Source: Chryseobacterium paridis (GTDB lineage Bacteria > Bacteroidota > Bacteroidia > Flavobacteriales > Weeksellaceae). From it: 64,000 bases of DNA. This document shows positions 1-64,000 of this stretch, one piece after another. The translations under genes were made by a program, and so were the position numbers. The DNA lies in the NCBI RefSeq assembly GCF_016595215.1, contig NZ_JAENHK010000001.1, positions 310,001-374,000 of the forward strand. The letters are read 5' to 3'. The notes below the pieces were generated by a model that worked only from the letters and a program-made list of their open reading frames with translations, was not told the DNA's origin and did no database searches. The stretch's first letter is position 1; every line of letters begins with the position of its first letter.

Positions 1-1084
1 GATTCTTAACTTGTTCATCAGTTAGTTCCACAGGCATTGTTCTCTGCCCTGGTCTGTTGTTCTGACCTCCTTTCTTGAATCCACCTCCTTGACCTGGAGG
101 GCGGTTTCCTTGATTATTATTGTTATAAGGACGATTTCCACCAGGTCCACCTTGCCCTTGAGGACGATTTCCCTGACCTCCTTGACCTTGTGGACGATTT
201 CCACCGGGACCACTTTGCCCTTGAGGACGGTTTTGACCACCTCCCTGTTGGTTATTGTTTCCTCCTCCTTGCTGGTTATTTCCAGTACCTTGTTGGTTAG
301 GACCACCTGGTTTTTCAATTCTTTTCCTTTTCTTTTTCGCTCCAGAATTTGGCTTAGGAGCAAATTGAGTTAAATCAATTTTTTCACCAACAATCTTAGG
401 ACCGTCCAATTTTTGATAAACCGTCTCAATTTTTTGAGGTTCTTGAGATTGGTCATCATTACTAATAGGTTCTTCTTTCACCTCAGCAACTGGTTTTGTT
501 TCAGTTTCAACAACTGGTTTTGGAGTTTCTTTCACAACTTCAATTGGTTTTTCTTCAGCTTTTTTCTCCTCCACTTTTGGTTTATCTTTTTTAACTGGTC
601 TATTTCTTGTCTCAATTTGTGACAAATCAATTTTATCCAGAACTTTAAATTCCTGTTTTTCGGGAGCTGATTTAACTTCAGATTCAGTCACTACTTCTTC
701 CTTTTTCTCCTCAACAGAGGGAGTTACAGGAACAACAGGAGCATCAGAAGTTTCTTCAACCTCAGGCTTTTTAGAATCCAAATCTATCTTACCTAAAATT
801 TTAGTTTCTGGTTTATTAGCTTTAGCTCTTATTACTTCAGATGTTTTCTTTTCTTCAATTTCCAGTTTCTCTTCCGGAACCTTGATGATCACCACCTCAT
901 GGGAAGCTTTACGTTGTTCGCCATCCTTGGCAAACTCAGCCTCCAATGCAGAATATGCCGCTTCTTCTAATTGAGCGTTAGGATTGTTTTCAACCTCGAA
1001 ATCCTTTGACTGTAAAAACTCTACTAATCTGGACATCGAAATGTTGAATTCCTTAACCGCTTTATTTAATCTTATTTTTGGCAT
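1..1084 (-). CDS. infB: Translation initiation factor IF-2, N-terminal part (runs off left edge)
   Basis: The ATG complement is at 1082-1084 and the frame stays open to base 1, giving about 361 residues of the N-terminus. The protein begins MPKIRLNKAVKEFNISMSRL, the IF-2 N-terminal helical domain typical of flavobacteria. It continues into a long charged Lys/Glu/Pro/Val spacer with recurring LDKIDLSQ/GEKIDLTQ-like phrases, and then a Gly/Gln/Asn/Pro/Arg-rich stretch. The GTPase domain lies outside the window. IF-2 brings initiator tRNA to the 30S subunit and promotes subunit joining. It is the last gene of a rimP-nusA-infB operon, 78 bases after nusA, an order widely conserved in bacteria. 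The identity is secure from the N-terminus plus the gene order; the low-complexity spacer is normal for the family but long here. Confidence 0.93.
   Translation of the reverse strand, partial: MPKIRLNKAVKEFNISMSRLVEFLQSKDFEVENNPNAQLEEAAYSALEAEFAKDGEQRKASHEVVIIKVPEEKLEIEEKKTSEVIRAKANKPETKILGKIDLDSKKPEVEETSDAPVVPVTPSVEEKKEEVVTESEVKSAPEKQEFKVLDKIDLSQIETRNRPVKKDKPKVEEKKAEEKPIEVVKETPKPVVETETKPVAEVKEEPISNDDQSQEPQKIETVYQKLDGPKIVGEKIDLTQFAPKPNSGAKKKRKRIEKPGGPNQQGTGNNQQGGGNNNQQGGGQNRPQGQSGPGGNRPQGQGGQGNRPQGQGGPGGNRPYNNNNQGNRPPGQGGGFKKGGQNNRPGQRTMPVELTDEQVKN
60..255 (-). repeat. Gly/Gln/Asn/Pro low-complexity repeats inside infB
   Basis: In the IF-2 frame this stretch encodes imperfect copies of a unit like GGNRPQGQ(G/S)GQGG, a degenerate repeat of about ten residues. 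At the DNA level it is visible as recurring 'ggacgatttcc' and 'ccttgacc' blocks on the plus strand. Length variation by slippage would be expected here. The open reading frames antisense to it are by-products of the repeat. Confidence 0.8.
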
Positions 1085-1162
1085 TTATATTATTTACTGT
1101 TTTTTTAATTCTTAAAATTAAAGTATTTCTTTTTTACTTTTTATTAAAATTTATTTAAAATC

Positions 1163-2398
1163 TTAATCTTCAAATTCTTCTCTCAGAATGCGTTTTACAT
1201 CTTCAATGGTTTCTTCTTCCAAGTCGACCATATTTAAAAGACTCTCAGTATCTTTATCCAATACTGATTTTGCTGTAGTAAGACCTACTTTCTTAAATTC
1301 ATCCAAAATCCACTGCTCGATATCGTCATTAAATTCTCTCAAATCAACATCGTCATCCTCGCTAGACTCTCTATATACATCAATTTCATATCCTGTCAAC
1401 CAAGAAGCAAGTCTGATATTCTGACCTTGTTTTCCAATTACTTTAGAAATTTCTTCTACAGGTGTATAAACTAACGCATAGCTACTGTTCTCATTGATGT
1501 CAATTTTATTGATCGTAACATTTCCTAATGCTCTTTTCACTAAAATCTCAGGGTTCTTAGACCACTGAATAACATCTATATTCTCATTCTTCAACTCTCT
1601 TACAACTCCATGAATTCTGGATCCTTTAACACCCACACAAGCACCAACCGGATCAATTCTATCATCATAAGCATCTACTGCAATTTTTGCTTTTTCACCA
1701 GGAATTCTAACCACTTTTTTCAGCATGATAGTTCCATCCTGAATTTCAGGAATCTCAAGCTCTAATAATTTCTCCAAAAACTTCGGTGCAGTTCTTGAAA
1801 TAATAATTTGTGGCTTGGATCCTTTAAAATCAACTGTTTCTACAATGGCTCTGATATTTTCTCCCTTTTTAAAGAAGTCAGATGGAATTTGATTTTCTTT
1901 TGGTAAAATAAACTCATTCCCTTCATCATCCAACAAAATTACATGTTTGTGACGAATATGGTGAATCTCTCCAACAACAATTTCCCCGATTCTATCTCTA
2001 AACTGCTCATACAACATTGCATTATTATGCTCTTGTAGTTTAGTAGCCAAAATTTGCTTTAACGTAAGGATGTTTCTTCTTCCTAATTGTGCAACAGGAA
2101 TCTCCATGGTAAAATCCTCTCCTACCTCAAAAGTCGGGTCGATTTTCTTTGCTTCAGAAATTTCAATTTCCAAATCATCATCTTCCGACATTTCATCCTC
2201 AACAATCGTTTTATTTAAAAATATCTGAAAATCTCCTTTATCAGGGTTCACAATCACATCAAAATGATCATCTGAGTCAAATCTTTTTCTCAAAAGAGTT
2301 TTCAGTGAATCTTCAATAATTGCCATAAGATCAATCTTACTGATCCCTTTTTCGTCTTTAAAATCACCAAAGGATTCAATCAACGCTATATTATCCAT
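1163..2398 (-). CDS. nusA: Transcription termination/antitermination factor NusA
   Basis: A 411-residue cytoplasmic RNA polymerase-associated factor that modulates pausing, termination and antitermination. In order it shows an N-terminal polymerase-binding domain (about 1-125), an S1 domain (about 135-200) and two KH domains (about 230-345) with the motifs GVKGSRIHGVVREL and IGKQGQNIRLASWLTG, followed by an acidic tail ending REEFED. It lacks the two long C-terminal acidic repeats of the E. coli protein, as is usual in Bacteroidota. It lies 16 bases downstream of rimP and upstream of infB in one minus-strand operon. NusA is known to autoregulate its operon in E. coli, which is relevant to the hairpin found in the leader here. 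Confidence 0.97.
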   Translation of the reverse strand: MDNIALIESFGDFKDEKGISKIDLMAIIEDSLKTLLRKRFDSDDHFDVIVNPDKGDFQIFLNKTIVEDEMSEDDDLEIEISEAKKIDPTFEVGEDFTMEIPVAQLGRRNILTLKQILATKLQEHNNAMLYEQFRDRIGEIVVGEIHHIRHKHVILLDDEGNEFILPKENQIPSDFFKKGENIRAIVETVDFKGSKPQIIISRTAPKFLEKLLELEIPEIQDGTIMLKKVVRIPGEKAKIAVDAYDDRIDPVGACVGVKGSRIHGVVRELKNENIDVIQWSKNPEILVKRALGNVTINKIDINENSSYALVYTPVEEISKVIGKQGQNIRLASWLTGYEIDVYRESSEDDDVDLREFNDDIEQWILDEFKKVGLTTAKSVLDKDTESLLNMVDLEEETIEDVKRILREEFED

Positions 2399-2414
2399 TT
2401 ATTCTTTTTTCTTT

Positions 2415-2882
2415 TTAAAATTTAATTACTACTAATGCCTTCTTAATCTGAGAATAAGGAATTTCCTTTTCCTCTTCGACGTCTACTTTACCTTTCCCAA
2501 TATCTTTTGGTTTACGGTAACGTAGGATAAGTGTTATTTTCTCTTCATCTACTTTTAACAACTCACCTTCTATTTTTGAAGAGTCCTCAAGTAGAATCTC
2601 AATTTCTCTTCCAATATTCTTATTGAATTGTCTTGGAATTGATAAAGGCTCACTTAATCCAGCAGACATCACCTGAAGGCTAAAATCATGCTCTTCGCGA
2701 TCCATATTGAATTCTATTGCTCGGCTTGCATCAAGGCAATCCTGCAAAGAAACTCCATTATCACCATCTAAAATCACTGTAATATCATCCCCTGCAGAAA
2801 TCTTTAGATCAGTAAGAAATAAATCTTTTCTGGTTTCAAGGAATTCATTTAATAATTCTTCAATTCTTTTTCTAAACTCCAT
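2415..2882 (-). CDS. rimP: Ribosome maturation factor RimP
   Basis: A 155-residue protein needed for maturation of the 30S subunit. The N-terminal half carries the family pattern around GDDITVILDGDNGVSLQDCLDA, matching the conserved 'V-x-I-D-x-x-x-G-V-(S/T)-x-x-D-C' region. The middle has LQVMSAGLSEPLSIPRQF, corresponding to the 'EVSSPGLDRPL' motif. The C-terminal SH3-like domain follows. It is the first gene of the rimP-nusA-infB operon. The ATG at 2882 fits the family length (about 150). A promoter at 2958-2989 and a hairpin at 2908-2932 lie upstream. Confidence 0.95.
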   Translation of the reverse strand: MEFRKRIEELLNEFLETRKDLFLTDLKISAGDDITVILDGDNGVSLQDCLDASRAIEFNMDREEHDFSLQVMSAGLSEPLSIPRQFNKNIGREIEILLEDSSKIEGELLKVDEEKITLILRYRKPKDIGKGKVDVEEEKEIPYSQIKKALVVIKF

Positions 2883-2907
2883 AATTTTATGCTTGATTTA
2901 CAGTACG

Positions 2908-2932
2908 AAAAAAGGCTTTCTTCCGAAGCCTT
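2908..2932 (-). terminator. Attenuator-like hairpin in the rimP-nusA-infB leader
   Basis: On the minus strand, AAGGCTT and AAGCCTT arms (7 bp, 7-nt loop) run straight into a run of six T residues. It lies between the predicted promoter and the rimP ATG, so it would act on the operon's own transcript and not on an upstream gene. On the plus strand the same hairpin is followed four bases later by a T7 run. Formation and activity are inferred. Confidence 0.5.
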
Positions 2933-2957
2933 CCCATTTTTTTCCGTAAATCCACTG

Positions 2958-2989
2958 CAAATATAAGATATTTTTTCTAAAAAAGCAAA
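2958..2989 (-). promoter_or_regulatory. Promoter of the rimP operon
   Basis: On the minus strand this reads TTTG, 20 nt, TATATTTG, matching both elements of the Bacteroidetes consensus (TTG/TTTG, 17-23 nt, TAnnTTTG). Predicted transcription starts near 2953, about 70 nt before the rimP ATG. Confidence 0.7.
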
Positions 2990-3064
2990 ATCAACTTATT
3001 ATCAGATAAATAACTGCATGATCTATTAACATTAAATTTAGAGAGGTGTTGAAAGTATTTTTAT

Positions 3065-3072
3065 TATTTTTG
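3065..3072 (+). promoter_or_regulatory. -7 box upstream of ugd
   Basis: TATTTTTG, a perfect TAnnTTTG match, ends 25 nt before the ugd start. No TTG lies at the right distance for a -33 element (nearest spacer 13 nt), so confidence is moderate. Confidence 0.5.
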
Positions 3073-3097
3073 TCTTGAATTTTAAAAAACAGACATT

Positions 3098-4411
3098 TTG
3101 AATATAACAATTGTAGGAACAGGTTATGTAGGGTTAGTTACAGGAACTACCCTCGCAGAACTTGGCAATTCAGTATACTGTGTTGACATTGATGAAAAAA
3201 AAGTAGAAGGTATGAAAAACGGCGTAGTTCCCATTTATGAGCCGAACCTTGAAGAAATGTTTCATAGAAATATACAATCTCAAAGATTGTTTTTCACAAC
3301 TAATTTAAAAGAAGCATTGGATAAAAGCGAAGTCGTGTATCTGGCACTCCCTACTCCTCCAGGAGAGGATGGTTCAGCCGACCTTTCTTACGTGCTAGGT
3401 GTCGCTAGTGACATAGGAGACCTGATGACGGAATATAAAGTGATTGTCAATAAGAGTACAGTTCCCGTAGGAACTGCCGAGAAAGTAACAGAAGTTATTT
3501 CTTCAAGAACAGATATAGCTTTTGATGTTGTTTCTAATCCCGAGTTTTTAAGAGAGGGCTTTGCCGTAGAAGATTCAATGAATCCAGCACGAGTTGTTGT
3601 AGGATCAAGTTCAGAAAAAGCAAAGGAAATCATGTCTAAAATTTACCAACCCTTTACAAATACTGGAATTCCAATTATTTTTATGGATGAAAAATCATCC
3701 GAGCTTACTAAATATGCATCTAATTCATTTTTAGCAGTAAAAATTACATTTATGAATGAGATTGCCAATTATTGTGAAAAAGTAGGTGCCGATGTTGACA
3801 AAGTAAGACTGGGAATGGGAAGTGACGACAGGATAGGACATCGATTTTTATTTCCTGGTATCGGATACGGAGGAAGTTGTTTTCCTAAAGATGTAAAAGC
3901 GCTTATCAAATCAGGAAAACAAGAAGATTTTAATTTTCAGATTTTAGAGGCTACCGAAAACGTGAATGTTGCTCAGAAGGTAATTTTGGTATCGGAAATC
4001 GAAAAATATTTTGAAGGTAATCTTAAAGGAAAAAAAATCGCCATTTGGGGATTAGCATTCAAAGCCAATACCGATGATATTCGTGAAGCCTCATCTCTAG
4101 ACAACATCGATCTTTTATTGAAAAAAGGAGCAGAAATAATTGCTTATGATCTAGTCGCGGAGAATAATGTCCGTAATATTATTGGAGATCAAATTCAATA
4201 TGCAAAAACTATGTATGATGCTTTAGAAGGAGCTGATGCACTATTTATTGCTACAGAATGGCCAGAGTTTAAAAATCCAAATTTCGAGTTGATGGCTAAG
4301 AAGATGAAAAGCAAGGTCATTTTTGACGGAAGAAATATGTTTCCTCTGGAAGTTCCTAAACAAAACGGATTTTATTATAAAAGCATAGGAAGACAAACCA
4401 TATTGAATTAG
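3098..4411 (+). CDS. ugd: UDP-glucose 6-dehydrogenase
   Basis: A 437-residue enzyme that oxidises UDP-glucose to UDP-glucuronate with two NAD+. The N-terminal Rossmann motif GTGYVG is at residues 7-12. The catalytic thiol is Cys261 in GYGGSCFPKD. The C-terminal UDP-binding domain contains WGLAFKANTDDIREASS. The start is a TTG: the nucleotide-binding motif begins at residue 6, and no later ATG would preserve it. It is the first gene of the polysaccharide locus, divergent from rimP. UDP-glucuronate could enter the glycan as such or be modified further, for instance by the amidotransferase homologue at 17218. Related UDP-ManNAc dehydrogenases are less likely given the overall motif pattern and length, but substrate choice cannot be proved from sequence. 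Confidence 0.9.
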   Translation: MNITIVGTGYVGLVTGTTLAELGNSVYCVDIDEKKVEGMKNGVVPIYEPNLEEMFHRNIQSQRLFFTTNLKEALDKSEVVYLALPTPPGEDGSADLSYVLGVASDIGDLMTEYKVIVNKSTVPVGTAEKVTEVISSRTDIAFDVVSNPEFLREGFAVEDSMNPARVVVGSSSEKAKEIMSKIYQPFTNTGIPIIFMDEKSSELTKYASNSFLAVKITFMNEIANYCEKVGADVDKVRLGMGSDDRIGHRFLFPGIGYGGSCFPKDVKALIKSGKQEDFNFQILEATENVNVAQKVILVSEIEKYFEGNLKGKKIAIWGLAFKANTDDIREASSLDNIDLLLKKGAEIIAYDLVAENNVRNIIGDQIQYAKTMYDALEGADALFIATEWPEFKNPNFELMAKKMKSKVIFDGRNMFPLEVPKQNGFYYKSIGRQTILN

Positions 4412-4553
4412 TTAATTCAATAAAATAGCAGCTATGCTAGTTATCAGATAAGCTGTCATTATCTCTTATTTAAGAATCAAAAACAGTTTTTATGATGTAA
4501 TGTAAGTGCAACACTTTATTATCTTTAAACCATAACTATTTCAAAATATTAAA

Positions 4554-5633
4554 ATGAAAAACATAATCATTACCGGAGGGGCAGGATTTATCGGTTCCCA
4601 CGTTGTAAGAGAATTTGTAAAAAATAATCCCAACACAACAATCATCAACTTAGATGCTCTTACTTATGCAGGGAATTTAGAAAATCTAAAAGACATCGAA
4701 AACGAACCTAATTATGTTTTCGAAAAAGCCGATATAACAAAACCCGAAGAACTAAGAATTGTTTTTGAAAAATATAATCCTGACGCGGTTGTACACTTAG
4801 CAGCAGAAAGCCATGTAGATAGAAGTATTACTGATCCAATGGCTTTTATCAACACGAATGTAAATGGTACTGCCAACCTTCTTAATTTATGTAAGGAATT
4901 CTGGACACTGAATCTAGAACACACCCATGGAAGATTTCCTGATGAAAAAAGAGAGAACTTATTCTATCACGTTTCAACAGACGAAGTATATGGAAGCTTA
5001 GGCGAAACAGGATTTTTTCTGGAAACAACTTCGTATGATCCGCAATCTCCTTATTCTGCATCAAAAGCCGCTTCTGACCACTTAGTAAGGGCTTACGGGA
5101 ATACTTATGGTATGCCTTTTATTATTTCTAACTGTTCAAATAATTATGGGCCTAATCATTTTCCGGAAAAATTAATTCCATTATGTATTTCCAATATTAT
5201 TAATGAGAGACCATTGCCTATTTACGGTGATGGTAAATATACGAGAGATTGGTTATTCGTAATTGATCACGCTAAAGGAATCCACCAAATTTTTAATGAA
5301 TCCAAAACCGGCCAAACTTATAATATTGGAGGATTTAACGAATGGCAGAATATCGATTTGGTAAAAGAACTGATCAAACAAATGGATGCTAAGCTTGGGA
5401 AACCAGCTGGTTATTCTGAAAAGCTAATCACTTTTGTAAAAGACAGACCAGGACATGATAAACGTTATGCTATTGACGCCACCAAATTAAACAAAGACTT
5501 AGGATGGAAACCCTCTGTAACATTCGAAGAAGGATTGGGAAAAACAATTGAGTGGTATCTTGAAAATAAAGAATGGTTAGAAAATATTACTTCAGGAGAC
5601 TATCAAAAGTATTATGAAAAACAATATCATTAA
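4554..5633 (+). CDS. rfbB: dTDP-glucose 4,6-dehydratase
   Basis: A 359-residue extended SDR that converts dTDP-glucose to dTDP-4-keto-6-deoxyglucose. The NAD-binding motif TGGAGFIG is at residues 7-14. The active-site STDE is at 141-144 and the YSASK catalytic Tyr/Lys pair is at 167/171. The signature HLAAESHVDRSI is also present. It is followed 57 bases later by rfbA. The genes that would complete dTDP-rhamnose (rfbC, rfbD) are absent from the window. Instead, fdtA- and fdtB-like genes lie downstream, so the product most likely feeds a 3-amino-3,6-dideoxysugar. Confidence 0.95.
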   Translation: MKNIIITGGAGFIGSHVVREFVKNNPNTTIINLDALTYAGNLENLKDIENEPNYVFEKADITKPEELRIVFEKYNPDAVVHLAAESHVDRSITDPMAFINTNVNGTANLLNLCKEFWTLNLEHTHGRFPDEKRENLFYHVSTDEVYGSLGETGFFLETTSYDPQSPYSASKAASDHLVRAYGNTYGMPFIISNCSNNYGPNHFPEKLIPLCISNIINERPLPIYGDGKYTRDWLFVIDHAKGIHQIFNESKTGQTYNIGGFNEWQNIDLVKELIKQMDAKLGKPAGYSEKLITFVKDRPGHDKRYAIDATKLNKDLGWKPSVTFEEGLGKTIEWYLENKEWLENITSGDYQKYYEKQYH

Positions 5634-5690
5634 ATCCTTCAAGCATAAATCGACGATTTTCATCACCATCACTAATAGAAAAAAAAATAA

Positions 5691-6554
5691 ATGAAAGGAA
5701 TAATTTTAGCCGGAGGTTCTGGTACAAGACTCTATCCTCTTACTATTGCTGTAAGTAAGCAACTCATGCCGGTTTATGATAAACCGATGATATATTATCC
5801 TCTATCCACATTATTATTAGCAGGAATAAGAGATATATTAATTATAACAACACCTCATGATCAGGAAGGCTTTATTAAGCTATTAGGAGATGGCTCTCAG
5901 ATAGGATGCAATATAGAATACGTCGTACAACCAAGTCCAGACGGGCTTGCTCAGGCTTTCATCCTTGGTGATTCTTTTATTGGAGATGATTCTGCTGCAT
6001 TAGTACTTGGAGATAATATTTTCTATGGCTCCGAAATGGGGACTTTATTAAAGAACAAAACAAACCCTGATGGTGGTGTAGTTTTCGCATATCACGTTTC
6101 TGATCCGGAGAGATATGGTGTAGTGGAATTTGATCAAGATTTTAAGGCTGTATCTATCGAAGAAAAACCAACACACCCCAAATCTAATTATGCTGTTCCA
6201 GGATTATATTTTTATGACAATGAAGTCGTAGAAATTGCAAAAAACATACAACCATCAGCTCGCGGTGAGCTTGAAATTACTGATGTAAACAATGTTTATC
6301 TTAAGAAAGGAAAACTGGAAGTAGGAGTTCTGGACAGAGGAACAGCGTGGCTTGACACTGGAACCTTTGACTCACTTCATGACGCTTCAGAATTTGTTAG
6401 CGTTATAGAAAAAAGACAAGGCTTTAAAATAGGATGTATTGAAGAAATTGCATTCAGAAATAAATTTATTGATGAGGAAAAGTTGTTAGAGACTGCTTTA
6501 AAATATGGCAAAAGTGGATATGGAAAGTACCTCACCCAGCTTGTAAAAAAATAA
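5691..6554 (+). CDS. rfbA: Glucose-1-phosphate thymidylyltransferase
   Basis: A 287-residue enzyme that makes dTDP-glucose from dTTP and glucose-1-phosphate. The nucleotidyltransferase loop [11 protein letters not shown] is at residues 8-18, followed by the typical [18 protein letters not shown] segment and later VEEKP-like [20 protein letters not shown]. Length and motifs match RmlA throughout. It supplies the substrate of RfbB directly upstream. A good intrinsic terminator follows at 6574, so ugd/rfbB/rfbA probably form a unit separate from the wzm-led unit. Confidence 0.96.
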
Positions 6555-6573
6555 TTCCCTCAAAAAATTCTAT

Positions 6574-6604
6574 AAAGCTGTTGTCTTCACCGACTACAGC
6601 TTTT
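6574..6604 (+). terminator. Intrinsic terminator after rfbA
   Basis: Arms AAAGCTGTTGTC and GACTACAGCTTT pair over 12 bp with one mismatch around a 6-nt loop, and the second arm runs into TTTTG. It separates rfbA from wzm. Confidence 0.75.
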
Positions 6605-6701
6605 GTCTATTATAAGAAATATCAATATATTAGTTATAATTTTTAGTTTTTACATGAATAACAATTCATAATAAAAGGAACTATGAGAAAATTAATTATT
6701 A

Positions 6702-6709
6702 TAAATTTG
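6702..6709 (+). promoter_or_regulatory. -7 box upstream of wzm
   Basis: TAAATTTG, a perfect match to TAnnTTTG, ends 16 nt before the ATG at 6726. No clear -33 TTG is present. Confidence 0.55.
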
Positions 6710-6725
6710 CATAAACATAACACAA

Positions 6726-7574
6726 ATGAATGAACCACAACAAAAGTGGACAGAAACAATTGAGGCTAGCCATTCTCTGTTTGATCTAAAGTTCAAAGAG
6801 ATATGGAGATATAAGGATCTCATATATATGTTTGTTAAAAGAGATTTCGTATCAAGCTTTAAACAAACCGTATTAGGACCTGTTTGGTTTTTCATCAATC
6901 CTATTTTTACTACCATAACCTATTTAATTGTCTTTGGAAGAATAGCTAAGTTGCCTACCGACGGCGCTCCTCCTCTATTGTTTTACCTTGCTGGTATTAC
7001 TCTTTGGAATTATTTTTCAACTTCGTTAACAGGGACATCATATACTTTTGCTGGAAATGCCGGTATATTTGGAAAAGTATACTTTCCCCGATTGGTAACA
7101 CCATTATCAATAGTTATTTCCAATCTAATGAGATTTGGCGTACAGTTTATCCTATTTATGATCGTGTGGGGATATTACTTTGTAAGAGGAGAGGCACATC
7201 CCAATATTTGGATACTTGCTACACCTTTTTTAGTAATACTCATGGCTTTGTTCGCATTAGGAGTCGGAATGATATTTTCCTCTCTCACTACAAAATATAA
7301 GGATTTAAATATGCTTCTTGGATTTGGTGTAAGCTTGTACATGTATGCCACTCCGGTGATATATCCTACCTCTTCACTTCCGGCTGGTTTCAAAAGCATT
7401 GCTTATTATAATCCTTTGACAGGGATCTTCGAATGCTTTAAATATGCATGGTTAGGTGTCGGAAATTTTTCCCCGCTCATGTTAGGGATAAGTACTGCCA
7501 TAATTATGATACTATTGGCAATAGGAACTGTTATTTTCAACAGAGTTGAAAAAACTTTTATGGATACTGTCTAA
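6726..7574 (+). CDS. wzm: Polysaccharide ABC exporter, permease
   Basis: A 282-residue inner-membrane protein of the ABC-2/Wzm family, the channel that exports undecaprenyl-linked polysaccharide. It begins with an amphipathic segment (LFDLKFKEIWRYKDLIYMFVKRDF) typical of Wzm, then about six hydrophobic segments, including FFINPIFTTITYLIVFG and PLMLGISTAIIMILLAIGTVIF. The conserved TVLGPVWFFINP region sits before the first membrane span. It pairs with the ATPase gene 61 bases downstream. An ABC exporter implies that the chain is completed in the cytoplasm before export, consistent with the absence of Wzx and Wzy in the window. Confidence 0.9.
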   Translation: MNEPQQKWTETIEASHSLFDLKFKEIWRYKDLIYMFVKRDFVSSFKQTVLGPVWFFINPIFTTITYLIVFGRIAKLPTDGAPPLLFYLAGITLWNYFSTSLTGTSYTFAGNAGIFGKVYFPRLVTPLSIVISNLMRFGVQFILFMIVWGYYFVRGEAHPNIWILATPFLVILMALFALGVGMIFSSLTTKYKDLNMLLGFGVSLYMYATPVIYPTSSLPAGFKSIAYYNPLTGIFECFKYAWLGVGNFSPLMLGISTAIIMILLAIGTVIFNRVEKTFMDTV

Positions 7575-7635
7575 GCAAAACAGTAAAAACTGTTAGAATT
7601 TATTATAAAAGTCTAATTTCTTTAAATTAAAAAAC

Positions 7636-8889
7636 ATGCTGGCTTTAAAAGCTGAAAATATATCAAAACAATACCGCTTGGGACAAGTTGGAACAGGGAC
7701 TCTAACCCATGACCTAAACAGATTTTGGTATAGAGTAAGAGGAAAAGAAGATCCCTATTTAAAAATTGGAGATACTAATGACAGAACCACCAAGGGTAAT
7801 TCCGAATATGTATGGTCTCTTCGGGATATCAATTTTGAAGTTGAGCAAGGAGATGCGGTAGGAATTATTGGGAGAAATGGTGCAGGAAAGTCTACCTTAT
7901 TAAAAATTTTAAGTAAAGTCACCAAACCTACCACAGGAAAAATTTACACTCAGGGAAGAATTGCATCTCTATTGGAAGTGGGCACAGGATTTCACCCTGA
8001 AATGACAGGCCGGGAAAATGTTTTTTTAAATGGGGCTATTCTAGGAATGACCCGTAAAGAAATCAAACGTAAATTCGATGAAATTGTAGATTTCTCTGGA
8101 GTTGAAAGATATATCGATACACCTGTAAAAAGATATTCATCAGGAATGTATGTTCGTCTGGCTTTTGCGGTTGCAGCTCACCTTGAATCTGAAATACTTA
8201 TTGTAGATGAAGTATTAGCGGTGGGAGATGCCGATTTTCAAAAAAAATGCCTTGGAAAGATGGGTGATGTTACAAAAGGAGAAGGAAGAACTATTCTTTT
8301 TGTAAGTCATAATATGACAGCCATAAAAGAACTTTGTAAGAGCGGACTTTTATTGAACCAAGGACATTTGGATTATTCAGGAAATATTCTGCAAACAATA
8401 GCAGAGTATCAAAAAAATGCGGAGAGACAAAGTAGTTACATTCATGAAGGGATTTTAGAAACGGCTTTGGGAAATCAAAACATCAGAATATTGGAGTTTT
8501 CAGCCAAACCGGCTTCAGGTCCATTTTTAGATATTGAATCTGGCGTAAAAATAAGATTGAGATTCTATAATTATAGAGAAAATATCAATCTGGATACTAC
8601 TTTCGAGCTAAGAACATATGAAGAAGCTGTTGTCTTTCACACCGGAGCTTTCGTCACAACAAATAATAGTTCCAGAAAAAAGGAATACACTGTAGAATTT
8701 GAAATTCCTGCAAGTCTGCTCAATGCAGGAAATTATTATTTTAAGATTATGTTTGGTCAAGATCAAAAAATTCCTCTTTATATTGCCAATGAAATAATTG
8801 GATTTGAAATTGAAAATGTAAAAATGGGGAAAAATATTAATGCTTTACCGGGAATTATTAGACCCAATTTTAATTATGATATAAAATAG
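7636..8889 (+). CDS. wzt: Polysaccharide ABC exporter, ATPase with C-terminal glycan-binding-type domain
   Basis: A 417-residue ATPase. Walker A GRNGAGKST is at residues 79-87, the signature YSSGM near 168, and Walker B ILIVDEV has Asp191/Glu192. The switch His lies in LFVSHNM. The ATPase is preceded by about 60 extra residues, typical of Wzt/TagH proteins. Residues from about 270 to 417 form a beta-rich domain resembling the Wzt C-terminal domain, which in E. coli O8/O9a binds the chemically capped non-reducing end of the O-antigen before export. Its presence suggests chain-length control by a terminal modification; the methyltransferases at 16445 and 21971 are candidates to make it. It is followed 6 bases later by the fdtA-like gene. 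Confidence 0.92.
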   Translation: MLALKAENISKQYRLGQVGTGTLTHDLNRFWYRVRGKEDPYLKIGDTNDRTTKGNSEYVWSLRDINFEVEQGDAVGIIGRNGAGKSTLLKILSKVTKPTTGKIYTQGRIASLLEVGTGFHPEMTGRENVFLNGAILGMTRKEIKRKFDEIVDFSGVERYIDTPVKRYSSGMYVRLAFAVAAHLESEILIVDEVLAVGDADFQKKCLGKMGDVTKGEGRTILFVSHNMTAIKELCKSGLLLNQGHLDYSGNILQTIAEYQKNAERQSSYIHEGILETALGNQNIRILEFSAKPASGPFLDIESGVKIRLRFYNYRENINLDTTFELRTYEEAVVFHTGAFVTTNNSSRKKEYTVEFEIPASLLNAGNYYFKIMFGQDQKIPLYIANEIIGFEIENVKMGKNINALPGIIRPNFNYDIK

Positions 8890-8895
8890 GTAGCA

Positions 8896-9291
8896 ATGAA
8901 TAAAGTGCAATATTTTAATTTAGAAAAGATAGGTAGCTCATCACTAGGCTTTATCACTGTAGCTGAGAACCTTAAAAACATTCCGTTTGAAATTAAGAGA
9001 GTATATTGGACTTATTATACTCCTCAGGATATTATGCGAGGAGGGCATGCTCATAAAAACCTTGAACAAATAATATTTGCCGTTTCAGGTATGATAGAAT
9101 TTAATATTGAAGACAAGGAAGGAAACAAAAAAACTTTTATCCTTGACAATCCTTCACAAGGATTATATATTCCTAAATTAATTTGGAGAGACATCAAATT
9201 TTCACATAATGCCGTTCTATTATGCTTAGCTTCACAGTTTTATGATGAAAACGATTATTTTAGAGACTACGCAGATTTTAAAGATTACTAA
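8896..9291 (+). CDS. fdtA: dTDP-4-keto-6-deoxyglucose 3,4-ketoisomerase (FdtA/QdtA type)
   Basis: A 131-residue single-domain cupin. It carries the hallmark RGGHAHKNLEQIIFAVSG segment with His51 and His53, and Tyr37 in RVYWTYY. His and Tyr residues at these positions are implicated in catalysis in FdtA/QdtA enzymes. The family moves the keto group of dTDP-4-keto-6-deoxyglucose from C4 to C3, setting up amination at C3. FdtA and QdtA differ in C4 stereochemistry (galacto versus gluco), which I cannot decide from sequence alone, so the symbol denotes the family. The gene lies between wzt and the acyltransferase/aminotransferase pair, giving a complete three-step cassette. Confidence 0.88.
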   Translation: MNKVQYFNLEKIGSSSLGFITVAENLKNIPFEIKRVYWTYYTPQDIMRGGHAHKNLEQIIFAVSGMIEFNIEDKEGNKKTFILDNPSQGLYIPKLIWRDIKFSHNAVLLCLASQFYDENDYFRDYADFKDY

Positions 9292-9326
9292 ACACCAAGC
9301 TACCATAACAAAAACATATATTACCT

Positions 9327-10106
9327 ATGAAGTTCAACAATATCAATGTATATATTAGCGAAAAAGCTACAATAGGAAAAAACGTAAAAATAGGAGACAA
9401 TACAGTTATATACGATAATGTGATCATTGGTGACAATTCAATTATTTGTAATGATTGTGTAATAGGTGAACCATTAAATGATTATTATTTTAATAATAAT
9501 TATGAAAATCCCAAAACTATTATAGCAGAAGAAGCTTTTATAAGAAGTCATTCTATTATATATGCAGGTTCCAGCTTTGGAAAGAAATTTTCAACCGGTC
9601 ACCGTGTAACTATCCGGGAAAATTCTAAATTCGGGAATAACTGTAGAGTTGGAACAGTTTCTGATATACAAGGACATGTTGAATTTGGAGATAGCTGTTG
9701 GCTACACAGTAATGTACACATAGGGCAAAAGTCTAAAATAGGAAACTATGTTTTCATCTACCCATATGTTGTTTTTACGAACGACCCTACACCACCTTCA
9801 GATGTATGTATTGGGCCAACTGTTGGCGATTTTTCTCAAATTGCCGTAGGAACCGTTTTGCTTCCTGCCACAGAAATAGGAAAGCACTGTCTCATTGGTG
9901 CTCAATCACTTGTAGGTGGAAAACATGAAGATTATTCTTTAGTTATAGGAAATCCAGCTAAAAGAATAAAAGATGTTCGTGATCTTAAATTAAAAGGAAC
10001 AGACGCATCACATTACCCTTGGCCAATTAATTTCTCCAGAAATATGCCTTGGGAACAAGAAGGATTTGAGAATTGGAAATTAAAAAGTGGTTACGAAAAT
10101 GATTAG
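9327..10106 (+). CDS. Hexapeptide-repeat N-acyltransferase for a dTDP-3-amino sugar
   Basis: A 259-residue left-handed beta-helix protein with many [LIV]-G-x-x-x-x turns from residue 8 ([20 protein letters not shown]) to about 205, broken by a loop around [15 protein letters not shown]-terminal extension contains [15 protein letters not shown]. It is longer than typical NeuD or maltose acetyltransferases and matches the architecture of acyltransferases linked to 3-amino-3,6-dideoxysugars (QdtC/FdtC, WxcM N-terminal half). It probably acylates, most likely acetylates, the C3 amine made by the next gene, which overlaps its stop codon by 8 bases. The acyl donor is inferred; some relatives use other acyl-CoAs. 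Confidence 0.8.
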
Positions 10107-11199
10107 TTTTTTAGATTTAAAAAAAATAAACCTAAAATATCAAGAAGAAATTGAAAATAAACTTCTGGAAGTTTTTCGAAGCGGGTGGTATCTATTAGGA
10201 AACGAGCTTAAAAATTTTGAAGCCGACTTATCCGATTATATTGGTTCAAAATATGCTTTAGGGGTAGCAAATGGTTTAGACGCATTACGTTTAATATTTC
10301 GCGCATATATAGAATTGGGAATTATGAAGCCGGGGGATGAAGTAATTGTCCCTGCCAATACATATATTGCCTCTATTCTTGCCTTATCTGACAATGGATT
10401 ATTGCCGGTCCTTGTTGAACCAGAAATCAATACTTATAATATTGATATTTCAAAAATTGAAGAAAAAATCACGTCGAAAACCAAAGCAATTCTTATCGTT
10501 CACCTACAAGGAAGAATTATTTTCTCAGAAAAGTTAAAACGTATTGCAGAAAAACACCAATTAAAAATTGTAGAGGATAACGCTCAGGCAATTGGTGCAG
10601 AATGGAACAATATAAAATCTGGAAACCTTGGGGATGCTGCCGGATTTAGTTTTTATCCGGGAAAGAACCTTGGCGCTTTAGGAGATGCTGGTGCTGTGAC
10701 GACCAGCAATAAAGAATTATTTGAAACTATTCGTGCTTTAGGAAATTACGGATCAAACCAAAAATATGTCAATATATACAAAGGTCTTAACTCAAGACTC
10801 GATGAAATACAGGCAGCTGTATTGGATATAAAATTAAAATATATCCATGAAGAAAATGATGCTCGCAGGGAAATTGCTAAAAGATTTATCAAGGAGATCT
10901 CCAATCCAAAAATCATTTTACCTGAAAATCCATCCAACGAAAAAGAACATGTTTGGCATGTTTTTGTAATACGAACTGAAAACAGAGATGATCTTCAGAC
11001 CTATTTAGCTGAAAAAGGAATTCACACGATTATTCATTATCCTATTCCCCCTCATCATCAAGAGGCTTATAAAGAAATGAATATGCTTTCTTTTCCTATT
11101 AGTGAAAAAATACATAGAGAAGTATTAAGTTTACCGATTTCTTCTGTTTTAAGAGACGAAGAAATTGACACTATTATTAAGGCTCTAAATGAATATTAA
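10099..11199 (+). CDS. fdtB: dTDP-3-keto-6-deoxyhexose aminotransferase (FdtB/QdtB type)
   Basis: A 366-residue PLP enzyme of the DegT/DnrJ/EryC1 family. The internal aldimine lysine is Lys189 in [16 protein letters not shown]. The PLP-contacting Asp is in [14 protein letters not shown], and an Asn/Arg-rich [14 protein letters not shown] segment follows. The family start [11 protein letters not shown] is at 10099; a GTG at 10087 would add four residues inside the previous gene and is unlikely. It aminates the C3 keto group made by the FdtA-type isomerase, using glutamate as the usual donor. One oddity is VHLQGRIIF, where homologues more often read 'VHLYGQ'. Function follows from the cassette context as much as from the sequence. 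Confidence 0.88.
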
Positions 11200-12098
11200 T
11201 GATGGAAGTTCCCTTAGTAACTGTTGTCGTCATTTCTTATAATCATTCTGCTTATATTAAAGAATGTCTGGACAGTATAAAAAATCAAACGTATAGTAAT
11301 ATCCAATTGATCGTAGGAGATGATGCATCACAAGATAACTCTGTCTCAATCTTTGAAAATTGGTTATCTGATAATAATTTTTTAGCAGAAAAAAAATTTC
11401 ATTCGAAGAATACGGGTTTGGCAGAGATTCTTAACGAATGTATTAAACTTGCAAAAGGTAAGTATATAAAATTGATTGCTGCTGATGATTTTCTTCACCC
11501 TGAAGCTATAGAAAAGAGTGTTGAAGAATTAGAAAAATTAGGTAATAATTTTGGAATGGTATTTACAGACACTTATGGAGTTGATGAAAACTCAAATAGA
11601 ATCCCGGATATTGCAGATTATGATTCTCTTGGGAATATTGATAAAGATATCTTTAGAAAACAGTTAATTAAGGGAAATAGAATTGCAGCTCTGACTGTTG
11701 TTATGCGAAAGGAGGCGCTCATAAAAACGGGAGAATATAAATCTGATTTTATTACAGAGGATTACTTTAGATGGTTAAAGATCAACGCTCTTTACTATAT
11801 CGCCTATATTCCTCAAAAATTAGCTTATTACAGAATTCATGAATCCAATCTTTCTTCTTCTAAAAAAGAGAGAATTGATATAGAAACCTTAATTCTTCAA
11901 ATGATGTTTGACAAGGATGGAGATGTGAAAGATAAATTAAATGGTATAACCCAAAAACAATATATCGCTGGAGAAAAAATGTCTCTACAGTATATTGAAG
12001 CTTACAAAAAATATCCTTTTAATATAAAAAGATTAAGTATAGCATTGCAGTATAAAGTTCCGGTATTTCTTTATAAATTTTTAAATAAGATCATATAA
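11199..12098 (+). CDS. Family 2 glycosyltransferase
   Basis: A 299-residue GT-A-fold enzyme. The N-terminal donor-binding region reads VTVVVISYNHSAYIKECLDS, with VGDDASQDNSVSIFE and the metal/donor motif IAADDFLHPEAI. The C-terminal part holds acceptor-side sequence (TEDYFRWLKINALYYIAYIP) and a basic, hydrophobic tail that may touch the membrane. The start overlaps the fdtB stop by one base (TAATG), so the two genes are translationally coupled. It transfers one sugar in assembly of the exported polysaccharide; donor and linkage cannot be told from sequence. Confidence 0.85.
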   Translation: MMEVPLVTVVVISYNHSAYIKECLDSIKNQTYSNIQLIVGDDASQDNSVSIFENWLSDNNFLAEKKFHSKNTGLAEILNECIKLAKGKYIKLIAADDFLHPEAIEKSVEELEKLGNNFGMVFTDTYGVDENSNRIPDIADYDSLGNIDKDIFRKQLIKGNRIAALTVVMRKEALIKTGEYKSDFITEDYFRWLKINALYYIAYIPQKLAYYRIHESNLSSSKKERIDIETLILQMMFDKDGDVKDKLNGITQKQYIAGEKMSLQYIEAYKKYPFNIKRLSIALQYKVPVFLYKFLNKII

Positions 12099-12101
12099 AC
12101 A

Positions 12102-12926
12102 ATGAATCCAAAAATTTCCATAATCGTTCCTTGCTATAATCAGGCTGTATATCTTGATGATTGCTTACAAACAGTTCTCGATCAAACTTATCAGAACTGG
12201 GAATGTATTATTGTGAATGATGGTTCACCAGACAATACTGAAGAAATTGCAAAAAATTGGGTTCAAAAAGATAGTCGTTTTCAATACCTTTATAAGGAAA
12301 ATGGAGGTTTGTCGTCTGCAAGAAATGCAGGAATAGAAATTGCCTCGGGTATTTGGATATTACCCCTCGATGCAGATGATAAAATAAATAAAAGATATCT
12401 AGAATTAGCTGAAAAAGAATTTGATAAAGGATACACGATTATTTATTGTGAAGCTGAAAAATTTGGATCAGAGGATGGAAAATGGAATCTTCCAACTTAT
12501 AGCAGAGAAATGCTTGCAGTAAAAAATATGATTTTTTGTACGGCTTTTTTCACTAAAGAAGATTGGAAAAAAGTCGGTGGATATGATACCCGCTTAATAT
12601 ATGGTTGGGAAGATTGGGATTTTTGGATCGCAATTCTAAAAGAAGGTGGCGAAGTACTTAAGTTAGAAGATATTGGTTTTTATTATAGAATCAAGGAAGT
12701 ATCTATGATAAAAGAAATGTCGGCAAATGGTGATCATAAAAAATTAATTACTCATAATATAATTTATAGAAAACATATAGAGTTTTTTACGAAAGAACTG
12801 GGAAGTTTTGAAAGCCTATATGATCGTAATACAAAGTTAATCTCTGAAAATAATCATTTGAAATCTGTTTTGAACAGCAAAAGATATCTTTTAGCCAATA
12901 AAGTTTTTAAATTTTTCAAGCTATGA
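12102..12926 (+). CDS. Family 2 glycosyltransferase
   Basis: A 274-residue GT-A enzyme. It shows ISIIVPCYNQAVYLDDCLQ, IIVNDGSPDNTEEIA, the NGGLSSARNAGI segment and the DXD-like motif PLDADDKIN. The GWEDWDFWIAIL segment is characteristic of GT2 enzymes with a conserved acidic catalytic-base region. It starts 3 bases after the previous gene and overlaps the next by 4 bases (ATGA), so it sits in a tightly packed operon. The C-terminal 50 residues look helical and charged. Confidence 0.86.
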   Translation: MNPKISIIVPCYNQAVYLDDCLQTVLDQTYQNWECIIVNDGSPDNTEEIAKNWVQKDSRFQYLYKENGGLSSARNAGIEIASGIWILPLDADDKINKRYLELAEKEFDKGYTIIYCEAEKFGSEDGKWNLPTYSREMLAVKNMIFCTAFFTKEDWKKVGGYDTRLIYGWEDWDFWIAILKEGGEVLKLEDIGFYYRIKEVSMIKEMSANGDHKKLITHNIIYRKHIEFFTKELGSFESLYDRNTKLISENNHLKSVLNSKRYLLANKVFKFFKL

Positions 12927-13861
12927 AAGTATCAGTAGCATTATGTACATACAATGGAGAAAAATATTTATCAAAGCAGTTAGATACCATTTTAGATCAA
13001 ACTTTACTGCCTGATGAAATTATTATTTGTGATGACAGATCTTCTGATCAAACAATGGAGATACTTAATGAGTATCAGAAAAATCACCCGCAAATTTTCA
13101 AAATATTTTCAAATGAAAATAATTTAGGGTTTATAAAAAACTTTGAAAAAGCAATCTACCTTTGCTCTAATGAAATCATTATTATTAGTGATCAGGATGA
13201 CATTTGGGACAAAAATAAGATAAAGGAAACAATTGATTTTTTTAATAATAACCCTCAATTTGACGGAGTATTTCATGATTTAAAACTAATGGATAATGAA
13301 ATTGTACAGCCATCTTATTTAAATTGGAAATATATCAGCCATGATAGTGTTATTAAAGATATTCATGAGAATAACCTTTTTGTTTCACTCGTTAATAAAG
13401 GAAGTTTTATTTTAGGCTGTGCACTTGCTATAAGAAAAAATGCTTTAGAAAAATACAGTATCAAAAACTTCCCTATAGCCCATGATTATTTTATCGTACA
13501 AAAATTAAGTATTAAAAATACATTGGGATTTATTCCCAAAGCCCTGTCTACATACAGATTACACCCGGGACAGGTTTATGGTTTAAGATATAAATCTGAG
13601 GAAAATCAAAACAAAGAAAATATTTCTAAGAGCCAGCAATATTTTAAAGAGTATGTGTGGCCTTATTTAAAAGCTACGGAAAGATTTCAGGAAATAAATC
13701 CAACGGAGGATTTATACAAGACTGAGCTTTACTCTTTATTCATTAAAAATAGAAACTCATACTTAAAAACCATGAATTTTTTTGATAAGAAAATATACAT
13801 GGCAAAATGTATTCGTCATCAATATCTTGATTTAAAGTTAACTGATATATTTACAATCTAA
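12923..13861 (+). CDS. Family 2 glycosyltransferase (rhamnosyltransferase-like)
   Basis: A 312-residue GT-A enzyme with VSVALCTYNGEKYLSKQLD, IIICDDRSSDQTMEIL and the motif IIISDQDDIWDKNKI. The SDQDDIW block is common in GT2 enzymes annotated as rhamnosyltransferases. The window has no rfbC or rfbD to make dTDP-rhamnose, so rhamnose would have to be supplied elsewhere, or the donor is another 6-deoxysugar such as the 3-acylamino sugar made here. The start overlaps the previous stop (ATGA). Confidence 0.84.
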   Translation: MKVSVALCTYNGEKYLSKQLDTILDQTLLPDEIIICDDRSSDQTMEILNEYQKNHPQIFKIFSNENNLGFIKNFEKAIYLCSNEIIIISDQDDIWDKNKIKETIDFFNNNPQFDGVFHDLKLMDNEIVQPSYLNWKYISHDSVIKDIHENNLFVSLVNKGSFILGCALAIRKNALEKYSIKNFPIAHDYFIVQKLSIKNTLGFIPKALSTYRLHPGQVYGLRYKSEENQNKENISKSQQYFKEYVWPYLKATERFQEINPTEDLYKTELYSLFIKNRNSYLKTMNFFDKKIYMAKCIRHQYLDLKLTDIFTI

Positions 13862-13870
13862 TAAAACTAC

Positions 13871-14803
13871 ATGGACATTAGTATCTGTATTACCACCTAT
13901 AAACATGAAAAATATATCAAGGAATGTCTTGAGAGCATTTTTGCTCAAGAATTTTCAGGTACTTATGAAATCATTGTGTGTAATGATAATTCTCCAGATG
14001 ATACAGAAGCTGTAATTGATAATATTATCAGTACACATCCTAACGGAGACAGAATCAAATATTTTAAGAATGTTCCGAATTTAGGGTATGTAAAAAACAC
14101 CTTATTTTCTTTTTCAAAAGCTTCAGGAAAATATATAGCTATTTTAGATGGTGATGATCTTTGGATAAATAATTCAAAACTTCAAAAACAATTCGATTTT
14201 TTAGAAACTCATTCTGATTTTTCAGCAGTAGGGACAGATTCCAAAGTTGTATATGAAGATACTCCAACACCTAGCCATAGCTTCACTGACCATCCCGGAG
14301 ATGAACTGACAAAAGATGATTTAACAGATTTAAAAATATGCCAGACCTCAACATTTTTCTTTAGAAAAGATATTTTGAAAGACGATTTTCCTACGGATAT
14401 TATTTCTGCAGATAGATGCCTTTATTTATTAGCTGGCTGTTATGGCAAAGTAAAAATACTCCCCGAACAAATGAGTACTTATAGACAATTTAGTGCCAGC
14501 ATTTCAAAAAATGTAACATCCGAGGTCATGAAAAGAGATTTCGCTATCATTCCTTTTATAAAAAAATATGGTTCAGATTACAGTAGCCTGAAGCTTAAAA
14601 GCTATTTTTATTACACATTGATGACTTATTCAAATGTTATATCTAAGTTTGATTTTTTCAAAGCCAGTACGGGGTATTTTTTTTATAACGTTTTGTCTAA
14701 ATTCTCATTTGTTCCCGTAAAATTATATCACACCATTAAATGGAGTTATCGAACTATCAAACAAAAATACCATATAAAAAAACAAAACAATAGTTTTGTA
14801 TAG
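13871..14803 (+). CDS. Family 2 glycosyltransferase
   Basis: A 310-residue GT-A enzyme with ISICITTYKHEKYIKECLES, IIVCNDNSPDDTEAVID and the acidic motif AILDGDDLWINNSKLQKQ. The C-terminal third is rich in aromatic and basic residues and ends in a strongly basic tail (TIKQKYHIKKQNN), suggesting contact with the inner membrane. It lies 9 bases after the previous glycosyltransferase. No donor specificity can be read from the sequence. Confidence 0.85.
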   Translation: MDISICITTYKHEKYIKECLESIFAQEFSGTYEIIVCNDNSPDDTEAVIDNIISTHPNGDRIKYFKNVPNLGYVKNTLFSFSKASGKYIAILDGDDLWINNSKLQKQFDFLETHSDFSAVGTDSKVVYEDTPTPSHSFTDHPGDELTKDDLTDLKICQTSTFFFRKDILKDDFPTDIISADRCLYLLAGCYGKVKILPEQMSTYRQFSASISKNVTSEVMKRDFAIIPFIKKYGSDYSSLKLKSYFYYTLMTYSNVISKFDFFKASTGYFFYNVLSKFSFVPVKLYHTIKWSYRTIKQKYHIKKQNNSFV

Positions 14804-14824
14804 ACTTTAAAAAAGACAGCATAA

Positions 14825-15493
14825 ATGATTATAGGAACAGGACTTATTGCCAATTCATTAAAAAATATTGATACAAAAGAAATATTGTATTTTGCTTCAG
14901 GAGTTTCAAATTCTCTTGAAACAAAAGATGCCGAATTTCAAAGAGAGTTCAACCTTTTAAGAAATACCCTTGAACATAATAAAGAAAAGAAATTCATTTA
15001 TTTCTCTACATTAAGTGTTCATGACCGGTCAAAGCAGAACAGCCATTATGTCCTGCATAAACTTGAAATGGAAAATTATATAAAAAACAATTCCGATAAT
15101 TATCTTATCTTAAGAATTGGAAATATTGTAGGAAAAGGAGGAAATCCAAATACGCTTTTCAATTTTCTTAAAACAAAAATTAAAGACAATCATAAGTTTG
15201 TACTTCATCGTAATGCAAGAAGACTTTTGTTAGACATCGATGATATTTCTGGCTTTTTAAATAGTACTTGTAGATCTGTAAAAAACGAAACTATCAATTT
15301 TGCTTTCCCATATTATTATAATTTAAAAGAGATCATCAATGCCATTGAGGATAGAATGAAGCAGGTTGCTGATTATGACGAAGTAGATGAAGGTGATTTT
15401 TACAAAGTAACTTTTGATCACAACACAGATGCATTTTTCGCCGAAGTACAACCAGATAATTATTTGAAAACTCTAGCAGTAAAGTATATTTAA
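14825..15493 (+). CDS. Short atypical SDR, NAD-dependent epimerase/dehydratase-like
   Basis: A 222-residue protein related to extended SDR sugar-nucleotide enzymes. It begins MIIGTGLIANSL, a shortened Rossmann start, and has FASGVSNS where epimerases have an 'AA' turn. The catalytic-type residues are Ser (FIYFSTLSVHD) and the YxxxK motif YVLHK. IGNIVGKGGNPNTLFNFL corresponds to the substrate-binding part. The usual GxxGxxG motif and about 80 residues of a standard epimerase are missing, so cofactor binding is uncertain. It sits between glycosyltransferase genes, and the context suggests modification of a nucleotide sugar. Function is not assigned beyond family. Confidence 0.7.
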   Translation: MIIGTGLIANSLKNIDTKEILYFASGVSNSLETKDAEFQREFNLLRNTLEHNKEKKFIYFSTLSVHDRSKQNSHYVLHKLEMENYIKNNSDNYLILRIGNIVGKGGNPNTLFNFLKTKIKDNHKFVLHRNARRLLLDIDDISGFLNSTCRSVKNETINFAFPYYYNLKEIINAIEDRMKQVADYDEVDEGDFYKVTFDHNTDAFFAEVQPDNYLKTLAVKYI

Positions 15494-15505
15494 AAATAAA
15501 AAATA

Positions 15506-16423
15506 ATGCCTAAGATTTATTTTATTATTGTTACTTACAATGCCATGAAATGGGCAGAAAGATGTTTTACAAGTTTAAGGCAATCTTCTGTTCCTGTACA
15601 ATGTATTGTAGTCGATAATGGGTCTACAGATAATACTCAGGAATATATCAAAACAAACTTTCCAGAAGTTCAGTTTGTTCAGTCTTCAGAAAATTTAGGC
15701 TTTGGCAAAGCCAATAATATAGGAATCGAAAAAGCCTATAAAGAAGGGGCAGATTTTTTTTATTTAATGAATCAGGATGCCTGGCTTTATCCTGACAGTC
15801 TCGAAAAACTTCTGGAAGTATATAATAATCATCCCAATCAAAAAGAAGTAGGAATTATAAGTCCTATGCATGTAGATGGTTCAGAAAAATATCTGGATAT
15901 TTTTTTAGATAAATATATAGCCAACAATTTTGAAACCAGAATGATCTCAGATCTTTATTTTCAAACCACAAAACCCTTTTATGAGATTAGTTTTATCAAT
16001 GCTGCACATTGGCTTCTTCCAAAACATACTATCGAAACTGTGGGTGGGTTTAATCCCTATTTTTTTCATTATGGGGAAGATGTTGAATATACCAACCGCG
16101 TAGTTTTCCATAAGAAAAAAATATTACTTGTTCCCAATAGCAGGGTCGTTCATGACGGGAAGCAGCTTTTAACAAAGATTGACTACAATAAATATCCGGA
16201 TCTGAGGATAGAAACTAAAATCATCAATCCTAATCTAAATAATGCTCTACATTTAGAGAAGAAATCACTTAAACAAAGTCTTTTAAAAAATATAATAACA
16301 GGAAAGTTTGACAATTACAAGAAATTATCTTTAAAATATAAAAAGATTTCTGATGAAGAAAAAGAACTGCTTGAAATACGAAAAAGAGTTATCCAAGTTG
16401 GTACAACCTTTCTGAATTTATAA
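15506..16423 (+). CDS. Family 2 glycosyltransferase (WbbL-like)
   Basis: A 305-residue GT2 enzyme of the WbbL/rhamnosyltransferase-like branch. It has IYFIIVTYNAMKWAERCF, CIVVDNGSTDNTQEYIK, NLGFGKANNIGIEKA and a NQDAW motif in place of the usual DXD, a substitution typical of this branch. FFHYGEDVEYTNRVVFHKKK is the conserved acidic region before the C-terminal domain. It follows the short SDR by 12 bases. Likely it adds one sugar to the growing chain at the cytoplasmic face; the acceptor is unknown. Confidence 0.85.
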   Translation: MPKIYFIIVTYNAMKWAERCFTSLRQSSVPVQCIVVDNGSTDNTQEYIKTNFPEVQFVQSSENLGFGKANNIGIEKAYKEGADFFYLMNQDAWLYPDSLEKLLEVYNNHPNQKEVGIISPMHVDGSEKYLDIFLDKYIANNFETRMISDLYFQTTKPFYEISFINAAHWLLPKHTIETVGGFNPYFFHYGEDVEYTNRVVFHKKKILLVPNSRVVHDGKQLLTKIDYNKYPDLRIETKIINPNLNNALHLEKKSLKQSLLKNIITGKFDNYKKLSLKYKKISDEEKELLEIRKRVIQVGTTFLNL

Positions 16424-16444
16424 ATTAATCTAAAAAACACAAAT

Positions 16445-17203
16445 ATGAAAATCTTAGAAAGAATAAAAAAAAGGCTTACCCTCTTCTCTCATTCGGGCTC
16501 TACTTATCATTGTCCATTCTGTGGGTACAACTCTAAAGATTTAGAGGTAGTGGGACATAATTTACCTGTTTTAATAGAAAAACATGTTATAGGAGGAGGA
16601 AGGAGAGCTGCTGGTTGTTATAAATGTAATTCAAGAGATAGAGAAAGACTTTTATATGCATTTATTATTAAAGAGTTGAATCTTCCAAAAGAAATTACAG
16701 TATTACATATTGCCCCAGAACCTAAATTATCTAAAATTCTTTTGGATCATAATTTAAAAGAATACATTTGTGGAGACCTATTTACAGAAAGTTATCATTA
16801 CCCAGAGCATGTGAAAAACATCAACGTTTTAGACATTCCCTATGAAAATGAATACTTTGACATGGTAATTTGCAATCATGTACTAGAACATATTCCTGAC
16901 GATACAAAAGCGATGAAAGAAATTTCAAGGGTATTAAAGCGCGGAGGACAAGCTATTTTACAAGTTCCGATTTCTAAAAATAGTATACAAACCCATGAAG
17001 ATTTCACAATTTCTGATCCTCAAAAGAGAAAAGAGCTTTTTGGGCAATTTGATCATGTCAGAATCTATGGCCAAGATTATGTTACAAGATTAGAAAACGT
17101 TGGTTTTGTTGTCGAAAGAGTAAATATTTCTAATAAATATAAAAAATTTGGAGTAAATCCTGAAGAAGATATTTTCTTTTGCAAAAAAGAAAATCTTAAT
17201 TAA
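16445..17203 (+). CDS. SAM-dependent methyltransferase with N-terminal zinc-ribbon-like motif
   Basis: A 252-residue class I methyltransferase. Residues about 18-60 hold two Cys pairs (CPFCG and CYKCN), which look like a small zinc-binding knuckle. The Rossmann part has VLHIAPEPKLSKIL (motif I variant) and, after a variable region, YFDMVICNHVLEHIPDD and EISRVLKRGGQAIL, both typical of Methyltransf_11. It lies between a glycosyltransferase and asnB. It could O-methylate a sugar, including a chain-terminating residue recognised by the Wzt C-terminal domain; this role is inferred from context only. Confidence 0.82.
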   Translation: MKILERIKKRLTLFSHSGSTYHCPFCGYNSKDLEVVGHNLPVLIEKHVIGGGRRAAGCYKCNSRDRERLLYAFIIKELNLPKEITVLHIAPEPKLSKILLDHNLKEYICGDLFTESYHYPEHVKNINVLDIPYENEYFDMVICNHVLEHIPDDTKAMKEISRVLKRGGQAILQVPISKNSIQTHEDFTISDPQKRKELFGQFDHVRIYGQDYVTRLENVGFVVERVNISNKYKKFGVNPEEDIFFCKKENLN

Positions 17204-17217
17204 AAAAATACAATATT

Positions 17218-19014
17218 ATGTGCGGAATAGCTGGAATAATAGCTTCTAATGCTAAAAACTATGCAAATGAAATAAAAAAAATGACTGATGTTTTAGCACA
17301 CCGGGGTCCAGATTCTGCACATCATGAATTTTATGAAAAGGCAGCATTAGGCCATCGCAGACTTTCAATTATAGACCTTTCGGAAAATGGCAAGCAACCC
17401 ATGTTTTCAAATACTAAAAATGAATGCATTGTACTGAATGGTGAAATTTACGGATATCTTGATATCAAAAAAAAGTATCCAGAATATCCCTATCATGGAA
17501 GCTCCGATACAGAAGTTATTCTAGCAATGTATCAGAGAAAACAGGAAAATCTTATTCATGATCTTCCAGGAATGTTTGCTTTTGCAATTTGGGATGATCA
17601 AAAGCAACAATTGTTTTGTGCTAGGGATCGCTTTGGGGAAAAACCTTTTTTTTATGCTATCGGTCATAATAATGAATTTATTTTTGCTTCAGAAATTAAA
17701 GCGATTCTGGCTTCTGGTTTAATTCATCCACAGGTAAATTTTGATGCCTTATCTCATTATTTGCAATATGGATATGTAAACACCTATCAAAGTATTTATA
17801 GCAATATTTTCACACTTCCTCCTGCTCATCAATTGATTTATAAAAATCGAGAAGTTCAGGTTTCACGTTACTATAGTCTGCCGGCAAAAGATAGGAACAT
17901 AAGCTTATCTGATGCAAAGGAAGAGTTTTTGTATCTTTTAAAAAATGCTGTTAAAAAGCAACTCATCGCAGACGTTGAAGTAGGTAGCTTTTTAAGCGGA
18001 GGATTAGATTCTTCTTCTATCGTTGGCTTGGTCAATGAATTTTTGCCAAAACAAACAACCATTAGTTTCGGATACGACCATAAAGATAGTGAGCTAAAAT
18101 ATGCAAAAGAGATCGCAGAAAAATACCATACCAATCATATTGAAGTTCATGAAAAAAAACAGGATATAGCTGCATCACTTTTAAAAGTCTCTCCTTTTTT
18201 GGATGAACCTTTTGAAAATATATCATATATTCCACATTATGAGATTTGTAGAAATGCAAAAAAAAGTCTGACAGTAGTTCTTTCAGGAGATGTGGGAGAT
18301 GAATTATTTGGAGGTTATCATTTTTATAAAGTCGAGAATCAGTTAAGACATCATTTTAGTTATAAAAACATGGTGGCTCAATTTGGACTAAAACTCTATC
18401 AAAAATTCAAGGAGACTTCTTTCGTCACACAAAGTAATTTACAATATTCATCTATTCTAGACTTTCATCAGAATTCTGTTAGAACAGCATTTAACAAAAA
18501 AGAAAAAAGTTTATTAGGAGTTTCATCAGACTTTCAACAACCTTATAGTTTTACACCCAATTCTGATTCGTTGAATGATATTATGAGAATGGATCTCGAA
18601 AACTATGTCCCAGGTGATATGATGATGAAATCCGACAGAATGGCCATGGCCAATTCATTAGAAGTACGAACTCCATTCCTTGATCTTGATTTTGCTGAAT
18701 TCTGTATACAATTGCCAGAACAATTGAAACTGGACAATGAAAATGACAAAATTATACTTCGGGAGACGATGGGCTCATATTGGACTGAAACAATAAGAAA
18801 CCGTCATAAACAAGGATTTGGAATGAGTGTTAAAGCTTGGTTTGAGGAAGAATCCCTTGTTAATCTTTCCAATGATCTACTTAAAGATCCTAATCAGAAA
18901 ATTTTTAACTATATTGATTTTGGCAATACTCAAAAGTTCCTGACTAAAGATCATAAACACTGGAATTTGCTACAACTTGCTCTGTGGGCCTATAACAATC
19001 AAAATGTATTATAA
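17218..19014 (+). CDS. asnB: Asparagine synthase (glutamine-hydrolysing) family amidotransferase
   Basis: A 598-residue two-domain enzyme. The N-terminal Ntn glutaminase has the catalytic Cys2 (MCGIAGI) and the Arg/Asn/Gly/Asp residues of the family (AHRGPDS, GHRRLSIIDL, LNGEIYG, SSDTEVIL). The C-terminal synthetase domain has the PPi loop SGGLDSS (about 260-266) and SGDVGDELFGGYH. Both active sites look intact. AsnB homologues occur in many polysaccharide loci (for example WbpS), where they are thought to amidate uronic acids. The gene is embedded among glycosyltransferases and overlaps the next one by one base, so a role in glycan amidation is at least as likely as asparagine supply. The symbol names the family, not a proven substrate. 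Confidence 0.85.
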   Translation: MCGIAGIIASNAKNYANEIKKMTDVLAHRGPDSAHHEFYEKAALGHRRLSIIDLSENGKQPMFSNTKNECIVLNGEIYGYLDIKKKYPEYPYHGSSDTEVILAMYQRKQENLIHDLPGMFAFAIWDDQKQQLFCARDRFGEKPFFYAIGHNNEFIFASEIKAILASGLIHPQVNFDALSHYLQYGYVNTYQSIYSNIFTLPPAHQLIYKNREVQVSRYYSLPAKDRNISLSDAKEEFLYLLKNAVKKQLIADVEVGSFLSGGLDSSSIVGLVNEFLPKQTTISFGYDHKDSELKYAKEIAEKYHTNHIEVHEKKQDIAASLLKVSPFLDEPFENISYIPHYEICRNAKKSLTVVLSGDVGDELFGGYHFYKVENQLRHHFSYKNMVAQFGLKLYQKFKETSFVTQSNLQYSSILDFHQNSVRTAFNKKEKSLLGVSSDFQQPYSFTPNSDSLNDIMRMDLENYVPGDMMMKSDRMAMANSLEVRTPFLDLDFAEFCIQLPEQLKLDNENDKIILRETMGSYWTETIRNRHKQGFGMSVKAWFEEESLVNLSNDLLKDPNQKIFNYIDFGNTQKFLTKDHKHWNLLQLALWAYNNQNVL

Positions 19015-19949
19015 TGCTTGATGTTTCTGTCATCATACCTGTATACAATGCTGCTGAGTTTTTAGAAAAATCAGTCCATTCTGCATTACAATTTGAGGAA
19101 GTTAAGGAAGTTATTTTAGTTGAAGATCAATCAACTGATAACTCTTTGGAAGTTTGTCAAAATTTAGTTTCTAAAAATAAAAAAGTAATTTTATTCCAAC
19201 ATCCCGATAAAAAGAATCATGGAGCCGGGGCTTCAAGAAATCTAGGGATTGCAAAATCAACTGGTAGCTTTATTACATTTTTGGATGCTGATGATTATTA
19301 CCTCCCGAACAGATTTCAAGCCGAAAAAGAAATATTTAATAACCCCAAAATAGAAGGAGTTTTTGGGGCAATTGGTATTGAATACTTAACCGAAAAAGGA
19401 AAACAGGAATACCAGTCTAAATTTAGTGACACTTTACTTACCACAGTAAATTATCCTGCAGAAGGTAAAGAAGTTTTTAAGGGCCTTTTGGGTTTAACGC
19501 CTAAAACCTTCGGGACATTCTTTCATCTCAATGCTCTAACTATAAGAAAGTCATCTATTGACCAATATAATCTACAGTTCAATGAACTTCTTCGAGTTCA
19601 TCAGGATTCTGACTTCATTATTAAACTAGCCTACCATTGTTATTTAAAATCAGGCATAATAGATCAGGCAGTGGCTATAAGGGGAATCCATGATGATAAC
19701 AGAATTACTAAAATCATAAAATATTCTCCCCAATATAATCAGAGGCAACTTCTTTTTTGGAATTCTTTATATGATTGGTCTACAAAAAACAATATACCTT
19801 CTGAATACAAAGAAAAAATTTACTTAAGATATAAGTCTTTTGATTTGTCTCAGAAAACTGGAGTTTCAAAATATTATAATATCTTTATTGAAGCAATTAA
19901 AAATCCCAATATACTAAAAACACAATATCGATTTAACTATCAAAAATAG
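19014..19949 (+). CDS. Family 2 glycosyltransferase, tandem paralogue 1 of 3
   Basis: A 311-residue GT2 enzyme. It has VSVIIPVYNAAEFLEKSV, ILVEDQSTDNSLEVCQ, HGAGASRNLGIAKSTGS and the motif FLDADDYYLPNRFQAEKEIF. The donor-site block reads VEDxS where most GT2 enzymes read VDDxS. About 70 residues around FSDTLLTTVNY and LLGLTPKTFGTFFHLNALTIRKSS are shared only with the two following genes, so the three form a tandem subfamily. This copy is the most divergent of the three, especially after residue 230. It overlaps asnB by one base. Confidence 0.85.
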   Translation: MLDVSVIIPVYNAAEFLEKSVHSALQFEEVKEVILVEDQSTDNSLEVCQNLVSKNKKVILFQHPDKKNHGAGASRNLGIAKSTGSFITFLDADDYYLPNRFQAEKEIFNNPKIEGVFGAIGIEYLTEKGKQEYQSKFSDTLLTTVNYPAEGKEVFKGLLGLTPKTFGTFFHLNALTIRKSSIDQYNLQFNELLRVHQDSDFIIKLAYHCYLKSGIIDQAVAIRGIHDDNRITKIIKYSPQYNQRQLLFWNSLYDWSTKNNIPSEYKEKIYLRYKSFDLSQKTGVSKYYNIFIEAIKNPNILKTQYRFNYQK

Positions 19950-19954
19950 ATGAA

Positions 19955-20896
19955 ATGAAAATCTCAGTAATCATTCCTGTTTATAATGCTGAAAAGTATG
20001 TTGCTGATGCTGTTGAATCTGCTCTTAAGCATGATGAAGTATTTGAGGTAATTTTAGTCGAAGACAAATCACCAGATCATTCTTTGCAGGCTTGTGAGGA
20101 ATTGGAACTAAGGTATGATAGAGTAAAATTATATCAACATCCTGATAAACAAAATCATGGTGCAGGCCCCAGTAGAAACTTGGGGATACAGAAATCAACG
20201 GGAGATTTCGTTGCATTTCTAGATGCTGATGATTATTATCTAGCCAATCGGTTTGATGCTGAAAAGGAGCTTTTTAAAAATCCAAAAGTAGAGGGAGTCT
20301 ATGGAGCTTTAGGAGTACATTATTATTCTGAAAAAGCAAAAGAACAGTATTATAATTTATTCAAGAATTCACTTACTACAGTTTACAAAAAACATGATCC
20401 AAAGCAGGTTTTCCCTGGATTAATTCATAAGTTAGGAAGTTTCGGACTTTTTAGTCTTGATGGGCTAACTATTAGGAGAGAATCCTTAATAAAGAAAGTA
20501 AAACTCTTATTCAAACCAATGAAACTTCATGAAGACACTGAATTTTTATTTCGCTTGTCTTATTATCTGGATTTATACCCTGGAATTATTGATGAAGCCG
20601 TTGCAATGAGGGGAGTACATGAAAGTAACAGAATTACCAAAGTAGATTCAAACAAGGCCAAACCAGCCATTTCAAGGGTTATACTTTGGAATGAAACTTA
20701 TAATTGGGTAAAAGACGAAGAAACAATCCCTGAAAATATTAAAATCCACATTAAAAGGATGCAACGAAGTTTTGAGATTGCAAATGCTCCAAAATTAAAA
20801 AAATGGGCCATGATTCTTAAATATTTAGTCGTTGATTATCAGAGCATAAAATCAGGTTTATATAATATTAACTTCAGGTATTCATTAATTTCGTAA
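19955..20896 (+). CDS. Family 2 glycosyltransferase, tandem paralogue 2 of 3
   Basis: A 313-residue GT2 enzyme with ISVIIPVYNAEKYVADAV, ILVEDKSPDHSLQACEE and FLDADDYYLANRFDAEKE. It is closely similar to the next gene along its whole length, including GVYGALGVHYYSEKAKEQYY and LGSFGLFSLDGLTIRRESL, and the C-terminal block DYQSIKSGLYNINFRYSL. It follows the first paralogue by 5 bases. The similarity points to a local duplication followed by divergence; the paralogues may add similar residues at consecutive positions. Confidence 0.86.
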   Translation: MKISVIIPVYNAEKYVADAVESALKHDEVFEVILVEDKSPDHSLQACEELELRYDRVKLYQHPDKQNHGAGPSRNLGIQKSTGDFVAFLDADDYYLANRFDAEKELFKNPKVEGVYGALGVHYYSEKAKEQYYNLFKNSLTTVYKKHDPKQVFPGLIHKLGSFGLFSLDGLTIRRESLIKKVKLLFKPMKLHEDTEFLFRLSYYLDLYPGIIDEAVAMRGVHESNRITKVDSNKAKPAISRVILWNETYNWVKDEETIPENIKIHIKRMQRSFEIANAPKLKKWAMILKYLVVDYQSIKSGLYNINFRYSLIS

Positions 20897-20945
20897 TCTT
20901 GCATATTAGTATCTACCGTTTTGTTTGCTAAATTAATTGACAACA

Positions 20946-21884
20946 ATGAAAATATCTGTCATCATTCCTGTTTATAATGCAGAGAATTATATTTTACAAG
21001 CTGTTAAGTCAGCTCTTCAGTTTGATGAAGTGTTTGAAGTAATTCTTGTAGAGGATAAATCTCCTGATAATGCTTTGCAAGTTTGCCAGAAATTAGCGAA
21101 AGAATATGATAGAGTAATACTTTACCAACACCCAGATAAACAGAATCATGGTGCCGGAGCCTCCAGAAATCTGGGAATGCAAAAAGCAACCGGAGATTTT
21201 ATTGCATTTTTAGATGCTGATGATTATTATCTATCCAATCGGTTTGATGCTGAAAAAGAGCTTTTTCAAAACCCTGAAGTGGAAGGAGTGTATGGCGCTA
21301 TCGGAGTGCATTACTATTCCCAGAGAGCTAAGGAACAATATTACCAACTTTTTGAAGAACGTCTAACGACAGTATATAAAGAACATGCTCCTGAAGATGT
21401 TTTTCCGGGGCTTCTTAATATGAGAGGTAGTTTTGGCCTTTTTAGTCTTGATGGATTAACAATTAGAAAAAGTTCGCTCTCTAAGCTTGGAGCTTTCTTC
21501 AAAACTTCTTTGAGACTTCACCAGGATACAGAATTTATTTTTCGACTTTCCTATTATCTTCATCTATACCCCGGAACACTCAACAATGCTGTTGCAGTGA
21601 GAGGCGTTCACGAAAATAACAGAATTACACAAGTAGACATTGGGAAAATAAAACCATCTTCTACAAGGATTCTGCTTTGGACAGAAGTAAATAATTGGGC
21701 GAAAAATGAAGGCTCAATTCCAACCGATATAAAGAAACATATCGAAAGGACTCTCCGCAGTTTTCAGATTGCTGAAGCTTCTATTCCTAAAAAATGGGGA
21801 ATGATTACAAAATACCTATTTACAGATTATCGCAGTATTAAATCTGGATTATATAATATTAATTTTAGAAGATATTTACTTTAA
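20946..21884 (+). CDS. Family 2 glycosyltransferase, tandem paralogue 3 of 3
   Basis: A 312-residue GT2 enzyme starting at the ATG at 20946 (MKISVIIPVYNAENYILQAV). An in-frame TTG at 20937 is unlikely because the paralogues begin exactly at MKIS. It has ILVEDKSPDNALQVCQKL, HGAGASRNLGMQKATGD and FLDADDYYLSNRFDAEKE. It ends in SIKSGLYNINFRRYLL like paralogue 2. A strong bidirectional terminator follows at 21916, closing the long plus-strand operon that starts at wzm. Confidence 0.86.
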   Translation: MKISVIIPVYNAENYILQAVKSALQFDEVFEVILVEDKSPDNALQVCQKLAKEYDRVILYQHPDKQNHGAGASRNLGMQKATGDFIAFLDADDYYLSNRFDAEKELFQNPEVEGVYGAIGVHYYSQRAKEQYYQLFEERLTTVYKEHAPEDVFPGLLNMRGSFGLFSLDGLTIRKSSLSKLGAFFKTSLRLHQDTEFIFRLSYYLHLYPGTLNNAVAVRGVHENNRITQVDIGKIKPSSTRILLWTEVNNWAKNEGSIPTDIKKHIERTLRSFQIAEASIPKKWGMITKYLFTDYRSIKSGLYNINFRRYLL

Positions 21885-21915
21885 ATCATTTATTTAAAAT
21901 ATCAATGCTAAAATA

Positions 21916-21953
21916 AGAAATAGCCCAGCTTCCTGTAAAGTTGGGCTATTTCT
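21916..21953. terminator. Bidirectional terminator between convergent genes
   Basis: Arms AGAAATAGCCCAGCTT and AAGTTGGGCTATTTCT pair over 16 bp with one G-U type wobble around a 6-nt loop, with T-rich flanks on both strands. It sits between the plus-strand glycosyltransferase operon and the convergent minus-strand methyltransferase. Confidence 0.88.
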
Positions 21954-21970
21954 TTATAAATTATAGATTC

Positions 21971-22741
21971 CTATTTCACGAAAACGCCTACATATTTATC
22001 ATCCATTGCAATAATAGTACTGTCTATATTATTCTTTTCACAGAAATCCTGATAAGCAGAATTGTCACCAATATCATCACTAATGAACACTCCTCCCTTT
22101 CTCAAATGGGTATATAATTCATTATAAGCCCAGAACATCCCATCATAGCTCTTGTCAGAATCATAATGGACAACATCAAAAGTTCCATTCTCACCGAAAA
22201 TTTTCGGCAGAGATTCTTTATCTGCAAAACGAAAAAGCTTCCAGTTAGTCTTTAAGTTTTCAGGAACTACATATCCTACATATTGATCTCCATTCTGACC
22301 CAGATATGGCATATCAGAACTATATAATTTTCCATTTCTTTTTTCTAAAGATAACAAAGATGCCAATGAGGACCATCCGTATGCAACACCAGTTTCTATT
22401 ACATTTTTTGCCTGAGAGAACTCACATGCATAATAAATAAGTTCTAATGCTCCAGGACCTCCCATTTTAATAGGACACTTCTTCTCTTTTTGTGCAGCAT
22501 TATTCAAAATATTCTGATATTCAGTTGTAAACGAAAACATGTCGACACCAAAGAGTTTGGTTATTGCTTCCTTTTGAGAAATAGCTTTTGATTTCGCCCA
22601 TGAATTTGTCTTCTCTTTTCCTTTAAAAGCATTATTCCTGTTTACCGTATTTTTCAAAATTTTCCGCCCAAGTTCGGGATAAAGATCAGGTCTTTTTAAG
22701 TATGCTATAAATGTTTTAAAAACTCTGTTTAATTCACCCAT
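21971..22741 (-). CDS. Class I SAM-dependent methyltransferase
   Basis: A 256-residue protein of the Methyltransf_24 type. SAM-binding motif I is NVIETGVAYGWSSLASL, followed by KLYSSDMPYLGQ, the acidic VVHYDSDKSYDGMFWAYNEL and GGVFISDDIGDNSAYQDF. The N-terminal 90 residues are basic and helical. It is the only sizeable minus-strand gene within the polysaccharide locus and has its own -7 box at 22758. It may methylate a sugar or the chain end, but proteins of this type also act on other small molecules, so the substrate is open. Confidence 0.8.
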   Translation of the reverse strand: MGELNRVFKTFIAYLKRPDLYPELGRKILKNTVNRNNAFKGKEKTNSWAKSKAISQKEAITKLFGVDMFSFTTEYQNILNNAAQKEKKCPIKMGGPGALELIYYACEFSQAKNVIETGVAYGWSSLASLLSLEKRNGKLYSSDMPYLGQNGDQYVGYVVPENLKTNWKLFRFADKESLPKIFGENGTFDVVHYDSDKSYDGMFWAYNELYTHLRKGGVFISDDIGDNSAYQDFCEKNNIDSTIIAMDDKYVGVFVK

Positions 22742-22757
22742 TGTGTTTATTTTACTG

Positions 22758-22765
22758 CAAAAATA
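22758..22765 (-). promoter_or_regulatory. -7 box of the 21971 methyltransferase
   Basis: On the minus strand this reads TATTTTTG, a perfect TAnnTTTG, 16 nt before the ATG at 22741. No -33 TTG at proper spacing. Confidence 0.5.
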
Positions 22766-22899
22766 TATTTTTTTTTAGCTACATTTGTTTAAAATAAGAT
22801 CAATTCTTATAGTTTAAATAATAAAAATTAGTTTAAATTATTAGCAAAATATTTGCCACTAATTTTATATACACAAATAAACAAAGATATTTAGAAAAC

Positions 22900-23439
22900 A
22901 TGCTTTCCCAACTTTTTGAAACACTTCAAAGGAAAAAACAAATTTCTATACTCCATAAACACCCCAAAGTAAGTGTACAGGGTATAAAATTGGGGATCGG
23001 CAATCATTTTGTTGTTTATAAGAACGTCAAAAAAATAGTACTTGGTAACAACATCCGTTTTAGAAATTACATTCATATCTTAGTTCAGGATAATGCAACT
23101 TTAGAAATAGAGGATAACGTTTTCATGAATAATTTTTGTTCCATCAATTGCTTAGATAGTATTTTCATTGGTGAGAATACTCTATTTGGTGAAAATGTAA
23201 AATTATATGATCATAATCACGCTCATCAAAGCTCCCCAGAATTTAGAATTTTTCATAGTGAGTTTACAAAGGCTCCAATAAAAATTGGAAAAAACTGTTG
23301 GCTGGGCAGTAATGTCACCATACTAAAAGGTGTGACTATTGGTGATAATTGCATCATAGGTGCAGGGTGTACTATATATAAAGATATCCCCTCAAATACA
23401 ACCATTGTTAATAAACAGGAATTAATTTTCAAACCATAA
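22900..23439 (+). CDS. Hexapeptide-repeat O-acyltransferase
   Basis: A 179-residue left-handed beta-helix acyltransferase of the maltose/galactoside acetyltransferase type. Repeats run from about residue 25 (KLGIGNHFVVYKNVKKIVLGNNI) to the end. The catalytic-type His is in KLYDHNHAHQ, and the CoA-site region GKNCWLGSNVTILKGVTIG is intact. It lies 5 bases before the next glycosyltransferase, starting the third plus-strand block of the locus. It probably O-acetylates a sugar of the glycan; the acceptor cannot be read. Confidence 0.83.
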   Translation: MLSQLFETLQRKKQISILHKHPKVSVQGIKLGIGNHFVVYKNVKKIVLGNNIRFRNYIHILVQDNATLEIEDNVFMNNFCSINCLDSIFIGENTLFGENVKLYDHNHAHQSSPEFRIFHSEFTKAPIKIGKNCWLGSNVTILKGVTIGDNCIIGAGCTIYKDIPSNTTIVNKQELIFKP

Positions 23440-23444
23440 TACAA

Positions 23445-24278
23445 ATGAAATTTTCAGTTCTCATCGCACATTATAACAATGGTAATTACTTTAAAGACTG
23501 TTACGAAAGTCTTCAAAAACAGACCTATACTAACTGGGAAGCGATTATTGTAGATGATTATTCCAATGACACTGAAAAAGAAATTGTAAAATCACTCATA
23601 GCTGGTGACAGTAGATTTGTTTTCTTTGAAAATGAAGTTAATAAGGGAGTCGGGTATACTAAAAGAAGATGTGTTGAATTAGCAACAGGAGAAATTTGTG
23701 GATTTGTAGATCCTGATGATGCTATTTTTCCTACGGCAATTGAAGATTCAATAGAAATTTTCAAACAGAAAAAAAATGTAGTTCTTACCTATTCAAGATT
23801 TCTGTCTTGTGATCAAAATTTAAATATTCTTTATCCTTTCAAGGGTGCAAAACAGGTTCTTAACAAAGATCCCTATTTTTTCAACTTCCCAATTCAGATT
23901 GCTCATTTTGTAGCATTCAGAAGAGAGGCATATTTAAAAACTGATGGTATCGATCCTGCTTTAAAAAGCGCAGTTGATCAGGATTTATACTTGAAAGTTC
24001 TGGACTTTGGAGATGCCTATTTTATCCCCAAAGATCTTTATAAATACAGACTTCATCCAAATGGAGTGTCCCAAGCTACATCCAAAGGAAAAGCAAAGGA
24101 TTCATTTGCAAAAGTTATTTTCAACACTTTAAAAAGAAGAAATATTACTTCCATAAATAAAAAAGCAGTCCCAGAAGTTTATCAAAATGCAGAGGATATT
24201 TTCAGCTTACTTGATTATCAGACAAAAAGAATACATAGATTAAAAGTCAAAATATTAACTTTTCTTCAAAATAATTAG
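23445..24278 (+). CDS. Family 2 glycosyltransferase
   Basis: A 277-residue GT2 enzyme with FSVLIAHYNNGNYFKDCYES, IIVDDYSNDTEKEIVKS, NKGVGYTKRRCVELATGE and the DXD-like motif FVDPDDAIFP. The acceptor part has AVDQDLYLKVLDFGDAYF and the conserved YRLHPNGVS. Length and motifs are complete. It is transcribed with the upstream acyltransferase and followed by a GT4 gene 51 bases on. Confidence 0.86.
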   Translation: MKFSVLIAHYNNGNYFKDCYESLQKQTYTNWEAIIVDDYSNDTEKEIVKSLIAGDSRFVFFENEVNKGVGYTKRRCVELATGEICGFVDPDDAIFPTAIEDSIEIFKQKKNVVLTYSRFLSCDQNLNILYPFKGAKQVLNKDPYFFNFPIQIAHFVAFRREAYLKTDGIDPALKSAVDQDLYLKVLDFGDAYFIPKDLYKYRLHPNGVSQATSKGKAKDSFAKVIFNTLKRRNITSINKKAVPEVYQNAEDIFSLLDYQTKRIHRLKVKILTFLQNN

Positions 24279-24329
24279 TATCTAACACAACAGAAAAAAA
24301 TTAATTCCCTCTAAAAACCTTTCAAAATA

Positions 24330-25502
24330 ATGAGGCCTCATAAAAAAATAAAAGTTCTTTTCAGGCACCGCTCTATGGAAATGGGAGGCGTGGAAAAGGT
24401 TGTACTAAGTATGCTTAACAATCTTGATAAAGATAAATTTGAACTTACGATATGCCTGAATCTTAACCAGGGAGAACTAAGAAATGAATTCCCCAGCGAT
24501 ATTAGAAAAGTATATATAGCAGACGGTAAAGAAGATTTCTCCAAAAACACAGTGATTCAAAAAATTCAATTGGCCAGAAGAAAGTTTAAACTGGATAAAG
24601 TCAATAAAAATCCCAAAATTACTGATCGTATTTTAAAAGACGAATATGATGTGGAAATAGCTACCACTTACGGGGTATACAAAACAGTACTAAACTCAAC
24701 CAATAAAAAATCAAAAAAAATTGCTTGGCTCCATTCAGATCTATCCTTAGATGGATTCGCTCCTTATCGGGAGGAAATTTTTAAGAACATGCAGCAGTTT
24801 GATTACATCATTTACGGCTCGCAACAGTGCAAAGATGTATTAGCTGAAAAATTTCCTGATCTCCAACTTCCCCCAGGAGAAGTAATCCTCAATGCTATTC
24901 CCATAAAAGAATTAAAAGAAAAAGCAAAAGCATTTACTCCTGAATTTGGAGACACTCCTACATTTGTATCTGTAGGAAGACTCCATTACCGAAAGGGATA
25001 CAGAACACTTCTTGAAGTTCATAAAAAACTTATCGATGATGGATTCAAACATAATATCATAATCATTGGAGATGGAGAGGATTATGATCTTCTTTCTAAA
25101 AGAATTGAAGAGTTGAAAGTTCAGGATAGTTTTAAACTACTGGGTACTCAAATGAACCCATATCCATATGTTTCCAACGCCAATTTTTATATTATGCCTT
25201 CAGAAAGTGAAGGATGGCCATTAATTATTGCAGAGACGTTGATTCTACAAAAGCCAATATTAGCAACCAATGTAGGAGGAATTCCTGAGATGGTTACCCA
25301 TAAGGAATCAGGTTACTTAACAGATTATTCCCAGGAAGGCTTGTATGATGGTATTAAAGAGTTTTTAACGAATAAAAACCTTATCCAGCATATTCAGGAA
25401 AATTTACAAGATATTGAAAAACAATTTGATAACGACAAAATTTTCAAAGCCGTAGAAAATATCATTGAGAAGCTTTATCAAAATGAAAATCCCACACCGT
25501 AA
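24330..25502 (+). CDS. Family 4 glycosyltransferase
   Basis: A 390-residue GT-B enzyme. The N-terminal acceptor domain begins KIKVLFRHRSMEMGGVEKVVL, with the GGVEK/GGAEK glycine-rich loop. The C-terminal donor domain has FVSVGRLHYRKGYRTLLEVH, IIGDGEDYDLLSKRI and the E(x7)E-like motif PSESEGWPLIIAETL. It belongs to the same subfamily as the gene at 28462 (both read 'VHKKLIDDG/EG ... IIGDG'). It is a retaining glycosyltransferase acting in chain assembly; the donor is unknown. Confidence 0.87.
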   Translation: MRPHKKIKVLFRHRSMEMGGVEKVVLSMLNNLDKDKFELTICLNLNQGELRNEFPSDIRKVYIADGKEDFSKNTVIQKIQLARRKFKLDKVNKNPKITDRILKDEYDVEIATTYGVYKTVLNSTNKKSKKIAWLHSDLSLDGFAPYREEIFKNMQQFDYIIYGSQQCKDVLAEKFPDLQLPPGEVILNAIPIKELKEKAKAFTPEFGDTPTFVSVGRLHYRKGYRTLLEVHKKLIDDGFKHNIIIIGDGEDYDLLSKRIEELKVQDSFKLLGTQMNPYPYVSNANFYIMPSESEGWPLIIAETLILQKPILATNVGGIPEMVTHKESGYLTDYSQEGLYDGIKEFLTNKNLIQHIQENLQDIEKQFDNDKIFKAVENIIEKLYQNENPTP

Positions 25503-25535
25503 TTTTTTTAAATTACATCATAACACAAATTTCGA

Positions 25536-26984
25536 ATGATGAATCCTTTTATCGAAAATTTATACCAATCATTTCTTCAGCATAAGACCAATACATGCTT
25601 TAGCATTGAGGATAAAAACTACACCTATGGAGAGGTGTTACATATTTCAGATCAGATCAGATACCAGTTACAGAAAGTTGATTCTCAAAATGTAGGAATT
25701 TATCTTACAGATGATGTGCATATGTATGCTTCAATTCTTGCTGTATGGTTCTCAGGAAAAACATATGTTCCAATACATCCTGATTTTCCAATGAATAAGA
25801 ATATCAATGTTATTCAGCAAGCGGATATAGAAGTGATTCTAACCTCAGTGGAAATAATAGAAAATTATCAAATTAAACTTATCGACACTAAAAAAGTGTT
25901 TGATAAAGACCCCTCTACTCTACCTTCTGAAGCATCTATTAATAACAATGCCTACATTCTTTTTACTTCAGGAAGTACAGGAAACCCCAAAGGAGTTCCT
26001 ATCCAATTTTCAAACTTATATTATTTTTCGGAAGCCTTTCATTCAACTTTTGGAAAACTAAAGTCCGATGATCATATATTACAGATGTTTGAGCTCACTT
26101 TCGATCTATCTGTGATGAGTTATATGATTCCCTGGTTAAATGGAGCTGCAGTAGTAGGCCTTCATAAAAAAGAAACTAAATTTTTACAGATTCTGGACTT
26201 ATTAGAAGCCAATAAGATTACTATAGCCCTCATGGTTCCAAGTATTTTAAATCTGATTATCCCCTACCTGGATCCAGAAATAAAAAATAAAAGTTTAAGG
26301 CTCAATTTATTCTGTGGAGAAGCGTTATTAACAAAGCAGATTGAGGGTTGGAAAGACTTTATTCCCAACGCAAATATCTATAATGTATATGGGCCAACAG
26401 AAAATACTATTTTCTGTACCTATTATAAAGTTGAGTCACCTATTAAAGAAAAAAATGGAATTATAAGTATTGGAAAGTCTATGATCAATTCTATGATGAG
26501 TTTTTCTAATGATGATACTAATGAAGGGGAATTATTATTGTCAGGAAAATTATTAGCGAATTCTTACTGGAAGAATGAAGAAAAAACCAATGAGGCTTTT
26601 ATTCAAAAAGATGATACAATATTTTACAGAACTGGTGATTGGTGCTTAAGAGATACTGAGGGAGACTACTTCTATCTGAATAGAATAGATTTTCAAGCTA
26701 AAATAAATGGCTTCAGAGTGGAATTAGCTGAAATCGAATACTTTGCAAATGAAAAACTGAATAATTCCATCAGCATTGCTCTCATCCATAAAGATAACAA
26801 CAACAACGATCTTCTGGTCCTTTTTATTAATGACATGAACATTGATGAAAATCTAATCGTTTCTCATCTGAAAGATAACTTACCTGAATACTGTATTCCT
26901 TCGAAAATTATTAAACTGGAAAAGTTCCCAGTCAATACATCTGGAAAAATAGACCGGAATGAATTAAAAAAAACACTGTCATGA
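25536..26984 (+). CDS. Adenylation enzyme (DltA-like amino acid/acid ligase)
   Basis: A 482-residue stand-alone ANL-superfamily adenylation enzyme. All core motifs are present: the P-loop-like ILFTSGSTGNPKGV near residues 141-154, NVYGPTENTIFCT, YRTGDW, the hinge FQAKINGFRVELAEIE, and the catalytic Lys in NTSGKIDRNELKK near the C-terminus. Size and motif spacing resemble DltA and free-standing NRPS adenylation proteins that load a partner carrier protein. No dltB or dltD is present. A 76-residue carrier protein is encoded just downstream on the opposite strand, and a GNAT gene overlaps the 3' end by 4 bases. It likely activates an amino acid or small carboxylic acid used to decorate the glycan; the substrate is unknown. 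Confidence 0.82.
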   Translation: MMNPFIENLYQSFLQHKTNTCFSIEDKNYTYGEVLHISDQIRYQLQKVDSQNVGIYLTDDVHMYASILAVWFSGKTYVPIHPDFPMNKNINVIQQADIEVILTSVEIIENYQIKLIDTKKVFDKDPSTLPSEASINNNAYILFTSGSTGNPKGVPIQFSNLYYFSEAFHSTFGKLKSDDHILQMFELTFDLSVMSYMIPWLNGAAVVGLHKKETKFLQILDLLEANKITIALMVPSILNLIIPYLDPEIKNKSLRLNLFCGEALLTKQIEGWKDFIPNANIYNVYGPTENTIFCTYYKVESPIKEKNGIISIGKSMINSMMSFSNDDTNEGELLLSGKLLANSYWKNEEKTNEAFIQKDDTIFYRTGDWCLRDTEGDYFYLNRIDFQAKINGFRVELAEIEYFANEKLNNSISIALIHKDNNNNDLLVLFINDMNIDENLIVSHLKDNLPEYCIPSKIIKLEKFPVNTSGKIDRNELKKTLS

Positions 26985-27619
26985 TTAGTATCAGAAAAGC
27001 AACAAAAACTGACATCCCATTAATTATAAAGGGTATAATAGCTATTGAAACCAATCCGATATCACAATCTGATACCTACAGTAATATATTCGGGACTGAT
27101 TCTTTAACTACAAAAGAATACCTTAATCAGTTTTTTTTGGATGATGAAAATTTTGACACAGAACTTTCATTGAATTCATATACCATTGCAGAAGTGGATG
27201 GCAAGCCTGCAGGCTGTTGTGCCCTTATTTTTACAGATTCAAACTATTATCAGAATAAAAGCGAACTATTTCCTATTCATTTAAAAGGCGAGCATTTACA
27301 GTCGTTTATTAACAAGGTAAAAGGTTTACCTGAAACCAAAAGTTATTCTGAAAACAAATATCTTATTCAATACGTTTTTGTAGATGATCATTTCAGGGGT
27401 AAAGGAATTGCTGAATTTTTATTAAACCATATCATTACACAGGTTGAAAATCAGGCTAACGAAATTTATATAGATGTACTGGAAAATAGTCCACACCTTA
27501 TACAATATTATTCAAAATTTGGATTTTCAGAATACAAAATCATGGATATTGATACTCCGGAAAATATGATTTATCCTTGTATCAAAAAGGTTATTTTACG
27601 GAAAGTTTTTAAAAATTAA
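26981..27619 (+). CDS. GNAT-family N-acetyltransferase
   Basis: A 212-residue protein starting ISIRKATKTDIPLIIKGI, the standard GNAT beginning. The acetyl-CoA-binding motif A is YVFVDDHFRGKGIAEFLLNH, followed by IYIDVLENSPHLIQYYSKFGF. A 60-residue insert (about 60-125) separates the first strands from motif A. It overlaps the adenylation gene by 4 bases (ATGA), so both are made together, and it is convergent with the carrier-protein gene. It could acylate the amine of the activated amino acid or transfer the carrier-bound group; this is inferred from gene order. Confidence 0.8.
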   Translation: MISIRKATKTDIPLIIKGIIAIETNPISQSDTYSNIFGTDSLTTKEYLNQFFLDDENFDTELSLNSYTIAEVDGKPAGCCALIFTDSNYYQNKSELFPIHLKGEHLQSFINKVKGLPETKSYSENKYLIQYVFVDDHFRGKGIAEFLLNHIITQVENQANEIYIDVLENSPHLIQYYSKFGFSEYKIMDIDTPENMIYPCIKKVILRKVFKN

Positions 27620-27846
27620 TCAAACTTCTCCTTTCCAATGGCTTCCGTTAAATCTCCTATAGTATTTATATTTCTGAAAGATCGGGGATTAAGGCTCACC
27701 CCAAATTGATTTTCAACCAACTGCATAACCAATACAGCTGACAAAGAGCCATAGCTTTCTAATTCTTTAAAATTAGTGTCTGGAGTTATTGTAGCTTTTT
27801 CGTTTAGTTCTTGTTTAAGCAGTTCGCAAAAATGTTCGACCTTCAT
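27616..27846 (-). CDS. Acyl/peptidyl carrier protein
   Basis: A 76-residue helical protein with the ACP fold pattern. Ser34 in SYGSLSAVLVMQLVENQFG aligns with the phosphopantetheine-bearing Ser of E. coli ACP, judged by equal spacing to the 'FG' after helix II. It reads GSL rather than the canonical DSL. It is transcribed on the minus strand from a divergent promoter region shared with the acyltransferase at 27905, and its 3' end overlaps the GNAT gene by 4 bases. It most likely accepts the acid activated by the adenylation enzyme at 25536. It is not the fatty-acid ACP, which is normally clustered with fab genes and more acidic. Confidence 0.78.
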   Translation of the reverse strand: MKVEHFCELLKQELNEKATITPDTNFKELESYGSLSAVLVMQLVENQFGVSLNPRSFRNINTIGDLTEAIGKEKFD

Positions 27847-27868
27847 TGTGTTGTAATATTTGAACAGG

Positions 27869-27876
27869 CAAATTTA
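27869..27876 (-). promoter_or_regulatory. -7 box of the carrier-protein gene
   Basis: On the minus strand this reads TAAATTTG (perfect TAnnTTTG), 22 nt before the ATG at 27846. It lies back to back with the plus-strand box at 27889. Confidence 0.55.
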
Positions 27877-27888
27877 TAAAATAATTTC

Positions 27889-27896
27889 TAACTTTG
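27889..27896 (+). promoter_or_regulatory. -7 box of the 27905 acyltransferase
   Basis: TAACTTTG, a perfect TAnnTTTG, ends 8 nt before the ATG at 27905. It implies that the in-frame TTG at 27860 is upstream of transcription and is not the start. Confidence 0.55.
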
Positions 27897-27904
27897 TTTT
27901 TACT

Positions 27905-28462
27905 ATGATGATATATAAAATTATTAACAAAATATCTACCCTCACTCAGGATTTCCAGCATTCTGTTTATCTCAAAATCTGCATAAATAGTGGCTTAAAA
28001 CTAGGCAAAAATGTAGTGGTAAGAAATAATGTTTCTTTTGGTTCTGAGCCTTTTTTAGTGGAAGTTGGAGATGACACAAGAATTGCGTCAGGAGTAACTT
28101 TTGTTACTCATTCTGGAGCAACAGCAAACATAAGAAAACTGAAGGGCTACGAAGAAGTAAGAAACTTTGGAAGGATAAAAATTGGAAAAAATTGTGCTAT
28201 TGGTAGCAATTCTGTCATATTACAAAATGTAGAAATAGGTGACAATTGTGTTCTGGGTGCAAATTCTGTACTGTCAGAATCAATGCCGGAACATACCGTC
28301 TATGCAGGAAACCCCGCTAAATACGTATGCGAAATAGAAGATTATGCTGACGTTTTGAAAAAAACCACTGTTGATTATCCTATTGATTTGGAAAAAAACA
28401 GAAAAGAGCTTAATCAATGGCTGAAATTGAATTTACCTGAAAAATTCAAAACCACGAAATAG
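27905..28462 (+). CDS. Hexapeptide-repeat acyltransferase
   Basis: A protein of about 185 residues, starting at ATG 27905 or 27908 (MMIYKIINKIS). Left-handed beta-helix repeats run from about residue 35 (GLKLGKNVVVRNNVSFG) through IGKNCAIGSNSVILQNVEIG to YAGNPAKYVCEIEDY. The catalytic-type His is in FVTHSGATANIRKL. A helical C-terminal tail follows. It resembles the CatB/maltose acetyltransferase group. It shares an intergenic promoter region with the carrier-protein gene and overlaps the next glycosyltransferase by one base. It may O-acetylate the glycan, or use the carrier-bound acyl group; the second is speculation from context. Confidence 0.8.
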   Translation: MMIYKIINKISTLTQDFQHSVYLKICINSGLKLGKNVVVRNNVSFGSEPFLVEVGDDTRIASGVTFVTHSGATANIRKLKGYEEVRNFGRIKIGKNCAIGSNSVILQNVEIGDNCVLGANSVLSESMPEHTVYAGNPAKYVCEIEDYADVLKKTTVDYPIDLEKNRKELNQWLKLNLPEKFKTTK

Positions 28463-29610
28463 TGCCAAAGAAAAAAATCCTTATCCGAATTGGTTCCCTT
28501 CGTCACGGTGGCGCAGAAAAAGTATTAGCTACTTTTTTAAAAAATTTACCTCGGGAGAAGTACGATATTGACCTTCTTTTAAACCTATATTCAGGAAAGT
28601 ATTTATCTGATATCCCAGATTGGATTAATGTAATTTACTTAAATAAAGGAGAGATGATTACAACCAATCGTCTTCAGGATATACCTAAAAAGACTTTGAG
28701 AGTCATTTACCAAAATACATTAAAGAAATTCCCTAACCTTCTCTACAAAGGAAAGTTAAGAAATAAAAAATATGATATAGAATTTGCTGCTATTCATGGA
28801 ATGCGGGACGAAATTCTAAACTCTCCTCTTCAATCATCTAAAAAAGTAGTTTGGATCCACAACGACCTATCACAAGTAAAGGGATATACCAATGATGAGA
28901 TCCGTCAATTTTTTGGCTTTGATAAAATACTTGTAATCTCTGAGAAAATTGAACAATTATTTCATTCTTTAGCTAAAGATAATACTGAGAGAAAGAAGAT
29001 CGTTAAGATCTATAATCCACTAGATACTTACGAAATTCTTACAAAAGCTGAGGAACCGGTCAAAGAATATCAATTTGATCAAACTATTCTAACCTTTGTT
29101 TCTGTAGGAACAGTATTTCCTCAAAAAGGATTTGACAGACTTTTAAAAGTTCATAAAAAACTGATAGATGAAGGTTTACAGCATAGGGTTTTAATTATTG
29201 GAGATGGATATGATTTCGAAAATATTAAAAAATTAAAATCTGAGCTTGGTATTGATGATACGGCTACTATGTTAGGATTCACAGATAATCCTTACCCGTA
29301 TTTCAAAAATGCTGATTTTTATATCCTGAGTTCTCGATATGAAGGTTTTCCAACCGTTTTATTTGAAGCCATAACTTTGAAAAAGAAAATTATTGCAACA
29401 GAAGTTTCTGGTGTAAAAGAAATGTTAGATAAGGGAAAATTAGGCTTGATTATTGAAAACTCAGAAGAAGGAATTTATTCCGGAATGAAAAAGGCATTAC
29501 TACAACCTGAAATTTTTGTAAAATATTCAGAAGCATTAAATTATTATCAAATGCCATTTAATCTTGAGAATTCGGTTAATAAAATAACCAGTATCTTAGA
29601 CGAATTGTAA
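28462..29610 (+). CDS. Family 4 glycosyltransferase
   Basis: A 382-residue GT-B enzyme that starts with GTG at 28462, overlapping the previous stop by one base. The N-terminus KKKILIRIGSLRHGGAEKVLA carries the glycine-rich acceptor-site loop. The C-terminal donor domain has FVSVGTVFPQKGFDRLLKVH, LIIGDGYDFENIKKL and SSRYEGFPTVLFEAI. It is a paralogue of the GT4 at 24330. The last ~40 residues look helical and may contact the membrane. Donor and linkage are unknown. Confidence 0.87.
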   Translation: MPKKKILIRIGSLRHGGAEKVLATFLKNLPREKYDIDLLLNLYSGKYLSDIPDWINVIYLNKGEMITTNRLQDIPKKTLRVIYQNTLKKFPNLLYKGKLRNKKYDIEFAAIHGMRDEILNSPLQSSKKVVWIHNDLSQVKGYTNDEIRQFFGFDKILVISEKIEQLFHSLAKDNTERKKIVKIYNPLDTYEILTKAEEPVKEYQFDQTILTFVSVGTVFPQKGFDRLLKVHKKLIDEGLQHRVLIIGDGYDFENIKKLKSELGIDDTATMLGFTDNPYPYFKNADFYILSSRYEGFPTVLFEAITLKKKIIATEVSGVKEMLDKGKLGLIIENSEEGIYSGMKKALLQPEIFVKYSEALNYYQMPFNLENSVNKITSILDEL

Positions 29611-29646
29611 CTCAATTTATCTTCTCAATCTTATACATATTGCCAC

Positions 29647-30204
29647 ATGTCAGATAAATATACCACCATCCAAAAAGATTTTTACAGGGAAAATGGAAAA
29701 TGGCTTTCAAAATTTGAAATCTGGGCAAAGTGTGTAAACCCCAATTTACATTTCATTTACATTCTAAGAAAAGCCCAGACTTACAAAAAGAAATCTGTTC
29801 TTGGAGCATTTTGGAGGTTTGTACTAAGACATCACCAGATAAAATATGGTTTTCAAATTTATCCGGAAACTCAAATTGGAGAAGGTTTTTATTTAGGACA
29901 CTGGGGAAGCCTTGTCATTAATCCTAAAACTAAAATCGGAATCAACTGCAATATTGCCCAAGGGGTAACTATTGGGCAGCAAAACCGTGGAAAGAATACT
30001 GGAATTCCAACCATCGGAAATGAAGTATGGATCGGAGCCAATGCCGTAATTGTTGGAGGGGTAGTTATTGGAAACAATGTCTTAATCGCACCCAATTCAT
30101 ACGTTAATTTTGATATTCCTTCTAACTCTGTTGTCGTTGGAAATCCAGGAAAAATATATCCAAGGGAGGATGCTACAGAAGGCTATATCAATAATAAAAT
30201 ATAA
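29647..30204 (+). CDS. Serine acetyltransferase-like hexapeptide acyltransferase
   Basis: A 185-residue protein with a basic helical N-terminal half (about 1-75) and a short left-handed beta-helix. The segment GFYLGHWGSLVINPKTKIG, then CNIAQGVTIGQQNRGK and GNEVWIGANAVIVGGVVIG match the CysE/serine acetyltransferase-like and colanic-acid-type acyltransferases. True CysE reads 'DIHPGAxIG ... DHGTGVVIGET', so a biosynthetic CysE role is unlikely. It ends the polysaccharide locus, 36 bases after the last glycosyltransferase, and is probably a sugar O-acetyltransferase. Confidence 0.8.
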   Translation: MSDKYTTIQKDFYRENGKWLSKFEIWAKCVNPNLHFIYILRKAQTYKKKSVLGAFWRFVLRHHQIKYGFQIYPETQIGEGFYLGHWGSLVINPKTKIGINCNIAQGVTIGQQNRGKNTGIPTIGNEVWIGANAVIVGGVVIGNNVLIAPNSYVNFDIPSNSVVVGNPGKIYPREDATEGYINNKI

Positions 30205-30518
30205 AAAATCTCCCTATTTCTAATACTACTTCTTTTCCCATTTAATAATATTTTAATTACTAAATTATTTCCTTATACGTAATTGTTCGTACTTTTATAT
30301 TGATTTCATTATGTTTAAATTATTAATAAAGACAGCATAAGACTGATGCTTAATTGTACAACTAAGTATGATTTTAAGCACATTTTAATATTAAACTTTG
30401 TTAAAAGAGTTCAACTATTCGGCAAAAATTATATTTTTGCATAATTATTGATTCAGTCTATTGAATTCGAAAATAATTTAAACGAAATAAATAATTATAA
30501 ACCTTAAAAATTTATTTT
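30205..30518. other. Intergenic region between polysaccharide locus and carbonic anhydrase operon
   Basis: A 314-base AT-rich gap with no credible reading frame on either strand. It contains an imperfect palindrome CTTAATTGTACAACTAAG at 30349-30366 and the dyad/-7 box at 30422-30440. No convincing terminator for the upstream gene is seen. Confidence 0.7.
30422..30440 (+). promoter_or_regulatory. Dyad overlapping the -7 box of the carbonic anhydrase-SulP operon
   Basis: GCAAAAATTATATTTTTGC has 8-bp arms (GCAAAAAT/ATTTTTGC) around three bases. Its right half contains TATTTTTG (30432-30439), a perfect TAnnTTTG box 79 nt before the ATG. A regulator binding the dyad would block the promoter; this is inferred. 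Confidence 0.5.
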
Positions 30519-31187
30519 ATGTCCCAATCGTACGAATCTATTTTCGAAAATAACAGAAAATGGGTAGAATCCAAAATTTCACAGGATCCAACTTTCTTTG
30601 AAGAATTAGCTAAAACTCAGCATCCCGATTATCTATATATAGGATGTTCAGACAGCAGAGCAACAGCCGAGGAATTAATGGGAGCCAAGCCTGGAGAAGT
30701 TTTTGTTCACAGAAATATAGCCAATGTTGTTAATACTTTGGATATGAGTTCAACAGCTGTTATTCAATATGCTGTAGAACATTTAAAAGTAAAACACATT
30801 ATTGTTTGTGGACATTATAACTGTGGCGGCGTAAAAGCAGCGATGACTCCTCAGGATTTAGGACTATTAAATCCATGGTTGAGAAATATTCGTGATGTTT
30901 ACAGATTGCATCAGGTAGAACTTGATTCTATTCAGGATGAAGGCAAGCGATATGACAGGCTTGTTGAACTTAATGTTCAGGAGCAGTGTATCAACGTAAT
31001 AAAAATGGCTTGTGTACAGGAAAGATACATTTTAGAAGAGTATCCTATTGTTCACGGCTGGGTATTCGATCTGAGAACAGGAAAAATTATTGATTTGGAT
31101 ATAGATTTTGAAAAAGTTTTAAAGGATATCCAAAAAATCTATAACCTGACAGAATCAGATTGGGTAATGAATAGAAAAACCAATTAG
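30519..31187 (+). CDS. Beta-class carbonic anhydrase
   Basis: A 222-residue beta-carbonic anhydrase that interconverts CO2 and bicarbonate. Zinc ligands Cys43, His99 and Cys102 and the Asp45/Arg47 dyad are visible in GCSDSRATAEEL and IIVCGHYNCGG. Length and sequence match the classical Can/plant-type beta class, cytoplasmic (no signal peptide). It is the first gene of an operon with a small secreted protein, a SulP transporter and a second beta-carbonic anhydrase, pointing to bicarbonate handling. Confidence 0.94.
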   Translation: MSQSYESIFENNRKWVESKISQDPTFFEELAKTQHPDYLYIGCSDSRATAEELMGAKPGEVFVHRNIANVVNTLDMSSTAVIQYAVEHLKVKHIIVCGHYNCGGVKAAMTPQDLGLLNPWLRNIRDVYRLHQVELDSIQDEGKRYDRLVELNVQEQCINVIKMACVQERYILEEYPIVHGWVFDLRTGKIIDLDIDFEKVLKDIQKIYNLTESDWVMNRKTN

Positions 31188-31207
31188 TTTTTCACAAAAA
31201 AGATAAG

Positions 31208-31507
31208 ATGAAGTTCTGGAGTATTATTGTATTAACGGTTTTCCTAAACTTTACAGCATTGCCAAGCATTGCTGTAATATTGGGCTGGGATTTATCGAGA
31301 ACCAATGTAGTACTTAATGAAGAAGAGCCACACTCTCATCCTACCTCTTTTATAGTTTACGAAAAAACACTTCCAAAACCTTTAGATGTCTTTGATTATC
31401 TGAAGTTTTTTGAACCCTCTATAGAAGACAAATCATTTGTCCTGATAGATGATTCTTTTCATCTGTCACCTCTGTTAACGATATTTTCTCCGCCTCCGGA
31501 AGCTTAA
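31208..31507 (+). CDS. Small secreted or membrane-anchored protein of unknown function
   Basis: A 99-residue protein with a hydrophobic N-terminus (FWSIIVLTVFLNFTALPSIAVIL) that is either a signal peptide or a single membrane anchor. A mature part follows with a His-containing EEEPHSHPTSF segment and the C-terminal FHLSPLLTIFSPPPEA. It lies 20 bases after the carbonic anhydrase and 142 bases before the SulP gene. I recognise no named family. The His/acidic cluster could bind a metal, but this is a guess. Confidence 0.65.
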   Translation: MKFWSIIVLTVFLNFTALPSIAVILGWDLSRTNVVLNEEEPHSHPTSFIVYEKTLPKPLDVFDYLKFFEPSIEDKSFVLIDDSFHLSPLLTIFSPPPEA

Positions 31508-31649
31508 TTTTTACAGTTAGATTTTTTGATAGCTATTCTATATCTGTTTTTGATATGGAATATACATGTCCTTTAAAAATTAAATTTCCAATCTTTATAA
31601 TTGACTTATTTAAAGACAAATAGGTTGGTTATATCTCACAGCTTACATC

Positions 31650-33242
31650 ATGAAAAAGACATCATTAATAGGAGGAATCAAGGAGAATTTCCCTTCAGGA
31701 CTCGTAGTATTTTTAGTAGCACTTCCACTATGTTTAGGAATTGCTTTAGCATCAGGCGCTCCCCCTTTATCCGGAATTATTGCGGGTATTGTAGGAGGTT
31801 TGGTAGTAGGAACAATCAGTAATTCAAACATTTCAGTTTCTGGTCCTGCTGCAGGATTAACAGCGATTGTACTAACCGCAATTACTGATCTCGGAGCATT
31901 CGAACTTTTCCTTTGTGCAGGAATCATTGCAGGACTTATCCAATTAGTTTTGGGGTTTGTAAGAGCAGGAAGTATTTCCAACTATTTCCCAAACAATGTG
32001 ATCGAGGGAATGCTTGCCGCAATCGGAATTATCATTATTTTGAAACAGATTCCTCATGCCTTGGGATTTGACAAGGATTACGAAGGCCACGAATCTATTT
32101 TTGATAATGGATTGAACTTTGGATATTTCACTGAATTATTTGGAGCAATTCATCCCGGAGCTATTCTTGTTACCTTAGTGTCTGTAGCTATTCTTATCGC
32201 ATGGGATAAAATCCATGTGCTAAAAAGAATGAAAATGTTACCTGGGGCATTGGTTGCTGTAATTGCTGGTATTGGTTTAAATCAAATATTTAAAATTACA
32301 GGAAGCCCTTTGGCCATCCAGACACAGCATTTGGTTTCATTACCTGTTCCCCAGTCTTTGGATGATTTTAAAAACTTGATTACTACACCAGATTTCAATG
32401 GCTTTACGAATCCCAAAGTATGGATCGTAGGAGCTACAATTGCTATTGTAGCCTCTATTGAAACACTACTTTGTATTGAAGCTTCTGACAGATTGGATAG
32501 ACAAAGAAGGATTACAGATACCAATTTAGAATTAAAAGCTCAGGGAATAGGAAACCTCATCAGTTCATTTATTGGTGGACTTCCTATGACTTCAGTTGTA
32601 GTGAGAAGTTCTGCTAACGCAAATGCAGGAGCTACCTCTAAAGCATCAACTATAATTCATGGTATCTTCTTATTAATATGTGTGCTTTCTATTCCGGTAA
32701 TTTTAAACCTGATTCCACTTGCTACATTAGCTGCGGTATTAATTTTAGTAGGATATAAATTAGCAAAACCTGCTACATTTAAGCATTTCTGGCAATTAGG
32801 AAAATTCCAGTTTATTCCATTTGTAGCAACTGTTGTTGCAGTTGTAGCAACGGACTTATTAAAAGGAGTCGGAATAGGTCTTGCGATTTCTATTTTCTAT
32901 ATTCTTCAGGGAAATATGAAAAGAGCTTATTATTTAAGTAGAGAAAAACTGGATGATGCAGATGGAATTAACATTAAACTAGCTGAAGAAGTTTCATTTT
33001 TAAATAAAGCAGCTATCAAAAAAACACTTAAAAATATAAAACCAAATTCTTCGGTAACCATTGATGCAAGAGATACGTCGTATATTGCAACAGATGTACT
33101 GGAAATGATCCAGGACTTTGCCAATATCCGAGCAAAGGAAGAAGATATCAATGTAGAACTTTTGGGCTTCAAAACATCCTACAGAGATTATGAAACCAAT
33201 CAGGATTCTCATATTTTGGTTACCCACAGAAGAGCTATGTAA
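31650..33242 (+). CDS. SulP-family anion (probably bicarbonate) transporter
   Basis: A 530-residue inner-membrane protein. Residues about 10-400 are strongly hydrophobic with the SulP pattern: FPSGLVVFLVALPLCLGIALASG at the start, then VSGPAAGLTAIVLTAI and SIETLLCIEASDRLDRQRR. A cytoplasmic STAS domain occupies about residues 440-525 (VTIDARDTSYIATDVLEMI). SulP proteins exchange or co-transport sulfate, bicarbonate and related anions. Flanking carbonic anhydrase genes on both sides argue for bicarbonate uptake, as with BicA-type members. The start ATG 31650 gives the usual N-terminus. Confidence 0.9.
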   Translation: MKKTSLIGGIKENFPSGLVVFLVALPLCLGIALASGAPPLSGIIAGIVGGLVVGTISNSNISVSGPAAGLTAIVLTAITDLGAFELFLCAGIIAGLIQLVLGFVRAGSISNYFPNNVIEGMLAAIGIIIILKQIPHALGFDKDYEGHESIFDNGLNFGYFTELFGAIHPGAILVTLVSVAILIAWDKIHVLKRMKMLPGALVAVIAGIGLNQIFKITGSPLAIQTQHLVSLPVPQSLDDFKNLITTPDFNGFTNPKVWIVGATIAIVASIETLLCIEASDRLDRQRRITDTNLELKAQGIGNLISSFIGGLPMTSVVVRSSANANAGATSKASTIIHGIFLLICVLSIPVILNLIPLATLAAVLILVGYKLAKPATFKHFWQLGKFQFIPFVATVVAVVATDLLKGVGIGLAISIFYILQGNMKRAYYLSREKLDDADGINIKLAEEVSFLNKAAIKKTLKNIKPNSSVTIDARDTSYIATDVLEMIQDFANIRAKEEDINVELLGFKTSYRDYETNQDSHILVTHRRAM

Positions 33243-33298
33243 GCTCATTTATTAACAATTATTTTTTTTAACTTTAAAATTCAAAACAACTCAATTAT

Positions 33299-33934
33299 AT
33301 GAAAGCACATACATCTGAAACTCAATCTACGATTACCCCTGAAAAAGCATTAAATTTTTTAAAAGAGGGAAACCAAAGATTTGTAAATAATCTTAAGGCA
33401 AACAGAGACCTTCTTGAACAGGTAAATGCTACACGTGAAGGACAATGGCCTTTCGCAGTCGTTTTAAGCTGTATAGATAGCCGTACTTCTGCAGAACTTA
33501 TTTTTGACCAGGGGCTCGGAGATGTTTTCAGCATCAGAATCGCAGGTAATTTTGTCAATCAAGACATTTTAGGTTCAATGGAATTTGGCTGTAATGTCGC
33601 AGGTTCAAAATTAATCGTGGTTTTAGGCCACACAAAATGTGGCGCTTTAAAAGGAGGTCTTGACGCAGCACAAATCGAAGGAATGGGAATGGATAATCTC
33701 AACCACCTGATTAACCATTTTGACCCGATCATTAATGACGTGATCCAAGAAAATGAAGAACGCTCATCAAAAAACAGTTCTCTACTAGAAAGATTAAATC
33801 AGCAGAATGTAAAAAATGCAATCGAAGATATCCGTAATCAAAGTTCAACGCTTAAAAACCTTGAAAGTGAAGGTAAAATCAAAATCGTTGGAGCAAATTA
33901 CGATGTTGAAACAGGGGCTGTAACCTGGTTATAA
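33299..33934 (+). CDS. Beta-class carbonic anhydrase, second copy
   Basis: A 211-residue beta-carbonic anhydrase of a different subgroup from the copy at 30519. Zinc ligands Cys58, His111 and Cys114 and the Asp60/Arg62 pair lie in SCIDSRTSAELIF and VVLGHTKCGALKGG. The N-terminal TPEKALNFLKEGNQRFVNN is typical of this subgroup. No signal peptide is seen, so it acts in the cytoplasm. It follows sulP by 56 bases and ends the operon before a clear terminator. The two anhydrases share the fold and active site, but their overall divergence excludes a recent duplication. Confidence 0.93.
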   Translation: MKAHTSETQSTITPEKALNFLKEGNQRFVNNLKANRDLLEQVNATREGQWPFAVVLSCIDSRTSAELIFDQGLGDVFSIRIAGNFVNQDILGSMEFGCNVAGSKLIVVLGHTKCGALKGGLDAAQIEGMGMDNLNHLINHFDPIINDVIQENEERSSKNSSLLERLNQQNVKNAIEDIRNQSSTLKNLESEGKIKIVGANYDVETGAVTWL

Positions 33935-34021
33935 GAGGCTAAAATACTTATATTTTATCTTGACAAAACTAAATGTGAAATACGTTATAAGATAGATAAA
34001 TTAATTTTTAAATCACATTGG

Positions 34022-34051
34022 AAGACCATCGAAATCCGGTGGTCTTTTTTA
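34022..34051 (+). terminator. Intrinsic terminator after the second carbonic anhydrase
   Basis: AAGACCATC and GGTGGTCTT arms (one mismatch or wobble) with a 7-base loop, followed by a run of six T. It lies 88 bases after the stop codon. Confidence 0.8.
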
Positions 34052-34116
34052 TTGTTTACAAGTGGTTTTAATATAGTTTTAACTAAATGTCAATTCTTAT
34101 ACATTTTGAAAATACT

Positions 34117-34124
34117 TACATTTG
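34117..34124 (+). promoter_or_regulatory. -7 box of the 34154 gene
   Basis: TACATTTG, a perfect TAnnTTTG, ends 29 nt before the ATG at 34154. It lies within any longer reading of the frame starting at the TTG at 34052, so that start is rejected. Confidence 0.55.
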
Positions 34125-34153
34125 ACATTCAAAATTGCACGACCAATAAACTT

Positions 34154-34576
34154 ATGAAAACACTGGCAAATACAATTCTGATTGGAACTTTATTTTTCTT
34201 AAATGGGCATATAAAAGCTCAAAAGACAGTTAGTGATACACTTGCCTATGCTAGAAAATTTGAGACAAATAAAGAAAAGTATATTGGGAAACCTTTTTCT
34301 TTATTGCTAAAAGATATGACCCAACTGCAACCTCAGAAGGCGAAATCGGATATTACAGATAATCAGAGTAATCCTTTACCTAGTACATCATTCAGATTTT
34401 CAAATAAAGACATAAACACTGATCATGAGGTCACATTAACTATTAAATGGAAACCAGACACTTCTCCAACTACTCCGATAGAGTTCTTTGAACAGGAGCA
34501 TACTTATCGTTTTACTGTAAGTGAAAAAAACTTCTTTGAGAAAAAAATAGTGAGAGATATTGTAGTCACTAAATAA
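34154..34576 (+). CDS. Small secreted protein of unknown function
   Basis: A 140-residue protein with a signal peptide (MKTLANTILIGTLFFLNGHIKAQ, cleavage expected after 'KAQ'). The mature part reads DTLAYARKFETNKEKYIGKPFSLLL and later TLTIKWKPDTSPTTP, ending VVTK. No family is recognised; small periplasmic proteins of this kind are common in Chryseobacterium. It is a single gene with its own promoter and is convergent with pth. The longer frame from the TTG at 34052 would put the signal peptide inside the protein and is rejected. Confidence 0.7.
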   Translation: MKTLANTILIGTLFFLNGHIKAQKTVSDTLAYARKFETNKEKYIGKPFSLLLKDMTQLQPQKAKSDITDNQSNPLPSTSFRFSNKDINTDHEVTLTIKWKPDTSPTTPIEFFEQEHTYRFTVSEKNFFEKKIVRDIVVTK

Positions 34577-34577
34577 C

Positions 34578-34600
34578 AAAACCCCTAAAATAGAGGTTTT
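34578..34600. terminator. Bidirectional terminator between the 34154 gene and pth
   Basis: AAAACCCCTA and TAGAGGTTTT arms pair with one mismatch around a 3-base loop, with A/T tracts on both flanks. The two flanking genes are convergent. Confidence 0.65.
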
Positions 34601-34620
34601 ATTTATAATCAGGCCAATCT

Positions 34621-35184
34621 TTATTTACCATTAAAAGCAGACATCGTATTGTTAATTCCTGCAAAAACGAATGATAAACATGCTTTTGAGAATTTTTCAA
34701 TTCGTTCAGAAAGTTTTTCTTTCTCTTCTTCATTCCAGGTACCTAGAACATAATCAACCTGCCTTCCCTCTGAAAAGTCAGCAGAAATTCCAAAGCGAAG
34801 CCTCGCGTAGTTCTGAGTTTGTAATACCTCATTAATATTTTTAAGTCCATTGTGGCCTGCATCAGAACCTTTCATTTTCATCCTTAATGTTCCAAATGGC
34901 AACACTAGATCATCTGTAACGATCATTATATTTTCTAAAGGAATATTTTCTTTTTGCATCCAATATTTCACCGCATTTCCAGAAAGATTCATATAAGTAT
35001 CAGGCTTTAAAACCAACACTTTTCTCCCTTTGTATTTTCCTTCAGCCATCCAACCAAAATTGGTAGTATTAAAAGAAACTTCAAGAGTCTCTGCTATTTT
35101 TTCTGCAACTTTGAAACCTATATTGTGACGTGTATTTTCATATTCAGCTCCTTTATTACCGAGCCCTACTATTAAATATTTCAT
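34621..35184 (-). CDS. pth: Peptidyl-tRNA hydrolase
   Basis: A 187-residue cytoplasmic esterase that recycles peptidyl-tRNA released from stalled ribosomes. The conserved residues are present: Asn10 (VGLGN), the catalytic His20 (ENTRHNIGF), Asn66 (TYMNLSG), an Asp at 91-92 (VTDDLVLPFG) and Asn112 (GSDAGHNGLKNI). Length is normal. It has its own -7 box at 35198 and lies downstream of a terminator, so it is a separate transcription unit. Confidence 0.97.
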   Translation of the reverse strand: MKYLIVGLGNKGAEYENTRHNIGFKVAEKIAETLEVSFNTTNFGWMAEGKYKGRKVLVLKPDTYMNLSGNAVKYWMQKENIPLENIMIVTDDLVLPFGTLRMKMKGSDAGHNGLKNINEVLQTQNYARLRFGISADFSEGRQVDYVLGTWNEEEKEKLSERIEKFSKACLSFVFAGINNTMSAFNGK

Positions 35185-35197
35185 TTGAAATTTTTTG

Positions 35198-35205
35198 CAA
35201 AATTA
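35198..35205 (-). promoter_or_regulatory. -7 box of pth
   Basis: On the minus strand this reads TAATTTTG (perfect TAnnTTTG), 13 nt before the pth ATG at 35184. Confidence 0.5.
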
Positions 35206-35221
35206 AGAGATAAAAAATAAA

Positions 35222-35249
35222 AAACTCAATTCTGTTAGGAATTGAGTTT
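35222..35249 (-). terminator. Terminator after the 35270 lipoprotein gene
   Basis: Perfect 11-bp arms AAACTCAATTC/GAATTGAGTTT with a 6-base loop, followed on the minus strand by a T-rich tract. It ends transcription of the lipoprotein gene just before the pth promoter. Confidence 0.8.
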
Positions 35250-35269
35250 ATATATTATTAAAAGAATTT

Positions 35270-36199
35270 TTATAAAGGCTTATAAATATAATTGATACCA
35301 AATCCTGCTGTCACATAGGTCTGAGGATCATAATGATAATCTGTACTGAAAATAGCCGGCACAGGTATCGGTGTTGTAAGGTCGGTTATCGCCACTCTTT
35401 TAGGACTGTTAGGAGAAAGTATCAAACTTCTTCTATCATTCATTTCTGTAGATAAAATAACAGATAACTTATATGCAAAAGGAAGCAATGTATATGCACT
35501 TATCTGAGTATCAAAATTGGAATAATCATATCCCAGTTTTTTTGTAGGTGGACTGAACACCCCTCCTGCTATAGTACCATATTGTCTTACAACTTTAGAT
35601 ACATTATCTCCTAAGTAATCATATGTTGTTTCAGAATAATCGGTAAAATTAAATATTGGTCCGGCATCTGGTCCGTTTTGCATCGTAATCTTTGCCAACT
35701 TACCTGTCGTAGGACTATAAGCAATATTATAAAGTATTTTAGTCTTTGCTAAAACTGTCCATGGTCCCGGAGGTGTAGTAGGTGGTATTGCTGGCGTTCT
35801 ATTATAAGTAGTACGACTTTCAGAAATAGTTGTCAGTCTTCCATTATTACCATAGGTGAAAATTTGCTTATACGATGTGCTGTCTGCATCCAGAGTTCCA
35901 TCATTATCAGAGTCCACAAATCCATTGAACGTAACATTGCTTACATTGTTACCACTGTACTGTATATCTGTAACAGATTTTCCTTTTGAAAGTACCTTGG
36001 ATAAAAGCAATCCATTATAATGATATTCTGCAATTGTATCTGCATCTGTAATTTCTCTGTACAATGCTCTAGGGCCATTTAAACCAGTATTATTATGTAA
36101 GTCAATGAGTGGATTTCCTTCTTCATCAACTAAATCCTTACAAGAATGAATGGAAGAAAAACCGGCTAACAGTAAAATAAAATAGAAAAGTTGTTTCAT
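35270..36199 (-). CDS. Putative lipoprotein, paralogue 1 of 2
   Basis: A 309-residue protein with a lipoprotein signal peptide (MKQLFYFILLLAGFSSIHSCKD, lipid-modified Cys at 20). The mature part has repeated short beta-hairpin-like phrases, VTDIQYSGNNVSNVTFNGF, FTYGNNGRLTTISES, TTYDYLGDNVSKVVRQYG, reminiscent of the YD/RHS-like repeats of Bacteroidota cell-surface proteins. It ends GINYIYKPL. The neighbouring gene at 36302 has the same signal type, the same GDNVSKV phrase and the same ending. Its function is unknown; it is probably anchored to the outer membrane. Confidence 0.72.
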   Translation of the reverse strand: MKQLFYFILLLAGFSSIHSCKDLVDEEGNPLIDLHNNTGLNGPRALYREITDADTIAEYHYNGLLLSKVLSKGKSVTDIQYSGNNVSNVTFNGFVDSDNDGTLDADSTSYKQIFTYGNNGRLTTISESRTTYNRTPAIPPTTPPGPWTVLAKTKILYNIAYSPTTGKLAKITMQNGPDAGPIFNFTDYSETTYDYLGDNVSKVVRQYGTIAGGVFSPPTKKLGYDYSNFDTQISAYTLLPFAYKLSVILSTEMNDRRSLILSPNSPKRVAITDLTTPIPVPAIFSTDYHYDPQTYVTAGFGINYIYKPL

Positions 36200-36226
36200 T
36201 TCCAGGGGGGATTATTTATTTTTTCA

Positions 36227-36234
36227 CAAATATA
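36227..36234 (-). promoter_or_regulatory. -7 box of the 35270 lipoprotein gene
   Basis: On the minus strand this reads TATATTTG (perfect TAnnTTTG), 27 nt before the ATG at 36199. Confidence 0.55.
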
Positions 36235-36301
36235 ATTTTTTTTTAAACAAAAAGTATATATTTATTCATATTATAATAAAACTAGCAATTAAATTAGCAA
36301 C

Positions 36302-37189
36302 CTATAAAGGTTTGTAAATATATTTCTGTAACTGACTTTGATCTGACACCGGATAATTCTGTGAATCATACAAATACGTCTTGGGAGCGGTAATTGCAGG
36401 TGCAGGTGGAGGGAAAACAAAGTTTAATGTTGCTGGATTATTTGCAGAAAGGGTGTAAAAGTTAGCTGGATGGAATAAACTCCATACTACAAAAAACGTT
36501 TTTGGAAGTGTAGTATATGGATTTATTTTACTGTCATAATTCTGATAATTATAGGTTGCGGAATTAGAATTAGACATATCCGGATTACCATTAGAATCCA
36601 TAATTCCCATGGTCCAGATAACTTTAGACACATTATCCCCTGAATAAGTGATTACATTTTCAGTAAAACCTGTATAGGTAGATGTCCCTGCCATTTTTTT
36701 CTTTTCCAGGATTTTTGAGATCTTTCCTGTAGAATCATAGGAATAAACATAGTCACTTTGAGATACTGTAACCGAACCCATCGTTGTACTGTTTGTAGTC
36801 CCTGAAATTTTACCACCTCCATCATAGGTAATATTATAATCATACATTAGACTCCCGGAAGCATTTGACACAAATTTCACCCTTGAGATCTTATTATTGG
36901 TATATGTAACATTTCCTGTAATAAAAGAATTGGGACCACTATCATCTTTAAAGATCGCTTTGTCAAGAAAACCTGCGTTAGTTATATACTCTTCATTAAC
37001 AACATTATTAACGGTAATTTTCTCAAGAATTCTTGGTCCCGTAATCGTTGTTCCACCACCATTTCCATTAGAAGGGTTATTAGGATTATTTTTATTGTTA
37101 TTAATAGGATCTGCGGTTGTATTATCGCATGACATAAAGAGTCCAAAGAGTGCCAAACTACACACTTTTAAGAAGTAGTTTTTTTTCAT
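36302..37189 (-). CDS. Putative lipoprotein, paralogue 2 of 2
   Basis: A 295-residue protein with a lipoprotein signal peptide ending FGLFMSCDN (Cys near residue 21), then a Asn/Pro/Gly-rich linker (NNNKNNPNNPSNGNGGG) typical of surface lipoproteins. The mature part has repeats such as GNVTYTNNKISRVKFVSN, YVYSYDSTGKISKILEKK and NVITYSGDNVSKVIWTMG, and it ends LQKYIYKPL. It is a paralogue of the 35270 gene. Each has its own -7 box. Its function is unknown. Confidence 0.72.
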   Translation of the reverse strand: MKKNYFLKVCSLALFGLFMSCDNTTADPINNNKNNPNNPSNGNGGGTTITGPRILEKITVNNVVNEEYITNAGFLDKAIFKDDSGPNSFITGNVTYTNNKISRVKFVSNASGSLMYDYNITYDGGGKISGTTNSTTMGSVTVSQSDYVYSYDSTGKISKILEKKKMAGTSTYTGFTENVITYSGDNVSKVIWTMGIMDSNGNPDMSNSNSATYNYQNYDSKINPYTTLPKTFFVVWSLFHPANFYTLSANNPATLNFVFPPPAPAITAPKTYLYDSQNYPVSDQSQLQKYIYKPL

Positions 37190-37212
37190 AGTTTATTAAT
37201 TTTCTTAGTCGT

Positions 37213-37220
37213 CAAATATA
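37213..37220 (-). promoter_or_regulatory. -7 box of the 36302 lipoprotein gene
   Basis: On the minus strand this reads TATATTTG (perfect TAnnTTTG), 23 nt before the ATG at 37189. Confidence 0.55.
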
Positions 37221-37273
37221 ATTTATTTTACAATACGTTCTGAAAAAAGAAATTTCAATATTTTTCATCAAAA

Positions 37274-37304
37274 AAAAATCTAAAAGCAATGCTTTTAGAT
37301 TTTT
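37274..37304 (-). terminator. Terminator after the three-gene VGINT operon
   Basis: AAAAATCTAAAAGCA and its exact reverse complement (15-bp arms) flank a single base, with T-rich tails on both strands. It lies 26 bases past the stop of the 37330 gene. Confidence 0.8.
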
Positions 37305-37329
37305 AATATTATTAATGTATTTATAAAAA

Positions 37330-38073
37330 TTAATACGGTTGTAATACTTGTGTAGTCAATACTGATTGAGCCATATCATCATTTAAATAAGTCATATTTA
37401 CTGCTTTTCCAGTACCTAAGGTTCCCGAATTCAGGTTTCTTTTTGTACAAGCAGCCTTAACGCTATAATTATTCTTAGGAGTAAGATTAGTAAGGGTTGC
37501 ATTAAGATTAAAAATCTTGTTCGTACCATCACCTCCTACCAAAACGTCAGTTCTTACAGCTTTAAGAGTATTATCCACGAAAATACCACAAGCATAACTT
37601 ATTGAGGATCCAGCATTCGCTGTTTTCTGTGTCGTTGTCTGAAAAGTAAATACAACCTTATTCGTTGCATTAGTTATAGAGAAAGTATCTACTGCTCCTG
37701 ATAAAACAGTCCATGTTGCATCTAAAGCAGCATTTTCAGCGTAAGGTGCTGTTGATCCATTTGCACCACTAAACGTAGCTCCTACCTTATCAGAAACCGT
37801 ATTGATAGAAAACAATGCCATACTTCCTTGTCCGTCAGCAATCTTTATGCTTTTCCAATCGTTAGCTACCAAATCGGAATTGTTATGAAAAATCTCTCCA
37901 GCATTTCCGGCACTTCCTTTCACAGTATTAGTTCCGCCTGTTCTAAACTCCTTATTTACATTCAAATCTCCGTTAATATCAAGCGTATTCACGGGAGTGT
38001 TAGTATTTATACCCACTTGAGCTTTAGATAAACCAATACCTAATAATAATGTTATTAAAAATATTTTTTTCAT
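37330..38073 (-). CDS. Secreted VGINT-type protein, tandem paralogue 3
   Basis: A 247-residue protein with a signal peptide (MKKIFLITLLLGIGLSKAQ) directly followed by VGINTNTPVNTLDINGDLNV. This start is found in many flavobacterial secreted proteins and resembles the N-terminal segment of phage-tail and collagen-like surface proteins. Then come a short linker (GSAGNAGEIFHNNSDLVANDWKSI) and a C-terminal domain of about 170 residues with SYACGIFVDNTLKAVR. The three proteins share this plan. No enzymatic motif is visible. It is the last gene of the operon, 3 bases after paralogue 2, and is followed by a terminator. Confidence 0.75.
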   Translation of the reverse strand: MKKIFLITLLLGIGLSKAQVGINTNTPVNTLDINGDLNVNKEFRTGGTNTVKGSAGNAGEIFHNNSDLVANDWKSIKIADGQGSMALFSINTVSDKVGATFSGANGSTAPYAENAALDATWTVLSGAVDTFSITNATNKVVFTFQTTTQKTANAGSSISYACGIFVDNTLKAVRTDVLVGGDGTNKIFNLNATLTNLTPKNNYSVKAACTKRNLNSGTLGTGKAVNMTYLNDDMAQSVLTTQVLQPY

Positions 38074-38076
38074 GAT

Positions 38077-38892
38077 TTAATTTAAAATGGGGTTAAATAC
38101 TTGAGGGATTTCATATACATCTACTTTTAAAGATGATTGAGCAATAAAGCTATCAATGTTGGTTGCAACATTAATTCCTATCCCTAAGGTAGCGTTGTTT
38201 GTATTGTAAGATTGTAATCTTGAACAAGCTACACTGATGTTATGTGTTCCTTTTGTAAGATTTGAAGCAATTCCAATTTGATTATGAGTCAAAAACGTAT
38301 TACTTGCACTACTCGCTTTAATGTTTCCTTGTCTAAGGTTCACCAATTTATCATCTACAAAAATTCCGCAAGCATAATCAATGGAAGTATCTGTAGCAGC
38401 ATTTGCCGGAAAGTTAGTATGAACTACCGTTTCAAACTGAAAGTAAGTTTTGCTTTCTGTACTATTCACCTGGAAAGGCTGAGATAAAGAAGTAATCTTT
38501 TTAAAATTATTAAAAGTACTGAAGTCACTTCCTTTTACAAAACTAGCAGATCTTGTAGAAGCTGTAGTAGATTCTTGAGTACCCGTGAAAGTAACACCTG
38601 TTCTATCTGAGAATGAATTATTAAAGATCAAGTAAAATTGATTAGGTTCATACTCAGGAATTCTAAGCGTTTTCCATATTGGAGGATAACCTTCTCCCTG
38701 TGAAACTAATATCTGACCATTAGTCCCCTGAACAAGACTATTGTCTGTTGTATTTAAAACAACCAGTTTATTACGAAGATTTACATCTCCATTTACGTCT
38801 AATTTTGCTTTAGGAGTTACTGTTTTTATTCCTATTTGCGCAGAAAGAGAAAGCCCTATTGATAAAAATAGGAATGATAATATATTTTTCAT
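38077..38892 (-). CDS. Secreted VGINT-type protein, tandem paralogue 2
   Basis: A 271-residue protein with signal peptide MKNILSFLFLSIGLSLSAQ, followed by IGIKTVTPKAKLDVNGDVNL. A linker resembles the others (LVQGTNGQILVSQGEGYPPIWKTL), and the C-terminal domain has SIDYACGIFVDDKLVNLRQG and HNISVACSRLQSYN. The Cys in YACG and the Cys in xxVACxR recur in all three paralogues and could form a disulfide after export. It is separated from both neighbours by 3 bases, so the three genes are one transcript. Confidence 0.75.
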   Translation of the reverse strand: MKNILSFLFLSIGLSLSAQIGIKTVTPKAKLDVNGDVNLRNKLVVLNTTDNSLVQGTNGQILVSQGEGYPPIWKTLRIPEYEPNQFYLIFNNSFSDRTGVTFTGTQESTTASTRSASFVKGSDFSTFNNFKKITSLSQPFQVNSTESKTYFQFETVVHTNFPANAATDTSIDYACGIFVDDKLVNLRQGNIKASSASNTFLTHNQIGIASNLTKGTHNISVACSRLQSYNTNNATLGIGINVATNIDSFIAQSSLKVDVYEIPQVFNPILN

Positions 38893-38895
38893 GAA

Positions 38896-39717
38896 TTAAT
38901 TGGCTTTGTAGGTTACGTATTCAATAATGTCAATCTTTAGATCTGACTCTAAAGTAAATGCATTGGAAACTGTATTGGAATTCGAAATGTTACGTCCAAT
39001 TGTAAATTGGCTATTAACATCAGAAGTTTCAATTTTCCTACAAGCTACTTCAATTTTCTGAGCTCCTAAAGGAACATTCTGCTCAGTATAATTAAGCGTG
39101 AAAATATATTCCTGGAATCCTCCTTTAGCACTATTATTTGTTGTAGAAACCTTGTCAGGTCTTACAGCAACAAGTTTTCCCCCTCTAAATACGCCACATG
39201 CAAAGCTTATATTTTGAGAAGTAGTAGCCACAGGAGCTTTCATTTCAATTCCTGACTGAAATTGATAAGTAATCCTATTTCTTGGATTTTTTACCGTAAA
39301 ATTATTTTCTAGCCCTTCAATCTTTACCCATTTACCTTTTCCTGTATCAGTTACATTATCACCGACCGTACTGGTATAGATGTTATCACCTGCTACACCA
39401 TTAGATAAAGTTGTAATTCCTTTTTGATCGAGAGACAAGAACGAATTAATTAATTTGTACTGTCCTTCTTCCATAAAAGATACATTGATTGATTTCCAAA
39501 CCGGAGGTAAATTTTCTCCCTGCGAAACTAAAACTTGTCCGTTTAGTCCGGCATTTCCTACAAGAGCTGGAGTTCCTCCTACTCTTAATTCTTTTCTTAG
39601 GGTTGTTTTCCCATTAACGTCGAGAGTCGCGTTCGGGACATTTGTGTCAATTCCCACTTGTGCGTGTACATAGAAGGAACATAGTCCCGCCATGACGAAA
39701 TATATAGTTTTTTTCAT
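38896..39717 (-). CDS. Secreted VGINT-type protein, tandem paralogue 1
   Basis: A 273-residue protein with signal peptide ending FYVHAQ, followed by VGIDTNVPNATLDVNGKTTL. The linker GNAGLNGQVLVSQGENLPPVWKSI is nearly the same as in paralogue 2. The C-terminal domain has NISFACGVFRGGKLVAVR and KIEVACRKIETSD. It is the first gene of the operon, with a -7 box at 39729. The proteins are likely displayed on, or secreted through, the outer membrane; I see no recognisable T9SS C-terminal domain, so the export route is open. Confidence 0.75.
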   Translation of the reverse strand: MKKTIYFVMAGLCSFYVHAQVGIDTNVPNATLDVNGKTTLRKELRVGGTPALVGNAGLNGQVLVSQGENLPPVWKSINVSFMEEGQYKLINSFLSLDQKGITTLSNGVAGDNIYTSTVGDNVTDTGKGKWVKIEGLENNFTVKNPRNRITYQFQSGIEMKAPVATTSQNISFACGVFRGGKLVAVRPDKVSTTNNSAKGGFQEYIFTLNYTEQNVPLGAQKIEVACRKIETSDVNSQFTIGRNISNSNTVSNAFTLESDLKIDIIEYVTYKAN

Positions 39718-39728
39718 AATAAGCGGTG

Positions 39729-39736
39729 CAAATGTA
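39729..39736 (-). promoter_or_regulatory. -7 box of the VGINT operon
   Basis: On the minus strand this reads TACATTTG (perfect TAnnTTTG), 11 nt before the ATG at 39717. Confidence 0.5.
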
Positions 39737-39856
39737 CAAAATTTTAATACAACCCGCTATTATTTAATTATTTATCTCATAGAAATATGCCTACATATTT
39801 ATAGAACTCCTTATATCAAAAGGTAGAATTATCTTTAAAACAGGGCAAAAAACAAC

Positions 39857-42800
39857 CTATAACTCCAATATAGATTTCAGTAAAATATTTACTTCATCTA
39901 CATTTTTCACCTTATCTTTTCGCATCATCAAATTATTTCCTTCTTTCCCCATTTTTTCTTTAAGTTGCGCTTCAGAAGGATTTTGGGTAAGATAATTTAT
40001 AATATGTCTAAATTTGTCTGTCTGATAAAATTTGTCCTGCGGATTGCTTGGAAAGTATCCTAAAAAGACACCATTTTTCATGACAATCTTTTCAAATCCA
40101 ATGTCTGCAGCCAACCACTTCAAAGCAACACTTTTTAAAAGATTAACTGCTTCTTTAGGCAAAGGACCAAATCGATCGACAAGCTCTGCCTCAAATTTCT
40201 GAAGATCTTTTTCATTATCAATTTCTGCAATTTTCTGATATAGCAATAACCTTTCTTCTGTATTTGATATATAAAAGTCAGGAAGCATAAGTTCCAGATC
40301 CGTATCAATATTAACCTCTTTTACAGATTTGAAAAGTTTTTGTCTGTCCTCTTCATTTTCAAATAAGTTTTCAAAATCTTCATCGTCTTTTAACTCCTCT
40401 AATGCCTCCTGCATTAGTTTCTGATAGGTTTCAAATCCCATTTCGTTTATGAATCCACTTTGCTCAGCACCCAACAAATCCCCGGCTCCTCTGATTTCCA
40501 AATCTTTCATTGCAATTTGAAAACCGCTTCCTAAATCGGAAAACTGTTCTATAGCCTCTAATCGTTTTCTGGCATCAGAAGTCATCATATCATAAGGCGG
40601 AGTGATCAGAAAACAAAAAGCTTTTCTATTGCTTCTTCCTACCCTTCCTCTCATCTGGTGAAGATCAGCCATACCAAATCTTTGAGCATCATTAATAAAA
40701 ATAGTATTGGCATTCGGAACATCCACTCCACTTTCTACGATAGTCGTTGAAACAAGCACATCATATTTACCTTCCATAAAATCCAGTACATTTTTCTCCA
40801 GCTGCTTTCCCTCCATTTGACCATGCCCTGTAATTACACGGGCATCAGGAACCAATCTTTGGATCAGCCCTGCTATATCTTTTAGGTTTTCAATCCTGTT
40901 ATTAATGAAATATACCTGCCCGTCTCTTTGTAGTTCATATGAAACGGCATCGCGCAAAATCTCTTCATTAAAACCAATGATCTGAGTATCTACAGGTTGC
41001 CTGTTTGGCGGCGGTGTTTTAATAACCGATAGATCCCTTGCAGCCATTAAAGAGAATTGTAGCGTTCTTGGAATAGGTGTAGCCGTTAAAGTAAGGGTAT
41101 CTACATTACTTTTTAATGTTTTCAATTTATCTTTAACAGAAACTCCAAATTTATGCTCCTCATCAATGATCAGCAATCCCAGATCTTTAAATTTGACACT
41201 ACTGCTTGCCAATTGATGTGTTCCTATTATAATATCTACCTTTCCATTTTTCAAACCTTCCAACGCTTCAGATTTTTGTTTTGCTGTTCTGAATCTGTTT
41301 ACATAGGAAACAGTAACCGGAAAATCTTTTAATCTCTCCTTGAAACTTCTGTAATGCTGGAAAGCCAAAATAGTTGTCGGAACCAAAACAGCCACCTGCT
41401 TCCCATCTGTTGCAGCTTTAAATGCAGCTCGGATCGCTACTTCAGTTTTACCAAAACCAACATCCCCACATACCAGACGATCCATCACAGTACTGGCCTC
41501 CATATCTGCCTTCACATCGATGGTTGCCTTCTCCTGATCCGGAGTATCTTCATAGATAAAACTAGCCTCCAGCTCGTTCTGTAAATAAGAATCAGGAGTA
41601 TAAGCAAATCCCTGAGCCGTTTTCCTTTGAGCATAAAGTTTTATGAGGTCAAAAGCAATCTGCTTTACCTTCGCTTTCGTCTTCTGCTTCAAAGACTTCC
41701 AGGCTGGTGAACCTAATTTACTTAAAACGACCTCCTTTCCATCTGGTCCATTATATTTAGATATCTTATGTAAAGAATGGATACTTACATATAATAAATC
41801 TCCATTTTTATAGGTTAGTTTAAAACATTCCTGGATTTTCCCATCATTATTTACCTTTACCAATCCCATGAACTTACCAATCCCATGGTCGATATGAGCA
41901 ATATAATCTCCAATCTTTAAAGACATCAGGTCCTTTAAAGTGAGCTGTTCAGATTTTGCAAAGGTGTTTTTGGCCTTATATCTCTGGTAACGGTCAAAAA
42001 TCTGGTGGTCAGTGTAGACAGAAATTTTATGGTGATTGTCCACAAACCCTTCATGAAGTTCGGATTTAAAACTTTTGAAAACCGTTTTATGCTCAAGTTC
42101 CTCAAAAATAGACTCCAATCTTTCTTTTTGCTTTTCTGTTGAAAAAGAAATCCATGTATCAAAACCACTACTTTGTTTTTCTTCAAGGTCTTCGATCAGT
42201 AATTCAAAATTTTTATGAAAAGAAGGTTGAGGAGTCTGATCTATATTAATATCAAAAGTTTTCAGCTCATCAATCGCAACACTGGTAAAATCAATTGTTT
42301 TAAATTTTTTATAATCAAATAAAAATTCCTGATCAGAAATAAATAGCTCCTGTGGAATCCGGTGAGCAATATCTTTGCTTAGCGTTTCATATTTTTCCAG
42401 TGCCTTCTCATAAAAAGATTTTATCTTTTGTAATCCTACAACTCCATTTCTGGAAACAACAAAACTCTCTTTCGGCAAAAGCTGAAGCAAGGAAACTTTA
42501 GTTCCAGACACTGAAAAGTTCATATTTGAAACCAGCTGAAACTCTTTTACCTTATCAATTGAAAGTTGGGTTTCAATATCAAATGTCTTGATATTTTCTA
42601 CTTCATTTCCAAAGAATGTTATTCTATAAGGTTTTTCATAAGAGTAAGAAAAAACATCTACAATCCCACCACGCACGGAGAATTCTCCTGGTTCAGATAC
42701 AAAATCCGCCTGTTGAAACTGATAATGGGAAAGCAGCTCGTCTACAAAATCAAAATCCAACTGATCACCTACTTTTATGTGATGCGAAATTGCTTTGAAA

Positions 42801-43219
42801 TCTTCTTTCTTAAGCACCTTTTCTGATAAGGCGCCAGCATATGCAACGATTACTTTCGGGGATTTACCTGAGTTGATCTTATTTAAAACCTCTGTCCTTA
42901 AAACAAGATTAGCATTCTGAGTTTTTTCTACCTGATAGGGCTCGAGATGGGTTGCTGGAAAATAAAGAACTTTATCCTTTCCTAACAAGTCTTCTATTTC
43001 CGTATTGGCATATAGGGCATCCTCTTTATCATCTACCAAATAAAGAATATTTTTCTTTTGTGTAAGGAAAAGCTCCGCTACAAAAACGGAAGCTGAAGAA
43101 CCTGCACTTCCCTTTACAGAAATATGCTGATGAGCTTCCAGTTGGGTGAAAATCTCTTTTCCAAATTCTTTTTGTAATAAATCCGGAAGAAACTTCTCGT
43201 GGATGGGTTTTAACTGCAT
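39857..43219 (-). CDS. mfd: Transcription-repair coupling factor Mfd
   Basis: A 1120-residue ATP-dependent translocase that removes stalled RNA polymerase and recruits UvrA. It shows the UvrB-like N-terminal module, the polymerase-interacting domain (LKIGDYIAHIDHGIGKFMGL), the helicase core with Walker A GDVGFGKTEVAIR (about residues 583-595), LIIDEEHKFGV and TATPIPRTL, and RVGRSNRKAF. The C-terminal TRCF domain (LMLPDFYISNTEERLLLY) follows. I place the start at ATG 43219 (MQLKPIHEKF). The frame also stays open to a TTG at 43288, but a -7 box covers that codon, so it lies at or upstream of the transcript start. Confidence 0.96.
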   Translation of the reverse strand: MQLKPIHEKFLPDLLQKEFGKEIFTQLEAHQHISVKGSAGSSASVFVAELFLTQKKNILYLVDDKEDALYANTEIEDLLGKDKVLYFPATHLEPYQVEKTQNANLVLRTEVLNKINSGKSPKVIVAYAGALSEKVLKKEDFKAISHHIKVGDQLDFDFVDELLSHYQFQQADFVSEPGEFSVRGGIVDVFSYSYEKPYRITFFGNEVENIKTFDIETQLSIDKVKEFQLVSNMNFSVSGTKVSLLQLLPKESFVVSRNGVVGLQKIKSFYEKALEKYETLSKDIAHRIPQELFISDQEFLFDYKKFKTIDFTSVAIDELKTFDINIDQTPQPSFHKNFELLIEDLEEKQSSGFDTWISFSTEKQKERLESIFEELEHKTVFKSFKSELHEGFVDNHHKISVYTDHQIFDRYQRYKAKNTFAKSEQLTLKDLMSLKIGDYIAHIDHGIGKFMGLVKVNNDGKIQECFKLTYKNGDLLYVSIHSLHKISKYNGPDGKEVVLSKLGSPAWKSLKQKTKAKVKQIAFDLIKLYAQRKTAQGFAYTPDSYLQNELEASFIYEDTPDQEKATIDVKADMEASTVMDRLVCGDVGFGKTEVAIRAAFKAATDGKQVAVLVPTTILAFQHYRSFKERLKDFPVTVSYVNRFRTAKQKSEALEGLKNGKVDIIIGTHQLASSSVKFKDLGLLIIDEEHKFGVSVKDKLKTLKSNVDTLTLTATPIPRTLQFSLMAARDLSVIKTPPPNRQPVDTQIIGFNEEILRDAVSYELQRDGQVYFINNRIENLKDIAGLIQRLVPDARVITGHGQMEGKQLEKNVLDFMEGKYDVLVSTTIVESGVDVPNANTIFINDAQRFGMADLHQMRGRVGRSNRKAFCFLITPPYDMMTSDARKRLEAIEQFSDLGSGFQIAMKDLEIRGAGDLLGAEQSGFINEMGFETYQKLMQEALEELKDDEDFENLFENEEDRQKLFKSVKEVNIDTDLELMLPDFYISNTEERLLLYQKIAEIDNEKDLQKFEAELVDRFGPLPKEAVNLLKSVALKWLAADIGFEKIVMKNGVFLGYFPSNPQDKFYQTDKFRHIINYLTQNPSEAQLKEKMGKEGNNLMMRKDKVKNVDEVNILLKSILEL

Positions 43220-43285
43220 AAGTAATAATGGTGTAAACGACAAAATCGATTTCGGGAGTTCTCCGAAACCGTTCAAGACTTTATA

Positions 43286-43293
43286 CAAAGGTA
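43286..43293 (-). promoter_or_regulatory. -7 box of mfd
   Basis: On the minus strand this reads TACCTTTG (perfect TAnnTTTG), with the ATG at 43219 giving a leader of roughly 63 nt. Confidence 0.55.
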
Positions 43294-43476
43294 ACCATAT
43301 TTTTTTCTAATTAAAAAAATTACGAATTATTCAAAAAACAAAATAAACAACCCGTAATCAAACAAATAATAACACTTTGCCAATTTATCTAATTAAAAGT
43401 TAAAAAAAGTATCATTTTACTTCATGGCATAATGTTTGAAAAACTGTTTAACACTAAACACTAAAAAAATAGTATT

Positions 43477-43869
43477 ATGAAAAAAGCAATTAAGATTTTA
43501 GGAATTTGCATGCTGGTATTTGGCCTTTTCACAATAGCATCATGTAGCAGAGACGATGATCCGGCAAATAATGACTTCTTTGCAGGCACCTACCGTGGAA
43601 GTGTTTCTTATAATGATGGAGGCTCAACGAATACAAGTACCGATAACGGAAGTGTATTTGTTACCAAAATAGCAAGTGGAACAAAATATAATTTTGCATT
43701 CTCCAATGGAATCCCAAACCTTAATGGAATTGAATTCGAAAAAAAGGGAGATAACAGTTTAGTTATGATTGGGTCAACAGCTACATCATATATAAGAATA
43801 GACAATAATGAACTGAAAATCCTTTACATTAAAGATGGAAAAACGTGGACTGCAAATTGTACACGATAA
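43477..43869 (+). CDS. Small putative lipoprotein
   Basis: A 130-residue protein with a lipoprotein signal peptide (MKKAIKILGICMLVFGLFTIASCSRD, lipid-modified Cys near residue 23) followed by acidic residues (RDDD). The mature part FFAGTYRGSVSYNDGGSTNT through FVTKIASGTKYNFAF looks like a small beta-barrel, similar in outline to lipocalin-like or 'META'-like flavobacterial lipoproteins. No family is assigned. It is a single gene with a strong terminator behind it. Confidence 0.72.
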   Translation: MKKAIKILGICMLVFGLFTIASCSRDDDPANNDFFAGTYRGSVSYNDGGSTNTSTDNGSVFVTKIASGTKYNFAFSNGIPNLNGIEFEKKGDNSLVMIGSTATSYIRIDNNELKILYIKDGKTWTANCTR

Positions 43870-43893
43870 AACAAAATATTCTTTTTTTTCATC

Positions 43894-43926
43894 AAACCTG
43901 CCTTTACACTAGAGGCAGGTTTTTCT
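43894..43926 (+). terminator. Terminator after the 43477 lipoprotein gene
   Basis: Arms AAACCTGCC/GGCAGGTTT are perfect over 9 bp around an internal loop region and run into TTTTTC. It lies 25 bases past the stop codon. Confidence 0.85.
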
Positions 43927-44052
43927 TTGTATAACCACGATCTTTAATCTTTTTTTAATCTGTAATAAACTTTAGTTAAGTTTCTAGAGGCTAGATTTTT
44001 CAGCCTGATTTTTGTATACCTTTACTTAGCAAAACAAAATAATATAATCCCT

Positions 44053-44352
44053 ATGAAAAAATTACTAACAGCAATGTCACTAGTCTTAGGATTAGGCCTT
44101 GCTACTGCTCAGCAAACTGCTCCGGCAACGGCTACCAAAACTACTCAGCAGGCTCCAAAAACTTTGAAAGCTCAGGAAGCTCCAAAAACTCTAAAAGCAG
44201 CTGAAGTAAAAACAGCAAAACCAGCAGTTGCCTCTACCTCTGCGGATGGAATGAAAATGAAGAAAGACGGAACTCCAGACAAAAGGTATAAAGCAAACAA
44301 ACATTTAAAAAAAGACGGCACACCTGACAAAAGGTACAAAGCCAACAAGTAA
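44053..44352 (+). CDS. Small secreted basic protein with tandem DGTPDKRYKANK repeats
   Basis: A 99-residue protein with a signal peptide (MKKLLTAMSLVLGLGLATAQ). A Thr/Ala/Gln/Pro-rich linker follows with two copies of APKTLKAxE, and then two nearly exact copies of KKDGTPDKRYKANK separated by HL, the second forming the C-terminus. The mature protein is highly basic and has no hydrophobic core, so it is likely disordered until it binds something acidic. It is monocistronic, ending in a strong terminator. Similar repeats recur in Chryseobacterium small proteins as far as I know; no function is established. Confidence 0.75.
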   Translation: MKKLLTAMSLVLGLGLATAQQTAPATATKTTQQAPKTLKAQEAPKTLKAAEVKTAKPAVASTSADGMKMKKDGTPDKRYKANKHLKKDGTPDKRYKANK

Positions 44353-44393
44353 ACTCAACATATAGTTGTTATTTTCATAATCAAATTTCGAAG

Positions 44394-44422
44394 AACCGAT
44401 GAACTCATCATCGGTTTTTTTT
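44394..44422 (+). terminator. Terminator after the 44053 gene
   Basis: Arms AACCGATGA/TCATCGGTT with a 3-5 base loop, followed by eight T. It lies 41 bases past the stop codon. Confidence 0.85.
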
Positions 44423-44465
44423 ATTTCATATTTCATAAAATGCTATCAGATTCTTTAGTTATTTA

Positions 44466-44473
44466 TAAATTTG
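44466..44473 (+). promoter_or_regulatory. -7 box directly before the GH3-family gene
   Basis: TAAATTTG, a perfect TAnnTTTG, ends 4 nt before the ATG at 44478. If the box is centred near -7, transcription starts at or next to the A of ATG. Confidence 0.6.
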
Positions 44474-44477
44474 AACC

Positions 44478-45977
44478 ATGTTAAGTTTCCTTAAGAAAAA
44501 TATAGCACTTGCATGGGCAAAAAAACATGTCCAAAAAGCAAAAGAATTCAAGAATAATCCGGAAAGAGACCAGGAAAAGTTACTTTTATCCTTGATTGCC
44601 ACCGCAAAAAAAACGCTGTTTGGAAGAGAACATCAATTTGAAAATATTCGATCCATTACAGATTTTCAGCAAAATGTTCCAATAGCTGACTATGAAGATC
44701 TAAAACCGTATATCGAAAGGGTAAAAAAAGGACAATCCAATATCCTTTGGACAGACACACCAGAGTACTTTGCAAAAACTTCAGGAACAACTTCAGGATC
44801 AAAATATATCCCAATCTCAAAAGAAGGAATGCCTTACCAGATAGCAGGAGCCCAAAGCGCCTTATTTCATTATATTTCTAAAAAAGAAAACGCCAACTTT
44901 GTCACAGGAAAAATGATTTTTCTGCAGGGGAGTCCCATATTGGAGGAAGTTTATGGAATAAAAACAGGAAGACTTTCCGGGATCGTTGCACACCATATAC
45001 CCAACTACCTTCAAAAAAGCCGCCTTCCGAGTTGGGAAACTAACATTATAGATGATTGGGAAACAAAGGTTGATAAAATTGTAGAAGAAACTGAAAAAGA
45101 AAACATGACCCTAATTTCGGGAATCCCACCCTGGTTAATCATGTATTTCGAAAAACTGAATGAAAAGCATGGTAAAAAAATCAAAGAGCTTTTCCCCAAT
45201 CTGCAACTTATCGTTACCGGTGGCGTAAATTATGAACCCTATCGTGATAAAATGGAAGATCTCATGGGTGGAGATGTTGACATTATTCAAACCTTTCCCG
45301 CTTCTGAAGGATTTTTCGCATTTCAGGATGATTACACCAAAGAAGGCCTTCTCCTTCTGACAAACCATGGTATTTTTTACGAATTTGTCCCTTTGGAGGA
45401 ATACGGAAAGCCTGGCGCAAGAAGGCTAACCTTAAAAGATATCGAGCTTAACAAAGACTATGCTTTAATCCTCACCACCAATTCAGGACTATGGGCTTAT
45501 TCGATTGGAGATGTTGTCAGGTTTATCGATAAAAAACCTCATCGGATCTTGGTAAGTGGAAGAACCAAACATTTCACTTCTGCCTTTGGTGAGCACGTTA
45601 TTGCATTTGAAGTGGAGGAAGCTATGAAAGCTACCTTAGAGAAATATTCTGCACAAATCACTGAATTTCATTTGGCTCCTCAGGTAAATCCAGCTGAGGG
45701 ACTTCCTTTTCATGAATGGTTTATTGAGTTTGAAAAAGAACCGGCTGATCTTCAAATTTTCAGAGATGAGCTGGATGAGCAGCTTAGAAAACGAAATAAC
45801 TACTATGATGACCTTATTTCAGGAAATATTTTACAGAAATTACATATCAGTCGTTTGAGAAAAAATGCATTTCATGAATATGCAAAATCCCAGGGGAAAC
45901 TTGGAGGTCAAAATAAAACCCCTAGATTAGCAAACGATAGAAAAATTGCCGATTTATTGGAAATCTATAAATTTTAA
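44478..45977 (+). CDS. GH3 (auxin-responsive promoter) family acyl-adenylating enzyme
   Basis: A 499-residue member of the GH3 branch of the ANL superfamily. The ATP-binding motif is FAKTSGTTSGSKYIPIS. TFPASEGFFAFQ and the YSIGDVVRF motif that positions ATP follow, and a small C-terminal domain with HEWFIEFEKEP ends the protein. Plant GH3 proteins conjugate amino acids to carboxylic-acid hormones; in bacteria the substrates are unknown, but adenylation of a carboxylate is expected. It is cytoplasmic (no signal peptide). It is monocistronic, with a promoter that touches the start codon. Confidence 0.88.
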   Translation: MLSFLKKNIALAWAKKHVQKAKEFKNNPERDQEKLLLSLIATAKKTLFGREHQFENIRSITDFQQNVPIADYEDLKPYIERVKKGQSNILWTDTPEYFAKTSGTTSGSKYIPISKEGMPYQIAGAQSALFHYISKKENANFVTGKMIFLQGSPILEEVYGIKTGRLSGIVAHHIPNYLQKSRLPSWETNIIDDWETKVDKIVEETEKENMTLISGIPPWLIMYFEKLNEKHGKKIKELFPNLQLIVTGGVNYEPYRDKMEDLMGGDVDIIQTFPASEGFFAFQDDYTKEGLLLLTNHGIFYEFVPLEEYGKPGARRLTLKDIELNKDYALILTTNSGLWAYSIGDVVRFIDKKPHRILVSGRTKHFTSAFGEHVIAFEVEEAMKATLEKYSAQITEFHLAPQVNPAEGLPFHEWFIEFEKEPADLQIFRDELDEQLRKRNNYYDDLISGNILQKLHISRLRKNAFHEYAKSQGKLGGQNKTPRLANDRKIADLLEIYKF

Positions 45978-46020
45978 CCATATTTTTTCAATTCAAAAAA
46001 CATATATTCAAAAAAAATTA

Positions 46021-46028
46021 TAAATTTG
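46021..46028 (+). promoter_or_regulatory. -7 box of the 46047 lipoprotein gene
   Basis: TAAATTTG, a perfect TAnnTTTG, ends 18 nt before the ATG at 46047. Confidence 0.5.
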
Positions 46029-46046
46029 AAAAACTAAATAAAAATA

Positions 46047-46409
46047 ATGAAAGCATCTGTACTTTTAAAATCATCTCTATTGACCTCTCTATTTTTAATT
46101 TCTTCTTGTGCGACTACTAAATACAGCGAAGATGTTTCAAAAAATAATTACTCTAATTTAGAAGCAGGAAGAATTTACATTGTCACTATGAAAGACGGTT
46201 CTAAAAAACAAAAAATGTTATTCCGCAATATACAAGGTGACAACATTATTGGAACTGCAGGAAAAAAAGACAGTACAGAAGTGATTATTCCTAAAGCAAA
46301 TGTTGCAGCAGTTAAAGACAGATCAAGAGCCAGAGTAGCAGGAGGAGCTGTATTAATAGGAGCTGCAGCCGCCGCTGCCATTGTAGTGAGCGCTTCAAGA
46401 GCCGACTAA
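46047..46409 (+). CDS. Small lipoprotein with C-terminal Gly/Ala-rich hydrophobic segment
   Basis: A 120-residue protein with lipobox FLISSCAT (Cys near residue 22). A small beta-rich domain follows (GRIYIVTMKDGSKKQKMLF and GDNIIGTAGKKDSTEVIIP), resembling a PRC-barrel/SH3-like fold in hydrophobic pattern. A C-terminal segment RVAGGAVLIGAAAAAAIVV looks like a glycine-zipper membrane span. The combination of a lipid anchor and a C-terminal hydrophobic segment is common in small envelope proteins of this phylum. Function unknown. An exact 14-bp inverted repeat follows 55 bases downstream. Confidence 0.7.
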   Translation: MKASVLLKSSLLTSLFLISSCATTKYSEDVSKNNYSNLEAGRIYIVTMKDGSKKQKMLFRNIQGDNIIGTAGKKDSTEVIIPKANVAAVKDRSRARVAGGAVLIGAAAAAAIVVSASRAD

Positions 46410-46464
46410 ATAGATTTTATCTTTCAAAATACATTTGATTTATCATTTGAAAAATCAACTTCTG

Positions 46465-46494
46465 AGTAGCTCTAAATAAATATTTAGAGCTACT
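46465..46494. repeat. Perfect 14-bp inverted repeat between a lipoprotein gene and an MFS gene
   Basis: AGTAGCTCTAAATA and its exact reverse complement flank two bases, and the second arm runs into TTTTG. It may be the terminator of the lipoprotein gene. It also overlaps the first four bases of the MFS -7 box (46491-46498), so it could equally be an operator. Confidence 0.75.
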
Positions 46495-46498
46495 TTTG
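46491..46498 (+). promoter_or_regulatory. -7 box directly before the MFS gene
   Basis: TACTTTTG, a perfect TAnnTTTG, ends 3 nt before the ATG at 46502. It contains the TTG at 46496, which therefore cannot be the start codon of a transcript made from this box. Confidence 0.55.
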
Positions 46499-46501
46499 CG
46501 T

Positions 46502-47737
46502 ATGATTTCCTTTACTCCGTTACAAACACTAAAAAATTTTGAATTCAGAAATCTACTTACCGGAAGATTTTTCATTGTTTTAGCCTTCAGAATGCTTGCG
46601 ACCTTATTAGGATGGTGGGTATATCAATTAACAAAAGACCCATTTTCCATTGGACTCATAGGTCTTTCAGAAGTTATTCCAGCTGTAAGCTGCGCATTGT
46701 ACGCTGGACATGTGATTGACATGAATGAAAAGAAGAGGCTTTTGCTTATATGTACCTATGCATATATCTTTCTCATAGGATTGTTACTTATTCCTGCCTT
46801 TTTTAATGTTGAAATGCACTTCACAGGCCATCAGATCACCTATTACATATATAGTGTGATTTTTTTTACGGGAATAGCAAGAGCTTTTATCGGCCCCATT
46901 GTTCCATCAATGATCCCCAAGATTGTTAAAAAAGAAAACTTACCTAACGCTGTAACACTTAATCAGGCAACTTTTTTGATTTCCTCGGTTTGTGGCCACG
47001 CAATAGGTGGTTTTTTAATTGGTTATTTTGGTGTAAAATGGACTTTGATTGTGATCATTTCTCTTATCTTCATTGCGTCATTATTTTTCTGGCAACTTAA
47101 AAAGCAACATTCTGAATATAAAAAAGGAAATATAAGTGTCATAGAAAGTATGAGAGAAGGCGTTTCTTACATATTCAAAACCAAAGAAATTCTAGGTGCA
47201 CTTTGTTTGGATATGTTTGCTGTTCTTTTTGGAGGTGCGGTCGCCATGATTCCCGTATACGCAACTGATATACTTAAAGTTGGTGCGGAAGGTTTCGGTC
47301 TGTTAAATGCAGCATCTGATATTGGCTCCATGTGCATCATTACTATTCTATCACTTATCCCGCTAAGGAAAAACCAGGGCAAAATACTGCTTGCTGTTGT
47401 TACAGGGTTCGGACTTTGTATCATCGGATTTGGATTATCCAATATATACTGGCTTTCATTCATGTTCCTGGTATTAAGTGGAATGCTGGATGGCATTTCC
47501 GTTGTCATACGTGGAACAATTGTACAATTGAAAACACCAGATCACATAAGGGGACGTGTCCTGAGTGCCAATTCAATATTCATTATGTCCAGTAATGAAA
47601 TGGGACAATTTGAAAGTGGATTATCTGCAAAGCTTCTGGGAGTCGTACGTTCTGTAATATTTGGAGGAAGTATGACAGTCCTTATTGCATTGATTGTTGG
47701 AAGCACAAATCCAAAATTAAGAAAAATGCAATATTAA
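46502..47737 (+). CDS. MFS transporter (EntS/MFS_3 type)
   Basis: A 411-residue inner-membrane protein with about 12 hydrophobic segments, starting FTPLQTLKNFEFRNLLTGRF, where the FRxLLxGR motif before the first span is typical of the MFS_3 (EntS-like) group. It also has HVIDMNEKKRLLLICTYAYI, the loop 2-3 MFS motif, and the paired motif IRGRVLSANSIFIMSSNEMG in the second half. Family members export siderophores, macrolides and other amphipathic compounds. The substrate is unknown here. It is a single gene with the unusual promoter/inverted-repeat arrangement described upstream. Confidence 0.88.
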   Translation: MISFTPLQTLKNFEFRNLLTGRFFIVLAFRMLATLLGWWVYQLTKDPFSIGLIGLSEVIPAVSCALYAGHVIDMNEKKRLLLICTYAYIFLIGLLLIPAFFNVEMHFTGHQITYYIYSVIFFTGIARAFIGPIVPSMIPKIVKKENLPNAVTLNQATFLISSVCGHAIGGFLIGYFGVKWTLIVIISLIFIASLFFWQLKKQHSEYKKGNISVIESMREGVSYIFKTKEILGALCLDMFAVLFGGAVAMIPVYATDILKVGAEGFGLLNAASDIGSMCIITILSLIPLRKNQGKILLAVVTGFGLCIIGFGLSNIYWLSFMFLVLSGMLDGISVVIRGTIVQLKTPDHIRGRVLSANSIFIMSSNEMGQFESGLSAKLLGVVRSVIFGGSMTVLIALIVGSTNPKLRKMQY

Positions 47738-47780
47738 ATACATATTTACCGTTCTATTAAATAAATCTTAAAAACATTAA

Positions 47781-47807
47781 TTGAAGGTTAATAATTTTTT
47801 ATATTTG
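47781..47807 (+). promoter_or_regulatory. Promoter of the 47826-48455 operon
   Basis: TTG (47781-47783), 16 nt, TATATTTG (47800-47807): both Bacteroidetes promoter elements with spacing one base below the usual range. The ATG at 47826 lies 18 nt further on. The TTG is therefore a promoter element and not a start codon. Confidence 0.65.
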
Positions 47808-47825
47808 TCGTATAAAATCCCCCTT

Positions 47826-48443
47826 ATGAAAAAATTTCTACTAATTTTAGGCTTCTTCGTGGTTGGTTCTTGGGCGAACGCTCAGTCCTACTCAGAAAAA
47901 GACTTTCAACAATCTGTTTTACAAATCAATACAGCCAAAACAAAAAGTGATTATGACAACCTTTTTCAGAAATTTTCCAAATTTACCGGAAATAAAACTT
48001 CTGAAAGATGGGAAGCATATTATTATGCTGCTGTATCTATGTATCTTAAAATAGAAGGACAATTGAACCAAACAGTTCATGAAGATCTTCCAGGAGGCAA
48101 TGCTGTTGCCAGAAAATTTGCCAAAGGAGCACTCAACTCCCAGCAGGATAATGCAGAAGCTAATATTTTACTTGGATTGATATACTTTCAAAAAATGCAG
48201 ATCAATGGATCTCAAGACCCTCAGGACATGGAAGTCATTACGAAATCTATTGCAAAAGCTGAAGCAGCTTCACCTAACAACCTTAGGCTTGCTATTCTAA
48301 AAGCAAGATTAAAAGAAAAATCAGGTGATAAAGCGAATGCTGAAAAATTGCTTCAAAAAGCAGCAAGCGGATTTGATAGCAAAAATTCTACAGGCAAACC
48401 TTCACCTACATGGGGTAGACAGTTAATTCAAGTAAAAAATTAA
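47826..48443 (+). CDS. Secreted TPR-like protein of unknown function
   Basis: A 205-residue protein with a signal peptide (MKKFLLILGFFVVGSWANAQ). The mature part is helical with a pattern like tetratricopeptide repeats: WEAYYYAAVSMYLKIEGQ, DNAEANILLGLIYFQKMQ and NLRLAILKARLKEKSGDKANAEKLLQKA, where the last has the TPR spacing of alanine and glycine residues. It probably acts as a protein-interaction scaffold in the periplasm. It lies 11 bases upstream of the first large type B surface protein and shares its promoter, which hints at a linked role in export or assembly. Confidence 0.75.
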   Translation: MKKFLLILGFFVVGSWANAQSYSEKDFQQSVLQINTAKTKSDYDNLFQKFSKFTGNKTSERWEAYYYAAVSMYLKIEGQLNQTVHEDLPGGNAVARKFAKGALNSQQDNAEANILLGLIYFQKMQINGSQDPQDMEVITKSIAKAEAASPNNLRLAILKARLKEKSGDKANAEKLLQKAASGFDSKNSTGKPSPTWGRQLIQVKN

Positions 48444-48454
48444 AATTGATCAAA

Positions 48455-50533
48455 ATGAAAAAAATTCTACTTATTTTTCTGATAATTATTTCTCAGATAA
48501 GTTTTGCTCAAAATAGCTCTGATTGTGGCGGAAATGTTCAGGTTTGTGGAAATACTCCTATTTCTTTCACACCTACCGGCCCAGGAGATGTACTTGAAAG
48601 CTTAGGAGGTTGTCTTAGTAACGAACACTTCTCAATCTGGTATACATTCACTATTGCTTCATCTGGTACATTAACATTTAATATAGATCCAAATGTTTTT
48701 GCTGACGATTATGATTGGGCCGTATACGGTCCGGATGTTACATGTAGTAATTTAGGAACTCCGATAAGATGTAATTATTCTGGCGCTGATGGTCCTACAG
48801 GATTAAACATGACTGCTACCGGCACATCTGAAAACGCCGGAGGACCTCCATTCTGCTCTTACATGAACGTTGTAGCAGGACAAACATATTATCTCATTGT
48901 TGATAACTTCTCTTCTAGTGCCAATGGTTTTGTACTATCCTGGGGAGGAACAGCTACTTTAGTATCTCCTTTTAACAGTGCTTATCAACCATATCCTTTT
49001 ATGGAACCTGGAAGTCCGGGGGCAAATCCTAATGACCCTAGAGAAGTTATTATATGTGAGGATCCTGCAATTTTTAATTTCACTACGTTATCTGCAGGAA
49101 TTATAAATAATAATCCTAATTTCTCGGTATCATATTATAAAAATTCAAATGATGCGATATCTGGTAATAGCCCAATAACAACTCCGATAGCTGTAAATAC
49201 CACAGATATATATTACTATGCAATTACCTATGCAGTTCCCGGTGCTCCTGCGACCGCGATCAACAGGTGTAGAATTCCTGGTAAGTTTAAATTTATACAG
49301 CGAGCCATTACAGGAAAGGATGTTACTTTAACGGAATGCAACAACAATAATGCAGGTACTGCGGTATTTGATCTGACCACTGCTGATGTTATTGCAGACC
49401 CTACGGTTACAAAGAAATATTATCCAACACTTACAGACCTTAATGCAGGAACTAATGAAATTACAAATCCATATCAGTATACTTCCGCTGGCGGACCTGT
49501 ATATGTTTTAATAACATCAACAGCAGGGTGTACTGCCATTGCAAAAATCACATTAGCTTTCCATCCGGTAGTCGTTGTAAATGAAGCAACGTTAAGATCA
49601 TGTTTCATTGAATCAAATCCATCTACAGCTTCATTTGATCTTACGGCGGCCAATGTAACTGGTACTGGGACAGGAATGACAAAGAAATACTACCCATCAC
49701 CAACTGATGCAGTAAACCAAACCAATCAGATCACTACACCTACAGCTTATATTGCTCCAAATGGCTATGTCTATGTAAGAGTAACAAACGGAAATGGCTG
49801 TTATACAGTAGCTAAAATTACATTAATTGTGCTACCACCGGTAAAATCTACAGTTTTGGTTGATAAAATCATCTGTATGGAGGATAAAACAACATTAGAT
49901 GCTGGTCCAGGCTTTGTTTCTTATCTCTGGAGTACAGGAGCAACTACTCAGAAAATCACCGATGTAGCAGTTGGTACTTATTGGGTAAAATTGAAAACAG
50001 GAGAATGTGTTACAACACAAACAGTAACAGTTTTCCCTTCAGAACAACCTGTAATATCCAATATAGATATTTCAACCAATACCATTACAGTTACAGTTAA
50101 CGGAGGAACTCCTCCATACAAGTATTCACTGGACAATATCAATTGGCAAGACTCTAATGTATTCAATAATATTCCTAGAGGAGACAGCCAAATATATGTA
50201 AAGGATGCTTATGATTGTGACCCTATTGATGTTACAGTAGTCGTTCCAAATCTAGTCAATGTGATAACACCAAATAATGATGGTATTAATGACGTGATAG
50301 ACTATTCAGCGCTGGCTGGCAAACAGAATTTAGTATTAAGTATTTTTGATAGATATGGTGCTAAAATTTTCCAGGCAGATAAAACAAATGGTTACAAATG
50401 GGACGGTTCTTCCAATGGAGGTAAAAAAGTTTCAACCGGAACTTATTGGTACTCTGTAACCTGGAATGAGAATGATAAGAAAAATACTCCTATCAAATTC
50501 TCAAGCTGGATTATGGTAAAAAACAGAGAATAA
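48455..50533 (+). CDS. Large secreted protein with T9SS type B C-terminal domain (1 of 5)
   Basis: A 692-residue protein starting at ATG 48455 (MKKILLIFLIIISQISFAQ signal peptide); the TTG at 48446 is not needed. The N-terminal 190 residues form a Cys-rich beta domain (SSDCGGNVQVCGNTPISF, DDYDWAVYGPDVTCSNLG). Two modules of about 85 residues follow, each with a Cys near the start and the end (TECNNNNAGTAVFDLTTADV and RSCFIESNPSTASFDLTAANV). The segment TTLDAGPGFVSYLWSTGATTQ comes next, then the C-terminal type B gliding/T9SS sorting domain: VITPNNDGINDVIDYSALAG to SSWIMVKNRE. The protein is exported through the outer membrane by T9SS and probably acts as an adhesin; ligand unknown. Confidence 0.88.
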   Translation: MKKILLIFLIIISQISFAQNSSDCGGNVQVCGNTPISFTPTGPGDVLESLGGCLSNEHFSIWYTFTIASSGTLTFNIDPNVFADDYDWAVYGPDVTCSNLGTPIRCNYSGADGPTGLNMTATGTSENAGGPPFCSYMNVVAGQTYYLIVDNFSSSANGFVLSWGGTATLVSPFNSAYQPYPFMEPGSPGANPNDPREVIICEDPAIFNFTTLSAGIINNNPNFSVSYYKNSNDAISGNSPITTPIAVNTTDIYYYAITYAVPGAPATAINRCRIPGKFKFIQRAITGKDVTLTECNNNNAGTAVFDLTTADVIADPTVTKKYYPTLTDLNAGTNEITNPYQYTSAGGPVYVLITSTAGCTAIAKITLAFHPVVVVNEATLRSCFIESNPSTASFDLTAANVTGTGTGMTKKYYPSPTDAVNQTNQITTPTAYIAPNGYVYVRVTNGNGCYTVAKITLIVLPPVKSTVLVDKIICMEDKTTLDAGPGFVSYLWSTGATTQKITDVAVGTYWVKLKTGECVTTQTVTVFPSEQPVISNIDISTNTITVTVNGGTPPYKYSLDNINWQDSNVFNNIPRGDSQIYVKDAYDCDPIDVTVVVPNLVNVITPNNDGINDVIDYSALAGKQNLVLSIFDRYGAKIFQADKTNGYKWDGSSNGGKKVSTGTYWYSVTWNENDKKNTPIKFSSWIMVKNRE

Positions 50534-50542
50534 TTATATTTC

Positions 50543-50578
50543 TTGATAAAAACCGCTTGAAAAAGCGGTTTTTATCAA
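50543..50578 (+). terminator. Terminator after the 48455 gene
   Basis: Perfect 16-bp arms TTGATAAAAACCGCTT/AAGCGGTTTTTATCAA with a GAAA tetraloop. It lies 9 bases past the stop codon. Confidence 0.9.
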
Positions 50579-50617
50579 TTCATACGAATAATAAAGTAAT
50601 AACTTTGTTATTTTCGC

Positions 50618-50625
50618 TATTTTTG
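50618..50625 (+). promoter_or_regulatory. -7 box of the 50648 gene
   Basis: TATTTTTG, perfect TAnnTTTG, ends 22 nt before the ATG at 50648. A second perfect box, TAACTTTG, lies at 50600-50607; which one is used cannot be told. Confidence 0.5.
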
Positions 50626-50647
50626 TTACATAAAAATTCATTTTAAA

Positions 50648-52774
50648 ATGAGAAAATTCCTACTTCTTTTTATTTTATTTTTATCTCAATTATATTTTTC
50701 ACAATCGGATTGTATTACAGCAATTCCTGTTTGTGGAAACTCAAACATTTCCTATCAACCGACAGGTTCAGGAACTGTAGTTGATATACCCGCTCCCCCA
50801 GATAATGTTCCCGATTACCTTTGCCTTAAAGGCGGTGAAAAATATTCCGTTTGGTATTCATTTACTATAGCTACTTCAGGTACATTAACCTTTGAGATAA
50901 CTCCAAATACGGACCCAAATCTTCCACCAAATGACCCTAACAATAATGCCGCAGATTATGACTGGGCCGTATGGGGCCCAAGCCCGACATGTGGAAATCT
51001 TGGAGCTCCGGTAACTTGTAACTTTGCCCCACGGAGTGGCCTTTGGCCTTATCCTACAGGCTTATCAGCCAGCCCCCCAAATGCACCCAATGGAGGCTAT
51101 AATCCACCAATGAATGTTACCGCAGGTGAAACCTATGTATTATTAGTAAGTAACTATAGTACCAATGTATTTGGATTTTCTTTAACATGGGGAGGCACAG
51201 CTACTTTAGCTTCTGCATTCACTGACCCCGCACTTACTCCATTTCCTTTCATTGCTCCTGGCGTTCCTGGTCCTACTCCAACCTCTCCTAATGAAATCAT
51301 AAGGTGTTCTTTGCCAACAATGTTTGATTTTAGCTCCTTATCAACTGGTATTATCAATGGCAATCCTAACTTTTCAGTTACTTACCATTTAAATGTCAAT
51401 GACGCGGTCACAGGAAATGCTCCAATTACGGCACCAATAATGGTAAACGATACAGACATTTACTATTATCGATTAAAGTATACAGATCCTGCGGACCCAG
51501 ACAACCCAATTAATGGGTGCTTTCAAACAGGAAAATTCAAATTCAGAGAAGGTCCAATTGTCGCGAGAGATGATATTATTTACTCCTGTAATAATAATGG
51601 CGCAGGAACTGCAACATTCAATCTTACACTGGCGAATAATTATTCTGGAACTGCAACATATAAATATTATCCAACACTTGCTGATTTAAATGCTGGAACC
51701 AATCAGATTTCAACCCCTAATGCATATGTTTCTGTAGAAAAAACAGTCTATGTAAAAATTACAACTCCCGAGAATTGTACAGCTACTGCTTCTATTACAC
51801 TAAAATTCCATCCAGTTGTAGTTGTTAATGATGCTACTCTTGAGTCTTGCTATATTGATACTAATATTTTAACAGCTGCATTTGACTTAACAACAGCTAA
51901 TGTTTCAAGCCAAAGTCCAATTACTAAGAAATTTTATGCAACATTGGCAGATGCTGTTAGCGGAAGTAATCCAATAGCAAACCCAACAGCTTATATCTCC
52001 GTCAATGGGACTGCATATGTAAGAGTATTTGATGCCAATATGTGTTATGCTATTGCAAAAATTACACTTAAGGTTCTACCACCAGTAAAATCTGCGGTTT
52101 TAAAAGATGTTACTATTTGTTTGGAAGATAAAGCTACGTTAGATGCCGGTCCTGGTTTTGATGGATATGAATGGAGCACCGGAGCAACAACGCAATCAAT
52201 TACCAATGTACCTGTGGGATCTTATTGGGTTAAATTAAAAACCGGAAAATGTTTTACATTACAACAAGTGAACGTAAAGGCTTCTCAGCAACCAGTGATT
52301 AGCAGTCTAGATATTTCAAATAATACCATAACGGTAAATGTTTCCGGAGGAACTCCACCTTACAAATATTCATTGGATGGTATCAACTGGCAGGATTCTA
52401 ATGTATTCACAGGACTTCCAAGGGGAGAAAACAAAATATATGTTGTAGACTCTTTTGACTGTACACCTATTGACATTCAGGTAACCGTTCCTAATCTAAT
52501 TAATGCTATTACTCCTAACGGGGATAATGTAAATGATTACGTCGATTATTCAGAATTAGGATATAAGAAAAACTTGGTTTTCATTGTTTATGACAGATAT
52601 GGAAATAAATTATATGAAGCTGATAAAACAAGAGGTTACAGATGGGATGGTACTTCCGGTGGTAAGAAAATTCTTACAGGAACTTATTGGTATACTATTT
52701 CATGGAATGAAAATGATAAAAACAATACCGAAACGAAATACAGTGGATGGATATTGGTAAAAAACAGAGAATAA
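50648..52774 (+). CDS. Large secreted protein with T9SS type B C-terminal domain (2 of 5)
   Basis: A 708-residue paralogue of the 48455 protein with the same domain order: signal peptide (MRKFLLLFILFLSQLYFSQ), Cys-rich N-terminal beta domain (SDCITAIPVCGNSNISYQP, AADYDWAVWGPSPTCGNLG), two ~85-residue modules (SCNNNGAGTATFNLTLAN; ESCYIDTNILTAAFDLTT), the DAGPGFDGYEWSTGATTQ segment and the type B sorting domain (AITPNGDNVNDYVDYSELGY to SGWILVKNRE). It differs from its neighbour by a longer Pro/Asn-rich loop (DPNLPPNDPNNNAAD). Likely a cell-surface adhesin exported by T9SS. Confidence 0.88.
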   Translation: MRKFLLLFILFLSQLYFSQSDCITAIPVCGNSNISYQPTGSGTVVDIPAPPDNVPDYLCLKGGEKYSVWYSFTIATSGTLTFEITPNTDPNLPPNDPNNNAADYDWAVWGPSPTCGNLGAPVTCNFAPRSGLWPYPTGLSASPPNAPNGGYNPPMNVTAGETYVLLVSNYSTNVFGFSLTWGGTATLASAFTDPALTPFPFIAPGVPGPTPTSPNEIIRCSLPTMFDFSSLSTGIINGNPNFSVTYHLNVNDAVTGNAPITAPIMVNDTDIYYYRLKYTDPADPDNPINGCFQTGKFKFREGPIVARDDIIYSCNNNGAGTATFNLTLANNYSGTATYKYYPTLADLNAGTNQISTPNAYVSVEKTVYVKITTPENCTATASITLKFHPVVVVNDATLESCYIDTNILTAAFDLTTANVSSQSPITKKFYATLADAVSGSNPIANPTAYISVNGTAYVRVFDANMCYAIAKITLKVLPPVKSAVLKDVTICLEDKATLDAGPGFDGYEWSTGATTQSITNVPVGSYWVKLKTGKCFTLQQVNVKASQQPVISSLDISNNTITVNVSGGTPPYKYSLDGINWQDSNVFTGLPRGENKIYVVDSFDCTPIDIQVTVPNLINAITPNGDNVNDYVDYSELGYKKNLVFIVYDRYGNKLYEADKTRGYRWDGTSGGKKILTGTYWYTISWNENDKNNTETKYSGWILVKNRE

Positions 52775-52795
52775 TTTAAATAATTAATAAAATCT

Positions 52796-52827
52796 AAAAA
52801 ATCACCTCAAAATTGAGGTGATTTTTT
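52796..52827 (+). terminator. Terminator after the 50648 gene
   Basis: Arms ATCACCTCAA/TTGAGGTGAT around two bases, extended by A and T tracts into a 7-T tail. It lies 22 bases past the stop codon. Confidence 0.88.
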
Positions 52828-52919
52828 TATCAACATATCTTATCTTTTGTTAGTGGTATTTTGTTACCCATTACGGATAATTTGTTGAATACTATTTTCC
52901 AATTATTTTTTAAATAAAC

Positions 52920-52927
52920 TATCTTTG
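52920..52927 (+). promoter_or_regulatory. -7 box directly before dnaB
   Basis: TATCTTTG, a perfect TAnnTTTG, ends 4 nt before the dnaB ATG at 52932, so the transcript would start at or beside the start codon. Confidence 0.6.
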
Positions 52928-52931
52928 CAAA

Positions 52932-54518
52932 ATGGCGCAGAAAGAAACATTATCATCTCTTACACACGGAAACTTTGCGAAAGAATTGTCAATTGCTGAT
53001 GGAAAAATGCCTCCTAATGCGGTGGATTTTGAAAGATTGATTATAGGAACTTTTTTAATTGATAAAAAAGGGCTTGACCATTCTATCGACCTACTTACTC
53101 CAGAGGTGTTTTATGACCCAAGACATCAGGTTATCTTTGGTACCATTTTAAAACTATATGAAGCCAACCACCCTGTTGATTTGATGACCATTATACAGGA
53201 CTTAAAAAAAGAAGACAAATTAATTTTAGCTGGTGGTGATCATTATATTATAGATCTGACGATGGGGGTAAGCTCTTCTGCCCACATAGAATACCATGTT
53301 CGTGTCATTCTTGAAAAGTATATTCTAAGAAGTTTGATTAATGTTTCTGCCAATGTTATCGATTCTTCTTATAAAGAATCAACGGATGTTTTTGAATTGT
53401 TAGACAAAGCAGAGCAATCATTTTTTGAGATCACTAATGGAACAATCAAAAAGGGATTTGATACAGCAAACTCATTAGTAAAACAAGCTATCGATACTAT
53501 TAAATCTTTAAAAGATAAAGAAGGTCTTTCTGGAGTACCTTCAGGATTTAGAGATGTAGATAAAGAAACCGGAGGATGGCAAAACTCTGACCTTATTATT
53601 ATTGCGGCACGTCCGGCAATGGGTAAAACAGCCTTTCTTCTTTCTATGGCCCGAAATATTGCAGTAGGACATAAAATACCTATGGTTCTTTTCTCTCTCG
53701 AGATGGCATCAGTGCAGTTGATCACAAGGATGATCGCGTCAGAAACAAGAATTTCTTCAGAAAAATTAAGAAAAGGAACTCTGGATGATGAAGAGTGGCA
53801 AAGGCTATTCTCTAATGTATCAGAACTAGAAAACGCACCTCTTTTTATTGATGAGACTCCTTCACTTTCCATATTCGACTTCCGTGCAAAATGCCGAAGA
53901 CTGGTTATGCAACACGGCGTTAGACTTATCATGGTTGACTACCTTCAGCTAATGACTGCCGGAGGTGGTGGAAAAGGTACAGGAAACCGAGAGCAGGAGA
54001 TATCCATGATTTCCCGTTCATTGAAAGCAATCGCTAAAGAATTAAATGTTCCCGTAATTGCCCTTTCACAGCTTTCGAGAAGTGTGGAAACCCGTCCTGG
54101 AAAAAGACCTCAACTTTCTGACTTAAGGGAATCCGGAGCTATCGAGCAGGATGCGGATATTGTATCTTTTATTTTCAGACCAGAATATTATAAAATTGCA
54201 GTTTGGGATAATGATGAAGAAGGACAGGAAACTTCTACAGAAAATCAAGCTGAACTTATCATTGCAAAACATAGAAATGGTGCCACAGCAGATGTAAGAC
54301 TATCTTTCTTGAAACATTTCGCAAAATTCGGGGATGTAGAAGCAGCTATGGGTGGGGCTCCTGGATACCCATCTAACTTCAATTCTAATGAGCCAAGCGG
54401 ATTTGATAAAATAAAAACGACAATTCAACCTGGAGCAGCATTTGACCTTCCGGATAATTCTCAGCTTTCCGGATCTTCAATGAATGATTTTGATGATGAT
54501 GATGATTTCCCATTTTAA
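52932..54518 (+). CDS. dnaB: Replicative DNA helicase DnaB
   Basis: A 528-residue hexameric helicase that unwinds DNA at the replication fork. The N-terminal DnaB domain starts NAVDFERLIIGTFLIDKKG. The RecA-like core has Walker A ARPAMGKTAF, the H/DnaB signature FSLEMASVQLITRM, Walker B LIMVDYLQLM, and ALSQLSRSVETRPGKRPQ with the arginine-finger region and SDLRESGAIEQDAD. A flexible acidic tail (DFDDDDDFPF) ends the protein. No intein interrupts it. It lies between two groups of type B surface proteins and is followed 32 bases later by rnhA. Confidence 0.97.
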   Translation: MAQKETLSSLTHGNFAKELSIADGKMPPNAVDFERLIIGTFLIDKKGLDHSIDLLTPEVFYDPRHQVIFGTILKLYEANHPVDLMTIIQDLKKEDKLILAGGDHYIIDLTMGVSSSAHIEYHVRVILEKYILRSLINVSANVIDSSYKESTDVFELLDKAEQSFFEITNGTIKKGFDTANSLVKQAIDTIKSLKDKEGLSGVPSGFRDVDKETGGWQNSDLIIIAARPAMGKTAFLLSMARNIAVGHKIPMVLFSLEMASVQLITRMIASETRISSEKLRKGTLDDEEWQRLFSNVSELENAPLFIDETPSLSIFDFRAKCRRLVMQHGVRLIMVDYLQLMTAGGGGKGTGNREQEISMISRSLKAIAKELNVPVIALSQLSRSVETRPGKRPQLSDLRESGAIEQDADIVSFIFRPEYYKIAVWDNDEEGQETSTENQAELIIAKHRNGATADVRLSFLKHFAKFGDVEAAMGGAPGYPSNFNSNEPSGFDKIKTTIQPGAAFDLPDNSQLSGSSMNDFDDDDDFPF

Positions 54519-54550
54519 AATGATAAAATATCTTTACAAGATCTGAAATT

Positions 54551-55027
54551 TTGAGAATCGAAATATATACTGATGGAGCATGTAGTGGAAATCCTGGAAA
54601 AGGAGGTTATGGGATTCTCATGCGTGTTCCTGAAAAAAATTATCAAAAGACTTTTTCTAAAGGGTTCCGAAAGACGACCAACAACAGAATGGAACTTCTG
54701 GCTGTAATTACAGCTCTCGAAAAACTGAAGTCTACAGATAATGATATCCATGTTTTTACCGACAGCAAATATGTCGCAGATGCTATTAATCAAAATTGGA
54801 TTACCGGCTGGATAAAAAGAGGCTGGAAAAATGTAAAGAACCCTGATCTTTGGAAAAGATTCGTTGAACTCTATAATCTACATACTCCCAAAATGCATTG
54901 GATAAAAGGTCATGCAGGCCATTTTGAAAATGAATTATGTGATAAACTGGCAGTAGCAGCTGCTGCTTCCTCAAATTTAGAAGTTGATACCTTTTTTGAA
55001 AACCTCGAAAATAATTCCCTTTTTTAA
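54551..55027 (+). CDS. rnhA: Ribonuclease HI
   Basis: A 158-residue endonuclease that cuts RNA in RNA-DNA hybrids, for example R-loops and primers. The active-site residues are visible: Asp8 (IYTDGACSGNPG), Glu48 (NNRMELLAV), Asp71 (VFTDSKY), His124 (GHAGH) and Asp131 (LCDKLA). The GNPGKGGYG loop is intact. The start is TTG at 54551 (family start 'M-x-I-x-I-Y-T-D-G'), since no ATG lies between it and the catalytic Asp. Its closeness to dnaB suggests co-expression with the replication helicase. Confidence 0.95.
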   Translation: MRIEIYTDGACSGNPGKGGYGILMRVPEKNYQKTFSKGFRKTTNNRMELLAVITALEKLKSTDNDIHVFTDSKYVADAINQNWITGWIKRGWKNVKNPDLWKRFVELYNLHTPKMHWIKGHAGHFENELCDKLAVAAAASSNLEVDTFFENLENNSLF

Positions 55028-55214
55028 TTAAAAATAAGCAATCCACTTTGTCTTTTTAATTCGAACCATTCCCTACCTTAAATTACCTATTTCATCACTC
55101 AACTTAACTTTTATTAAAAAATTATTAATATTTTCCATATAATTAACACAGAGTACACATTTATCAGTTAGGATTTAATATATTTACATGTCCAATTTTT
55201 AAATATCCTAATTA

Positions 55215-57476
55215 ATGAATAAAAAATTACTATTTTATTTCTCTCTAATTGTATTCTGCTTATCTGGAAATCTTTTCTCACAAACTTACCAGCTTACAGG
55301 AAATCCGGTAAATACTACGGGATGGACAGTGGTTCCTTCTGCTGTAGTAAATGGAGATTTCGTTATGCTTACTGATGATTTAACCAATAAATCAGGAGCT
55401 ATAAAACTTAATGATCCCATTAATCTGAAATACTGTGACAAGTGGAGAATTGAATTTGATTTCAGACTGGACGGGAACGGGACATCTTCCGGAAGAGGAG
55501 ATGGCTTTGCATTCTGGTATTTACAAAACCCACCAATAACCAGTCAATTGGGTTCAGGTTTGGGAATTCCACAAAATGCTATCGGCCTTATGATAGGATT
55601 TGACCTTTATAACAATACTACAGGAGGTCAAATGAATAAAGTACATCTTGCATATGGTGTTGTACAAAATACCACAGACAACAATAATATAGAATACTTT
55701 AACACGGCAGGGAGTTCATTTCACTCTGCTGATCTTACATCTACTATCCCTTTAGTTGGTCCTACTTTCAAGCATGTTGAAGTAACCGGACAAGTGGATC
55801 CCGCAACTCCGACAAACTGGATTATCTCTTTAAAAATTGACGGAACTTCTGTGATCAATCAATCTTTTGCCCCTGCCGGAGCTGCAGCAACAATGACTCA
55901 GGGATATTTTGGTTTTTCCGCATCTACAGGAGCCGCATCAGCAAGAAGCTCCATTAAAAATGTAAAAATCTATACTGATAAAGTATCTATTTTACAGAAT
56001 TCTGTAAGCCAATCTTCTTGCCCTAATCCTTCTACAGGAAACGGTGTAGTTAACCTTACAACATTCAATTCACAGTTCGTTAGTACTCCTGCTAATTATA
56101 CTTTCACCTATTATGTTCTTGGCAGCTCTACACCGATCGCAAATCCTACCAATTATCAGTTTAACACCAATACGACAATCTCTGTCGTCATCAAAGATAA
56201 TGCTGGAATTCTGTGTGATAATCCTGACGGCAAGATACAACTCGTTCTTGCACCGTTTACAGCCAACAGTGTAACGATTTCTGCATGTAACAACAATAAA
56301 GCAGGAACAGCAACATTCAATCTTTCCACAGCGCCTGTAACTGGTGTACCGGGAGCTATTAAAAAGTATTACAAAACCCTTACTGATCTTAACGCAGGAA
56401 CTAATGAAATCACAAATCCTACAAGCTATATATCAGCTCCGGGAGTTGTATATGTAAAAGTAACTACTCCTCAAGGATGTACCGGAACAGCACAAATTAC
56501 CCTTGCCTTCCTTCCGGAAGTAATAGCTAATGATACCACTATACGGTCTTGTTTTATTGATACCAATACTACTTCTGCGTTATTTGATCTGACAGCTGCT
56601 AATGTAACACCTCAGGCAGGACTAGTTAAAACGTATTACACAAACTTAGCTGATGCAATGAGTGGCACCAATCAGATCGTAAATCCTTCAGCATATGTTT
56701 CTACTAATGGTGTAGTGTATGTAAAAGTAACTGACAGCAACAACTGTTATACTATTGTAAAAATTACGCTAATTGTTTTGCCTCCAGTATCTTCTACTGT
56801 TCTTAAAGACCAAACAATTTGTATTGATGAAACTGCAACACTAGATGCAGGCCCTGGTTTTGATGGATATCTTTGGAGTACCGGAGCAACAACGCAATCC
56901 ATTCAAAATGTTCCTGTAGGAATTTATTCTGTAATTTTAAAAACCGGAAATTGCTTTACCAGTCAGATTGTAAGAGTAAAAGCAGCTCCACAACCTGTCA
57001 TTACAAGCATAGATATTACCAACAGCACAATCACTATTAATGTAAACGGAGGAACTCCTCCTTATAAATTTTCATTGGATGGTACCCACTGGCAAGATTC
57101 TAACGTATTTGCAGGTTTATCAAGAGGAGAACACAAAGTATTTGTAAAAGATTATTTCAACTGTGATCCTATTGACGTACAAATCACCGTTCCTAATCTA
57201 ATCAATGCCATTACTCCTAACGGAGACAACATTAATGACTATATTGATTACTCTGCTCTGGCTTACAAAAAGAATCTGACATTTATTGTTTATGACAGAT
57301 ATGGAAATAAGCTATACGAAGCCGATAAATTAAGAAATTACAGATGGGATGGCACAGCTAGTGGCAAAAAAATATCTACCGCTACATACTGGTATACAAT
57401 CTCATGGAATGAAAACGATAAAAACAATACTCAAACAACTTACAATGGCTGGGTATTGGTAAAAAATAGGGAATAA
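55215..57476 (+). CDS. Secreted L-type lectin-domain protein with T9SS type B C-terminal domain (3 of 5)
   Basis: A 753-residue protein with signal peptide (KLLFYFSLIVFCLSGNLFSQ). An N-terminal bacterial L-type lectin-like domain of about 240 residues follows (YQLTGNPVNTTGWTVVPS, CDKWRIEFDFRLDGNG, GDGFAFWYLQNPP, GLMIGFDLYNN). Then a short Cys-containing module (SSCPNPSTGNGVVNLTTFNS), two ~85-residue modules (SACNNNKAGTATFNLSTAPV; RSCFIDTNTTSALFDLTAANV), DAGPGFDGYLWSTGATTQ and the type B sorting domain (AITPNGDNINDYIDYSAL to NGWVLVKNRE). The lectin fold suggests glycan binding at the cell surface. Its C-terminal half resembles the 50648 protein more closely than its own downstream neighbours. 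Confidence 0.88.
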   Translation: MNKKLLFYFSLIVFCLSGNLFSQTYQLTGNPVNTTGWTVVPSAVVNGDFVMLTDDLTNKSGAIKLNDPINLKYCDKWRIEFDFRLDGNGTSSGRGDGFAFWYLQNPPITSQLGSGLGIPQNAIGLMIGFDLYNNTTGGQMNKVHLAYGVVQNTTDNNNIEYFNTAGSSFHSADLTSTIPLVGPTFKHVEVTGQVDPATPTNWIISLKIDGTSVINQSFAPAGAAATMTQGYFGFSASTGAASARSSIKNVKIYTDKVSILQNSVSQSSCPNPSTGNGVVNLTTFNSQFVSTPANYTFTYYVLGSSTPIANPTNYQFNTNTTISVVIKDNAGILCDNPDGKIQLVLAPFTANSVTISACNNNKAGTATFNLSTAPVTGVPGAIKKYYKTLTDLNAGTNEITNPTSYISAPGVVYVKVTTPQGCTGTAQITLAFLPEVIANDTTIRSCFIDTNTTSALFDLTAANVTPQAGLVKTYYTNLADAMSGTNQIVNPSAYVSTNGVVYVKVTDSNNCYTIVKITLIVLPPVSSTVLKDQTICIDETATLDAGPGFDGYLWSTGATTQSIQNVPVGIYSVILKTGNCFTSQIVRVKAAPQPVITSIDITNSTITINVNGGTPPYKFSLDGTHWQDSNVFAGLSRGEHKVFVKDYFNCDPIDVQITVPNLINAITPNGDNINDYIDYSALAYKKNLTFIVYDRYGNKLYEADKLRNYRWDGTASGKKISTATYWYTISWNENDKNNTQTTYNGWVLVKNRE

Positions 57477-57480
57477 CAAA

Positions 57481-57516
57481 AAAGATCACTCCAGCATTGG
57501 TAGTGGTCTTTTTTTT
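57481..57516 (+). terminator. Terminator after the 55215 gene
   Basis: AAAGATCACT and AGTGGTCTTT arms (one wobble) around a 12-base loop region, followed by eight T. It starts 4 bases past the stop codon. Confidence 0.8.
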
Positions 57517-57593
57517 ATAACCACCTAATCTATAATACAAAACACTTGAAACTAAATAAATGGATAACATTAACAATTTAACCCCTCACTTCA

Positions 57594-59855
57594 ATGAAAA
57601 AGACTTTACTGTTCTGCCTTTTTATTATTTTAATTAATCTACCCAACACTCTTTTATCCCAAACATATCAATTATCAGGAAATCCTGTAAATACAACCGG
57701 ATGGGATCTTGTTTCAAGTGCCAATGTAAACACTGATTTTATTCAACTTACAGCTGATCAAGGCAATCAATATGGAGCTATAAAATTAACCAACCCTATT
57801 AATCTAAGGTATTGTGATAAATGGAAAGTAGAATTCGATTTTAGAATCGATGGAAATGGAACAGCCCAATTTGGCAGAGGAGACGGATTTACTTTCTGGT
57901 ATTTAGCCAATCCTCCAACAGGATTTGTTTCGGGTGGTGGATTAGGTATTCCGGCAAATGCATCCGGTCTAATGGTAGGCTTTGACATTTTCAATAATAC
58001 CACAGAAGGCCAGATGAGTAAGGTTCATATCCTGTACGGAACAAACAACTCACTCAATAATAATATAGAATACAATAACACCCCTGGTAGTACATTTCAT
58101 TCACCGGACCTTAATCCGACACAACCTTTTGTCGGCGCAAACTACAAACATGTAGAAGTAAATGGTGAAACAGATCTTACCAATCCTACCAATTGGATCA
58201 TCAAAGTCAGAATTGATGGGGTATTAATTGCTGATCAGTCATTTGCTCCTTCAGGAGGCGCCATTGGAATGACTCAGGGATATTTTGGTTTTTCAGCGGC
58301 CACTGGAGGTGCAAGCGCGAGACATTCTATTAAAAATGCTAAAATTTTCGTAGATAAAGTTCCTATTCTACAAGGTACTATTACCCCATTTGTTTGCGTT
58401 AACCCTGCCACAGGAAATGGAACAGTAGATTTGACTTCCTACAATTCTCAATTTGTAAATATTCCAGCCAATTATATTTTCACTTATTATGTATTGGGAA
58501 GCTCTACTCCTATCGCCAACCCAACAAGTTTTCAATATACCGGCGCTACAACAATCACAGTTGTAGTAAGGGATCCTTCATCTACTTTATGTGACAATGG
58601 AGACGGAGTCATCCAGCTAAACCCTACCCCTTTCTCCGCTGATGACGTAACTTTAACAGGTTGTAACAACAATAATGCAGGAACAGCCATATTTGACTTA
58701 ACAACAGCTGCAGTAACCACTGTACCTGGCGTAACGAAACACTATTATCCTTCATTGATCGACCTTAACGCGGGAATTAATGAAATTTTAAATCCAACAG
58801 CTTATGCGTCTCCTGCAGGTTCTGTATTTGTAAAAGTAACAACCCCACAAGGCTGCGTAGACGTAGCGCAAATTACTTTAAACATTAACCCTGTTGTAGT
58901 TGTAAATGATACTACTTTAAGATCTTGTTTTCTGGAATCAAATCTTGCAATGGCTTCTTTTAACTTAACCGCCGCATCTGTAACTACGCAAACAGGAATC
59001 AGTAAAAAATATTATCCATCGTTAACCGACGCTCTTAACGGCACCAATGAAATTACAACTCCAGCAGCCTATATCGCTCCAAACGGAGTAGTTTACATTA
59101 AGGTTATAAACAATGCCAACGGATGTTATTCGGTAGCCAAAGTAACATTAATTGTACTTGCACCTGTACTATCTACAGTTTTAAAAGATAAAACAATCTG
59201 TATCGAAGATAAAACAACTCTAGATGCAGGACCCGGTTTTGCTTCTTATCTATGGAGCACCGGAGCCACAACTCAAACCATAACCAATGTAGGAGTGGGT
59301 GTTTATTGGGTAAAACTGAAAACTGGAGAATGTACAGCCACTCAAAATGTAAAAGTATTCCCTTCTGAACAACCCGTGATCAACAATGTAGATATTTCAA
59401 GTTCTACAATCACCGTAAATGTAACGGGAGGGACATCACCTTATCAATATTCCTTAGATAATATTAACTGGCAAAGTTCGAATGTGTTTTCTAATTTACC
59501 AAGGGGCATAGTTAATATATATGTGAAAGATGCTTATGATTGTGACCCTATTGACATTACAGTAACCATTCCAAATCTGATCAATGTCATCACTCCTAAC
59601 GGAGACGGTATTAATGATGTGATAGACTATTCAGCACTGGCTGGTAAACAAAACCTGGCATTCAGTATTTTTGATCGGTATGGAGCGAAAATCCATCAGG
59701 GTGACAAATCCAATAAGTACCGATGGGACGGAACCATAAGTGGCAGAAAGGTTTCAACGGGAAGCTATTGGTTTTCGGTAACCTGGAATGAAAATGACAA
59801 AAAAAATACGGCCTTTAAATATTCAGGTTGGATACTAGTTAAGAACAGAGAATAA
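57594..59855 (+). CDS. Secreted L-type lectin-domain protein with T9SS type B C-terminal domain (4 of 5)
   Basis: A 753-residue paralogue of the 55215 protein: signal peptide (TLLFCLFIILINLPNTLLSQ), lectin-like domain (YQLSGNPVNTTGWDLVSS, CDKWKVEFDFRIDGNG, GDGFTFWYLANPP, GLMVGFDIFNN), the PATGNGTVDLTSYNSQF module, two ~85-residue modules (TGCNNNNAGTAIFDLTTAAV; RSCFLESNLAMASFNLTAASV), DAGPGFASYLWSTGATTQ and the type B sorting domain (VITPNGDGINDVIDYSALAG to SGWILVKNRE). Its last ~230 codons are nearly identical in DNA to those of the 59993 gene. A terminator follows 10 bases after the stop. Confidence 0.88.
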   Translation: MKKTLLFCLFIILINLPNTLLSQTYQLSGNPVNTTGWDLVSSANVNTDFIQLTADQGNQYGAIKLTNPINLRYCDKWKVEFDFRIDGNGTAQFGRGDGFTFWYLANPPTGFVSGGGLGIPANASGLMVGFDIFNNTTEGQMSKVHILYGTNNSLNNNIEYNNTPGSTFHSPDLNPTQPFVGANYKHVEVNGETDLTNPTNWIIKVRIDGVLIADQSFAPSGGAIGMTQGYFGFSAATGGASARHSIKNAKIFVDKVPILQGTITPFVCVNPATGNGTVDLTSYNSQFVNIPANYIFTYYVLGSSTPIANPTSFQYTGATTITVVVRDPSSTLCDNGDGVIQLNPTPFSADDVTLTGCNNNNAGTAIFDLTTAAVTTVPGVTKHYYPSLIDLNAGINEILNPTAYASPAGSVFVKVTTPQGCVDVAQITLNINPVVVVNDTTLRSCFLESNLAMASFNLTAASVTTQTGISKKYYPSLTDALNGTNEITTPAAYIAPNGVVYIKVINNANGCYSVAKVTLIVLAPVLSTVLKDKTICIEDKTTLDAGPGFASYLWSTGATTQTITNVGVGVYWVKLKTGECTATQNVKVFPSEQPVINNVDISSSTITVNVTGGTSPYQYSLDNINWQSSNVFSNLPRGIVNIYVKDAYDCDPIDITVTIPNLINVITPNGDGINDVIDYSALAGKQNLAFSIFDRYGAKIHQGDKSNKYRWDGTISGRKVSTGSYWFSVTWNENDKKNTAFKYSGWILVKNRE

Positions 59856-59865
59856 TTAAAAACAT

Positions 59866-59903
59866 AAAAAGAATCACTCCAAAAAATTGTAGTGATTCTT
59901 TTT
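59866..59903 (+). terminator. Terminator after the 57594 gene
   Basis: Perfect 13-bp arms AAAAAGAATCACT/AGTGATTCTTTTT around a 12-base loop, with the T run inside the second arm. It separates two nearly identical genes. Confidence 0.85.
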
Positions 59904-59992
59904 ATTATATCAGATCAAAATATAATATCCAAATAATCTAAATCCCATATTCACTATATACACAACATTACAAAATAAAAAATCTAATAACT

Positions 59993-61987
59993 ATGAGAAA
60001 ATCTATATTCTTTTATCTTCTAATTATTTTACTTTGCTTACCTATAAAGCTCACATCACAGACTTACCAGTTATCAGGAAACCCTGTCAACACAACCGGA
60101 TGGACCATGGTTGCACCCACCGTTGTTAATACAGACTTTGTACAGCTTACACCAGATACAAATGACAAATCAGGTTCTATAAGACTAAACGAACCCATAA
60201 ACCTTAAATATTGTGATAAATGGCGCGTAGAATTTGATTTCAGAATGGATTCAAATCAAAATTATACCGGAGATGGTATCGCTTTTTGGTATTTAGCCAA
60301 TCCTCCGGTAGCGAGCATCCTTGGTTCCGGATTGGGTGTATCTCAAAATGCAATAGGTTTTATTACCGGTTTTGACACCTACAACAATGCTACAGGCACT
60401 TCAGGAATGAGTAAAGTACATGTAGCTTATGGACAGGTTCAAAATACTACTGATACTAACAATGTGGAATTTTTCAATGTTCCCGGGAGTTCTTTCCACT
60501 CAGCAGATCTCAATGCAACACAACCGTTTCAGGGAACGACTTATAAGCATGTTGAAGTAAGCGGAGAAGTAGATCCCGCTGCTCCGGCCAACTGGATCGT
60601 AAAAATAACACTTGATGGTAATTTAATCGTCAACCAATCTTTTGCCCCTTCAGGTGCAGCAGCCGCAATGACTGTAGGATATTTTGGATTTTCAGCTTCC
60701 ACCGGAGGAGCAAGATCAAGACATTCCATTAAAAATGTAAAAGTATATGTGGATAAGATCCCTCTTCTACAAACAGCAATTACCAAATCGATTTGCCCCG
60801 ACCTCGCTGGAATGGCACATATTGACTTAACAACATTCAATCCTCAGTTTACTGCAACCCCGAGTAACTATAACTTCACCTATTATATTACCGGAAGCGG
60901 AACCCCGATTCCCAATCCTACAAACTTCGAATATAATGCCGACACTAATATTTCAGTTGTCATCAAAGATCCCACATCAGTATTATGTGATAACAACGAC
61001 GCAACAATAGCCTTAAAAGTAGCACCCATTGTCACGGTAAATGACACTACTCTAAGATCTTGTTTCATAGAATCAAGTCCTGCTACCGGCACTTTCAATC
61101 TAACCGGAGCATCGGTAACATTACAGCTTGGAGTCACTAAAAAGTATTACCCTTCTTTAACAGACGCTATCAATGGGACCAATGAAATCACAAACCCTTC
61201 TGCCTATATCGCACCAAACGGAGTAGTTTACATCAAAGTAACGAACTCCAACGGATGCTATGCAATAGCTAAAGTAACACTCATCGTAATAGCACCTGTA
61301 CTATCTACAGTTTTAAAAGATAAAACAATCTGTATTGAAGATAAAACAACTTTGGATGCAGGACCTGGCTTTGTATCTTATTTATGGAGCACCGGAGCTA
61401 CAACTCAAACGATAACCAATGTAGGAGTTGGAGTTTATTGGGTAAAACTGAAAACTGGAGAATGTACTGCCACTCAAAATGTAAAAGTATTGCCTTCTGA
61501 ACAACCTGTGATCACTAATGTAGATATTTCAAGTTCTACAATCACAGTAAATGTAATAGGAGGAACACCACCTTATCAATATTCGTTGGATAATATTAAC
61601 TGGCAAACCTCTAATGTGTTCTCTAATTTACCAAGAGGGGAAGCTACACTATATGTAAAAGACGCTTATGACTGTGATCCTATTGATATCACCGTAACTA
61701 TTCCAAATCTAGTGAACGTCATTACCCCTAATGGAGACGGAGTAAATGATGTGATAGACTATTCAGCACTGGCTGGTAAACAAAACCTGACATTCAGTAT
61801 TTTTGATCGATATGGCGCCAAAATCCATCAGGGTGACAAATCCAATAAATACAGATGGGACGGAACCATAAGTGGTAGAAAGGTTTCAACTGGAAGCTAT
61901 TGGTTTTCGGTAACCTGGAATGAAAATGACAAAAAGAATACCCCTATTAAATATTCTGGATGGATATTAGTTAAAAACAGAGAATAA
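59993..61987 (+). CDS. Secreted L-type lectin-domain protein with T9SS type B C-terminal domain (5 of 5)
   Basis: A 664-residue paralogue: signal peptide (IFFYLLIILLCLPIKLTSQ), lectin-like domain (YQLSGNPVNTTGWTMVAP, CDKWRVEFDFRMDSNQN, GDGIAFWYLANPP, GFITGFDTYNN), the PDLAGMAHIDLTTFNPQF module, then only one ~85-residue module (RSCFIESSPATGTFNLTGASV), DAGPGFVSYLWSTGATTQ and the type B sorting domain. It is 89 residues shorter than the previous two, which equals exactly one module: the one beginning with the conserved CNNN is missing and the frame is kept. Likely a surface lectin with a shorter stalk. Confidence 0.88.
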   Translation: MRKSIFFYLLIILLCLPIKLTSQTYQLSGNPVNTTGWTMVAPTVVNTDFVQLTPDTNDKSGSIRLNEPINLKYCDKWRVEFDFRMDSNQNYTGDGIAFWYLANPPVASILGSGLGVSQNAIGFITGFDTYNNATGTSGMSKVHVAYGQVQNTTDTNNVEFFNVPGSSFHSADLNATQPFQGTTYKHVEVSGEVDPAAPANWIVKITLDGNLIVNQSFAPSGAAAAMTVGYFGFSASTGGARSRHSIKNVKVYVDKIPLLQTAITKSICPDLAGMAHIDLTTFNPQFTATPSNYNFTYYITGSGTPIPNPTNFEYNADTNISVVIKDPTSVLCDNNDATIALKVAPIVTVNDTTLRSCFIESSPATGTFNLTGASVTLQLGVTKKYYPSLTDAINGTNEITNPSAYIAPNGVVYIKVTNSNGCYAIAKVTLIVIAPVLSTVLKDKTICIEDKTTLDAGPGFVSYLWSTGATTQTITNVGVGVYWVKLKTGECTATQNVKVLPSEQPVITNVDISSSTITVNVIGGTPPYQYSLDNINWQTSNVFSNLPRGEATLYVKDAYDCDPIDITVTIPNLVNVITPNGDGVNDVIDYSALAGKQNLTFSIFDRYGAKIHQGDKSNKYRWDGTISGRKVSTGSYWFSVTWNENDKKNTPIKYSGWILVKNRE

Positions 61988-62008
61988 TACAATCACACTT
62001 TCTATATC

Positions 62009-62043
62009 AAAAGGATTGCTTCATAAACGAGGCAATCCTTTTT
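62009..62043 (+). terminator. Terminator after the 59993 gene
   Basis: Arms AAAAGGATTGCTTC and GAGGCAATCCTTTT (one wobble) around a 7-base loop, followed by further T. It lies 21 bases past the stop codon. Confidence 0.85.
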
Positions 62044-62099
62044 CGGTTATTTATAAACAGATATTTTGTGATAACTCTATTTTATTCATATTCTATTCT

Positions 62100-62107
62100 T
62101 AAATTTG
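62100..62107 (+). promoter_or_regulatory. -7 box directly before the nitroreductase gene
   Basis: TAAATTTG, a perfect TAnnTTTG, ends 4 nt before the ATG at 62112. Same spacing as at the GH3 gene and dnaB. Confidence 0.6.
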
Positions 62108-62111
62108 GCTT

Positions 62112-62738
62112 ATGAATTATTTGGAAGCTTTAAGCAGAAGATATTCTGTAAAAAAATTCAATAAAGAGATTATTCCTCAGGAAACACTTCATAATATTCT
62201 TGAGTCAGGAAAACTGTCTGCAAGTTCCTTAGGGCTTCAGCCTTACAAAATCTTAATTGTAGAAAGCGAAGAAATGAAACAAAAGCTGATTCCAGCTTTT
62301 TATAATCCATCCCAAATTTCCACATGTTCCCATCTTATTGTTATTATTTCAAAAAAAACAATTGATGAGAGCTACATTAGAGGCTATTTTAATCATATTT
62401 CTGAAGTAAGAGATATTCCCTTGGAAAATCTGGATCTATTTAAAAAGAGCATCAACCAGCATATCGTTCAAAAAAGCCAGGATGAAATTTTCAACTGGGC
62501 CGAAAAACAGTCCTATATCGTTTTAGCCAACTTAATGTACGCTGCAGCTATTGAAAATATAGACACCTGCCCAATGGAAGGTTTTCGTGAAGACATGATC
62601 GAGAAAATTTTAGGTATAAACCCCGAAACAGAAAAAGTAACTGTTACTCTGGCAATTGGCTACCGTTCTGAAGAAGATGCCTTTCAATACATGAAAAAAG
62701 TAAGGAAACCAAACGAAAAATTGTTTAAATTTATTTAA
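62112..62738 (+). CDS. NAD(P)H-dependent nitroreductase-family oxidoreductase
   Basis: A 208-residue FMN enzyme of the nitroreductase family. It begins YLEALSRRYSVKKFNKEIIP, the standard R-R-S-x-(K/R)-x-F motif that binds FMN, with SASSLGLQPYKILIVES and the later FMN contact LAIGYRSEEDAFQYMKKVRKP. Family members reduce nitroaromatics, quinones and flavins; the physiological substrate is not evident. It probably forms an operon with nadB, which starts 29 bases downstream. Its promoter box nearly touches the start codon. Confidence 0.88.
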   Translation: MNYLEALSRRYSVKKFNKEIIPQETLHNILESGKLSASSLGLQPYKILIVESEEMKQKLIPAFYNPSQISTCSHLIVIISKKTIDESYIRGYFNHISEVRDIPLENLDLFKKSINQHIVQKSQDEIFNWAEKQSYIVLANLMYAAAIENIDTCPMEGFREDMIEKILGINPETEKVTVTLAIGYRSEEDAFQYMKKVRKPNEKLFKFI

Positions 62739-62767
62739 TGATTAGACCATTGTCTTAAAGCAAGCAT

Positions 62768-64000
62768 ATGATAAAAGCGGATGTATTAATAATTGGTTCC
62801 GGAATCTCCGGACTTTCTTATGCCATTAAAGTTTCTGAACAACTTCCTGATGCCAAAATAATTATAGTAACAAAATCCGATGAGGACGAAAGTAACACCA
62901 AATATGCTCAAGGTGGTCTAGCAGTAGTTACAGATTTTAAGAAAGACAATTTCGACAAGCATATCGAAGATACCATGCGTGCAGGTGATGGAGAAAGTAA
63001 AAGAGACGTGGTAGAAATGGTTGTAAAGGAAGCCCCTGCAAGATTTAATGAAATCGTAGAATGGGGTGCAAAATTTGACATGAAAAATGGAGAATTTGCG
63101 CTGGGAAGAGAAGGAGGACACACAGAGAATAGAATTGTACATCACAAAGACATTACGGGTTTCGAGATCGAAAGAGCACTTTTGCAAACTGCTAAAAACA
63201 GCCCCAATATTGAAATTTTAGATCATCACTATGTGATCGATATTATTACTCAACACCATGTTCCGGGAAAAGAATTAAATGAAGGAGACATCCATTGTTA
63301 TGGTGCCTATATTCTGGATGAAAAATCCAAAGCCATCAAAAAAATAACTTCTAAAATAACACTTGTTGCTACCGGAGGCGCAGGACACGTATATAAAAAC
63401 ACAACCAACCCGACTATTGCAACAGGAGATGGCATCGCTTTCGTTGCCCGCGCGAAAGGAAACGTTTCCAATATGCAATATTATCAGTTCCATCCTACAG
63501 CTTTATACAGCAAAATTGATGGAATGTTATTTTTAATTTCCGAAGCAGTGCGCGGAGACGGAGCAAAGCTCAGAACAAAAAGAGGTGAAAAATTCATGCA
63601 TAAATATGATGAGCGTGAAGAACTTGCCTCCAGGGATATTGTTGCCAGAGCAATTGACAACGAAATGAAAATTTCCGGTGATGAATATGTAGGACTAGAC
63701 TGCAGAGAAATGAACCAGGAGAAATTCTTAGATCATTTTCCAAATATTTATAAAAAATGCAGAGAAGAAGCCATTGATCCTTTTACACAACTCATCCCGG
63801 TTGTTCCTGCATGTCATTATTTAATGGGAGGTATCGAAGTAGACAGAGATGGACAGTCTTCAATCAAAAATCTATTTGCCGTAGGAGAATGTACCAATTC
63901 CGGATTACATGGAGCTAACAGACTTGCTTCTAATTCTTTATTGGAAGGTCTTGTTTTTGGACATAATGCAGCAATGAAAACTGTTGAGTTATTAAATAAT
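62768..64000 (+). CDS. nadB: L-aspartate oxidase (runs off right edge)
   Basis: The frame opens with ATG at 62768 and stays open to the last base (411 codons). The protein oxidises L-aspartate to iminoaspartate with FAD, the first step of de novo NAD synthesis. FAD-binding motif ADVLIIGSGISGLSYAI is at the N-terminus. NTKYAQGGLAVV, REGGHTENRIVHHKDITG and the C-terminal CTNSGLHGANRLASNSLLEG are all present. The last few hundred bases of the gene lie outside the window. The nearby nitroreductase gene is likely co-transcribed. Confidence 0.95.
   Translation, partial: MIKADVLIIGSGISGLSYAIKVSEQLPDAKIIIVTKSDEDESNTKYAQGGLAVVTDFKKDNFDKHIEDTMRAGDGESKRDVVEMVVKEAPARFNEIVEWGAKFDMKNGEFALGREGGHTENRIVHHKDITGFEIERALLQTAKNSPNIEILDHHYVIDIITQHHVPGKELNEGDIHCYGAYILDEKSKAIKKITSKITLVATGGAGHVYKNTTNPTIATGDGIAFVARAKGNVSNMQYYQFHPTALYSKIDGMLFLISEAVRGDGAKLRTKRGEKFMHKYDEREELASRDIVARAIDNEMKISGDEYVGLDCREMNQEKFLDHFPNIYKKCREEAIDPFTQLIPVVPACHYLMGGIEVDRDGQSSIKNLFAVGECTNSGLHGANRLASNSLLEGLVFGHNAAMKTVELLNN

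Follow-up and report, generated by a model that had tools for sequence, protein, structure and literature searches.

A candidate carrier-dependent glycan-acylation module in a variable slot of Chryseobacterium O-polysaccharide loci

In the D-alanylation of teichoic acid, a stand-alone amino-acid adenylation enzyme, DltA, acts with the carrier DltC, alongside DltB and DltD. In Vibrio cholerae, glycine is placed on lipid A by AlmE, AlmF and AlmG, a Gram-negative ligase charging a carrier with a small amino acid for an acyltransferase (AlmG) that has a lysophospholipid-acyltransferase domain; the passages on this system in PMC3783018 describe no GNAT, and the roles of AlmE and AlmF are swapped between that account and PMC12930378, which is followed here. 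An adenylate-forming enzyme, a carrier and a GNAT occur together in the SbzL-SbzG/K-SbzI part of the SB-203208/altemicidin pathway, which, as outlined in PMC6331615, differs in belonging to Streptomyces secondary metabolism and in that the GNAT itself is the acyl transferase. For the F. psychrophilum O-polysaccharide, carrier-fed acylation by wfpC-wfpG has been proposed from genes and structure for the R1 group of Qui2NAc4NR: according to the relevant parts of PMC6519341, the locus has its own carrier, the acyl group is built there, a PglD homolog is proposed to transfer it to the sugar, and the R-group genes vary among strains. A literature search at the level of titles and abstract openings yielded no description of adenylation- or carrier-fed glycan acylation, and the main text on Riemerella serovar loci (PMC10787497) contains none of the searched terms.

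Here, we analysed a 64,000-nucleotide window of the Chryseobacterium paridis genome, in which a stand-alone ligase, a GNAT, a carrier and a hexapeptide acyltransferase (HEXA) fill a slot between two glycosyltransferases. Loci with this ligase are referred to as ligase-type, and those in which the slot carrier accompanies KAS III as KAS-type. The features are as follows:

6726-8889, + strand: Wzm/Wzt-like ABC exporter genes, matching below the families' curated cut-offs; the context is an ABC-type O-polysaccharide locus
24330-25502, + strand: GTL, a GT4 glycosyltransferase, left flank of the slot; its subtype also tracks slot content
25539-26984, + strand: stand-alone adenylation ligase of amino-acid type, 481 aa (PF00501)
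26981-27619, + strand: GNAT, 212 aa (PF00583)
27616-27846, - strand: carrier protein, 76 aa, PP-binding (PF00550), of the KAS-type carrier lineage of the slot
27745-27747, - strand: codon of Ser34, the predicted phosphopantetheine site, in GSL context
27869-27876, - strand: promoter-like box TAnnTTTG before the carrier
27889-27896, + strand: promoter-like box TAnnTTTG before HEXA
27905-28462, + strand: HEXA, hexapeptide (LbetaH) acyltransferase, 185 aa (PF00132), with His69 in an F..H.G motif
28462-29610, + strand: GTR, a GT4 glycosyltransferase, right flank and census anchor; it tracks slot content less closely

A preliminary description of this window had suggested that the four genes form a carrier-dependent acylation system lacking dltB and fab genes. 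All four were confirmed in place: the ligase and GNAT genes overlap by 4 bases (26981-26984), and the GNAT gene overlaps the oppositely oriented carrier gene at their convergent ends (27616-27619). The ligase, however, starts at 25539 and not at 25536, as judged from orthologs that open with MN[SP]FIEN or similar, and the HEXA start was likewise reset from 27860 to 27905 (MMIYK in orthologs). The carrier and HEXA starts lie 58 bases apart, and their promoter-like boxes, which fit what we take to be the Bacteroidota -7 box consensus, stand head-to-head in all eight ligase-type loci inspected (12 known). The absence of dltB holds for the whole genome, in which MBOAT (PF03062) has no match at E 0.001. 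The absence of fab genes is true of this locus, KAS being absent from all 10 ligase-type slots of the census described below, but fab-like genes occupy the same slot in 46 relatives.

An ortholog of the ligase (69-83% identity) is present in 10 of 173 genomes of the genus, that of the window included, and all 10 loci carry the complete set of ligase, GNAT, carrier and HEXA in constant order and strands between the same two flanking glycosyltransferases; thus, the gene set is not a chance assembly. The same four genes are also found in locus L161 and in Halpernia humi (L163). The slot itself was surveyed in 123 loci, of which 22 were picked for a carrier match, so that the frequencies of states are not population frequencies: 46 slots combine carrier, KAS III and HEXA (with an SDR in 34 of them), three combine another carrier with an SDR, a ligase and HEXA, 50 have HEXA but none of the three slot carriers (threshold E 1e-4, which carriers of other kinds may escape), and 14 lack both a full HEXA and such a carrier, including L068, which lies at a contig end, and L116, in which a truncated HEXA piece lies beside a transposase-like gene. 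Excluded were L051 and L052, whose carrier matches lie outside this slot, and 47 of the 170 GTR-anchor genomes, including G018, in which the anchor lies at a contig start. Every slot bearing any of the three carrier types also has HEXA (59/59). Among the 100 GTR-anchored loci, 63 of which belong to a high-identity GTR clade that was sampled first, HEXA accompanies the carrier in 36 of 36 cases versus 50 of 64 without it (Fisher p 0.0017, rows non-independent); with the incomplete L068 and L116 removed, the latter count is 50 of 62 (p 0.0033, with the same non-independence). On FastTree phylogenies, which drew long-branch warnings, slot content requires six changes on the HEXA tree, eight on the GTL tree and 21 on the GTR tree; given that GTL fits almost as well as HEXA, part of this signal may be linkage.

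The carrier matches PF00550 with E 1.5e-9 and 38.4 bits (cut-off 20.8), and Ser34 is kept in all 12 ligase-type carriers (the 10 genus loci plus L161 and L163). The GSL context of this serine, previously regarded as unusual, is not peculiar to this genome, but it does set a group apart: the residue before Ser is Gly in 12/12 ligase-type carriers and Asp in 46/46 KAS-type carriers. The replacement of Asp by Gly could weaken phosphopantetheinylation, which counts against reading the four genes as a carrier-dependent module; three phosphopantetheinyl transferase matches in the genome make the modification possible. The antisense placement of the carrier, also remarked upon earlier, is real, the 12 orthologs ruling out an annotation error, and is explained by its belonging to the lineage of KAS-type carriers found in this slot. 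In the carrier tree (43 rows and 82 columns, with KAS-type carriers thinned to 15 and ten ligase-type rows), ligase-type and KAS-type carriers cluster together with support of 100/99, and a grouping of the ligase-type carriers with those of distant ligases is rejected (p-AU 0.020).

HEXA matches PF00132 (1.3e-15, above the cut-off), and its top named family is the O-acetyltransferase WbbJ, at 73.6 bits versus a cut-off of 243, which also counts against a carrier-dependent module. His69, presumably the catalytic residue, is conserved in all 109 census homologs, and the G.PA motif, which we take to be the GNPAK-like end, in at least 97% of them. The ligase-type HEXAs form a single clade (support 100, FastTree). 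Between KAS-type and carrier-free slots, HEXA identity reaches 93.5%, and considering that 50 of the 123 slots have HEXA without these carriers, this enzyme can plainly function without a neighbouring carrier. A carrier-binding signature was sought and rejected, no residue being common to the HEXAs of the three carrier types yet absent from the carrier-free ones.

The ligase matches PF00501 (E 2.4e-49) and has the AMP-binding core plus D189 and K470, as do amino-acid adenylation domains (ANL); AMP-binding_C was not matched at E 0.1. Both residues, which we take to be the Asp that binds the free alpha-amino group and the A10 Lys, are invariant in 27/27 aligned ligases. The protein scores 270 bits with TIGR01733 (cut-off 317.4) and falls below the curated DltA models TIGR01734 (260.4 bits, cut-off 559.85) and NF003417 (269.4 bits, cut-off 476). 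Most of its near structural matches are amino-acid adenylation domains, including AlmE (Z 44.9) and DltA (Z 43.4). The pocket, with positions placed by eye on a numbering scheme that we assume from general knowledge, consists of D189 L190 M193 L231 L257 C259 V283 I291 F292 K470 (DLMLLCVIFK), and a search with the pocket region returned AlmE second among 12 matches. Because this pocket resembles those of AlmE and DltA and not that of an unrelated pathway, a small amino acid is, by analogy, the likely substrate; no single named amino acid could be assigned to DLMLLCVIFK. That the ligase is part of an NRPS was also rejected, the other adenylation domains listed being only 28-35% identical to the ligase. 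A large NRPS-like region is present on contig C2 of the genome.

The GNAT matches PF00583 (1.5e-11, above the cut-off), and R139 and G142 of its CoA or pantetheine loop, for which we assume the motif R/Q-x-x-G-x-G/A, are invariant in all 16 aligned sequences. Its structural model (pLDDT 89.4) is most similar in VIA-align to 4m85 (Z 18.5, rmsd 2.5, 181 aligned) and 1u6m (Z 17.0).

For the distant ligases (36-44% identity), 13 loci from other Bacteroidota and from Ignavibacteria were tallied; L169 and L170, whose contigs are short, do not enter the counts of GNATs and carriers. A carrier lies in the same-strand run of the ligase in 11 of the 13 and a GNAT is present in 10, some GNATs having been found outside BLAST (by alignment in L173, by eye for one of four in L182). 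Away from the O-antigen slot, other Bacteroidota again have ligase, GNAT and carrier in one run, and Ignavibacteria have the ligase paired with a GNAT. In four distant loci, a DltB-like MBOAT gene directly follows the carrier (three Pfam-checked; that of L175 identified by likeness to L173): L172, L173 and L175 have ligase-GNAT-carrier and then MBOAT, and L165 has ligase-carrier-MBOAT without a GNAT. All ten pocket residues recur unchanged in nine distant ligases whose overall identity is about 40%, and the pockets differ in the GNAT-less loci L165, L184 and L185. L167, L171, L182 and L183 have two to four GNATs each, and no gene in their listed stretches was recognised as HEXA-like or MBOAT.

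Distant relatives of the ligase resemble Dlt in that ligase, carrier, a DltB-like MBOAT and one more gene follow one another. The Chryseobacterium locus differs from Dlt in that the DltA cut-offs are unmet, the genome has no MBOAT match, a GNAT is added and the enzyme proposed for the final transfer is of the hexapeptide kind, and from Alm in the acceptor, which there is lipid A, and in the acyltransferase. The KAS-type slots of the genus resemble the wfp kind, in which, as far as the published description extends, ketoacyl synthases and a reductase supply the acyl group; here, that supply would come from an adenylation ligase together with a GNAT, and HEXA is nearest to WbbJ. PglD is, we assume, likewise a hexapeptide acyltransferase.

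Taken together, the co-occurrence of the genes in the 10 orthologous and two further loci, the ligase-carrier pairing in distant loci and the ligase pocket lend sequence-level support to the carrier-dependent acylation proposed in the preliminary description, and we put at about even the chance that the four genes constitute a glycan-acylation module in which the ligase loads, the GNAT acetylates and HEXA transfers. A phosphopantetheinyl transferase would make the holo-carrier at Ser34. Judging from its family, its pocket and the conserved pairing, the ligase would then use ATP to activate a small alpha-amino acid and load it onto the carrier. The GNAT might acetylate the aminoacyl unit at its amino group while it is on the carrier, giving an N-acylaminoacyl donor, which is the weakest step, and HEXA, given its constant place beside the carrier, would take the carrier-bound acyl group and attach it to an O-polysaccharide sugar, at a hydroxyl or an amino group. 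The trees and layouts show common ancestry of the carrier and HEXA with the carrier lineage and HEXA of the slot, which KAS III and SDR feed in most relatives that have a carrier there. Given this grouping and the ligase-GNAT-carrier(-MBOAT) runs in distant relatives, a Dlt-like ligase-GNAT cassette probably joined a resident carrier/acyltransferase pair; we infer that the KAS type came first and gave way to the ligase type.

The main rival reading, which we consider unlikely, is that the GNAT itself passes the carrier's aminoacyl group on to an amino sugar, as SbzI and SbzC do, and that HEXA is an independent acetyl-CoA-dependent O-acetyltransferase. It has a precedent demonstrated in vitro, as reported in the pertinent part of PMC6331615 (SbzL/SbzB with SbzG/SbzK and SbzI/SbzC). 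Searched with the GNAT model, Foldseek places the SbzI-SbzG complex (8zt4) at rank 6; however, its score is near those of many CoA-dependent GNATs, and SbzI is absent from the best 50 VIA-align matches. The slots with HEXA alone and the loci with several GNATs and no recognised transferase gene fit this rival, whereas the separate MBOAT that follows ligase-GNAT-carrier in three loci, and ligase-carrier without a GNAT in L165, argue against it, as does the clade formed by the ligase-type HEXAs, unmixed with carrier-free ones. Distinctly improbable, in our assessment, is a GNAT acting on the substrate or the acceptor, either by acylating the amino acid for the ligase or by acetylating the sugar, with acyl transfer left to ligase, carrier and HEXA: the GNAT does accompany Cys259/Phe292 pockets and is absent from the three loci with other residues there, a pattern that an enzyme preparing the substrate would produce, but the invariant Asp189 argues against an N-acylated substrate.

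We give still less credence to the four genes being mere neighbours that hitch-hike in a recombining locus with no common pathway, although cassette shuffling is usual in glycan loci, GTL too tracks slot content and 14 slots have neither a full HEXA nor such a carrier. Against this stand the recurrence of the ligase-GNAT-carrier runs and ligase-GNAT pairs outside the locus, the completeness of all 10 genus loci, the head-to-head promoter-like boxes and the 21 changes needed by GTR, which adjoins HEXA, versus six for HEXA.

A broader proposal, made tentatively and held with somewhat less than even confidence, is that the four genes belong to a third aminoacyl-carrier decoration system of bacterial surfaces, beside Dlt and Alm. 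Its ligase-GNAT-carrier core in Bacteroidota and Ignavibacteria would make an N-acetylaminoacyl-carrier, the recipient being an MBOAT in some loci and a hexapeptide sugar acyltransferase in the O-antigen loci of Chryseobacterium. The slot would be a plug-in site at which the whole chemistry of acyl supply (amino acid ligase, KAS III, acyl ligase with SDR, or none) is exchanged before one carrier/transferase position, and the consistent Asp or Gly in the carrier would mark which partner it has.

O-antigen diversity is usually credited to glycosyltransferases and polymerases. In these bacteria, relatives appear to keep a related carrier and HEXA but different acyl-supply genes at the same slot, and acyl supply differing at one position would let the locus change surface decoration by cassette exchange. 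The slot offers a natural series in which several supply types precede a homologous transferase and the carrier motif varies with the partner, and, as far as sequences indicate, a candidate for a new route of aminoacylation distinct from Dlt and Alm.

The ABC-exporter O-polysaccharide locus of the window, in the 4.77 Mb genome of Chryseobacterium paridis, also encodes RmlA, RmlB, one aminotransferase and numerous glycosyltransferases. Within it, four Pfam-supported genes fill a slot between two GT4 glycosyltransferase genes, GTL and GTR:

6726-8889, + strand, Wzm/Wzt-like ABC exporter genes
24330-25502, + strand, GTL, left edge of the slot
25539-26984, + strand, adenylation ligase
26981-27619, + strand, GNAT
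27616-27846, - strand (opposite to ligase and GNAT), carrier
27905-28462, + strand, hexapeptide acyltransferase (HEXA), divergent from the carrier
28462-29610, + strand, GTR, right edge of the slot

Elsewhere in the window, the glycan locus contains an asparagine-synthase-type amidotransferase (17218-19014), which could amidate a uronic acid, and upstream of it lies a gene resembling UDP-glucose dehydrogenase (3098-4411); three similar glycosyltransferase-like genes stand in tandem at 19014-21884. On contig C2 of this genome, a large NRPS-like region (about 129,500-274,700) holds 24 of the 32 listed PP-binding matches of the genome and ends with a PPTase match.

Using GTR (28462-29610) as anchor, present in 170 of 173 genus genomes at E 1e-70, we inspected 123 loci, the window included. 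The slot contains ligase, GNAT, carrier and HEXA in 10 loci; carrier, a KAS III ketoacyl synthase-type gene (KAS) and HEXA in 46, with an SDR in 34 of them; a different carrier, SDR, a 444-residue ligase and HEXA in three; HEXA without any of the three slot carriers in 50; and neither a full HEXA nor such a carrier in 14, including two incomplete loci. Ligase orthologs (69-83% identity) were found in exactly the 10 ligase-type genomes among the same 173. C124, H264 and N294, which we take to be the Cys-His-Asn triad, are present in all 46 KAS sequences. The three loci of the SDR-ligase type (L078:4748-7550, L111:4751-7663, L152:4308-6931) have a supply type of their own: a 96-residue carrier-like protein, in which an FDSIGLL motif was recognized by eye and whose L078 copy has no Pfam match, stands with an SDR, a ligase of 443-444 residues and a HEXA from a separate clade. 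In one relative (L116:6736-10216), a transposase-like gene, recognized by eye, lies inside the slot, the HEXA and GTR pieces are truncated, and the anchor search reported a TAG inside GTR.

HEXA occurs in 59/59 carrier-bearing slots; among 100 anchor-only loci it is present in 36/36 with a carrier versus 50/64 without (p 0.0017, or 0.0033 minus the two incomplete loci, both values ignoring shared ancestry). When slot content is mapped onto the gene trees, HEXA needs 6 changes against a minimum of 3, GTL 8 against 4 and GTR 21 against 4. Since HEXA adjoins GTR in most loci, plain linkage does not explain the 6 versus 21 changes. However, GTL tracks slot content as well, so part of the HEXA signal may be linkage, and KAS-type and carrier-free HEXAs are intermixed, with identities up to 93.5%; thus, HEXA is firmly tied to the module in the ligase-type and three-locus-type slots, and loosely between KAS-type and carrier-free slots.

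In the carrier tree, ligase-type carriers cluster with KAS-type carriers (support 100/99), and groupings with the carriers of distant ligases (p-AU 0.020) or of FkbH-like genes (p-AU 0.015) were rejected. The residue preceding the carrier serine is Gly in 12/12 ligase-type and Asp in 46/46 KAS-type sequences. Both types share a divergent side of the slot on which the carrier lies, and the carrier is antisense to the ligase because it belongs to that side. A TAnnTTTG box occurs on both strands between the head-to-head carrier and HEXA in 8/8 ligase-type intergenic stretches examined, some near-identical to each other, against a window background of 0.8 per kb per strand.

The closest named relatives of the ligase are in Chryseobacterium, and related ligases are rare, being found at E 1e-62 in 4/395 genomes of the phylum sample and 3/395 of the order sample, own genome included in each. 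Of 13 distant loci with enough flank (ligase identity 36-44%), 11 have a carrier and 10 have a GNAT in the same-strand run as the ligase. The carrier is followed by a DltB-like MBOAT protein and one further gene in L165, L172, L173 (MBOAT by Pfam) and L175 (by likeness), and in L182 and L183 several GNATs are present together with additional genes of FkbH-like or SDR/ligase type.

The Chryseobacterium ligases share all ten pocket residues with nine distant ligases. Five further ligases, from loci with a GNAT, deviate at some of these positions and keep Cys259 and Phe292, both missing from the ligases of the three GNAT-less loci; the presence of the GNAT thus goes with substrate type. The ligase model (mean pLDDT 86.4) has mostly amino-acid adenylation domains as structural neighbours, including FscH (Ser, Z 46.2), AlmE (Gly, 44.9) and DltA (43.4), with no single clear nearest fold, and the window ligase matches the AlmE pocket motifs FDLSV, FCG and YGPTE.

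Aminoacyl-carrier systems are already known in Dlt and Alm, as described in PMC12930378 and PMC3783018, and carrier-fed O-polysaccharide acylation was proposed for Flavobacterium psychrophilum wfpC-G (PMC6519341). In the titles and abstract openings searched, we found no description of a hexapeptide sugar transferase supplied by a ligase-GNAT-carrier core, nor of an exchange slot for acyl-supply genes of this kind. A second carrier system recurs in these O-antigen loci (L034:14636-17890 and many similar loci), with an FkbH-like protein, a 79-residue carrier, a small gene that is glyoxalase-like by eye, a methyltransferase in some, and in some an additional 477-residue gene, whose L037 copy is an MBOAT. 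Beside the O-antigen locus of one relative, a 364-residue protein has an N-terminal PP-binding domain (L032:6080-7174).

For the module itself, the analysis demonstrates gene content, conservation and ancestry, and from these we infer each chemical step: most likely, the ligase would load the carrier, the GNAT would then N-acetylate the loaded group and HEXA would carry out the transfer. The main rival reading makes the GNAT itself the transferase, a role already proven for SbzI (PMC6331615). A single run from a different genome of the phylum sample (L182:2518-8848) holds one carrier alongside a ligase, an FkbH-like gene and four GNAT-like genes, one of these recognized by eye, which hints that the GNATs may be exchangeable acyl modifiers or transferases.
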